Part shown: in pieces, positions 1-35,274 of the stretch
Position numbering within the stretch: the stretch's first letter is position 1
Layout of the letters: each line of letters starts with the position of its first letter
Assembly (NCBI GenBank): GCA_012513365.1
Contig: JAAZCI010000062.1
Coordinates: 1 to 35,274, forward strand
From: Lysobacteraceae bacterium
Lineage (GTDB): Bacteria > Pseudomonadota > Gammaproteobacteria > Cardiobacteriales > Wohlfahrtiimonadaceae
DNA: 35,274 nucleotides
Direction: 5' to 3'
Notes under the pieces: model-generated
The model's input: the letters and a program-made list of their open reading frames with translations, nothing else
Databases searched by the model: none
What the model was told of the DNA's origin: nothing
Position numbers and translations under genes: made by a program

Positions 1-177
1 AGCACCATTATTATCGCGATCTCTACTTTCATAAAATTTCCTAAGCCAAATCTCTCGCTCTCTATCTATGGCCCACTGATATCCAGCTGTTTTAAGCCCA
101 TTCCAGCGCATATTAATCTGATCAATATTATATTTTTCCCAATCTTCTTTAGATATTTTTTCATTGATAAAAGCCAT
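1..177 (-). CDS. Hypothetical protein, partial (N-terminal 59 residues)
   Basis: An open frame starts at the ATG at 177 and runs off the left edge of the window, so only 59 residues are visible. The start has a strong ribosome binding site, AAAGGAG, eight bases upstream. The visible protein begins MAFINEKISKEDWEKYNI and is rich in charged and aromatic residues, with no signal peptide or membrane segment, so it is probably cytoplasmic. I do not recognise a named family. It lies downstream of the small membrane protein at 292-825 on the same strand and shares its AT-rich composition, so both may belong to one accessory segment. A role as an immunity or effector-associated protein is possible but is only a guess. 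Confidence 0.6.
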   Translation of the reverse strand, partial: MAFINEKISKEDWEKYNIDQINMRWNGLKTAGYQWAIDREREIWLRKFYESRDRDNNGA

Positions 178-248
178 TACGTTCTCCTTTGATGTAACAC
201 TAGGTTTTAAGTTAATTACTTACTGGAAAAACCTATTAAAACAGTTGT

Positions 249-299
249 CTATCTAAAAAATGCTTTGATGAATGGTTTATTATTTGTATTTTTACTCAT
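249..299 (-). CDS. Possible 16-residue ORF or decayed gene start
   Basis: An ATG at 299 overlaps the end of the upstream membrane-protein gene (stop codon at 292-294). It is preceded by AAGGAG about eight bases away. The frame reads MSKNTNNKPFIKAFFR and then meets TAG at 249-251. The good ribosome binding site and overlapping start suggest translational coupling. The peptide resembles the basic N-terminus of a membrane protein, so this could be the surviving start of a decayed gene. It could also be chance. Confidence 0.25.
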   Translation of the reverse strand: MSKNTNNKPFIKAFFR

Positions 300-825
300 T
301 ACTATCTCTCCTTGATTCTTTATGAATTTTTTCCCCATCTTTACAAAAACCTTCTGCTTCAAACTCTTTTCGAATTTCAATATTGTTACAATTACATACC
401 CTAACACCGTTAAACTCAAGTAATGGGTCTGATATCAATTCTCCATTATGCGTATAACTTGTATAACTAATATCTACGAAAGATAAATCATCAGAAACAA
501 AAGCTTCTAAATATATTTTTAAACATTTTTTAAGATATGTAGCTCTAAGAAGAACATACTTTCCATTCTGCTTATATATTGTTGCAATCCTATTAGGGTT
601 GTAAGTGTTTATATAAGACTCATTATCCATGATGATTACGTTGTAATTCATTAATTCTTTTTCTTCTTCTGTCTTAGGATACCAATCTAAAAATTCCTTA
701 AACTTCTCTTCTGCTTTTGCAATATATTCAGCATCAGAATAAATGATTTTTCTACCGAAATAGTGTTGACCGACAACTAGGAGTAGTATCACTAATATTA
801 AATGCACCCAAAAAAACCGAACCAT
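292..825 (-). CDS. Small membrane-anchored hypothetical protein
   Basis: I place the start at the ATG at 825 (177 residues, beginning MVRFFWVHLILV), because AGGA lies eight bases upstream. The in-frame ATG at 840 has no convincing ribosome binding site. One N-terminal hydrophobic helix (about residues 4-20) would anchor the protein, leaving a soluble domain of about 150 residues probably outside the cytoplasm. The C-terminal part has a cysteine cluster (CNCNN, then GFCKDG) and many charged residues. The gene is visibly more AT-rich than the metabolic genes further right, which suggests acquired DNA. I do not recognise the family. Confidence 0.6.
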   Translation of the reverse strand: MVRFFWVHLILVILLLVVGQHYFGRKIIYSDAEYIAKAEEKFKEFLDWYPKTEEEKELMNYNVIIMDNESYINTYNPNRIATIYKQNGKYVLLRATYLKKCLKIYLEAFVSDDLSFVDISYTSYTHNGELISDPLLEFNGVRVCNCNNIEIRKEFEAEGFCKDGEKIHKESRRDSNE

Positions 826-840
826 ATTTTCTATCCTCAT

Positions 841-1340
841 TATTTGCCATTTCTAAATAAACAGCGTCTCTACTCGTTAATGGGTGCTCGATTATTCAAT
901 TCGTAATCACTTCTATAGCGTTCAGAAAGCAGCGTGTAATAAACAAGTCGGTTCATATATCCTTTCACTTGTTATTTAATATTCCCTAACACAAAGTAAT
1001 AATACCTTACAATAAAATGGATTAGTTAAAATATATCATGACTTATATCTAATTTCCGACATCTAAGAAAATCCCTAAATTAAAAAAATAGGATATTGGG
1101 TATCAGTAACGGAATAATAACGCAAGAGTAACGCCCTATTAGGAGGTATAGGCTTATAGAAATGTTGGCGGAGATGTGCCCGATCTAAAACGCTCTAACG
1201 CTTGAAAAGCTGCCTCTAGTGATGCGTCATAATCAAATTTATTTTAAAAATTTACATTTGATTACGACAAAATTACGACAAATCGACTTATTGATAATTA
1301 TTCTTATTTAATCGACCGCTGAAAAGCTCGTAAAATCAAC
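841..1340. other. AT-rich gene-poor segment next to tRNA-Leu, with repeats
   Basis: I see no convincing full gene here. Near the tRNA end are an abutting direct repeat of ATTACGACAAA (1261-1271 and 1272-1282) and an imperfect inverted copy at 1225-1238. On the minus strand a short open stretch at 1154-1243 reads like the C-terminus of a protein. The segment lies at the 3' side of the tRNA gene, where genomic islands usually insert. No integrase is visible in the window. Confidence 0.5.
1225..1282. repeat. Cluster of direct and inverted ATTACGAC-type repeats
   Basis: ATTACGACAAA occurs twice head to tail with no gap (1261-1271, 1272-1282). The arm CGTCATAATCAAAT (1225-1238) is the reverse complement of ATTTGATTACGACA (1255-1268) at 12 of 14 positions. 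The spacer is 16 bases and very AT-rich. Such clusters can bind an integrase, an excisionase or a repressor. The function here is inferred only from the position beside a tRNA gene. Confidence 0.5.
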
Positions 1341-1425
1341 TGGTACCGATGGAGAGACTCGAACTCTCACGCTGTTAAGGCAGGGGATTTTGAATCCCCC
1401 GTGTCTACCATTCCACCACATCGGC
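1341..1425 (-). tRNA. tRNA-Leu (anticodon CAA)
   Basis: The minus strand folds as a class II tRNA. The acceptor stem GCCGATG pairs with CATCGGT (first pair G-U), followed by A and an encoded CCA end (1341-1343). The D arm reads GTGGAATGGTAGAC. The anticodon stem GGGGA/TCCCC holds the loop TTCAAAA, giving anticodon CAA, which reads UUG. There is a long variable arm, and a T arm GAGAGTTCGAGTCTCTC. The 3' end faces the AT-rich segment at 1-1340, so this is a plausible attachment site for an island. I see no second copy of the tRNA 3' end in the window. Confidence 0.95.
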
Positions 1426-1565
1426 ATTTAAGAAAAGGTAGGATAATTTTAAGCGTTTCACGCTTTTTGTCAATGAAAAATTCTGTGGAATCGGGGATGA
1501 TAAAGTGTTTTATTGATTTTAAAGCATTAAATATTCATTTAAATAGCGTCAAATAAGGATTGGGG

Positions 1566-2423
1566 ATGAGAAAACGATTAAAACGAACGATTGCGATAGT
1601 GGCGACGGTATTAATCCTGAGTAGCACTGGCCTCCTCTACTCGTTCTATAAGACGCTATTAATCCCGAGCTGTGGGAAAAAAGTCACGTATGAAGCGCTT
1701 CTTTATTATGAAAAGGTGGGGGATCAGCTGGAGGCCTGGCTCGATCAAACCGGCGAAACGCTCGCGATTATCGGCCGTAAAGGGCAAGATCTAGAGAAGC
1801 ACGGCATGATCTATTCCCATCTTGCGTTTGTAAAAAAAGAAGCGCACGGCTGGTTTGTCTATCATCTATTAAACGCGTGCCCGACGGATGTTGGCGAACT
1901 TCATCGGGAAAATTTAGCCCATTTTTTTAAAGTTACCAACGCGCCCCACAGCGTATCCATTGTGATTCCAGAGCGGGATATTCAAGCAAAATTGAGCACG
2001 CTTTTAGATAATCCTGACGCGATTGCCCCCTTATTTGAGACCGATTATAGTGCGGTTGCCTCCCCTTTTAATGCCATCACCCAAAATAGTAATGGCTGGA
2101 TTTTAGAGGTGTATGCCAAAGCGCTCGACCCGAATATTACCACACGGCGCGATGCGGCTAACTTTTTACGCACAGCCGATTATCAGCCGATGGCGCTCTA
2201 TAAAGGTGCATTTTATCAATGAGTTTCAAAGACCTTTATTCCCAACATTACCCTTAAAGATCATGATGCCGAGAATCTCAAAGCAGGCCGTATTGAATTT
2301 AATAGCGCGGAATCGGTGATGCAGTTTATCGCCCGAAAGAGCCTCCCAATTTCCCATTGCACAGCGCCATTTGAAGCGGTTCATGCCAATGCGTGCGAGG
2401 TGAAAAATGCCCCTGCTCCGTAA
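1566..2423 (+). pseudogene. DUF2145 family protein interrupted by an in-frame TGA
   Basis: The frame opens at ATG 1566, preceded by AAGGA six bases upstream; the TTG at 1560 is a less likely start. It reads 218 residues to TGA at 2220-2222, then continues in the same frame for 66 codons to TAA at 2421. The visible part has an N-terminal signal or anchor helix (about residues 8-27), then the DUF2145 hallmarks: PSCGKK, IGRKGQDLEKHG, YSHLAFV, and QNSNGWILEV. The part after the TGA (TFIPNITLKDH, then FNSAESVMQFIA) matches how this family normally ends. A single nonsense change therefore explains the break. Family function is unknown; members are probably exported. The gene converges on aceK, with about 40 bases between them. 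A sequencing error is the main alternative. Confidence 0.8.
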
Positions 2424-2465
2424 TGTATGTAAGCGAGAGGCATCATCTAGCATTGTTAATTCCCA

Positions 2466-4199
2466 TTAATTTGCGTGAGAACTAAAGCGGTGTTTACAGG
2501 CGTAGGGTAGAATGTCGGGGAGCACGTTGGAGTTGACCTTTTCTTGCACACCATTCCAATAATCGCACTCACACAGATCCGCATGCTCTTCCAAAAAGAT
2601 CGCTTTTAATTCCGGATCGCTAATCAAATAGGTGGCAAATTCCTCGGGGAAAATATCATCATCATAGACGGTATACCACGGCTGAGAGGAGTATTGATCC
2701 TCATTATTTTGCGCCTTGGGAATGACGCGAAAACGACATTTACTGAGCGAGACAATCTCATCATAATCGTAGAAAACGACGCGCCCGTGCCGGGTAACCC
2801 CAAAGTTTTTCGTTAAAAGATCCCCCGGAAAAAGCCCTGCGGTAGCGATATCTTTAATGGAGCGCCCATAATCTTTTACAATCCGGCGTTTCTCCTCGGG
2901 ATCCCCGGTTTTAATCTGATCGAGGTAGCTATTTAACGGAATCATACGGCGTTCGATAAAGAGATGTTTAATGATGAGCAGCTCCCCTTCGATCGAAATA
3001 TTACTCTGGCAATATTTTTTAAGCGCCGCTAAACAATCCTCTGAAAAACGCGCAAGCGGAAACGCGACATGGGAAAATTCCCACACGTCCGCCATTCGCC
3101 CAACGCGGTCTGTCCGTTTTACCTTATGATATTTCTCTTGCACCTGTTTCGGCGTGACATCTTTATAGATATATTCCGGATCTTTGATCAATTTATAGAC
3201 ATAGGGATAGGAATCGAGAGTAAAAACAAACATCACAAGCCCCGCAATGCCCGGTGCGACCTCAAATTGGTCCGTCGAGTGGCGCAGATGATAGAGAAAA
3301 TAGCGATAAAATTCATTTTTCCCCTGCTTATGAAAGCCCAAAATCGTGTACCAATCGGCAATGTGTTTGCTTGGAATAATCGTTTTTAAAAAGCGGACAA
3401 TCGCCGAGGGCACGTTAAATTCCGCTTTAAAATAGGCCCGTGAAAAACTGAAAATATTAACAATATCCGCCTCTTCATTTAAAAACGCATCCACATAGAG
3501 TTTTCCCTCGCGATTAAAGAGCGCAATCACAAAGGGATAGCTATGATTGTTGTGCATGATGCGCCCAACGGCGTACGCGGATTTATTGCGGTAGAGAATC
3601 GGCGTTAAAATATGGATCTGAATATAGTTGGAAAGCCCGGAAAAATTCTGCCGATAACGCTCAATGGCGCCGATAATATTATCGCGATCGCGCGCAAGAT
3701 CCTCAAAGGGGAGATTGATGGGAAGCTCGAGAAGAAGCCGCTCGATCTCATCTTCAAGGTGATGATCATCGGGATAATAACTGCGATAATCGGGAATATC
3801 TGATTGGATTAACGCCGTATCAATCGCCGGGTTAAAAAAGATGTAGCTGTTGTTATAATAACGCCGATTAAAGAGCTTACAAAAGACCGAATTATAAAAA
3901 CTCTCGGCAAGCTCTGGCTGAGGATGCTCGTAGAGTTTATGCATATAACAGATCTTCACCGCCTGCCATAAAGGCTCATTGAGCGTCTCCATATCGCACT
4001 CTTCTTGCAAGCGAGAGGTGGCCTCAGAGACCCGCTGATCATAGAGATCAACCTGCTCTTTTGCCGCATCATAAGCCGTTAGAAAATCTGCGGTTTCAAA
4101 GTAATGTGCTGCCCGCCTGTTATAATCGGTGAAAATTGCAAAGTGGCGATTAAACCCTTCTAAAATGAGCGTCGCCAACGCTTCTGCCGTCTCTTCCAT
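2466..4199 (-). CDS. aceK: Isocitrate dehydrogenase kinase/phosphatase
   Basis: AceK reversibly phosphorylates isocitrate dehydrogenase and so sets the split between the TCA cycle and the glyoxylate shunt. The 577-residue length matches the family. Visible motifs are the ATP-binding loop APGIAGLVM (315-323), the lysine in VYKLIKD (about 336), and the catalytic segment FPGDLLTKNFGVTRHGRVV followed by FYDYDE. Its Asp460 and Asp478 align with Asp457 and Asp475 of the E. coli enzyme. It is the last gene of aceBAK, 146 bases after aceA, and a strong hairpin in that gap may lower its expression. The sequence is intact. Confidence 0.97.
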   Translation of the reverse strand: MEETAEALATLILEGFNRHFAIFTDYNRRAAHYFETADFLTAYDAAKEQVDLYDQRVSEATSRLQEECDMETLNEPLWQAVKICYMHKLYEHPQPELAESFYNSVFCKLFNRRYYNNSYIFFNPAIDTALIQSDIPDYRSYYPDDHHLEDEIERLLLELPINLPFEDLARDRDNIIGAIERYRQNFSGLSNYIQIHILTPILYRNKSAYAVGRIMHNNHSYPFVIALFNREGKLYVDAFLNEEADIVNIFSFSRAYFKAEFNVPSAIVRFLKTIIPSKHIADWYTILGFHKQGKNEFYRYFLYHLRHSTDQFEVAPGIAGLVMFVFTLDSYPYVYKLIKDPEYIYKDVTPKQVQEKYHKVKRTDRVGRMADVWEFSHVAFPLARFSEDCLAALKKYCQSNISIEGELLIIKHLFIERRMIPLNSYLDQIKTGDPEEKRRIVKDYGRSIKDIATAGLFPGDLLTKNFGVTRHGRVVFYDYDEIVSLSKCRFRVIPKAQNNEDQYSSQPWYTVYDDDIFPEEFATYLISDPELKAIFLEEHADLCECDYWNGVQEKVNSNVLPDILPYACKHRFSSHAN

Positions 4200-4283
4200 A
4201 TCATCTCTTCCTACATTATTATCATTATTTTTAAAAGAGGAAAAAGATAAGGCTCGGAGGAAGAAAACCCTATCTTTTAAAGG

Positions 4284-4320
4284 GCTCTGCTTGCGGATTA
4301 CGGTGCAAGCGGAGCTTTTT
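4284..4320. terminator. Strong hairpin between aceA and aceK
   Basis: Arms GCTCTGCTTGC (4284-4294) and GCAAGCGGAGC (4305-4315) form an 11-bp stem with one T-G pair and a 10-base loop. On the plus strand it is followed by six T. On the minus strand, the direction of aceBAK, it is followed by CCCTTTAAAAG, a poor terminator tail. It may act as a partial terminator or an RNA-stabilising block that keeps aceK low relative to aceA. It could also stop plus-strand antisense transcription. Confidence 0.65.
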
Positions 4321-4345
4321 TAGTGATTCTAGTTAACAATCAATA

Positions 4346-5662
4346 CTAGAATTGTTCTTCTTCTGTTGATCCTGTGAGAGCGGTTACAGAGGATTCGCCC
4401 CCTTGGATCACTGTGGTCACATCGTCAAAGTATCCCGCGCCCACCTCCTGCTGATGCGCAACGAAGGTATAGCCTTTTTCACTTGCGGCAAACTCAGGTT
4501 CCTGAACTTTTTCAACATAGTGCTTCATGCCTTCCCCACGCGCATAATTGTACGCAAGATCAAACATGTTGTACCACATATTGTGGATTCCCGCCAAGGT
4601 TACAAACTGGTAGACATAGCCCATATTGGCAAGCTCTTGTTGGAAGGTCGCGATGGTTTTATCATCTAAATTACGCTTCCAGTTAAAGGAGGGTGAACAA
4701 TTATAAGCAAGGAGTTTTCCGGGGAATTTCGCGTGGATCGCTTCCGCAAATTTACGCGCTTCATCAAGATCAGGCGTCGCTGTTTCACACCATAAAAGAT
4801 CCGCATAAGGCGCATAAGCAAGGCCGCGAGCAATCGCTTGATCAATCCCAGCGCGAGTGCGATAAAACCCTTCTGCCGTGCGCTCACCTTCAATAAAGGC
4901 ATGATCGTATGGGTCCGCGTCAGAGGTGATTAAATCTGCCGCATTGGCATCCGTTCGCGCTAGTAAAATAGTGGGAACGCCCATCACATCCGCCGCTAAT
5001 CGTGCTGATACCAATTTTTGAATCGCTTCTTGGGTCGGAACTAATACCTTTCCGCCCATGTGCCCACATTTTTTAACCGCTGCGAGCTGATCTTCAAAGT
5101 GAACGCCCGCAGCGCCACTTGCAATCATATTTTTCATCAATTCATGAGCATTTAATACCCCGCCAAAACCTGCTTCCGCATCGGCAATAATGGGGAGGAA
5201 AAAGTCGATCGCTTCCTCTTCTTTCACTTTACCTGCGCAAATGCCCTGCCACTGAATCTCATCGGCACGCTTAAAAGTATTATTGATGCGATTGACCACT
5301 TGGGGAACCGAATCATAGGAATAGAGTGATTGGTCGGGATACATGGTTTCGGAGCTATTGGCATCTGCCGCCACTTGCCAGCCGGAGAGATAGATCGCCT
5401 CGATGCCCGCTTTCGCTTGTTGGAGCGCCTGCCCACCGGTTAATGCCCCAAGTGAGTTAACATAGCCTTTTTTAGATGCGCCATTGACTAACGCCCATAA
5501 ACGCTCGGCTCCGCGGGTTGCTAAGGTATATTCGATCTTTACACTGCCGCGTAGACGCACCACATCTTCTGCGCTATAAGGACGGGTAATATTGGCCCAA
5601 CGGGGATTGTCGCGCCACTCTTGTTCTAATGCTTGAATCTGCTCTTTACGTGTCGTAGTCAT
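4346..5662 (-). CDS. aceA: Isocitrate lyase
   Basis: Isocitrate lyase splits isocitrate into glyoxylate and succinate, the first step of the glyoxylate shunt. The isocitrate lyase signature KKCGH (residues 197-201, catalytic Cys199) is followed by MGGKVLVPT. Other typical blocks are [12 protein letters not shown], the metal-binding region around DAEAGFGG (161-168), and [23 protein letters not shown] in the C-terminal half. I choose ATG 5662 (438 residues, MTTTRKEQ) because AGGAG lies nine bases upstream; the in-frame ATG at 5671 would sit directly against the ribosome binding site. It lies between aceB and aceK. A tandem repeat occupies the gap to aceB. Confidence 0.97.
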
Positions 5663-5727
5663 AATTGCCATCTCCTCTTATTATTGTGTTATCTGGCTTG
5701 GTTTAAGGTGTTACTTATATAGATTTC

Positions 5728-5772
5728 TTATACGAACTTTTTATACGGATTTTTTATACAAACTATTTACGG
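5728..5772. repeat. Tandem 13-bp repeat in the aceB-aceA gap
   Basis: Three abutting 13-base units start at 5728, 5741 and 5754: TTATACGAACTTT, TTATACGGATTTT and TTATACAAACTAT. A degenerate fourth begins TTACGG at 5767. The unit carries GTATAA on the coding strand three times. It lies in the untranslated spacer of the aceBA transcript. It may be a slippage-prone repeat, a protein-binding array, or an mRNA processing site. Confidence 0.6.
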
Positions 5773-5783
5773 ATACATCGTGA

Positions 5784-7346
5784 TTAAATGTACTGATAGG
5801 CCGGAATGGTTAAAAACTCTTCAAATCGATCGGATTCAACAAGCTCTACGAAAATCTCGGCGGCTCTGCGTAGGCTGGTCTCATTATTTGCCTCGGGAAG
5901 AAGCTCATTGACGGTACTTTCTACTAAACCTTTCACTCGCTCAAGTGTGATCGGCTCGCCATCGCTACTGGTTAACCCGGGAACGCGAATCCATTGCCAC
6001 AACTGCGCTCTTGAAATCTCTGCCGTGGCCGCATCTTCCATCAGATTAAAGATCGGAACGGCGCCATTTCCATCGAGCCACGCGACGATATAGCGAATCG
6101 CGACACTGACGTTACCTTCAACCCCTTCGGGCGTAATTGTCCCCTCGGGAATCGTTAATAGATCCGCTTGGGTAACGCTTAAATCGGTGAGCTGTTTATC
6201 GATCTGATTGGGCTCTGGCATATATTCATCAAACACCTCTTCCGCAATCGATACGAGCGCTGGGTGCGCAACCCATGTGCCATCATGCCCATCTTGCACC
6301 TCACGGAGCTTATCAAGGCGGACTTTTTCACTTGCCGCGGCATTGGCTGCCGGGTCATTTTTAACCGGAATTTGCGCCGCCATTCCCCCCATCGCATGGG
6401 CCCCACGTTTGTGACAGGTCTTAATTAACAGTTGCGAATAACTGCGTAAAAAATGGGTGGTCATTGTCACTTGCGAGCGCTCTGGCAATACCTTATCGGG
6501 ATGATTACGGAATCGTTTAATAAAGCTAAAGATATAATCCCAGCGCCCCGCATTCAGCCCAACGATATAGTTGCGCAGCTCATATAAAATCTCTTCCATC
6601 TGGAAGGCCGCCGGGATCGTCTCAATTAAGACCGTACAGCGCAATGTGCCCGGTTTCATGCCGAGATAATCCTCGGTAAATTTAAAAACATCGTTCCAAA
6701 AACGCGCTTCTAAATAGTGCTCAAGCTTCGGAATATAGAGATATACTCCTTTTTTATGCTTGGTGGCACTTTCGTAGTTATTGGCCATAAAGACCGCAAA
6801 ATCAAAGAGGCTTCCACTTATCGGATTATTTTGGTAGAGAACGTGTTTTTCCTCTAAGTGGAGCCCGCGAACTCGCACCATCAGCACCGCAGGATCGTCG
6901 CCGACCTCATAGATACGGCCATCAGGATTATTAAAGGTGAGTGAATTTGTGTAAGCATCATGCAGATTAACTTGCCCTTGAATCACATTATCCCACGAGG
7001 GACTATACGCATCCTCAAGGTCCGCCATGAAGACCTTTGCCCCACTATTGAGCGCATTAATCATCATTTTACGATCGCACGGGCCGGTAATCTCAACGCG
7101 GCGATCTAAGATATCAGCATAGAGCGGTGCAACTTGCCAATCGCTCTCGCGAATGTCTTTCGTTTCTGGGAGAAAATCGAGCGTTCCCCCTTGATCGAGC
7201 AGTGCTTGACGCGCCTCTCGGTCAGCCATCAATTGACGGCGGGTCTCGCCAAAGCGTTTTTCGAGCGCCTCGATTAATGCGTGGGTTAATGGGGATAATA
7301 CTTTTTCGTATCTCGGCTCAATGGTTTCAGTAAATCGTATCGCCAT
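5784..7346 (-). CDS. aceB: Malate synthase A
   Basis: Malate synthase condenses glyoxylate with acetyl-CoA to give malate, the second step of the shunt. The A-type signature is at about residues 258-275 (LRNYIVGLNAGRWDYIFSF), with N-Y where E. coli AceB has D-H. Upstream are VFMADLEDAYSPSWDN (about 105-120) and IETIPAAFQMEEILYELR (about 241-258). Downstream is LIKTCHKRGAHAMGGMAA. The start is ATG 7346 (520 residues), because GAGAGGAAG lies just upstream; an earlier in-frame start at 7367 lacks support. It is the first gene of aceBAK and diverges from a LysR regulator. Confidence 0.97.
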   Translation of the reverse strand: MAIRFTETIEPRYEKVLSPLTHALIEALEKRFGETRRQLMADREARQALLDQGGTLDFLPETKDIRESDWQVAPLYADILDRRVEITGPCDRKMMINALNSGAKVFMADLEDAYSPSWDNVIQGQVNLHDAYTNSLTFNNPDGRIYEVGDDPAVLMVRVRGLHLEEKHVLYQNNPISGSLFDFAVFMANNYESATKHKKGVYLYIPKLEHYLEARFWNDVFKFTEDYLGMKPGTLRCTVLIETIPAAFQMEEILYELRNYIVGLNAGRWDYIFSFIKRFRNHPDKVLPERSQVTMTTHFLRSYSQLLIKTCHKRGAHAMGGMAAQIPVKNDPAANAAASEKVRLDKLREVQDGHDGTWVAHPALVSIAEEVFDEYMPEPNQIDKQLTDLSVTQADLLTIPEGTITPEGVEGNVSVAIRYIVAWLDGNGAVPIFNLMEDAATAEISRAQLWQWIRVPGLTSSDGEPITLERVKGLVESTVNELLPEANNETSLRRAAEIFVELVESDRFEEFLTIPAYQYI

Positions 7347-7464
7347 GATTCTTCCTCTCTTCACCACAAAAACAGCGCCCTGACACTCTGTTTCAATCTC
7401 TTGCCTACTCGCCTAGTTGCCTATCAAGAAGCGTTGTGCTATCTATAGTTTTATCAGCGTCTCT

Positions 7465-7512
7465 CTATTTACATTAATAACTCGTTCTGACTCGGATAAT
7501 AAAAGTAAATAG
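7465..7512. promoter_or_regulatory. Long inverted repeat between aceB and lysR, candidate operator
   Basis: CTATTTAC (7465-7472) is matched perfectly by GTAAATAG (7505-7512). Extending inward, the 16-base arms match at 13 positions, with about 16 bases between them. The element lies in the 347-base divergent spacer, about 120 bases upstream of aceB. That is typical for a dimer or tetramer of a transcription factor. The neighbouring LysR protein is the obvious candidate, but this is inference. Confidence 0.45.
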
Positions 7513-7693
7513 TGGATCGGTTTTCAGCTTTTTTGTTGTTTTTGTTTACTGTGGTTTGTCGTTATTATTCTTATTTGTCTAAGGCTTGACTTCATCCTGC
7601 CCAGATCAAAGCGGAATATCAAACACTTAATGATTCGATTACGGTATTCAAAGCATACTAAAAATTTATAATGCAGTAAGCATGAGGCTTTAC

Positions 7694-8650
7694 ATGGATA
7701 AATCACTCTTTTTCCAACGCCAATTTTTCAATACGTTACGCACATTTTGCACCGTTGTGGTCGAAGGAAGCTTCTCCAATGCCGCTCTTGAATTAAAAAC
7801 AAGTCAGCCCGCGGTCTCGCTTCAAATTCAATCCTTAGAGAAATATCTCGATGTGATTTTATTTGAACGCAAAGGACCCAAAATCTGCATTACCCCCGAT
7901 GGACGCGCCCTTTATGAGATGGCGATGCCGGCGCTTTCCACCATTGAAGCCCTACCGGATCAATTTTTAAGCAGTCGCGGGGAGCTTCAGCATGGCGATC
8001 TCACTCTTGTTGGCGGAGAAACGGCGCTATTAAATATTCTGCCGCCCTATCTCAAGCTCTTTTCAACGCGCTATCCGAACATTAATCTCATTATTCATTC
8101 CACCTTAACCCAGACCATTCCGGAGATTATTCTCTCCAATAAGGCCGATTTTGCGATTGGATCGCTTTTTGAGGAAAATGATGAGCTCCTCTATTCACCG
8201 ATTTTTAAATTCCCCTCTCTTCTCATCATGCCGCACAATCACCCGCTTGCCGAGCTTGAAACCATTACGCTTCGCGATATTGCCGCCTATACGCTCATCA
8301 TGCCGCCGGAGTATTCCTATTCGTGGTGGTCGATCAATCAGGTCTTTAAAAATAATAATATCGAGTGCCCCAGCCAGCTCACCGTATCGAGTAGCGAGGC
8401 GGTAAAACGCTATGTTCGTGAAGGCCTTGGCGTTGCCATTATTATGAGCGCGGGCGAAATTAATTATAACGATCTGCTTGCTGTGCCGATGAGTCGTTAT
8501 TTCCCCCATCGCGATTATGGATTGATCCAACGGCGCGGGAAATTTCTCTCCCCACAGGCGCGAAAATTTAAAGAGCTCCTTCTTTCCAATGAGATTCAAC
8601 TGCCTAAAGCAAAATTGCTCCACACGCCCGTCGTACCAAGCCTTTCATAA
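7694..8650 (+). CDS. LysR-family transcriptional regulator
   Basis: The N-terminal winged helix-turn-helix (about residues 10-70: TLRTFCTVVVEGSFSNAALE, then TSQPAVSLQIQSLEKYL and LFERKG) is typical of LysR. An effector-binding domain of about 220 residues follows (GDLTLVGGE, then LPPYLKLFSTRYP). I prefer ATG 7694 (318 residues), with AGG six bases upstream, over ATG 7682. It is transcribed away from aceBAK across a shared 347-base spacer that contains an inverted repeat, so it is a good candidate for controlling the glyoxylate shunt. In E. coli that role belongs to IclR, which I do not see here. The effector cannot be told from sequence. Confidence 0.9.
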   Translation: MDKSLFFQRQFFNTLRTFCTVVVEGSFSNAALELKTSQPAVSLQIQSLEKYLDVILFERKGPKICITPDGRALYEMAMPALSTIEALPDQFLSSRGELQHGDLTLVGGETALLNILPPYLKLFSTRYPNINLIIHSTLTQTIPEIILSNKADFAIGSLFEENDELLYSPIFKFPSLLIMPHNHPLAELETITLRDIAAYTLIMPPEYSYSWWSINQVFKNNNIECPSQLTVSSSEAVKRYVREGLGVAIIMSAGEINYNDLLAVPMSRYFPHRDYGLIQRRGKFLSPQARKFKELLLSNEIQLPKAKLLHTPVVPSLS

Positions 8651-8806
8651 GAGAGTAAACAGGGTCAAATACCGCAAAGAAACCCCAAAATTCTTTTATC
8701 TATGTTATTATTTATAAAGAGCTGTTAATTTTCTGTATCTTCTACGAAATAACCGCTCAGGAATCTCTCATCTATTTAATATCATTGATCAAACTGTGAG
8801 TCTGCT

Positions 8807-9013
8807 TTGGACAATCTTGCCATACAAGTTTTCTCGACCGTATCGATTATTTATCCGCTAACCTGCCTTATTTTGCTTGTAATAACGCTGGTGAGCCACT
8901 ATTTGGTAAAAAAGAAAGGTCGCACCATTCCCAATTTAATTCATCTCTATATTCTCACCGGCGTCAGCATTGCCGGAACGGCGATTATGATAATGTTAAA
9001 TTCGGTCGCCTAA
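8807..9013 (+). CDS. Small two-helix membrane protein
   Basis: The 68-residue frame starts with TTG at 8807, with GTGAG a few bases upstream; no good ATG is available. It has two hydrophobic segments (about residues 9-32 and 44-66) separated by a basic loop (LVKKKGRTIPN), as expected of an inner-membrane protein with the loop inside. The periodic hydrophobic pattern argues for a real gene, though the start codon and ribosome binding site are weak. I do not recognise a family. It converges on ygiC, with a terminator between them. Confidence 0.5.
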   Translation: MDNLAIQVFSTVSIIYPLTCLILLVITLVSHYLVKKKGRTIPNLIHLYILTGVSIAGTAIMIMLNSVA

Positions 9014-9024
9014 ATATTGAAGCT

Positions 9025-9064
9025 CAAAAAATAGCCCCTAATCTCTGCTGAAATTAAGGGCTAT
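9025..9064 (-). terminator. Rho-independent terminator after ygiC
   Basis: ATAGCCC (9031-9037) pairs with GGGCTAT (9058-9064), and TAAT/ATTA extends the stem after one mismatch. On the minus strand the stem is followed by six T (9030-9025). It lies 33 bases after the ygiC stop. Confidence 0.85.
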
Positions 9065-9096
9065 TGGGCTATGCTATTTGGCTCTTGGATCGACGA

Positions 9097-10296
9097 TTAT
9101 GCGGTAAAAATGCCCGCTGAATCCTCTTCCGATACCGGTAAAATCATATGGGGATAGAAACGCGATAAATCTTGAGTCACAAGACTCTTATCTTCGCGAA
9201 TGCCGATACCGCACGCGGTTTCCCCGACAATCCAACTGCCGATTAAGGTGTAATTATCCTCAAATTTAGGCAGCGGATAATAGGCTTGCAATACTGCGCC
9301 CTCTTCACCGTACGGCCCTTCCGATTCATAGATCACCTCACCTCGATCGATAATCTCAATATTGGCCCCTTCGCGAGAAAAGAGCGGTTTACGCACATAA
9401 TGGCTCATCGCTTTTGCGCGCGGATCATCGTCAAAATAGGCTTCCAATAAATTCGGGTGATGCGGAAACATCTCCCACATTAAGGGCAATAGCGCTTTAT
9501 TTGAAAGGATTCCTTTCCACGCAGGCTCAAGCCAGAGCGTTGATGCATTGCCGAGATACTCTGCAAAATCCTCGCGGAACATAAATTCCCACGGATAGAG
9601 CTTAAAGATCGCCTCAATAACGCCATCGTAAGGATCCGTAAATTCAAGGTTTTCCCCAATGCCAATCTCTTCCATAAAGAGAAAGCTATTTTCAATCTCC
9701 GCATCGGTTGCACAATCTTGCAGATACTGCGTCGTCCCGCGATCTTCCACCGAATCATCACAGCAGGCAAAATGCAGATGATGCAGATTATAAAAACGTT
9801 TAAACTCGACAAATCGATCAATCAGCGCCTCTTGGATGCTATTAAATTGATCGCTGCCTTCCGGAAGATTGCCCACCTCCCCTTGATCTTCAAACCAGAG
9901 CCATTGGAAAAAGGCTGATTCAAAGAGCGATGTGGGCGTATCGGCATTATATTCAAGCATTTTCGGTGGCGTTTTACCGTCATAGGCAAAATCAAAACGC
10001 CCATAGAGTGACGGCTCTTCCTTCTCCCACGAGGTTCGAATCAGCGGCCACACTTTGCGGGGAATGGCGAACTTTTCAAGCAGCGCATCATCATACACCA
10101 CTCGTTCCACCGCTTTTAGCGCCATGCCATGTAACTCTTCCGTTGCCGTCTCAATCTCCTCGATCTCATCGAGCGAAAATTCATAATAATAATCTTCACA
10201 CCAATAAGGCTCGCCATACATGGTGTGATAACTAAATCCATACTCTTCCGCTTGCGCCTTCCAATGCGGGCGCTCGCTAATTGCAACTCGTCTCAT
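9097..10296 (-). CDS. ygiC: Glutathionylspermidine synthase-like ATP-grasp ligase (YgiC family)
   Basis: The 399-residue protein matches the YgiC/YjfC branch of glutathionylspermidine synthase-like peptide ligases. Recognisable features are [17 protein letters not shown] at the start, the active-site region [30 protein letters not shown] (split here as GRFDFAYDG and [12 protein letters not shown], about 97-125), and [13 protein letters not shown] near the C-terminus, the ATP-grasp part. The amidase half of the bifunctional E. coli Gsp enzyme is absent, which is normal for this branch. The substrate is not established. It is cytoplasmic and lies 13 bases after ygiB, so the two are one operon. 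Confidence 0.93.
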
Positions 10297-10309
10297 GAAT
10301 CCCCTTTAA

Positions 10310-10972
10310 TTATCCGCCAAAACTGCGTGATGAAGAACGTGACGAGGTTCCTTTTTTCGATTGTGCCGCATGTTGCTGATTGGCCACCACTTGTCCAAAT
10401 CCACCGCGTTTTAAGGTGCGTGTGGTTTTCGGTGCAGGTTTTAAATCGCCTTTAGGAACGGATACGGTTTTTCCAGGAGTTGCTGCGCCGTAAGATTTCC
10501 CCGTTGCATCATAAAATTGGCCTTTTCCAGCGCCGGCTTGTGGCGTATAAAGAGGCTTTTGCGCTACCATTCCGCTCGACATACGCCCAAACATATAGCC
10601 TGCAATTAGTGGCATCCACATACTGCCTGAGCTTTGATATTGCTGTCTTTCACCATTTTCATTACTCACGGTTTGACAGGCAGCGGCTCCAAACTCCGCT
10701 TCACAATCCGCTTGTGAGGCAAATTTTGGCGCGCTTGAGATCGCTTCTAATTTCGCTGATTCATAGGCGTTATAACACTCTTGCCCCATATTTGGATTAG
10801 CCTCAAAACAGGCTTCGGGGGATTCATAAATGGTTAAATTTTCATTTGGTTCATTGCCACCGCAAGCGGTTAATGTCATCACCGCAAGAGCTAAGGGCGC
10901 TAATTTAAGCAGAGGACGACGTTTACGAAAACGGTCGCGATTGATCGATTTTGTGCGTTTTAATTCAGTCAT
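10310..10972 (-). CDS. ygiB: YgiB-family lipoprotein (DUF1190)
   Basis: The 220-residue protein has a basic N-terminus (RFRKRRP), a hydrophobic stretch and a lipobox LTAC with Cys37, so it should be a lipoprotein. The DUF1190 pattern follows: a cysteine-containing repeat region (PEACFEANPNMGQECYNAY, then QADCEAEFGAAACQ), SGSMWMPLIAGYMFGRM, and a low-complexity tail rich in Ser, Arg and Gly (SRSSSRSFGG). It is transcribed with ygiC, 13 bases downstream, as in E. coli. The start ATG 10972 is preceded by GAGAG. The molecular role is not known. Confidence 0.93.
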   Translation of the reverse strand: MTELKRTKSINRDRFRKRRPLLKLAPLALAVMTLTACGGNEPNENLTIYESPEACFEANPNMGQECYNAYESAKLEAISSAPKFASQADCEAEFGAAACQTVSNENGERQQYQSSGSMWMPLIAGYMFGRMSSGMVAQKPLYTPQAGAGKGQFYDATGKSYGAATPGKTVSVPKGDLKPAPKTTRTLKRGGFGQVVANQQHAAQSKKGTSSRSSSRSFGG

Positions 10973-11287
10973 ACTACTCTCTTTTTTATCTGTAAATGGC
11001 GATCTAAAATCCCCACGGGATTCGTATAATTATGATTTCTGATTGATTCTAACATCTTTTTAATGCCTAGGGTTAAGAATCCTCCCCCTATTTTTGCTCT
11101 CTTTGCAAGCCATCATAAATGATAATTATTTAATCAATCTATCTATTTAAATGCGTTTTTATCCCGGATCGTGCATGAAAATTTCATAAACAGTTCTCTT
11201 TTTGCGATTATGTTTTATTTTCCTCGATGGATTGAATAGCGCCGATAAATCAATCGATTGCCCTTTTGTAAATAATTCAAAAAAGAC
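10973..11287. other. Upstream part of the ygiB-MHS transporter spacer
   Basis: The divergent spacer between ygiB and the transporter is 486 bases long. In this part I find no gene-like frame and no RNA gene I recognise, only AT-rich DNA that must hold the ygiB promoter. The right part (11288-11458) holds the transporter promoter and operator. Confidence 0.5.
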
Positions 11288-11317
11288 TAGACAAAGCCAG
11301 ATTTAATCATCTAATAT
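11288..11317 (+). promoter_or_regulatory. Promoter of the MHS transporter gene
   Basis: A sigma-70-like pair, TAGACA (11288-11293) and TAATAT (11312-11317), is spaced by 18 bases. The start site would fall near 11325, leaving a leader of about 135 bases. The -10 box lies inside the inverted repeat described as the operator, so binding there should block transcription. Confidence 0.55.
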
Positions 11318-11343
11318 GAATTTATATTCACTAACATATTAGC
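11311..11343. promoter_or_regulatory. Candidate HpaR operator at the transporter promoter
   Basis: CTAATATG (11311-11318) and CATATTAG (11335-11342) form a perfect inverted repeat. The right half is part of ACTAACATATTAGC (11330-11343), which matches 13 of 14 bases of the palindrome at 25841-25854 in front of hpaG1. Its position over the -10 and start region is the same at both promoters. HpaR as the binding protein is inferred. Confidence 0.6.
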
Positions 11344-11458
11344 TATATTTTTAGCCGGGTATAAAAAAAGTACAAAGCGCCCGCCGTTAGCTGAATAAAT
11401 CATCGAATAAGAAAGATAACAATTAGCACGAGATATATGTATATATATTGGAGGAAAT

Positions 11459-12838
11459 ATGTCTACAACAACGCTATCCGTTGAGGAGATGCAACAGCGC
11501 TCGGACGAAGCAAAACGCACACGCCGAGTGGCTTACGCAACCATTATTGGGACCACCATTGAATGGTATGACTTTTTTATCTATTCCAGTGCCGCCGCAC
11601 TGATCTTTAGCAATCTCTTTTTTAAACCCGCGGGCGATACCTTTGCGACCATTTTAGCCTTTGCATCGGTGGGAATTAGCTTTCTATTTAGACCGCTCGG
11701 CGCGTTTTTAGCCGGACACTTTGGTGACCGAATCGGACGCCGTGCCATGCTCGTCATTACCCTCATTGCTATGGGACTTGCCACCACATTAATCGGACTC
11801 TTACCCACCTATGAATCCATCGGAATTATGGCGCCCATTTTATTGATCCTTCTGCGCATTATTCAAGGAATTTCCGCAGGTGGCGAATGGGGTGGCGCGG
11901 TATTGATGGCCGTTGAACATGCGCCCGATGATAAGCGCGGCCTTTATGGTTCTTTCCCACAGGTGGGTGTTCCGCTCGGGCTTCTCCTTGCATCGGCAGT
12001 ATTTGCGCTCATGAGTGGGGTGATTTCCCCCGGTGAGGAGTTTGTTAAATGGGGCTGGCGTATTCCATTTTTACTCAGTATTGTACTTCTCTTTTTAGGC
12101 CATTGGGTGCGCCGTTCTGTGGATGAAAGCCCGATCTTTGAAGAGATTAAAGAGCGTAAATCGAGCACGAAAGCGCCAGTTGTAGAGCTCTTTAAAAATC
12201 ACTCTTTGCTCGTACTTCTTGCTGCGCTTGTCTTTGCCGGAAATAGCGCCCTTGGCTATATGACAACCGGTGGATTTATCCAAAATTACACCACCGACCC
12301 CAATGGGCCACTTGGAATGGACCGAACCCCGATCTTAATTGTGGTGACGATTTCAGCGGCGTCATGGCTCTTCTTTACCTGGCTTGCGGGCTATTGGTCA
12401 GACAAAATTGGACGCCGTAATATCTATCTAATCGGCTGGATCGTTCAATTTATCGGCGTTTTTGCACTTTTTCCCCTTGTTAATATAGGAACGTGGCAGA
12501 GCGTGCTCTCAGCCCTTTGTCTACTCTCTGTTGGAATTGGCCTTACCTATGGCGCGCAATCGGCGTTTTATGCAGAACTCTTCCCCGCTTCGATCCGCTT
12601 CTCAGGTGTGTCGATCTCTTATGCTATCGGGGCAATTATCGGGGGCGCATTTGCACCGATGATCGCAAAATGGTTGATTGCCGCCACAGGTTCAACGGAA
12701 TCGGTTGTGGTCTATCTCACCATTATGACGGGGCTTGGACTCATTTCGACCTTACTCTTGAAAGATCGAAGCCGTATTCCGCTTGGCCCGGATCATGAAG
12801 AACTGCAACTTCAATCACCGATTTATGGCAGAAAATAG
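11459..12838 (+). CDS. MHS-family MFS transporter, likely aromatic acid uptake
   Basis: The 459-residue protein has twelve predicted membrane helices and the marks of the metabolite:H+ symporter (MHS) branch of the MFS. These are GTTIEWYDFFIYSSAAALIF near the N-terminus, GHFGDRIGRRAML (the loop 2-3 motif), and GISAGGEWGGAVLMAVEH. The cargo is probably a carboxylate taken up with protons. The start has an excellent ribosome binding site, GGAGG. Its promoter carries an operator like that of hpaG1, and hpaA follows, so uptake of 4-hydroxyphenylacetate or a related acid is the best guess. It is not an HpaX (ACS family) homologue. A terminator follows at 12902. Confidence 0.85.
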   Translation: MSTTTLSVEEMQQRSDEAKRTRRVAYATIIGTTIEWYDFFIYSSAAALIFSNLFFKPAGDTFATILAFASVGISFLFRPLGAFLAGHFGDRIGRRAMLVITLIAMGLATTLIGLLPTYESIGIMAPILLILLRIIQGISAGGEWGGAVLMAVEHAPDDKRGLYGSFPQVGVPLGLLLASAVFALMSGVISPGEEFVKWGWRIPFLLSIVLLFLGHWVRRSVDESPIFEEIKERKSSTKAPVVELFKNHSLLVLLAALVFAGNSALGYMTTGGFIQNYTTDPNGPLGMDRTPILIVVTISAASWLFFTWLAGYWSDKIGRRNIYLIGWIVQFIGVFALFPLVNIGTWQSVLSALCLLSVGIGLTYGAQSAFYAELFPASIRFSGVSISYAIGAIIGGAFAPMIAKWLIAATGSTESVVVYLTIMTGLGLISTLLLKDRSRIPLGPDHEELQLQSPIYGRK

Positions 12839-12901
12839 ATAAAACCGTCTGCATTAACAGCGCATTAGATTGCTAATGCACTTGTAAAAAAACTACTAAA
12901 G

Positions 12902-12928
12902 AGGCCATAATGAATGTATGGCCTTTTT
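12902..12928 (+). terminator. Terminator after the MHS transporter
   Basis: AGGCCATA (12902-12909) pairs with TATGGCCT (12917-12924) around a 7-base loop and is followed by TTTT. A second small hairpin (GCATTAG/CTAATGC, 12862-12879) lies just before it. Confidence 0.9.
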
Positions 12929-13023
12929 AACTTAGGTCGCATAAATCATTTATAACAATAATAAATAACAATAATATTACACAGATCACCTTCATTGGTT
13001 AGATCTCGGATTTGGAGCATCAC

Positions 13024-13947
13024 ATGAAAGAAACCACTAATATTCCTATTCTGAATCTGCCGGGGACTAGCAGTCTCTCCTATGAAAACTCTCTAATTCA
13101 CTGCGAATCGCTCAATGCGCTGGCAAACTTTTTTGGACGCAACATGCAGGCCCATCGTCATGATCGTCATTACCAGTTGCATTTTATCAATAGCGGTAAG
13201 GTTCACTTAAGCCTTGGTGAAGATGAATATAATGATGAGGGGCCGCTTATTTTTCTCACCCCTCCACCGATTCCGCATAGTTTTATTACTGAGCCGACGG
13301 CCCACGGGATTGTGGTGACGGTGCATCAAAGTGTGATTCAAGATCTCCTGCAAGTGCTGGCAAAAGATGAGCTCCACCTTGAGCCGATCTGCATCACCTT
13401 AAGCCAAGTCTCTGATACGCTTGATCATCATAAAGAGCAGCTTCTACTTGGGCTTAAAGGGATTAGTCTCGCCGCTGAAAATAGCCAAGCCGACCACCAC
13501 TCGTCCACCATTATGTATTGGACGAAGCTCATTTTTATTAATCTAATTTCGCTCCTTGAAGAGACGCCGGCAGTACGCCCATCGCATCATAGCTACTCAC
13601 AAATTTTCCGTGATTATCTTGAGCTCATTGAAGAGAACTTTAAAAAGCATCTCCCCATTGATTTTTATGCCGATCAGCTCAATATTACCGAAGCAAAGCT
13701 CAATACCATCTGCAGAATCGTCTCGAATTCATCGTCAAAACAACTGATTTACGATCGCATTATTCAAGAGAGTAAGTATTTACTGAACTATACGGGTATG
13801 TATGTTAAAGAGATCGCCTTTGAGATTGGCTTCCAAGACCCCGCCTATTTTACCCGGTTTTTCGCCAATTATATGGAATTGACCCCTACTCAATATCGCA
13901 ATTCAATACGGCAACACACCCATTCAGAGCGTGCTCATCAAAATTAA
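13024..13947 (+). CDS. hpaA: AraC-family activator of HPA catabolism (HpaA type)
   Basis: The 307-residue protein has an N-terminal cupin sensor domain (HCESLNALANFFGRNMQAHR, then HYQLHFINSGKVHLSLG and PIPHSF). A C-terminal AraC double helix-turn-helix follows at about residues 195-300 (DQLNITEAKLNTICR, then YVKEIAFEIGFQDPAYFTRFF). The sensor resembles HpaA and PobR, which respond to hydroxylated aromatic acids. ATG 13024 is chosen because GGAG lies upstream; a TTG at 13012 is the alternative. In E. coli HpaA activates the hydroxylase genes in response to HPA. Here it lies next to the transporter and opposite the C2-C1 operon, consistent with that role. Confidence 0.8.
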   Translation: MKETTNIPILNLPGTSSLSYENSLIHCESLNALANFFGRNMQAHRHDRHYQLHFINSGKVHLSLGEDEYNDEGPLIFLTPPPIPHSFITEPTAHGIVVTVHQSVIQDLLQVLAKDELHLEPICITLSQVSDTLDHHKEQLLLGLKGISLAAENSQADHHSSTIMYWTKLIFINLISLLEETPAVRPSHHSYSQIFRDYLELIEENFKKHLPIDFYADQLNITEAKLNTICRIVSNSSSKQLIYDRIIQESKYLLNYTGMYVKEIAFEIGFQDPAYFTRFFANYMELTPTQYRNSIRQHTHSERAHQN

Positions 13948-13975
13948 TCGGCAGATTTAATCAATATTCTTTAGC

Positions 13976-14030
13976 AAAAAAAAAGAGCCATGATTCAACG
14001 AGAAATTATCTTAAAGAATCATGGCTCTTT
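13976..14030 (-). terminator. Terminator between hpaA and the Bcr/CflA gene
   Basis: A perfect 13-bp stem, AGAGCCATGATTC (13984-13996) with GAATCATGGCTCT (14016-14028), has a 19-base loop. On the minus strand it is followed by a long T run (13983-13976), so it ends the C2-C1-transporter transcript. On the plus strand only TT follows, but it may also stop hpaA. Confidence 0.85.
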
Positions 14031-14125
14031 CTGTTACTGCGTGACACCAAAATCAATGCAAGCGCTTCGCTCTGAATGGAGTTGAAATCATTGAGCGATG
14101 CTTACATATCAACGCGCAGTAGTTA

Positions 14126-15328
14126 TCAATTAGAAGTGGCAGGCTCTTTCGTCATCATCATGGCTAAGAAACTGAGTAACCCAGCGCAGGCAATGAGATA
14201 AATCATCGCTGCAGGGGAAGCTGATTTACTCTGACTCACAATAAAACTCAAGAGCCCACCGAGTCCAAACTGAACCGATACGGCAAGTCCCGCCGCCGCT
14301 CCAGCCTGTTTTTTCGGGAATAATCCCATTAATTTAGCAATGCAATTTGCGCTCAATAGACCGGTCATACCCACAAAGAAAAAGAGCCCTAACACCACTA
14401 AACTGAGCGGAATATCGATCATTAGGTGAACCACTAACATAAATAGACTCGATCCAAGCACCGTTGTCGCGCCAAAGGCGATCATCTTTTGAGGATCCAG
14501 CGTACGGACTTGCCTTGCGTTAAAGATCGTCATCGCCATAATCGAAAAGATATTCAGCCCGAAAAGAAGCGCATAATGTTGGCTTGTAACACCAAAGTGT
14601 TCGATATAGACAAAGGGAGAGGCGGTAATATAGACAAACATTCCCGCAAACGCCATGCCCATGCAGCCGATATAACCAATCGCTCGGCGATTTTTAAGAA
14701 TCTCAAAATATGAGGTTAACGCCTGTGGCAGTGACTCAATCCGAGCCTCCTCGGGAAGGGTCTCTTTAATATTAATTAAACTTACCAAGGCCGTAAGCCC
14801 GGCGAATATCAACAAAAAAATAAAGATCGAGCGCCAGCCAAAAAAGTCCGCAAGATAACTGCCTAAGATCGGAGCAATCAGTGTTGCGATCATCGTAATG
14901 GTATGCATCCACGATAAAATACGCGCCGAATCTTGCACTGAATAGAGATCACGGACAATCGCTCTTGCCAATACGGAAGCACTTGCCCCACCTAACGCTT
15001 GGGCTAAACGGGCAATAAAGAGCTCGGTACCACTTGCCGCAAAAATACAGCCAATTGTCGCAACAATATAGACAATCATCCCGGTAAAGAGCAGTTTACG
15101 CCGGCCAAATCGATCCGATAATGGTCCATAAAAAAACATTCCGACACTAAATCCGACTAAGAAAAAAGTGATGGTCTGTTTAATCTCACGAATATCCGCG
15201 CCCAAATCGTCGGTGATCATCGTTAAGCTTGGTAGATACATATCGATCGATAGCGGCCCGAAGGCCACTAATGCCGCTAGGATAATAATGAGTCCTGCAC
15301 TTTGTGGAGCGGTCTGAATCTGTCTCAT
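14126..15328 (-). CDS. Bcr/CflA-family MFS transporter in the hydroxylase operon
   Basis: The 400-residue protein has about twelve membrane helices and the Bcr/CflA marks: FGPLSIDMYLPSL in helix 1, GPLSDRFGRRKLL in the loop 2-3 motif, ALGGASASVLARAIVRD in helix 4, and APILGSYLADFFGWRSIF. Known members export drugs or small metabolites. It starts only 12 bases after the C1 reductase stop, with the ribosome binding site AAGGAGGG in the gap, so it is almost certainly transcribed with the hydroxylase. Possible jobs are export of toxic catechol intermediates or of HPA. The substrate is not shown by the sequence. Confidence 0.85.
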   Translation of the reverse strand: MRQIQTAPQSAGLIIILAALVAFGPLSIDMYLPSLTMITDDLGADIREIKQTITFFLVGFSVGMFFYGPLSDRFGRRKLLFTGMIVYIVATIGCIFAASGTELFIARLAQALGGASASVLARAIVRDLYSVQDSARILSWMHTITMIATLIAPILGSYLADFFGWRSIFIFLLIFAGLTALVSLINIKETLPEEARIESLPQALTSYFEILKNRRAIGYIGCMGMAFAGMFVYITASPFVYIEHFGVTSQHYALLFGLNIFSIMAMTIFNARQVRTLDPQKMIAFGATTVLGSSLFMLVVHLMIDIPLSLVVLGLFFFVGMTGLLSANCIAKLMGLFPKKQAGAAAGLAVSVQFGLGGLLSFIVSQSKSASPAAMIYLIACAGLLSFLAMMMTKEPATSN

Positions 15329-15340
15329 AAGACCCTCCTT

Positions 15341-16285
15341 CTATGAATTGGGATCAGGATCGCGGTCGATTAACTCTTTTAGAATCTTTTTAAATACGGT
15401 GATCTCTTCGGAGGTATATTTTTTAAATACTTCCGTTTGGTGGTTTGACGCAATGCTCGCAAGTTTCCCCGCCGCCGCACGCCCCTCTTCCGTTAAACTG
15501 AGCGTTCCTTCCACACATTTTAAGAAGCCTTTTAATTTAAGCGCTTCTACCGCGATATTGATCTCACGCATCGGCATGCCCACTTCTTTGAGCATCTCTT
15601 CTTTTGTTGATCCATGTTCGCCAAGTAAAACCATCGCTAAACGCGCTTCACTTGTACTTAACCCTGAAGAGAGCTGTTTAGGATAATACTCATTTTGATA
15701 GGCGCGAACCGCTTGCGTGAGCAGATAGTGCATATTGTCAAACAAACGCTCATCACAAGAGGAGGCCTCTTTTTTATGAGAATCAGGGTCAATCGCGTGT
15801 CCTGGATGCGGTAATACCGCTGAATACGCCCCTTGATGATAGAGAAGAGGCGGTTTTCCATTATCACTAAAGCCCACCACTTTCCCGACTAAAATAACGT
15901 GATCTCCCCCATCTAAGGTTTCATGGAGTTCACATTCAAAGCTTGCAGCACAATTCGGGAGTAATACCGAACCGCCTGCGCCCTCTTTAAATTCAATGCC
16001 TGCAAAACGATCTTCTGCAGGACGTGCAAAATTGTTCGAAATATTGATCTGATCAACGGCAAGGACATTCACCGCAAAATGCGTTGCATTTAAAAAGACC
16101 TCTTTACTGCCAGAACGGCGATCAATACTCCATAAAATAAGTGCTGGATCAAGTGATACTGAGTTAAAACTATTTGCTGTAACGCCCACTCGATTTCCAT
16201 CTCTATCCGTTGCCGTCATTACCGTTACACCGGTTGCAAAGTTGCCTAATGCGCGACGAAATGCTTTTGGATCAATCTGTCCCAT
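15341..16285 (-). CDS. 4-Hydroxyphenylacetate 3-hydroxylase, reductase component (C1 type)
   Basis: This enzyme uses NADH to make reduced flavin for the oxygenase. The N-terminal part (about 1-165) is a flavin reductase domain: FRRALGNFATGVTVMTA, then GVTANSFNSVSLDPALILWS, NVLA, and FECELHETLDGGDHVILVGKV. The C-terminal part (about 185-310) looks like a MarR-type winged helix. This is the layout of Acinetobacter baumannii C1 (about 315 residues), where the extra domain acts as an HPA-responsive brake. E. coli HpaC is about half this length and lacks the extra domain. It lies 224 bases after the oxygenase gene, so an internal promoter or RNA processing is possible. The start has AAGGAT upstream. 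Confidence 0.92.
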   Translation of the reverse strand: MGQIDPKAFRRALGNFATGVTVMTATDRDGNRVGVTANSFNSVSLDPALILWSIDRRSGSKEVFLNATHFAVNVLAVDQINISNNFARPAEDRFAGIEFKEGAGGSVLLPNCAASFECELHETLDGGDHVILVGKVVGFSDNGKPPLLYHQGAYSAVLPHPGHAIDPDSHKKEASSCDERLFDNMHYLLTQAVRAYQNEYYPKQLSSGLSTSEARLAMVLLGEHGSTKEEMLKEVGMPMREINIAVEALKLKGFLKCVEGTLSLTEEGRAAAGKLASIASNHQTEVFKKYTSEEITVFKKILKELIDRDPDPNS

Positions 16286-16509
16286 ATCCTTATCCCCTTA
16301 AGTCATTGGTTGGTATTGTTATTATTATGTGCTGTTTATCTATTATATTTATAGAAACTGTATAGAAATTAGATTCTATGGCTCCCATCCATTATTACAG
16401 CTATGGATATAAATATCCAAACAAGACCAGCGCTCTGGTATCCACCACGGCCGGCCCTGCTTGGAGGGAGGAACTGTTATTACTATATTTTTAGTAAAAC
16501 AAAATGTGC
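16286..16509. other. 224-base spacer between C2 and C1 with small palindromes
   Basis: No gene is seen. TGGATAT-AA-ATATCCA (16404-16419) is a perfect inverted repeat, and ACCAG-CGCT-CTGGT (16426-16439) is a short hairpin. GGCCGGCC lies nearby. The spacer is long for two subunits of one enzyme, so it may hold a promoter or processing site for C1. Confidence 0.4.
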
Positions 16510-17679
16510 TTATACCATGCTTGGATCGGGATCAAGTCCCATGATTTCACGACCTAAAATTTGCGCACAAACATCATAATCAGTATAGGCATGCGCGCCG
16601 GTCATATGAGAGTCTCTAAAGAGGCGTTGTAATTCATTGCCATCAAACCACGCAGATCCACCGGCTGCTGTAAAGAGGCGATCAACCGCTTCAATACACA
16701 TTTTGACCGCATAACCTTGGTTGGTACGCCAGTACGCTAAACGCTCTTGAGTTGGATACTCTTTGCGCTCACCATGAACTTTGTGATCTTCCCAGGTTTT
16801 CTCTAATAGTGCGCGCGCCGCCAACACTTGATGGGTCGATTCTGCAAGACGCATTAATGCAGGCGTTGCGGTACCGACGCTAGCACCGGTATAGGCACGA
16901 ACGCGGTTTTTAGTACGTTCTTTAAAGGCTTCCAACATGCGCTCTGCCACGCCTAAGCTGATCGCCGCAAACCCACACGCAAAGTATGGACGATATGGTG
17001 TGTAATAGATTTTGCTATCGGGATAGAGACCAAACCCAGCGGATTTACCGGTCATCATATCTTGCGCTGCTTGGATACGGTGTTCAGGGACAAATACATT
17101 CTCAATTTTAAGCATCTTTGAGCCACTGCCCTTCATGCCCATCACAAACCAGTTGTCTACAATGGTGTAATCTTCACGTGGAATCACCGCAAACGAGTAA
17201 ACTTTATTGCCTTCCGCATCATAACGATTACAACCAATAATCGCCCAATCTGCGTGATCACAACCACTGCTCCAGCCCATTTCACCACTTAAACGAATGC
17301 CGCCTTCTACCTCTTCAATGGTACTAAAAGGCGCGATTGAGCTGCTCGCAACAGTATCGGGATTATCTTTCCAAAGTTCGTCTTGAAACTCTTTTGGGAA
17401 CATGGCTAATTGATGATTATGAGTACAGAGAAGACTATACGCCCATGCAGTACCACCACACGCCGATGCAAGCGCTACAACGCACTCAGCAAAATCGGGC
17501 AGAGAGATCTCGTACCCACCGTATGCTTTCGGTAAAAATGCACGATGCAGACCTGTCTCTTTTAATAAGCGAATATTCTCTTCTGGTACTTTTCGCTCCG
17601 CTTCAGCTTTGTCTGCGTTCGCTGCAATAATTGGTAAAATCTTTTCTAAGCGCTCTAAAAGAAAATTAGACTCAGTCAT
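16510..17679 (-). CDS. 4-Hydroxyphenylacetate 3-hydroxylase, oxygenase component (C2 type)
   Basis: The oxygenase uses reduced FMN and O2 to hydroxylate HPA to 3,4-dihydroxyphenylacetate. The fold is the acyl-CoA dehydrogenase-like flavin monooxygenase group, not the HpaB type of E. coli. The 389 residues align from memory with A. baumannii C2 with an offset of 33. His87, Ser113, Ser138 and His363 correspond to its active-site His120, Ser146, Ser171 and His396 (motifs LLCTHNHQ, ASSSIAPF, GWSSGCDHADW, GAHAYTDYD). ATG 17679 is chosen because GGGAG lies seven bases upstream; a 28-residue extension from 17763 looks unlike the family. It heads the C2-C1-Bcr/CflA unit. Confidence 0.93.
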   Translation of the reverse strand: MTESNFLLERLEKILPIIAANADKAEAERKVPEENIRLLKETGLHRAFLPKAYGGYEISLPDFAECVVALASACGGTAWAYSLLCTHNHQLAMFPKEFQDELWKDNPDTVASSSIAPFSTIEEVEGGIRLSGEMGWSSGCDHADWAIIGCNRYDAEGNKVYSFAVIPREDYTIVDNWFVMGMKGSGSKMLKIENVFVPEHRIQAAQDMMTGKSAGFGLYPDSKIYYTPYRPYFACGFAAISLGVAERMLEAFKERTKNRVRAYTGASVGTATPALMRLAESTHQVLAARALLEKTWEDHKVHGERKEYPTQERLAYWRTNQGYAVKMCIEAVDRLFTAAGGSAWFDGNELQRLFRDSHMTGAHAYTDYDVCAQILGREIMGLDPDPSMV

Positions 17680-17764
17680 ATCTCTACTCCCATCTCTTCG
17701 ATCGTTATTATTTTTTATTGATCTTATTGTTTTATAAATTATTTTATGTGATGTCTTTTTCAAG

Positions 17765-17781
17765 GCATAATTCGATTATGC
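17765..17781. promoter_or_regulatory. Perfect palindrome upstream of the C2 gene
   Basis: GCATAAT-TCG-ATTATGC is a perfect 7-3-7 inverted repeat about 85 bases before the C2 start. Further upstream TTTCC occurs at 17810 and 17830, spaced 20 bases apart as AraC-type half sites often are. Either could be where HpaA or HpaR acts. This is inference from position. Confidence 0.4.
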
Positions 17782-17859
17782 GTGATAGATTTCAAATGAT
17801 AAATGTAATTTTCCAAGCTAAACTTGTACTTTCCATATGAATTGTTAATTTATTAGCAA

Positions 17860-17917
17860 ATAAAAAAGAAAGTCGTAACAATAAGGTGCTAAAAATAGTT
17901 CCCATCATTACGACTTT
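17860..17917 (-). terminator. Terminator after gabD
   Basis: AAAGTCGTAA (17869-17878) pairs with TTACGACTTT (17908-17917) around a 29-base loop. On the minus strand the stem is followed by CTTTTTTATTT. A further short hairpin (GAGCC/GGCTC) lies between it and the gabD stop. Confidence 0.7.
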
Positions 17918-17967
17918 GATATTTGACCGAGCCTTTTATGGCGGCTCTATCTTAAAATAATAGTGGA

Positions 17968-19419
17968 TTATATTCCGGCTAACAAGACATATTTAATCTC
18001 TAAATAATCCTCAATGCCGTATTTAGAGCCTTCGCGACCAAGGCCCGATTGTTTAACACCACCAAAGGGTGCTGCCTCATTTGATAACAGCCCTGTATTG
18101 ACGGCAACCATGCCATACTCTAAGGATTCTGTCATGCGAACAATGCGGCCTAAATCTTGGGTGAAGAGATAAGAAGCCAAACCAAACTCAGTATCATTAG
18201 CGTAATTAACAACTTCCGCCTCCGTTTCAAATTTAAATACCGGTGCAAGCGGGCCAAACGTCTCCTCTTTTGCCACCAACATCTCTTGTTTTACATCTTT
18301 CACAATCGTAGGTTTAAAAAAGAGTGACCCAAGTGCCGGATCAATCTCTCCGCCCGTTACCAGCGTCCCGCCTTTTGAGACCACATCATTAATATGCGAT
18401 GTCACTTTTTTAACGGCATTTTCATCGATCACTGGCCCAAGCTCAACCCCTTCGGTTAAGCCATCACCGAGTTTAAGCCCATTTACGGCCTCTGAAAAAC
18501 GCTCAACAAATCGATCATAAATGCCCGATTGCACATAAAAACGATTCGCGCAGACACACGTTTGCCCAGAATTACGGAATTTACTAGTGAGCGCCCCATC
18601 AATCACGGTATCGAGATCCGCATCATCAAAGACAATAAAGGGCGCATTTCCACCGAGTTCCATCGTCACTTTTTTAATGGTTGACGCGCACTGCTCCATC
18701 AATTTTCGCCCAACGCCTGTCGATCCCGTAAAACTAAACTTACGTACGCGCTCATCTTCGGTGAGCACTTTTCCAATCTCAACGGCATCCCCGGTAATAA
18801 TATTGAGCACGCCCTTTGGAATCCCAGCTCGATCCGCTAGTTCTGCAATCGCAAAGGCTGAAAGCGGTGTTTGAGATGCCGGACGCACCACAATGGTACA
18901 ACCCGCCGCTATTGCCGGTGCAATCTTACGGGTAATCATCGCATTGGGGAAATTCCATGGAGTGATCGCCGCGCAAACGCCAATCGGCTCTTTCGTCACT
19001 AAAATGCGTTTATCACTGCTCGGCCCTGGAATAATATCGCCATAAATTCGTTTTGCTTCTTCAGCATACCACTCAATATAGGAGGCACCGTAGGCAATTT
19101 CGCCACGGGCTTCTGACAGCGGTTTTCCTTGCTCTAAGGTAAGAATTTTGGCTAAATCCTCTTGATGCTCCATCATCAGATCAAACCAACGACGCAATAA
19201 CTGACTGCGGGTTTTCGCCGGCACGCTCCGCCATGATTTAAGCGCATCGGTTGCCGCTTCCACCGCGTTTTCTGCATCTAAACGGCTCATCTGCGGGACA
19301 TCGGCAATATGCTCACCATTTGCCGGATTAATCACTGCAACGGTTTCGCCACTAATTGCATCGATCCATTTTCCATCGACGTAACTTTGTGTGCGTAATA
19401 AATTTGAGTCCTTTAACAT
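17968..19419 (-). CDS. gabD: Succinate-semialdehyde dehydrogenase
   Basis: GabD oxidises succinic semialdehyde to succinate. In this context it deals with the product of HpaI. The 483-residue length and the catalytic residues fit E. coli GabD: Glu254 in VTMELGGN and Cys288 in GQTCVCANR, with a second Cys290. The cofactor loop is SFTGSTGVGRKL (about 229-240). In the motif after GCTIVV the usual Lys-Pro is Arg179-Pro, next to the cofactor. The start ATG 19419 has GGGGAG upstream. Terminators on both sides suggest its own transcript. NAD versus NADP use cannot be settled here. Confidence 0.92.
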   Translation of the reverse strand: MLKDSNLLRTQSYVDGKWIDAISGETVAVINPANGEHIADVPQMSRLDAENAVEAATDALKSWRSVPAKTRSQLLRRWFDLMMEHQEDLAKILTLEQGKPLSEARGEIAYGASYIEWYAEEAKRIYGDIIPGPSSDKRILVTKEPIGVCAAITPWNFPNAMITRKIAPAIAAGCTIVVRPASQTPLSAFAIAELADRAGIPKGVLNIITGDAVEIGKVLTEDERVRKFSFTGSTGVGRKLMEQCASTIKKVTMELGGNAPFIVFDDADLDTVIDGALTSKFRNSGQTCVCANRFYVQSGIYDRFVERFSEAVNGLKLGDGLTEGVELGPVIDENAVKKVTSHINDVVSKGGTLVTGGEIDPALGSLFFKPTIVKDVKQEMLVAKEETFGPLAPVFKFETEAEVVNYANDTEFGLASYLFTQDLGRIVRMTESLEYGMVAVNTGLLSNEAAPFGGVKQSGLGREGSKYGIEDYLEIKYVLLAGI

Positions 19420-19494
19420 GTTACTCCCCTTCATTGGTTATGATTCATTTTGTCATTATTGTTGAATTTACGGCCATAAGGCCGGATTCTTTCC

Positions 19495-19544
19495 AATAAA
19501 AAGCCCTGTGAATGTGAGCGTTTTCACCATTAGACAGGGCTTTT
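19495..19544 (-). terminator. Terminator after hpaI (end of the meta operon)
   Basis: AAAAGCCCTGT (19499-19509) pairs with ACAGGGCTTTT (19534-19544), with an inner GTGAA/TTCAC pairing. The minus-strand tail is TTTTTATT. It separates hpaI from gabD. A second small hairpin, CGGCC-ATAA-GGCCG, lies at 19471-19484. Confidence 0.88.
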
Positions 19545-19592
19545 AAAGGTTAACTATAATGCTAATTTCTTTGCGACTATAACGTCAACCCG

Positions 19593-20411
19593 CTAATACA
19601 CCGAGTTGCTATCCTCTTTTTTTGCCCCATTTGGCGCTTTAAATTTATCAAGCAGTGCCTGGCATGATTTCACTAAAATTGAGGTATCAACGCCCACTGC
19701 AACGAAATTAAAGCCCATCTCAATAAAGCGTTTAGCGCCCTCTTCATTTGCATATAAAATCCCCGCGGCTTTCCCGTGAGATTTAATGATTTTAAGCGCT
19801 TCTTTAATCGCCGCTTGCACCTCAGGATGCGATGGATTACCGCGATGCCCCATCGAGGCGCTCAGATCCGCAGGCCCAATAAAGATCCCATCAACCCCCT
19901 CAAGCGAAGCGATAGCATCCAGATTTTTAACGCCTTCAAGTGTCTCAATTTGAAGCAGTAAACACATCTCATCATCGGCTTGATTGAGATAGTCATCGAC
20001 CTGATTCCAACGTGATGCCCGCGCGAGTGCACTTCCCACCCCACGAATCCCTTTTGGGGGATACCACATCGATTTAACGTAGGTTTCAGCCTGTTCTTTT
20101 GTCTCGACCATCGGGATTAAGAGCGTTCTCGCGCCTAGATCGAGAAGCTGTTTGATCACTGCAGGCGAGCCCTCTAAGGGACGAATTACCGGATGAGAAA
20201 TCCCTTCGCTCTCATACGGCGCGATCGCTTGCAGCTGCCTTAACAGGGTTGATACATTATTCGGTGCGTGTTCACCATCAAGGAGAAGCCAGTCATACCC
20301 AATCGATGCAACCATCTCAGCGGTATACCCATTCGCAAGACCCACCCACAGCCCAATTTGAGGCTCTCCTGATTTTAATGCGGCTTTAAACGCATTTTTC
20401 CTAAATTTCAT
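19593..20411 (-). CDS. hpaI: 4-Hydroxy-2-oxoheptanedioate aldolase
   Basis: HpaI is a metal-dependent class II aldolase that splits 4-hydroxy-2-oxoheptane-1,7-dioate into pyruvate and succinic semialdehyde. Residues matching those known in E. coli HpaI are His48 in [10 protein letters not shown], Arg77 in PVIRPLEG, and the metal ligands Glu156 in [10 protein letters not shown] and Asp182 in [10 protein letters not shown]. The 272-residue length is slightly above the E. coli protein, with a short insertion near residue 65 ([11 protein letters not shown]). It is the last gene of the meta operon, with a terminator after it. The start has GAAGGAA upstream. Confidence 0.96.
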
Positions 20412-20468
20412 CTATCTATTCCTTCAATTTTAGAATGTTTCGATCAAATAACGGAACTATCTGATCGT

Positions 20469-21272
20469 TTATCCAAAATAGCAGGTTACTGCGCCAAGTT
20501 CATCATAATCTACATGAAATGTATCGCCTTTGCGCGCTGGCACGGGACGAGTAAATGAACCGCCTAAAATAACCTGTCCTGCTTCAAGCTCAACCCCATA
20601 AGGATGGAGTTTATTAGCAAGCCACGCCACCCCTTTTGCTGGATGATTTAATACCGCTGCAGAGACGCCCGATTCCTCAATCACGCCATTACGATATAAA
20701 ATCGCACTGACTCGGCGAAGATCAAGCTCCGTTGGACGAATCGCCCGCCCGCCCATCACAACGCCGGCATTGGCCGCATTATCAGAAATCGTATCGAAAA
20801 CTTTACGCGTCACCTTGGTTTCAGAATCGACCTGTTCAATCCGCGCATCAATAATTTCTAACGCAGGAATCACCCAATCGGTAGCGTCGAGCACATCGAA
20901 AATCGTGCAATTTGGGCCACGTAGCGGTTTACCCAAGATAAAGGCGAGCTCCACCTCAACGCGCGGTACAATAAAACGATCCGTTGGAATCGTCGTGCCC
21001 TCTTCAAAAAACATATCGTCTAATAACGCGCCATAATCGGGCTCATCAATGTTCGATGAGAGCTGCATCGCCCGCGACGTGAGACCAATTTTATGCCCTT
21101 TTAAAATGCGCCCTTCGGCAATTTTTTGCGCAACCCACGCCTTTTGAATTTTGTAAGCATCGTCAATCGTAATATCAGGGTGCTGAAGGGAAAATTGGCG
21201 TAGCTGTTCTCCGCTTTTTTCCGCCTGATTGAGCGAACGCGCAAGGTGTTCGATCGTTTCTGGTGTTAACAT
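20469..21272 (-). CDS. hpaH: 2-Oxohept-4-ene-1,7-dioate hydratase
   Basis: HpaH adds water to 2-oxohept-4-ene-1,7-dioate to make the HpaI substrate. The 267-residue protein belongs to the hydratase/decarboxylase family. Blocks include [18 protein letters not shown] (about 37-54), [12 protein letters not shown], the metal-site region [18 protein letters not shown] (about 103-120), and [14 protein letters not shown]. The GLTS block and E-x-E (VEVELAF) are as expected. It sits between hpaF and hpaI; the 174-base gap to hpaF is unusually long for this operon and holds a 9-bp tandem repeat. Confidence 0.96.
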
Positions 21273-21446
21273 AGCTCTTCCTTTTAGTTCTCTAGCGCAT
21301 GTCTATGATTGAGTATCACTTAGCATGATATGCGCCATTTATTTTTATAATCTGTCTTACTTGTCTTACTGTTTACTTAAATGCACTTTTACACAAACAT
21401 ACAGAGATGGGCGTACAAAGATGGACAAAGGTTCATGGCAATAGCG
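21273..21446. other. 174-base hpaF-hpaH spacer with a short tandem repeat
   Basis: No gene is visible. TGTCTTACT occurs twice in tandem (21353-21361, 21362-21370) and a third degenerate unit TGTTTACTT follows at 21370. No terminator is evident, so hpaH and hpaI are probably still transcribed from hpaG1. Confidence 0.4.
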
Positions 21447-21845
21447 CTATGACTTTTCGGCCTCTTTTTGTAAAAATGCATGAATATTATTTTTCTTATA
21501 GGTCAATACAGGATCGATCTCCTGCATCTCAAATGTGATCGCTAATAAGCGCTTGTCTTGAATGGGCGCAAGGTAGGATTCGATAACGTTAAAAAGATCG
21601 TCACAGACTTTTTTACGCACCTCCAAATCCCGCCCGGATCCCACTTTTAAAAGAATATGGATAAACGCATAATCGTGCGCTCCATCTGCAATTCGATAAT
21701 GATCCATACGGATTGCGCGACTGCGTATCCCCCCTAAAGGGAATACGCCACTGCCGCCCAAGTTTTCATGTACAAGGGTGAAAAACTGATCAAAATCGAG
21801 CTCATTCTCTAAATTTGCTGAATATTCAACAATAAAATGAGGCAT
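21447..21845 (-). CDS. hpaF: 5-Carboxymethyl-2-hydroxymuconate isomerase
   Basis: HpaF isomerises 5-carboxymethyl-2-hydroxymuconate ahead of its decarboxylation. The 132-residue length is that of the family, a tautomerase-fold protein using the N-terminal proline exposed after Met removal (MPHFIVEYSANL). Other family features are GGIRSRAIRMDHYRIADG (about 38-55) and HILLKVGSGRDLEVRKKV. It lies 43 bases after hpaD and has its own ribosome binding site (AAGGAGAG). No defect is visible. Confidence 0.96.
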   Translation of the reverse strand: MPHFIVEYSANLENELDFDQFFTLVHENLGGSGVFPLGGIRSRAIRMDHYRIADGAHDYAFIHILLKVGSGRDLEVRKKVCDDLFNVIESYLAPIQDKRLLAITFEMQEIDPVLTYKKNNIHAFLQKEAEKS

Positions 21846-21888
21846 GATACTCTCCTTTTTGAATCGTTTAATTGATTAAGGATTAAGA

Positions 21889-22737
21889 TTAATCAAGGGG
21901 GAGAACCGCATTGATTTGCCCTGTACCAGAGCTTGCAAAGAGTTCGGTGATAATTTCAGCTTTGCCCTTATATTCGTCCCAACCGAGAACGCCAAGCAAC
22001 ATTGCCGTATCGTGCATCAACCCTTCGCCGAAGCAATAGTTGGCATATTCAGGGAGCATCGCGCAAAACTCTCCCCAAAGCCCTTCAGTCCACATATCCA
22101 CCACGCGAATGTCCACTTGTCTGTCAAACTCACGAGTGTAACTATTCATTCCCGCTTCTGCTTGTTGGTCCCAAATAAAGCGATGAGAAAGTGATCCGCT
22201 TGCTAATACCGCAACCGTTCCATCATATTCTTTGATCGCTTCCACCAACGCTTCACCAAGTTTACGGCTATCTTGCAGATCGTGAGAGGTACAAAATGCT
22301 GAGATCGAGAGCACTTTAAAATGCTGATCTTCATTCATATACCGCATCGGGACGAGCGTTCCATACTCAAGCTCAAGGCTTTGAACCTCATGTGCCATTG
22401 CGCGAACGCCTTTGCCACGTGCTTTTTCTGCGATCAGGTGACCGAGCTCGGGATTCCCATCATATTTATAGCTCATATCTTTAATGAAGTGAGGTAACTC
22501 ATTACTGGTATAAACCCCTTCAAAATGAGCGTTACAGTTGATGTGATATCCACTATTTACGAGCCAGTGCGTATCAAATACGATAATCGTATCCACGCCC
22601 AGTTCGCGACAACGGCGACCAATTTCAATATGACCATCGATCGCGTTTTGACGGCATCCATGATGCTTTCCTGGTAACTCCGACAGATACATCGACGGAA
22701 CGTGTGTGATTTTTGCTGCTAATGCGATTTTACCCAT
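21889..22737 (-). CDS. hpaD: 3,4-Dihydroxyphenylacetate 2,3-dioxygenase
   Basis: HpaD opens the ring of homoprotocatechuate by extradiol cleavage. It is the class III (LigB-like, non-heme iron) type, as in E. coli, not the vicinal-oxygen-chelate type of Brevibacterium. Visible blocks are AAKITHVPSMYLSELPGKHH near the start, the histidines in THVPS, GKHHGCR and FDTHW, and SGSLSHRFIWD (about 190-200). ATG 22737 (282 residues) is used because AGGAG lies seven bases upstream; a TTG at 22761 would overlap this site. It is 69 bases after hpaE. Confidence 0.95.
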   Translation of the reverse strand: MGKIALAAKITHVPSMYLSELPGKHHGCRQNAIDGHIEIGRRCRELGVDTIIVFDTHWLVNSGYHINCNAHFEGVYTSNELPHFIKDMSYKYDGNPELGHLIAEKARGKGVRAMAHEVQSLELEYGTLVPMRYMNEDQHFKVLSISAFCTSHDLQDSRKLGEALVEAIKEYDGTVAVLASGSLSHRFIWDQQAEAGMNSYTREFDRQVDIRVVDMWTEGLWGEFCAMLPEYANYCFGEGLMHDTAMLLGVLGWDEYKGKAEIITELFASSGTGQINAVLPLD

Positions 22738-22806
22738 GACTATACTCCTAATATTCCTCAACTAATTCGTTGTTATATTTATTGTTATGCGAGGCGCCTT
22801 GGTGAT

Positions 22807-24267
22807 TTAAACACCCCATTTTGGAATGTGGTGATTGCCAAGCGAGATACAGACGTTTTTCACTTCCGTGAAGACTTCTAAACTGTAATCGCCTCCTTCT
22901 CGACCCGTCCCTGAGTGTTTTACTCCACCAAACGGCTGGCGTAAGTCGCGCACGTTTTGAGAGTTAATGAAGACCATCCCGGCTTCAATTTGGGCGGCAA
23001 CACGATGTGCACGCGTTAAATCCGATGTCCAGAGATACGACGACAGGCCATATTCAACATCATTTGCTAAGCGCACCGCTTCTGCTTCATCTTTAAATTT
23101 AAGGAGACAGACCACCGGCCCAAAGATCTCCTCTTGCGCTATGCGCATATTGTTATCAACATCGGCAAAGACCGTTGGCTGAATGAAGTTACCCGCTTTT
23201 AAGTGATCAGGTAATCCCGCAGGACGCTCAAGACCGCCTGCTAAAAGGGTCGCGCCCTCTTCCATACCAATTTTGATGTAACCGGTGACTTTGTTGTAAT
23301 GATCTTGAGTGATCATCGCACCAACTTGCGTGTCAAAACTTTGTGGATCGCCCACTTTAATGCGTTTCGCACGTGCCGCAAATTCAGCGACAAATTCATC
23401 ATAAATGCTCTCTTGAATAAAGATACGAGACCCTGCGGTACAACGCTCACCATTAAGTGAAAAAATGGTAAAGAGCGCCGCATCTAACGCACGCTGCCAA
23501 TCGGCATCATCAAAGATTAACACCGGTGATTTACCACCAAGCTCCATGGAATATTTTTTAATTCCCGCATTGGCCATAATCGCTTGGCCGGTTTTTGTAC
23601 CGCCCGTAAACGATACAGCACGCACATCAGGATGCTGAACTAACGAAGCTCCCGCGGTGCTACCGTAGCCTTGAACAACGTTTAATACCCCTTCAGGAAC
23701 GCCCGCTTCAAGCGCAATTCGGCCAAGCTCATTGGCGGTCAAGGGCGATAACTCAGACATTTTCAATACCGCCGTATTTCCAAGCGCTAAACAGGGCGCT
23801 GTTTTCCAGGTTGCGGTCATAAATGGCACGTTCCATGGTGATACGAGCGCGCACACACCGACGGGCTGATAGAGTGTGTAGTTAAGCATCTGATCATCAA
23901 CGGGATAGGTATGCCCATTAACGCGCGTACACACCTCAGCAAAGAAGTTGAAGTTATGCGATGCACGCGGAATTAATACATTTTGCGTTTGATGAATCGG
24001 AAGCCCAGTATCAAGGGTTTCAAGTTGTGCAATTTTCTCAACATTTTGATCGATCAATTCACCAAAACGGCGCATAATTTTTGCACGCTCTTTTGCCGGT
24101 GTTTTTGACCATTTTGGAAAGGCTTTTTTCGCTGCCGCAACCGCCATATCGATCTCTTTTTGCCCACCACTTGCCACATCACAGATCTTTTCCATAGTAG
24201 CTGGGTTAATATTTTCAAAGGTTTCGTCGCTGGCAACTTCTTTACCATCAATCCAATGCTTAATCAT
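22807..24267 (-). CDS. hpaE: 5-Carboxymethyl-2-hydroxymuconate semialdehyde dehydrogenase
   Basis: HpaE oxidises the ring-cleavage product to 5-carboxymethyl-2-hydroxymuconate with NAD. It is an aldehyde dehydrogenase of 486 residues with Glu242 in SMELGGKSPV, catalytic Cys276 in NGERCTAGSR, and the cofactor block VSFTGGTKTGQAIM. ATG 24267 is chosen because GAGGAG lies upstream; an earlier frame from 24288 runs through that site. A small hairpin (CCTAG-CACT-CTAGG, 24281-24294) directly precedes the ribosome binding site and might affect translation. Confidence 0.95.
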   Translation of the reverse strand: MIKHWIDGKEVASDETFENINPATMEKICDVASGGQKEIDMAVAAAKKAFPKWSKTPAKERAKIMRRFGELIDQNVEKIAQLETLDTGLPIHQTQNVLIPRASHNFNFFAEVCTRVNGHTYPVDDQMLNYTLYQPVGVCALVSPWNVPFMTATWKTAPCLALGNTAVLKMSELSPLTANELGRIALEAGVPEGVLNVVQGYGSTAGASLVQHPDVRAVSFTGGTKTGQAIMANAGIKKYSMELGGKSPVLIFDDADWQRALDAALFTIFSLNGERCTAGSRIFIQESIYDEFVAEFAARAKRIKVGDPQSFDTQVGAMITQDHYNKVTGYIKIGMEEGATLLAGGLERPAGLPDHLKAGNFIQPTVFADVDNNMRIAQEEIFGPVVCLLKFKDEAEAVRLANDVEYGLSSYLWTSDLTRAHRVAAQIEAGMVFINSQNVRDLRQPFGGVKHSGTGREGGDYSLEVFTEVKNVCISLGNHHIPKWGV

Positions 24268-24280
24268 CTCTTTCTCCTCG

Positions 24281-24338
24281 CCTAGCACTCTAGGACTCTA
24301 TTTTTATTCTTCTTATGTCGGCGCGGATTTGCCCGCGC
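24281..24338. promoter_or_regulatory. Two hairpins in the hpaG2-hpaE gap
   Basis: A GC-rich stem, GCGCGG (24321-24326) with CCGCGC (24333-24338), and a smaller one, CCTAG (24281-24285) with CTAGG (24290-24294), occupy the 99-base gap. Neither has a T run on the transcribed strand, so they look like mRNA stabilisers or translation modulators rather than terminators. Confidence 0.45.
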
Positions 24339-24366
24339 TCGGCTCTTTTAATTGGCTGATTATCGA

Positions 24367-25143
24367 TTACGCGTTTTGACGCTGATAAAACTCAGCTTCC
24401 GTTAAAACATGATTGACTAATCGGCCAACGCCTTCCACTTCAATCACAACGGTATCGCCGGCTTTTACATCGGAGGTGCCTTTCGGGCAACCGGTTGCGA
24501 TCATATCACCCGGATTGAGTGTCATAAACTCACTTAAATATTCGATTAAAAAAGGAACGTCAAAGATCATATCTTTCGTATTTCCCTCTTGGCGAAGCTC
24601 GCCATTAACCCACGTTTTTAAACCCAGATTCATCGGATCTTTAACTGCCGATTTATCGAGAATATAGGGGCCAACGGGCGTCATTCCATCACGATTTTTA
24701 ACGCGCAGATTGGGGCGATAATAGTTTTCTAGATAATCACGAATCGCATAATCATTACAGAGCGTGAAACCCTCAACATGCTCCCATGCATCCTCGCGTT
24801 TTACATTTTTTGCGGTTTTGCCAATCACCACCGCAAGCTCACACTCATAATGCATATAATCCACATTATCTGGGCGCCAGCTATGGCTATTGTGACCCAC
24901 ATACGTTCCAGGAGATTTAACGAAAATAAGTGGCTCTTTCGGAGGTTCAAAGGCAAGCTCGGTAGCGTGATCGGCGTAGTTAAGACCAAGCGCAATCATA
25001 ATGCCGTTCGCTGGCGGTAACCACGTAACTTCCGCCTCTGATTTCACCTCACCATTTGGGAGATTCACCGAGAGATCATCGTTAACGGTCACGTTATAAA
25101 TTTCGTTTTGATATTGAATTCGTGCTTTTTTAAGTGCTGACAT
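24367..25143 (-). CDS. hpaG2: HPA-degradation isomerase/decarboxylase, C-terminal subunit
   Basis: This protein matches the C-terminal half of E. coli HpaG, which decarboxylates the product of HpaF (OPET). The 258 residues carry the metal site: Glu100 and Glu102 in MHYECELAVVIG, and Asp131 in CNDYAIRDYLENYY. GLNYADHATELAF and GDMIATGCPKG are also typical of the fumarylacetoacetate hydrolase fold. E. coli has both halves in one chain; here they are separate genes. Its ATG overlaps the hpaG1 stop by one base (TAATG), so the two are translationally coupled and likely assemble together. Confidence 0.94.
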   Translation of the reverse strand: MSALKKARIQYQNEIYNVTVNDDLSVNLPNGEVKSEAEVTWLPPANGIMIALGLNYADHATELAFEPPKEPLIFVKSPGTYVGHNSHSWRPDNVDYMHYECELAVVIGKTAKNVKREDAWEHVEGFTLCNDYAIRDYLENYYRPNLRVKNRDGMTPVGPYILDKSAVKDPMNLGLKTWVNGELRQEGNTKDMIFDVPFLIEYLSEFMTLNPGDMIATGCPKGTSDVKAGDTVVIEVEGVGRLVNHVLTEAEFYQRQNA

Positions 25144-25796
25144 TACGCGTCCTCCCCGCTGATGGTATCGGTTAATGTAGAAATCCCTTCAATGCTCGCA
25201 GTGACCTTGTCTCCTGCCGATACATAGATATTATTCGCCGGCGTACCGGTTAGAAGTACATCGCCTTCATGAAGCGTCATAAATTCGGTAATCGTTTCTA
25301 ATAATTCTGGAAGGTCGCGCACCCAATTTTCACTCGTTTCACGCTGTTTTTCATCGCCATTAACGCTCAGGGTTAAGGTGAGATTATTTAAATCAGCAAT
25401 CTCGCTTAACGGCGTAATGGTTTCATTAATCGTAAAAAAGCCATCGCGACATTTTGCAACAACCGCTGGGCGATAATAACTCTCAATCGGCAGCGAGTAA
25501 TCGTTGGCTACCGTGATCCCTTTTACGTACTCAAGGGCATTTTCTTTCGTCACGCGCGTAGCATCTTTCCCCATTACAATGGCGATATTTGCTCCGGTTT
25601 GTACTTTTTCGAGATTTCCCGCAGGCACAACATTGGTTAAATTATAGGTGTTGGGCGTTTTAATAAAGAGTACTGGCTTTTTCGGTGGCGCAACATAGGG
25701 TTTTTCATTAAACGCCGCTTGATGCGATTCCATCAGCGATTTGAAGTTTAATGCGACACCAAAAACGGTTTTATCAGTCAAATCGAGTTGTGACAT
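25143..25796 (-). CDS. hpaG1: HPA-degradation isomerase/decarboxylase, N-terminal subunit
   Basis: This is the counterpart of the N-terminal half of E. coli HpaG, 217 residues from ATG 25796 (GGAGG upstream). It begins MSQLDLTDKTVFGVALNFKS and shows PPKKPVLFIKTPNT, SYYRPAVVAKCRDGF and LLTGTPANNIYVSAGD. The E-x-E metal motif of HpaG2 is replaced by TGANIAIVMGK, as in the N-terminal half of the fused enzyme, so it probably lacks a metal site of its own type. It is the first gene of the meta operon, behind a strong promoter with two overlapping palindromes. Confidence 0.93.
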   Translation of the reverse strand: MSQLDLTDKTVFGVALNFKSLMESHQAAFNEKPYVAPPKKPVLFIKTPNTYNLTNVVPAGNLEKVQTGANIAIVMGKDATRVTKENALEYVKGITVANDYSLPIESYYRPAVVAKCRDGFFTINETITPLSEIADLNNLTLTLSVNGDEKQRETSENWVRDLPELLETITEFMTLHEGDVLLTGTPANNIYVSAGDKVTASIEGISTLTDTISGEDA

Positions 25797-25840
25797 TACT
25801 CCTCCCATTTATTATTGTTTTATTGTCTGGTTGTTAAATT

Positions 25841-25876
25841 ACTAACATATTAGTATTAACTACGATAATACTAATA
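25841..25876. promoter_or_regulatory. Overlapping palindromes, candidate HpaR operators at hpaG1
   Basis: ACTAACATATTAGT (25841-25854) is a near-perfect palindrome. TATTAGTATTA (25848-25858) and TAATACTAATA (25866-25876) form a perfect 11-bp inverted repeat with a 7-base spacer. Together they cover the -10 box and start region of the hpaG1 promoter. E. coli HpaR represses its meta operon from palindromic sites at the same place, which supports HpaR as the binding protein. Confidence 0.75.
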
Positions 25877-25894
25877 GTTAAAAGCGAATGTCAA
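25865..25894 (-). promoter_or_regulatory. Promoter of the hpaG1G2EDFHI operon
   Basis: On the minus strand a consensus -35 TTGACA (25894-25889) is followed after 18 bases by TATTAT (25870-25865). The predicted start lies near 25858, inside the inverted repeat. This is the best-matching sigma-70 promoter I see in the window. Confidence 0.8.
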
Positions 25895-25929
25895 ATCTAT
25901 TTTGCCGATCTAGATCAAAAACTAAAGAC

Positions 25930-25957
25930 AAAAAAATAGGCCTCTAAATGAGACCTA
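25930..25957 (-). terminator. Terminator after hpaR
   Basis: TAGGCCTC (25937-25944) pairs with GAGACCTA (25950-25957), including one wobble pair, around TAAAT. Seven T follow on the minus strand (25936-25930). It insulates hpaR from the operon promoter immediately downstream. Confidence 0.88.
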
Positions 25958-26002
25958 CTTGAATCGCGATTTAAGCGTTTAAATTTCGATTTTTAAAAAC
26001 CC

Positions 26003-26509
26003 TTAAAGACCTGTTGATTCCGCCTTTTTACGTGATTTTCCATTCACTTTTTGTGGCGCCTCTAATAGTGCGTCATCACTTAAATCTTCCGAGGCTTTAA
26101 CGAGCAATTGATCGAGCACATCTTCTAATTGATAGAGCACCTCATCGCCAACTTTCGCCGCAAACTCATCATAGGCTTTAATGTTCTCTTCTAGCACTTC
26201 CTCAACGAGCGTTTCAACACCGGGCGCAAGAAGCACTTCAACACGGCGGCGATCAAATTTAGAGGGGACTTTAATAATCAGATTGAGATCTTCCATACGC
26301 TTTAAAATCCCCGCCATGCTAGGACTTAAAATACAGCAAATCTCGCATAATTCACGGGGCTCTAACTCTTTTGCTTCATAGAGCGCACGTAAAATACGCC
26401 ACTGCTGTTCTGTTAAATTCCTCTTATTTAAAATGGGGCGGAAATTTTGCATCATCACTTCCCGCGCACGCATCAATAACAGAGGAATATTCCGTTGCAT
26501 GGTATCCAT
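26003..26509 (-). CDS. hpaR: MarR-family repressor of homoprotocatechuate degradation
   Basis: HpaR represses the meta operon and is released by pathway aromatics. The 168-residue protein matches E. coli HpaR in its core: LLMRAREVMMQNFRPIL, then RNLTEQQWRILRALYEA, ELCEICCILSPSMAGILKRM (the recognition helix, about 54-73) and the wing FDRRRVEVLL. The tail after about residue 140 is longer and charged (GKSRKKAESTG). It is encoded upstream of hpaG1 on the same strand but has its own terminator, so repressor and operon are separate units. Start ATG 26509; the region is also a candidate for autoregulation, but I see no matching palindrome there. Confidence 0.93.
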   Translation of the reverse strand: MDTMQRNIPLLLMRAREVMMQNFRPILNKRNLTEQQWRILRALYEAKELEPRELCEICCILSPSMAGILKRMEDLNLIIKVPSKFDRRRVEVLLAPGVETLVEEVLEENIKAYDEFAAKVGDEVLYQLEDVLDQLLVKASEDLSDDALLEAPQKVNGKSRKKAESTGL

Positions 26510-26605
26510 GTTGGTCTACATTCCTTATTTTTGTATCACATATCGCAATTAATTTTGCGCCTATGCTACCGTTTTAACCGGTTAAAATAAAGTTTAAATT
26601 TTAGA

Positions 26606-27460
26606 TTACGCAGTGACAGGCGTGAATTTAACACCCACATCAAGAGGTTTTCCGAAATAGAGCGAGGTGGTCACCAGCCCATCTGCCCCTGTATTGGCAT
26701 AGGTTTCAACATTATTAAGATTGATCCCGCCCGCTGCTAAATGTACAAGTTTGGGATTAATTACCCGCACCTTTTCGATAATCGCCGCTAATACTTCAGG
26801 TGGGAGCTTATCGTACTGAATCCCATAAATGGGGAGCTCCGCGACGCTCAACGCATCGGCTTCATTAATCACTTCCACTAAAATTGGCTTTTCGCAATCT
26901 TTCTCATGAATTTTAGGAATCGCCGTTTTAAGCCCCTCAAACCCGCCGATAAAATCGATATGTTGTTTAAAAAGGAGAATTGTTTCCGATAATCCTAATC
27001 GATGCGGGTATGCACCACCGGATAAAATCGCCTTAATTGAAAGCGCTTTCGTACCCGGAAAGACTTTTCGCGTTGTGAGCACATTTATTTTAGGACTCAC
27101 CGCTTTTGCACGGCGCACCATTTGATCGGTTCTTGAGGCAATTCCACCGGCATATTCAAAGATATTTTGCAGCACCTTCACAATCGCATTGAGCGCGTCA
27201 AACCGCCCTTCCATCACAAAAAATGGCGTATGCGCTTCTATTGGATCGCCAGAATGTAAAAAAGAGATCACCTGTACGCCCTCTTTTTCACAAATATTGA
27301 CCGCCTCTTCCGTGCCACACGCAATGCCAGCATCACGGGCATAAAACGCCGCACGCGCCGGCTGATCGCCAATCTCTAAAAGATGAGTGGTTAAATCAAG
27401 ATGAGTGATATCTTCATTCACCCACGCAGTTAAAATGTCACCTTGAATTGCTCGGGGCAT
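26606..27460 (-). CDS. modD: ModD protein, quinolinate phosphoribosyltransferase-like
   Basis: The 284-residue protein resembles NadC but matches the ModD branch. Telling blocks are AWVNEDITHLDLTTHLL at the start, GGIASRTDQMVRRAKA (about 104-119), TTRKVFPGTKALSIKAILSG, and GGAYPHRLGLSETILLFKQH (about 147-166). ModD genes usually sit with molybdate transport genes, but none is visible here. The biochemical role of ModD is not established; a phosphoribosyl transfer reaction is expected from the family fold. The start has AAGGAG upstream. It lies 60 bases after the Lrp/AsnC gene and about 100 bases before hpaR. Confidence 0.85.
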   Translation of the reverse strand: MPRAIQGDILTAWVNEDITHLDLTTHLLEIGDQPARAAFYARDAGIACGTEEAVNICEKEGVQVISFLHSGDPIEAHTPFFVMEGRFDALNAIVKVLQNIFEYAGGIASRTDQMVRRAKAVSPKINVLTTRKVFPGTKALSIKAILSGGAYPHRLGLSETILLFKQHIDFIGGFEGLKTAIPKIHEKDCEKPILVEVINEADALSVAELPIYGIQYDKLPPEVLAAIIEKVRVINPKLVHLAAGGINLNNVETYANTGADGLVTTSLYFGKPLDVGVKFTPVTA

Positions 27461-27520
27461 GGCATCTCCTTTTAAATCGAATTGTCTGTTAACTATTCGT
27501 TAAATAGTGTAAAGATTCGA

Positions 27521-28018
27521 TTATACCGGATCTTGCCCTAACGCCTCGACATTTGCGGTGAAAATTTGCGTCGGCGCCTGTTTCACCTCTTTTAAGACAA
27601 TATAAGAGCAGAGCTCGCGCACTTCTGGAATTCGATTTAATCGATCAATCACAAGCTCTGAAAACGCCGTTAAATCCCGCGCACAAATTTTTAGGATATA
27701 GTTACACGCGCCGGTGACCATATAGGCATACGTCACCTCGGGAATCGCGTCGATCGCTTCCATAAAACGCTCATGGCTTTGCCCTTGCTTTTGATCGATT
27801 GTGACGTGCACCATTGCCTCAAAGGTGTAGCCCAATTTTTTTAGATTGAGTTCCGCACGATATCGTTCAATAAAGCCCGCTTGTTCAAGTGCCTTCACAC
27901 GACGCAAACAAGCCGAAGGTGAAAGTTCCACGCGTTGTGCGAGATCTTGATTACTCAAACGTCCTTCATTATGAAGTTGATATAAGATGCGCCAATCCGT
28001 GATGTCCAATGCATTCAT
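27521..28018 (-). CDS. Lrp/AsnC-family transcriptional regulator
   Basis: The 165-residue protein has an N-terminal helix-turn-helix (about 20-50: GRLSNQDLAQRVELSPSACL) and a C-terminal RAM ligand-binding domain (YTFEAMVHVTIDQ, then EVTYAYMVTGACNYIL). ATG 28018 (MNALDITDWRIL) fits the family start; an upstream GGAGG is about eleven bases away, rather far. A 32-residue N-terminal extension from 28114 is unlikely. It differs clearly from E. coli Lrp itself, so it is a paralogue of unknown effector, likely responding to an amino acid. It is followed by modD on the same strand. Confidence 0.9.
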   Translation of the reverse strand: MNALDITDWRILYQLHNEGRLSNQDLAQRVELSPSACLRRVKALEQAGFIERYRAELNLKKLGYTFEAMVHVTIDQKQGQSHERFMEAIDAIPEVTYAYMVTGACNYILKICARDLTAFSELVIDRLNRIPEVRELCSYIVLKEVKQAPTQIFTANVEALGQDPV

Positions 28019-28143
28019 ATTGCAATAATCCTCCGTTTTTTTGTTGTTATGTCGCAGAGCCTCGGGGTATTTTGGATAGGCATGCAACTTTTTATTATCT
28101 TTTAATCCTATCACAAAATAAGAGCTTCACTATAGCAAAGGAA

Positions 28144-28181
28144 ATAAAAAATCCTCAACATCATACTCGATATTGAGGATT
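28144..28181 (-). terminator. Terminator after the universal stress protein gene
   Basis: AATCCTCAA (28150-28158) pairs with TTGAGGATT (28173-28181) around a 14-base loop. The minus-strand tail is TTTTTATTT. It lies about 140 bases after the stop of the stress gene and before the Lrp/AsnC gene. Confidence 0.8.
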
Positions 28182-28320
28182 GATATCAGGCAACGCATGA
28201 TTTTTACACAGCTTAACCCTTTTTATCTATTTTTAATCAGTCGCTAATTTATCGATATTAAATCGAGATTAACGACCGATTTTGTTGTCTGTTATTGAAT
28301 ATTATTCAATATTAATGACA

Positions 28321-28740
28321 TTATTTAACCATTAATACAGGGCAACCGACTTTCTGAATAACCTTGCTACTTACGCTACCCATCATCAGTTTTTGAACCA
28401 CGTTAAGGCCACGGCTACCGATCACTAAAAGATCAAATTGGCTCTCATCTTCGTAGTCGATAATGGTCTGTGCAGGATCACCATGGAAGATGATCACAGA
28501 GTAATCGATCTCAGCTTCTTTAAGAAGCTCTTCGACGGGCGCAATGCGCTCTGAACGGATTTTTTCTTTATCTTTATCCGTAGGCGTTAAAAGCAGTTCA
28601 CGATGCGTTTTAGGTGGAGCGATAACGTATACGACCTCCACATGCACGTGTTGACATAATGTTGCGATTTTAACTGCTTCTTTCGCTGCGCGAATCGCAT
28701 TTTCTGAACCATCGATTGTTAATAAAATTCTATTGTACAT
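28321..28740 (-). CDS. Universal stress protein, UspA family
   Basis: The 139-residue protein has the single-domain Usp fold: YNRILLTIDGSENAIRAAKEA at the start, an acidic middle, and the nucleotide-binding motif GSRGLNVVQKLMMGS followed by VS (about 110-126). This fits G-x2-G-x9-G-S and so predicts ATP binding. ATG 28740 is used, with AGAGGA six bases upstream; a TTG two codons earlier overlaps the spacing. It is a single gene, divergent from fumC across about 230 bases. The exact paralogue cannot be told. Confidence 0.93.
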   Translation of the reverse strand: MYNRILLTIDGSENAIRAAKEAVKIATLCQHVHVEVVYVIAPPKTHRELLLTPTDKDKEKIRSERIAPVEELLKEAEIDYSVIIFHGDPAQTIIDYEDESQFDLLVIGSRGLNVVQKLMMGSVSSKVIQKVGCPVLMVK

Positions 28741-28969
28741 GGACAATCCTCTTTTGATCGATTAAACACAAGGTTAAATACATTTACTAATATTTACTTC
28801 TCACCTTGAATCATAGCAGAAAACGAATATTTGTGTAGTCCCATCGATAAAGATGATTGTATCGGTCAATTTCAGCAAAAATTGAGCTGTGTAAGCTGGT
28901 AAAATATGGCATGATATAAGAGTTGTGACGAAATAATTTAATGACTTTCATAAGAGGAGAATTAAAGCG

Positions 28970-30367
28970 ATGTCAGACACATTTCGTATAGAAAAAGACA
29001 CCATGGGTGATATGAAAGTTCCGAGCGATAAACTCTGGGGCGCCCAAACGCAACGTTCATTGCAAAACTTCAAAATTTCTACTGAAAAAATGCCCAAAGC
29101 CCTTATTTACGGCTTAGCTATCGTGAAACGTTCTGCGGCAAAAGTGAATATGGACTTAGGTCATCTTGATGCTAAAAAAGCGGAAGCGATTATGCAGGCG
29201 GCCGATGAAGTGTTAGCGGGCAAACATGATACGGAATTTCCACTTTCTGTGTGGCAGACCGGTTCAGGTACGCAAACGAACATGAATATGAACGAAGTTC
29301 TTGCAAACCGCGCAAGTGAAATTCTTGGCGGCGTGCGTGGTGAAGAGCGTTTAGTGCACCCAAATGATGATGTGAATAAAGCGCAAAGCTCAAACGATTC
29401 ATTCCCTACAGCAATGCACATTGCAGCGGTTTCAAGCATTAAAAACAATCTCATTCCAGAACTTAAAAATCTTCAAACAACGTTTGCTAAAAAATCAGAT
29501 GAGTTTAAAGATATCGTTAAAATTGGCCGTACGCATCTTCAAGACGCAACGCCATTAACGCTTGGCCAAGAGATTTCAGGTTGGGCAGCGATGCTAGCGC
29601 ACAACTTAGTGCATATTGAAAATGCCCTTCCCCATTTAGCGGAATTAGCTCTCGGCGGAACAGCGGTTGGAACAGGACTTAACACCCATCCTGAATACGC
29701 TGAGCGCGTTGCCAAAGAGATTGCTGAATTTACCGGCATTCCGTTCACCTCAGCACCCAATAAATTTGAAGCGCTCGCCACCACTGATGCAATTGTTCAT
29801 GCACACGGTTCATTAAAAGGCCTAGCAGCATCATTAATGAAAATTGCTAACGACGTTCGCTGGTTAGCATCAGGCCCGCGTTCAGGTATTGGCGAATTAT
29901 CAATTCCTGAAAATGAACCAGGCAGCTCGATCATGCCAGGTAAGGTTAATCCGACCCAATCAGAAGCGATGACAATGCTCGCAGCCCAAGTAATGGGGAA
30001 CGATGTGGCAATCAATATCGGCGGTGCATCCGGTAACTTTGAACTCAACGTTTTCCGCCCAATGATCATCAATAATTTCCTACAATCGGTGCGTCTTTTA
30101 GGCGACGGAATGCAAGGATTTAACGATCACTGCGCCGTAGGCATCGAGCCAAACCGTGACCGCATTAAAGAGCTCGTGAATAATTCACTCATGCTCGTTA
30201 CCGCGCTTAACACCCATATCGGTTACGATAAAGCGGCAAAAATTGCGAAAAATGCCCATGCAAAAGGCACAACTCTCAAAGAGTCTGCCCTTGAATTAGG
30301 CTACTTAACGGAAGCCCAATTTGATGAGTGGGTTAAACCAGAAGAGATGGTCGGCAGCTTAAAATAA
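28970..30367 (+). CDS. fumC: Fumarate hydratase class II
   Basis: FumC interconverts fumarate and malate without an iron-sulfur cluster. The 465-residue protein carries all family marks: [13 protein letters not shown] (98-110), the catalytic His189 in [15 protein letters not shown], and the signature [11 protein letters not shown] (318-328), whose serine is the second catalytic residue. The start ATG 28970 follows AAGAGGAG by about ten bases. It stands alone, with a strong terminator after it. It joins the succinate made from HPA to malate, but no regulatory link is visible. Confidence 0.98.
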
Positions 30368-30391
30368 GCTGATCTAAAAACCATCATTAAT

Positions 30392-30428
30392 AAAAATGCC
30401 CGCCTGAATAATTCAACGGGCATTTTTT
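30392..30428 (+). terminator. Bidirectional terminator after fumC
   Basis: AAAAATGCCCG (30392-30402) pairs with CGGGCATTTTT (30417-30427), and T continues to 30428. The A run on the left lets it also serve the converging gene at 30449-31492. Confidence 0.92.
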
Positions 30429-30448
30429 ATGGGACTTTAATCATGTAT

Positions 30449-31492
30449 CTAAAACCAAGCCATCACAATCTTGCCATTAATAAAGGTGAAGATCGGATTA
30501 TAAATCCTCGTCGTCCCTCTCACACTATTTTCCCAGCGTAATGGTGAAACCAATGTGTATCCTTTTCGGTTTAATCTGAACAACTTACCCCCGGCATAAA
30601 TCTCTAAATCATAATCATCGATCGTTAATGGATTCGCCTTATAAACATCGGGGTTTAAATTAAAATAGTGATGGAACGTATCGGCAAAGGAAAATTCAAA
30701 CTGACCTTCCGCATTGCTATCCCCATAATGCCGCGCCATATCGGAAACCCCGGGCTCAACTAATTGACGTACCGCTTTTTTATCCTTATCCGCAACGGCC
30801 TTTAAGATCTCTTGATATTTATCCCATAGCCTTTTTTTATTTTCAGGCGTATTTTCAAAAGGCGTCGAATCATTGACCCAACTAAACGGTTGGTGATGAT
30901 TCACGATAAATGATCGCGATGCCAAGGTTTCTTGTACAGGTTTTTTGTCTGCATCATAAACATGCGGTAACTGTTTTAGCCCTACTTTATTCGATGATAA
31001 GCGCTCATCTAAATTTATATTCGACTCATCAACAGAAAGTAAATAAGGAAAATTGCGTTTTAACCATTTGGGATTCTTTTCATATGAATAACGAACATTA
31101 CTCACGGTTTTACGCTCTATATCCCCTGTAGTGGGGTTTTTTACAGTGGCAAGAATATCAACCTCACAATAACTCTGCTCTATTCTATGAGATGGAATGT
31201 ATTCCGCAATATTAGTAGCTTCTATAGATAATTCATTTTCGCCTTGATCTACATACTGTGTGATATCTTGCCCAAAGCTAATCTGTATAGGGTTCTTACC
31301 TTTACCAACACTATCATAAGTACTATATACAAAAACGCCATTAATGCGGACAATGCAAGAGATATAGTTTGCCTTAAAACGTAATTGGTACTTCACTTGT
31401 GGAGTGTTCTGTTCTGTTGCCTTAGCCATACCGATCATCATGATGACTAAAAATAATAGATAAGATAATTTTTTTACTAAATCTGTTTTCAT
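30449..31492 (-). CDS. Exported hypothetical protein
   Basis: The 347-residue protein has an N-terminal signal peptide (KKLSYLLFLVIMMIGMAKA, about residues 7-25) and no later membrane segment, so it is probably periplasmic or secreted. Residues about 30-130 look like a beta-sandwich (LRFKANYISCIVRINGVFVY, then ENELSIEATNIAEY). Two cysteines (in SCIV and YCEV) could form a disulfide. The C-terminal half is charged and mixed (about 215-300), and the chain ends YNPIFTFINGKIVMAWF. I do not recognise a named family. It could follow the membrane-protein gene at 31605-32225 in one transcript; the gap is 112 bases. Confidence 0.8.
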   Translation of the reverse strand: MKTDLVKKLSYLLFLVIMMIGMAKATEQNTPQVKYQLRFKANYISCIVRINGVFVYSTYDSVGKGKNPIQISFGQDITQYVDQGENELSIEATNIAEYIPSHRIEQSYCEVDILATVKNPTTGDIERKTVSNVRYSYEKNPKWLKRNFPYLLSVDESNINLDERLSSNKVGLKQLPHVYDADKKPVQETLASRSFIVNHHQPFSWVNDSTPFENTPENKKRLWDKYQEILKAVADKDKKAVRQLVEPGVSDMARHYGDSNAEGQFEFSFADTFHHYFNLNPDVYKANPLTIDDYDLEIYAGGKLFRLNRKGYTLVSPLRWENSVRGTTRIYNPIFTFINGKIVMAWF

Positions 31493-31604
31493 ACTTTTTT
31501 ATTCCTTATCCTTTCTGACTAGCCTGTTTTTAAAATAATCTTCTTTCCGCAAGAAACTCATAGCGCTATATCAAATAATATTGCCTAATCAGTCATATAT
31601 TTAT

Positions 31605-32225
31605 CTAGGCATAATCCAATTTTTGAGCATCCACTTTAAAACTAATAAAATAGCTAATACCAATTTGCCCTAAATAGAAAAAGAGACCAAAAGCGAGGGC
31701 TACATTAGGGGTATCGAGGAAGATTCCCCCCGTTTTTGCGGCTAAAGCGAGGTAGTTCGATTCATCTAAAAAAGTAGGCGTTAAACCCAAAACAGGAATT
31801 TTTTCATAGCTAAAGGCAATGATAACGGCAAGAAAGAAATAGAGGGACGCATTTAATGACGCAGCGAAAATTTGTACATTCCGCATCTCAATGCTGCGAT
31901 CTAAAATGGGTTCAATCATCCTTTGAAAAACGATACAAAGATAGAGATAAAAGATGCTATTGCCCGGAACACTGATGCTAAAAATAAAGACAAAGAGCCC
32001 ATAAATTGGGATAAAGAGAAACTTAACGAGAGCTGATGGAATCACGGCCATAAAAACGCCTGAATGAACAAGAAAAAACTCGATCGCCATAAGCGTTGCA
32101 AGCGTATAGATCGCCTCTCCTTGATCTAATCGGGGCGAGATCCAGAGTTGCAATATCTCAAAAATAATTAGACCAACAAAGAATGTTGAGAATATAAATG
32201 AGATGATCCGACCCTGTTTTTCCAT
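31605..32225 (-). CDS. Multi-pass membrane hypothetical protein
   Basis: The 206-residue protein is mostly hydrophobic, with about six membrane helices (roughly residues 7-29, 38-60, 64-88, 92-106, 118-142 and 172-196). Charged residues are confined to short loops (KIPV, PILDRSIEMRN). There is no catalytic motif that I recognise. It starts at ATG 32225 with GGAAGGAT upstream and precedes the exported protein on the same strand. The possible pairing with an exported protein is the only hint about function. Confidence 0.75.
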   Translation of the reverse strand: MEKQGRIISFIFSTFFVGLIIFEILQLWISPRLDQGEAIYTLATLMAIEFFLVHSGVFMAVIPSALVKFLFIPIYGLFVFIFSISVPGNSIFYLYLCIVFQRMIEPILDRSIEMRNVQIFAASLNASLYFFLAVIIAFSYEKIPVLGLTPTFLDESNYLALAAKTGGIFLDTPNVALAFGLFFYLGQIGISYFISFKVDAQKLDYA

Positions 32226-32324
32226 AGCAATCCTTCCAACCTATTTCTATCATTTTGTTAGAAGATTCTATCACTTATATCAATAACATCAATATTATAC
32301 GATATTTTTCATTATCAACATGTC

Positions 32325-32379
32325 ATCTGTTATCTTTTTATAAGAAATAAATGAACTTACTTTTGAAGTTATAACAGAT
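32325..32379. repeat. Long-range inverted repeat at the end of the DUF1294 gene
   Basis: ATCTGTTAT (32325-32333) and ATAACAGAT (32371-32379) are perfect reverse complements 37 bases apart. The right copy covers the stop codon of the minus-strand gene. A T-rich loop lies between. It may end transcription, though it is not a classical terminator. Confidence 0.35.
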
Positions 32380-33055
32380 ACCCTGCTACTTCCTGGTAAA
32401 TCATCTGTAATCCTTGGAAGTTAAAAAAGATCAGGTCAATCCATACCAATAAATGCAGCGTGACGATCGTCCAAAAAACAAATTGATAGCTGCCTTTTGA
32501 GCTTTTATGTCGCCAGATTTTTTGAGCAAAAAACCCGCCGATCCAGCCGCCGAACAGTTCAAAGAGATGGAGCGTACTCTCGGGAATGCGCCATTCATCT
32601 AAAAGCGCTGAATTCTTATCACTTCGATACAGTTTTAGCGTAATCAGGCTCGTCACAATATAGGTAATCGGAATCATCACCAGATAGATTGAGGAAATCG
32701 ATAAAAAAGAGTGATACGCCATATACGCTTGAAGCCTGTCGCTATCGAGGAGCTCATGATCGCGAAAGAGGATAAAAATCCCCACCATAACGCTAACAAA
32801 CGTAATCGTAAAATAGAGATTTTTCTAAATCGAATGAACGGGGCGTTTTTTAACACGACTTCCATGAATCTCCGTGGCGCGAAATCCCTTTTCCGTCATA
32901 ATTTGGGTAAACGTGAGTGAATCCCCAACTTTCGGTTTTGCACCGGGAGGAAAGTCACTAATATGTGCAAATACCTCGCGCTTTCCCGATTGAATAAATC
33001 CAAATTTACGCGCCTTATCCCAATTAATCAGCGTCCCGCCGTGCCGTTCGATCAT
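32369..33055 (-). pseudogene. Cold-shock domain plus DUF1294 protein split by an in-frame TAG
   Basis: From ATG 33055 the frame encodes a cold-shock-like domain (GGTLINWDKARKFGFIQSG, then VFAHISDFPPG; residues 1-76) and meets TAG at 32827-32825. The same frame then continues for 151 codons as a DUF1294 membrane domain: RIPESTLHLFELFGGWIGGFFAQKIWRHKSSKGSYQFVFW (quoted as PESTLHLFELFGGWIGG and KSSKGSYQFVFW), with about four helices. Proteins with exactly this fusion are common. The ATG at 32788 that could start the second part has no ribosome binding site and would cut the first helix. So I read one gene broken by a single nonsense codon. Separate genes or a sequence error are the alternatives. 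Confidence 0.8.
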
Positions 33056-33134
33056 CCTTGATTTTCCTAAATTTACGCCTTCACGTTTTAGTGTTTATTT
33101 TAATATTGCCTGTTTTATCCAGTATTTATTCATA

Positions 33135-35274
33135 TCAATCGAGCTTGGTGAGTTTAGCAAAACTTAAGACCAAGACTTTCCGCCCGCCATTTGAGAAGTT
33201 AATAACAACGCGCGTGCTCGGCCCTGATCCTTCAAAGTTTTGAATCACCCCTTCGCCAAATTTAGGATGCTCCACTAAATCCCCGAGATTAAATCCTTCA
33301 ATCCCATCGGTTCTAGGCGTATTAAAGGCGTGATTACTATTTGAATTAACCGTCGTTGGCGTTACGCGAATGCCCGGTCCTTCAAGCTCAACAAGCTCCA
33401 GCGGAATATCACGTACAAAGCGAGAAACAGGGAGATAGAGCGTTTTCCCGTAGATCATTCGGCTCTCTGCTGAAGTTAAGAAAAGTTTTTTCTCAGCGCG
33501 GGTAATCCCCACATAGGCAAGACGGCGCTCCTCTTCAATACGGCCCTCTGAAAGTGAATTATCACTTGGGAATAGTCCATCTTCGCGCCCAACCATAAAG
33601 ACATAAGGAAACTCGAGTCCCTTTGAGGCGTGAAGCGTCATCAATTGCACCGAATCCTCATCAATCTCCGCTTGATTTTCCGACGAATTGAGCGAGGTTT
33701 GCCCTAAAAATGCTTCGAGCTGTTCATAAAGCGGGAGCGATAATGGATCGATCTCCTCTTCAATAAAGGCAAGCTCCACCTTTTCGCCATTGGTGAAATA
33801 TTCCGCCGCAGTAATCAACTCGTTTAAGTTATCGATGCGATCTTCCCCGCGTCCTAAGGGCTCTTTTTTATAGTGAGGTTTTAGCTGGCTACGCTCAATA
33901 ATTTCACTAAAAAGATCTGGCAGTGCGAGATCGTTTTCCGTCAGCGCCTTCATCTCATTAATTTGCGTTACAAAACTTAAGAGCACATTGTGCGTGCGCG
34001 TTGGGAGTGCTTGGCTTTCGAGCATCATATTCGCCGAATCCCACAGCGATGCCCCGTGCGTTGTCGCAAACTCCCGAATGCGATTAATCGTTGCTTGCCC
34101 GATGCCTTTGGGCGGCGTCGTCATGGCGCGCTCGATAGAGACATCATCTTTGGGATTTACGATAAGACGAAAATAGGACAAAATATCTTTAATCTCCGCA
34201 CGATCAAAGAAGCGCAAACCACCATACACGCGATATGGAATCTGTTTACGCATTAAAAATTCTTCAAAGAGACGCGATTGCGCATTTGAGCGATATAAGA
34301 TTGCAATATCGGATTTACGTACGCCCTCTTCTTTTGTGAGCAGATCTTGAATGGTTTCCACCACAAAACGCGCCTCATCATACCCATCTGTCGCGCGGTA
34401 ACCGACGAGTAATTGGTCTGATTCATTATCGGTCCAGAGTTTCTTCGGTAGGCGTTCACTATTTTTGGCTATGACCGCATTCGCAGCACTTAAAATCGCT
34501 TGCGTTGAGCGATAATTTTGCTCTAAACGCACTGTTGTCGTTTCAGGAAAATCCCGATCAAAATTGAGGATATTTTCAATCTTTGCCCCGCGCCAACCGT
34601 AGATAGATTGATCGTCATCGCCAACAACAAAAAGACGCTCATGCTTACGCGCAAGCAGTTTTAACCACGCATATTGCACGCTGTTGGTATCCTGAAACTC
34701 ATCCACTAAGATAAATTGAAAGCGCTCTTGATAATGTTCTAAAATAGCGCTGTTATCGCGCAACAATTCAAGCGAACGCAATAAAATCTCCGAAAAATCC
34801 ACCAATCCCGCGGTTTCACACGCCGTTTGATAGAGTTTATAGAGCTCGATCAGTTGCGCTTCGTGCTGATCATAAAATTCCAAATGATGAGCCCGTCGCC
34901 CCTCTTCTTTATGGCCTGAGATATAATTAGCAAGCTCACGCGGTTGAATCGTTTTTTCATCAACGCCCGCTTCACGAATAATCCGGCGACAAAGACGCGT
35001 TTGATCATCACTGTCTAAAATCTGGAAATTTTGCGGGAGTTTCGCTTCTTGCCAATGCATGCGCAATAATCTGTGACACAGCGAGTGAAACGTCCCCATC
35101 CAGAGGCCTTTAAGCGAGGTTTGAATCAAATCTTGAAGCCGAACTTTCATCTCAAAGGCGGCTTTATTGGTAAAGGTCACCGCTAAAATCGAATGGGCGC
35201 GACACTGTTCTGTATTTAATAACCACGCAATGCGGGAGACTAATACCCGGGTTTTTCCCGATCCGGCACCGGCT
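33135..35274 (-). CDS. uvrD: DNA helicase II, partial (N-terminus beyond the window)
   Basis: UvrD unwinds DNA 3' to 5' in excision and mismatch repair. About 712 residues are visible; only the first roughly 28 are missing. Superfamily I motifs in order are Walker A AGAGSGKT at the window edge, TFTNKAAFEMK, Walker B LVDEFQDTNSVQYAWL, VVGDDDQSIYGWRGA, LEQNYRST, LMTLHASKGLEFPYVFMVG with EDGLFPS, and EERRLAYVGITRAEKKL. The C-terminal tail (HPKFGEGVIQNFEGSG, then RKVLVLSFAKLTKLD) is the UvrD-type Tudor-like domain that contacts RNA polymerase. This and the EDGLFPS segment favour UvrD over Rep. It lies 79 bases before the cold-shock gene on the same strand. Confidence 0.95.
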   Translation of the reverse strand, partial: AGAGSGKTRVLVSRIAWLLNTEQCRAHSILAVTFTNKAAFEMKVRLQDLIQTSLKGLWMGTFHSLCHRLLRMHWQEAKLPQNFQILDSDDQTRLCRRIIREAGVDEKTIQPRELANYISGHKEEGRRAHHLEFYDQHEAQLIELYKLYQTACETAGLVDFSEILLRSLELLRDNSAILEHYQERFQFILVDEFQDTNSVQYAWLKLLARKHERLFVVGDDDQSIYGWRGAKIENILNFDRDFPETTTVRLEQNYRSTQAILSAANAVIAKNSERLPKKLWTDNESDQLLVGYRATDGYDEARFVVETIQDLLTKEEGVRKSDIAILYRSNAQSRLFEEFLMRKQIPYRVYGGLRFFDRAEIKDILSYFRLIVNPKDDVSIERAMTTPPKGIGQATINRIREFATTHGASLWDSANMMLESQALPTRTHNVLLSFVTQINEMKALTENDLALPDLFSEIIERSQLKPHYKKEPLGRGEDRIDNLNELITAAEYFTNGEKVELAFIEEEIDPLSLPLYEQLEAFLGQTSLNSSENQAEIDEDSVQLMTLHASKGLEFPYVFMVGREDGLFPSDNSLSEGRIEEERRLAYVGITRAEKKLFLTSAESRMIYGKTLYLPVSRFVRDIPLELVELEGPGIRVTPTTVNSNSNHAFNTPRTDGIEGFNLGDLVEHPKFGEGVIQNFEGSGPSTRVVINFSNGGRKVLVLSFAKLTKLD

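Follow-up and report, generated by a model that had tools for sequence, protein, structure and literature searches.

Close to the end of the 35,274-nucleotide stretch of DNA analysed here (the window), an in-frame TAG codon separates the two parts of a single reading frame, and we asked whether this codon marks a gene in decay, a fault of the assembly or a stop that is read in an unusual way. The original prediction had named recent gene decay, an error-rich assembly and leaky stop codons as three interpretations. Only the first came through: it is the best supported, given an intact fusion in the same species and a part behind the stop that still looks selected, while the other two were not supported. 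Judging from the sequence comparisons, the fused gene at this locus is dispensable and most probably carries a nonsense allele that is recent and confined to this strain, a reading to which we assign a probability of roughly 0.7.

Translation of the minus strand from 33055 to 32369 yields 76 codons, the TAG at 32827-32825 as codon 77 and a further 151 codons that run in the same frame up to a TAA (Table 1). For the first part, the match to the cold-shock domain family PF00313 (CSD) scores 25.5 bits (E 1.2e-5), slightly short of the curated cut-off of 27 bits, and we therefore call this part cold-shock-like. Among the intact orthologues described below, that of genome G057 likewise scored below this cut-off (24.8 bits) and that of genome G011 above it (30.7 bits). 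FGFI and VFAHIS in this part are similar to the motifs RNP1 and RNP2, and binding to single-stranded nucleic acid is predicted. The second part matches PF06961 (DUF1294) with 70.5 bits, well above its curated cut-off of 25. The placement of the TAG between a cold-shock part and a DUF1294 part of one frame, as originally proposed, is thus borne out by the translation, the Pfam matches and the uninterrupted frame in G057 and G011. Since both of these genomes hold the two parts in one frame, the TAG-split frame is, as judged from this comparison, more than a product of chance.

Table 1 Features of the interrupted gene and of its surroundings, in positions of the window.
Feature	Position	Strand	Description
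Cold-shock-like domain part	32828..33055	-	76 codons ahead of the premature stop; translation and PF00313 match
Premature in-frame TAG	32825..32827	-	Codon 77; sense codon in G057 and G011
DUF1294 membrane part	32369..32824	-	151 codons and TAA, in frame after the stop; PF06961 match
First in-frame ATG past the stop	32786..32788	-	No Shine-Dalgarno pairing; within the first hydrophobic segment
Stretch of raised divergence from G057	30501..32768		Starts within the gene, 57 bases past the TAG

The genome that contains the window as its contig 215 (G000) comprises 2.27 Mb in 305 contigs and is 97.04% complete, with an estimated contamination of 6.91%. Its family is probably that of Wohlfahrtiimonas, its genus a different one. 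A second genome of the same species, G057 (3 contigs, 99% complete), carries the intact gene at the same place: query residues 1-227 align at 95% protein identity and the neighbours are collinear, as for the window gene, but the orthologue has no internal stop and ends one residue earlier. Positions 966-35274 of the window are collinear with G057 except for 40 bases. These lie downstream of the gene (32322-32361), are present in the window and are missing from G057. Positions 1-965 are not collinear with the G057 stretch that was fetched and match it only in short pieces at 88-91% identity. Elsewhere in the window, positions 14126-26509 hold a gene run, with regulators and transporters, that we take to resemble an aromatic degradation cluster of the hydroxyphenylacetate type.

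Beyond the species, G011, which belongs to another genus, encodes the same fusion at 48% identity and without a stop. When the read-through protein was searched in 57 genomes including G000, 20 matched, and a stop inside the match was found only in the G000 copy. Against named genomes, the read-through protein as a query found no relative; an alignment query yielded at least 468, of which the best 80 were kept in a ranking that leans towards fusions because the query itself was fused. In 76 of these best 80 loci the match runs from residue 7 or earlier through DUF1294, and the remaining four are DUF1294 alone. The exact cold-shock motif stands in frame in 70 of the 80, and six more match from residue 7 or earlier without it. 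These CSD-DUF1294 fusions (PF00313 and PF06961; Pseudomonas, Stutzerimonas, Xanthomonas, Methylococcaceae and others) share the domain order and a similar length with the window gene. In an alignment of eight relatives from which the window copy was left out, 16 columns are invariant, and its DUF1294 part keeps all of them. In contrast to the window gene, none of the best 80 loci (of at least 468) has a stop inside the matched stretch. A comparison with relatives had been proposed as a check, and a TAG shared by relatives together with a conserved second start would have spoken for two normal genes; instead, the TAG codon is absent from G057, G011 and these 80 loci and, among the sequences compared, occurs in G000 only.

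One published study reports a CSD-DUF1294 fusion that is specific to Stenotrophomonas rhizophila and proposes that it contributes to stress tolerance (PMC7404187). Our literature search on DUF1294 and the fusion found no study of its function, and a search on bacterial membrane-anchored cold shock domains combined with stop codon readthrough found nothing.

How old the stop might be can be approached from the divergence between G000 and G057. In the DUF1294 part (148 codons), pS is 0.29 and pN 0.03 (pN/pS 0.11), whereas the 76 codons of the cold-shock part contain just two changes, one of them synonymous and the other nonsynonymous, too few to judge selection. Since the DUF1294 part differs mostly silently, the comparison points to a recent stop, and the low pN/pS together with the 16 invariant columns suggests that the gene has not been dead for long. 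At the 12 residues that differ between the two copies, G011 shares the G057 residue once (codon 77) and the G000 residue once, and differs from both at the other ten, so that it is informative at codon 77 only.

The divergence is unevenly distributed. From 966 to 30400 the two genomes differ by 1.9% on average, and dense divergence extends from 32768 down to about 30500 (2-18% per 250 bases); raised values also occur elsewhere, in the 250-base pieces at 29751 (5.2%) and 33251 (3.6%). This pattern makes a recombination edge inside the gene, at 32768, probable, with either genome as the recipient. Had G000 taken up this stretch at a time when the stop was already present, the pN/pS behind 32768 would say little about the age of the stop; a weak sign of a young one would then remain in the 57 bases from the stop to the edge, which are unchanged. 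The stretch also holds orf347 and orf206 (30449-32225, minus strand), two fast-changing frames with no Pfam match at E 0.01, of which orf206 has a different end from that in G057. Across the 29 window genes that were compared with G057, coding indels occur in orf347 (30449-31492) alone, where there are six that sum to nine bases.

The explanation that competes best with a nonsense allele is that the draft assembly has one wrong consensus base, or shows a minority variant, at the TAG and that the fused gene of the strain is intact. The stop is carried by a single sequence, the G000 assembly, which with 305 contigs and 6.91% contamination resembles a draft or a metagenome assembly. The intact gene of G057 speaks for such an error, the mostly silent divergence behind the stop fits an intact gene equally well, and a second nonsense codon lies on the same contig, at 2220. 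We compared the 29 window genes with G057. Two G000 stops lie well inside genes, the TGA at 2220 and the TAG at 32827-32825, both sense codons in G057, and none of the 29 genes shows a net frame shift. Summed over 25 of the 29, the codon differences amount to 447 synonymous versus 35 nonsynonymous; synonymous differences lead in the four genes set aside, too (DUF2145 17/10, orf347 41/24, orf206 20/15 and the CSD-DUF1294 gene 26/14).

Furthermore, all G057 open reading frames (ORFs) with 100 codons or more were projected onto G000. Of the 77 comparisons obtained, 29 fall in the window and 48 on three further contigs. Two of the 77 are cut well inside, both within the window, and none of the 48 on the other contigs is cut by a stop. 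In a third, the homologue of orf206, G000 has a TAG four codons before the end; here we considered the end shifted rather than the gene broken. With 29 of the 77 ORFs in the window, two nonsense genes would both lie there by chance with a probability of about 0.14, and their nearness is therefore unremarkable. The reverse projection of 76 G000 ORFs onto G057 revealed no stop well inside and one stop a single codon before the end of the DUF1294 ORF. It also revealed three L033 ORFs whose net indel lengths are not divisible by three, and in one of these ORFs there are stops at the very end, too; these (L033:1039-2361, 14572-15453 and 15534-15995) are possible frame shifts or shifted ends in G057. 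Because of the codon differences, the lack of net frame shifts and the uncut ORFs on the other contigs, we conclude from these comparisons that the G000 assembly is not error-rich, and we reject the proposal that an error-rich assembly caused the stop. The same counts speak against an isolated consensus error, which we consider unlikely while giving it real weight.

The interrupted gene had been described as the second single-nonsense gene in 35 kb. The statement stands in so far as a further gene is interrupted in the window, although the first gene was not named and its identity is our assignment: it is probably the DUF2145 gene at 1560-2423 on the plus strand. This gene matches PF09916 with 171 bits when the stop is rendered as X, and its premature TGA (2220-2222) is codon 221 of 287, a sense codon in G057.

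We then considered whether the part behind the stop could still be made. Low-level readthrough of the TAG, or reinitiation 12 codons on, would yield much free cold-shock-like domain and little membrane-anchored fusion. The position of the stop, right at the junction of the soluble domain with the first hydrophobic segment, would suit such an arrangement, as would the frame behind it, which is open to its natural end and conserved. The next ATG does lie 12 codons past the TAG (32788-32786) and, as predicted, lacks a ribosome binding site: its upstream region gives +0.3 kcal/mol against the anti-Shine-Dalgarno string, i.e. no pairing, compared with a median of -2.4 kcal/mol across 134 internal ATGs and -4.2 kcal/mol at the gene's own start at 33055, which has AGGA/AAGG upstream. 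Because 3 of the 19 listed gene starts are similarly weak (-0.6, +0.4 and +0.5 kcal/mol), the missing Shine-Dalgarno sequence alone is not proof. The 19-residue windows of the first hydrophobic segment start at residues 78-81, with the TAG as residue 77 and the ATG as residue 90, so that initiation at this ATG would cut the segment.

The decoding of TAG in G000 argues in the same direction. Release factor 1 (prfA) is present (550 bits), none of the 32 tRNA genes found, an incomplete set, has the CUA anticodon that reads UAG, and 7 of 27 window genes terminate in TAG. TAG is thus a normal stop in G000, and on these three observations we reject a reassigned TAG or an amber suppressor strain. A gene with programmed stop-codon readthrough is not supported either, as the stop is absent from G057, G011 and all of the best 80 named loci and is no conserved device. 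Leaky stop codons, as originally considered, are not supported in view of the same lack of conservation, of release factor 1, of an amber tRNA that was not found and of the two nonsense codons of the window, which differ (TAG and TGA); the proposed two products from low-level readthrough lack support on the same grounds. With no Shine-Dalgarno sequence, an ATG inside the hydrophobic segment, release factor 1 present, no UAG-reading tRNA found and TAG as a normal stop, neither readthrough nor reinitiation above background would be expected, and we regard both as very improbable. Still more speculative would be a TAG that serves as a tunable switch, giving mostly free cold-shock-like protein and, by readthrough, a little of the membrane-anchored form; a fused RNA-binding membrane protein would then have been split for regulation only recently.

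Two normal separate genes are scarcely credible and are rejected: G001, G004, G006, G005 and G013 have DUF1294 with no in-frame cold-shock part and four of the best 80 named loci (of at least 468) are DUF1294 alone, but the same-species G057 copy is one frame and already contradicts this reading, the second part has no Shine-Dalgarno sequence, and the stand-alone frames of G001, G004 and G006 have their own N-terminal residues, which do not form a cold-shock domain.

These stand-alone proteins are informative about the history of the fusion. In G005 and G013, a short DUF1294 frame is present with no cold-shock part in the same frame. The relatives of the Wohlfahrtiimonas type (L003, L004 and L005) encode a DUF1294 protein that likewise has no in-frame cold-shock part. 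The stand-alone protein of Wohlfahrtiimonas (L104, W. populi) consists of DUF1294 only and is 53% identical to the G057 protein; unlike the window gene, frames of this type have N-terminal residues of their own and no in-frame cold-shock part. Because the Wohlfahrtiimonas-type proteins lack this part, the distribution indicates that the family has seen a gain or a loss of the CSD-DUF1294 fusion. Moreover, a DUF1294 match is missing in 10 of 18 family genomes; among the 15 with a completeness of 90% or more and a contamination of no more than 5%, it is missing in 8. G000 also contains a second, typical cold-shock gene (95.8 bits). On the grounds of this missing match in 10 of 18 genomes and of the other cold-shock gene, the fused gene is, as far as gene content tells, dispensable, and its loss would be tolerable since the typical gene is there.

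Taken together, we propose that the normal state is one fused protein, composed of an N-terminal cold-shock-like domain of about 65 residues, which probably binds nucleic acid, and of DUF1294 as a small membrane domain. In the strain of the window, codon 77, which lies in the hinge that connects the two domains, would recently have mutated to a stop; this would end the protein after the cold-shock-like part, and the membrane part would then be untranslated or nearly so, as it has no good start of its own. The stop, seen in one assembled sequence, is here taken as real in the organism. The first part may still be made as a free soluble protein of 76 residues, or may be degraded; the truncated product would hold the whole cold-shock-like domain and may persist. 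With the membrane part lost, the normal function of the fusion would presumably be abolished.

Nonsense alleles of dispensable genes are common, and the locus most probably holds an ordinary strain-specific one. This assignment agrees with the intact copy at the same place in the same species and with a stop that removes the conserved DUF1294 part and leaves it no evident start, although 3 of the 19 listed starts lack a Shine-Dalgarno sequence as well. Since another genome of this species has the gene intact, the TAG looks like the result of ordinary gene loss in recent times, or of one sequencing error, rather than of a novel mode of stop-codon decoding. The finding matters little alone; if the stop is real, the strain would provide a natural knock-out, or an anchor-free form, of a CSD-DUF1294 fusion.
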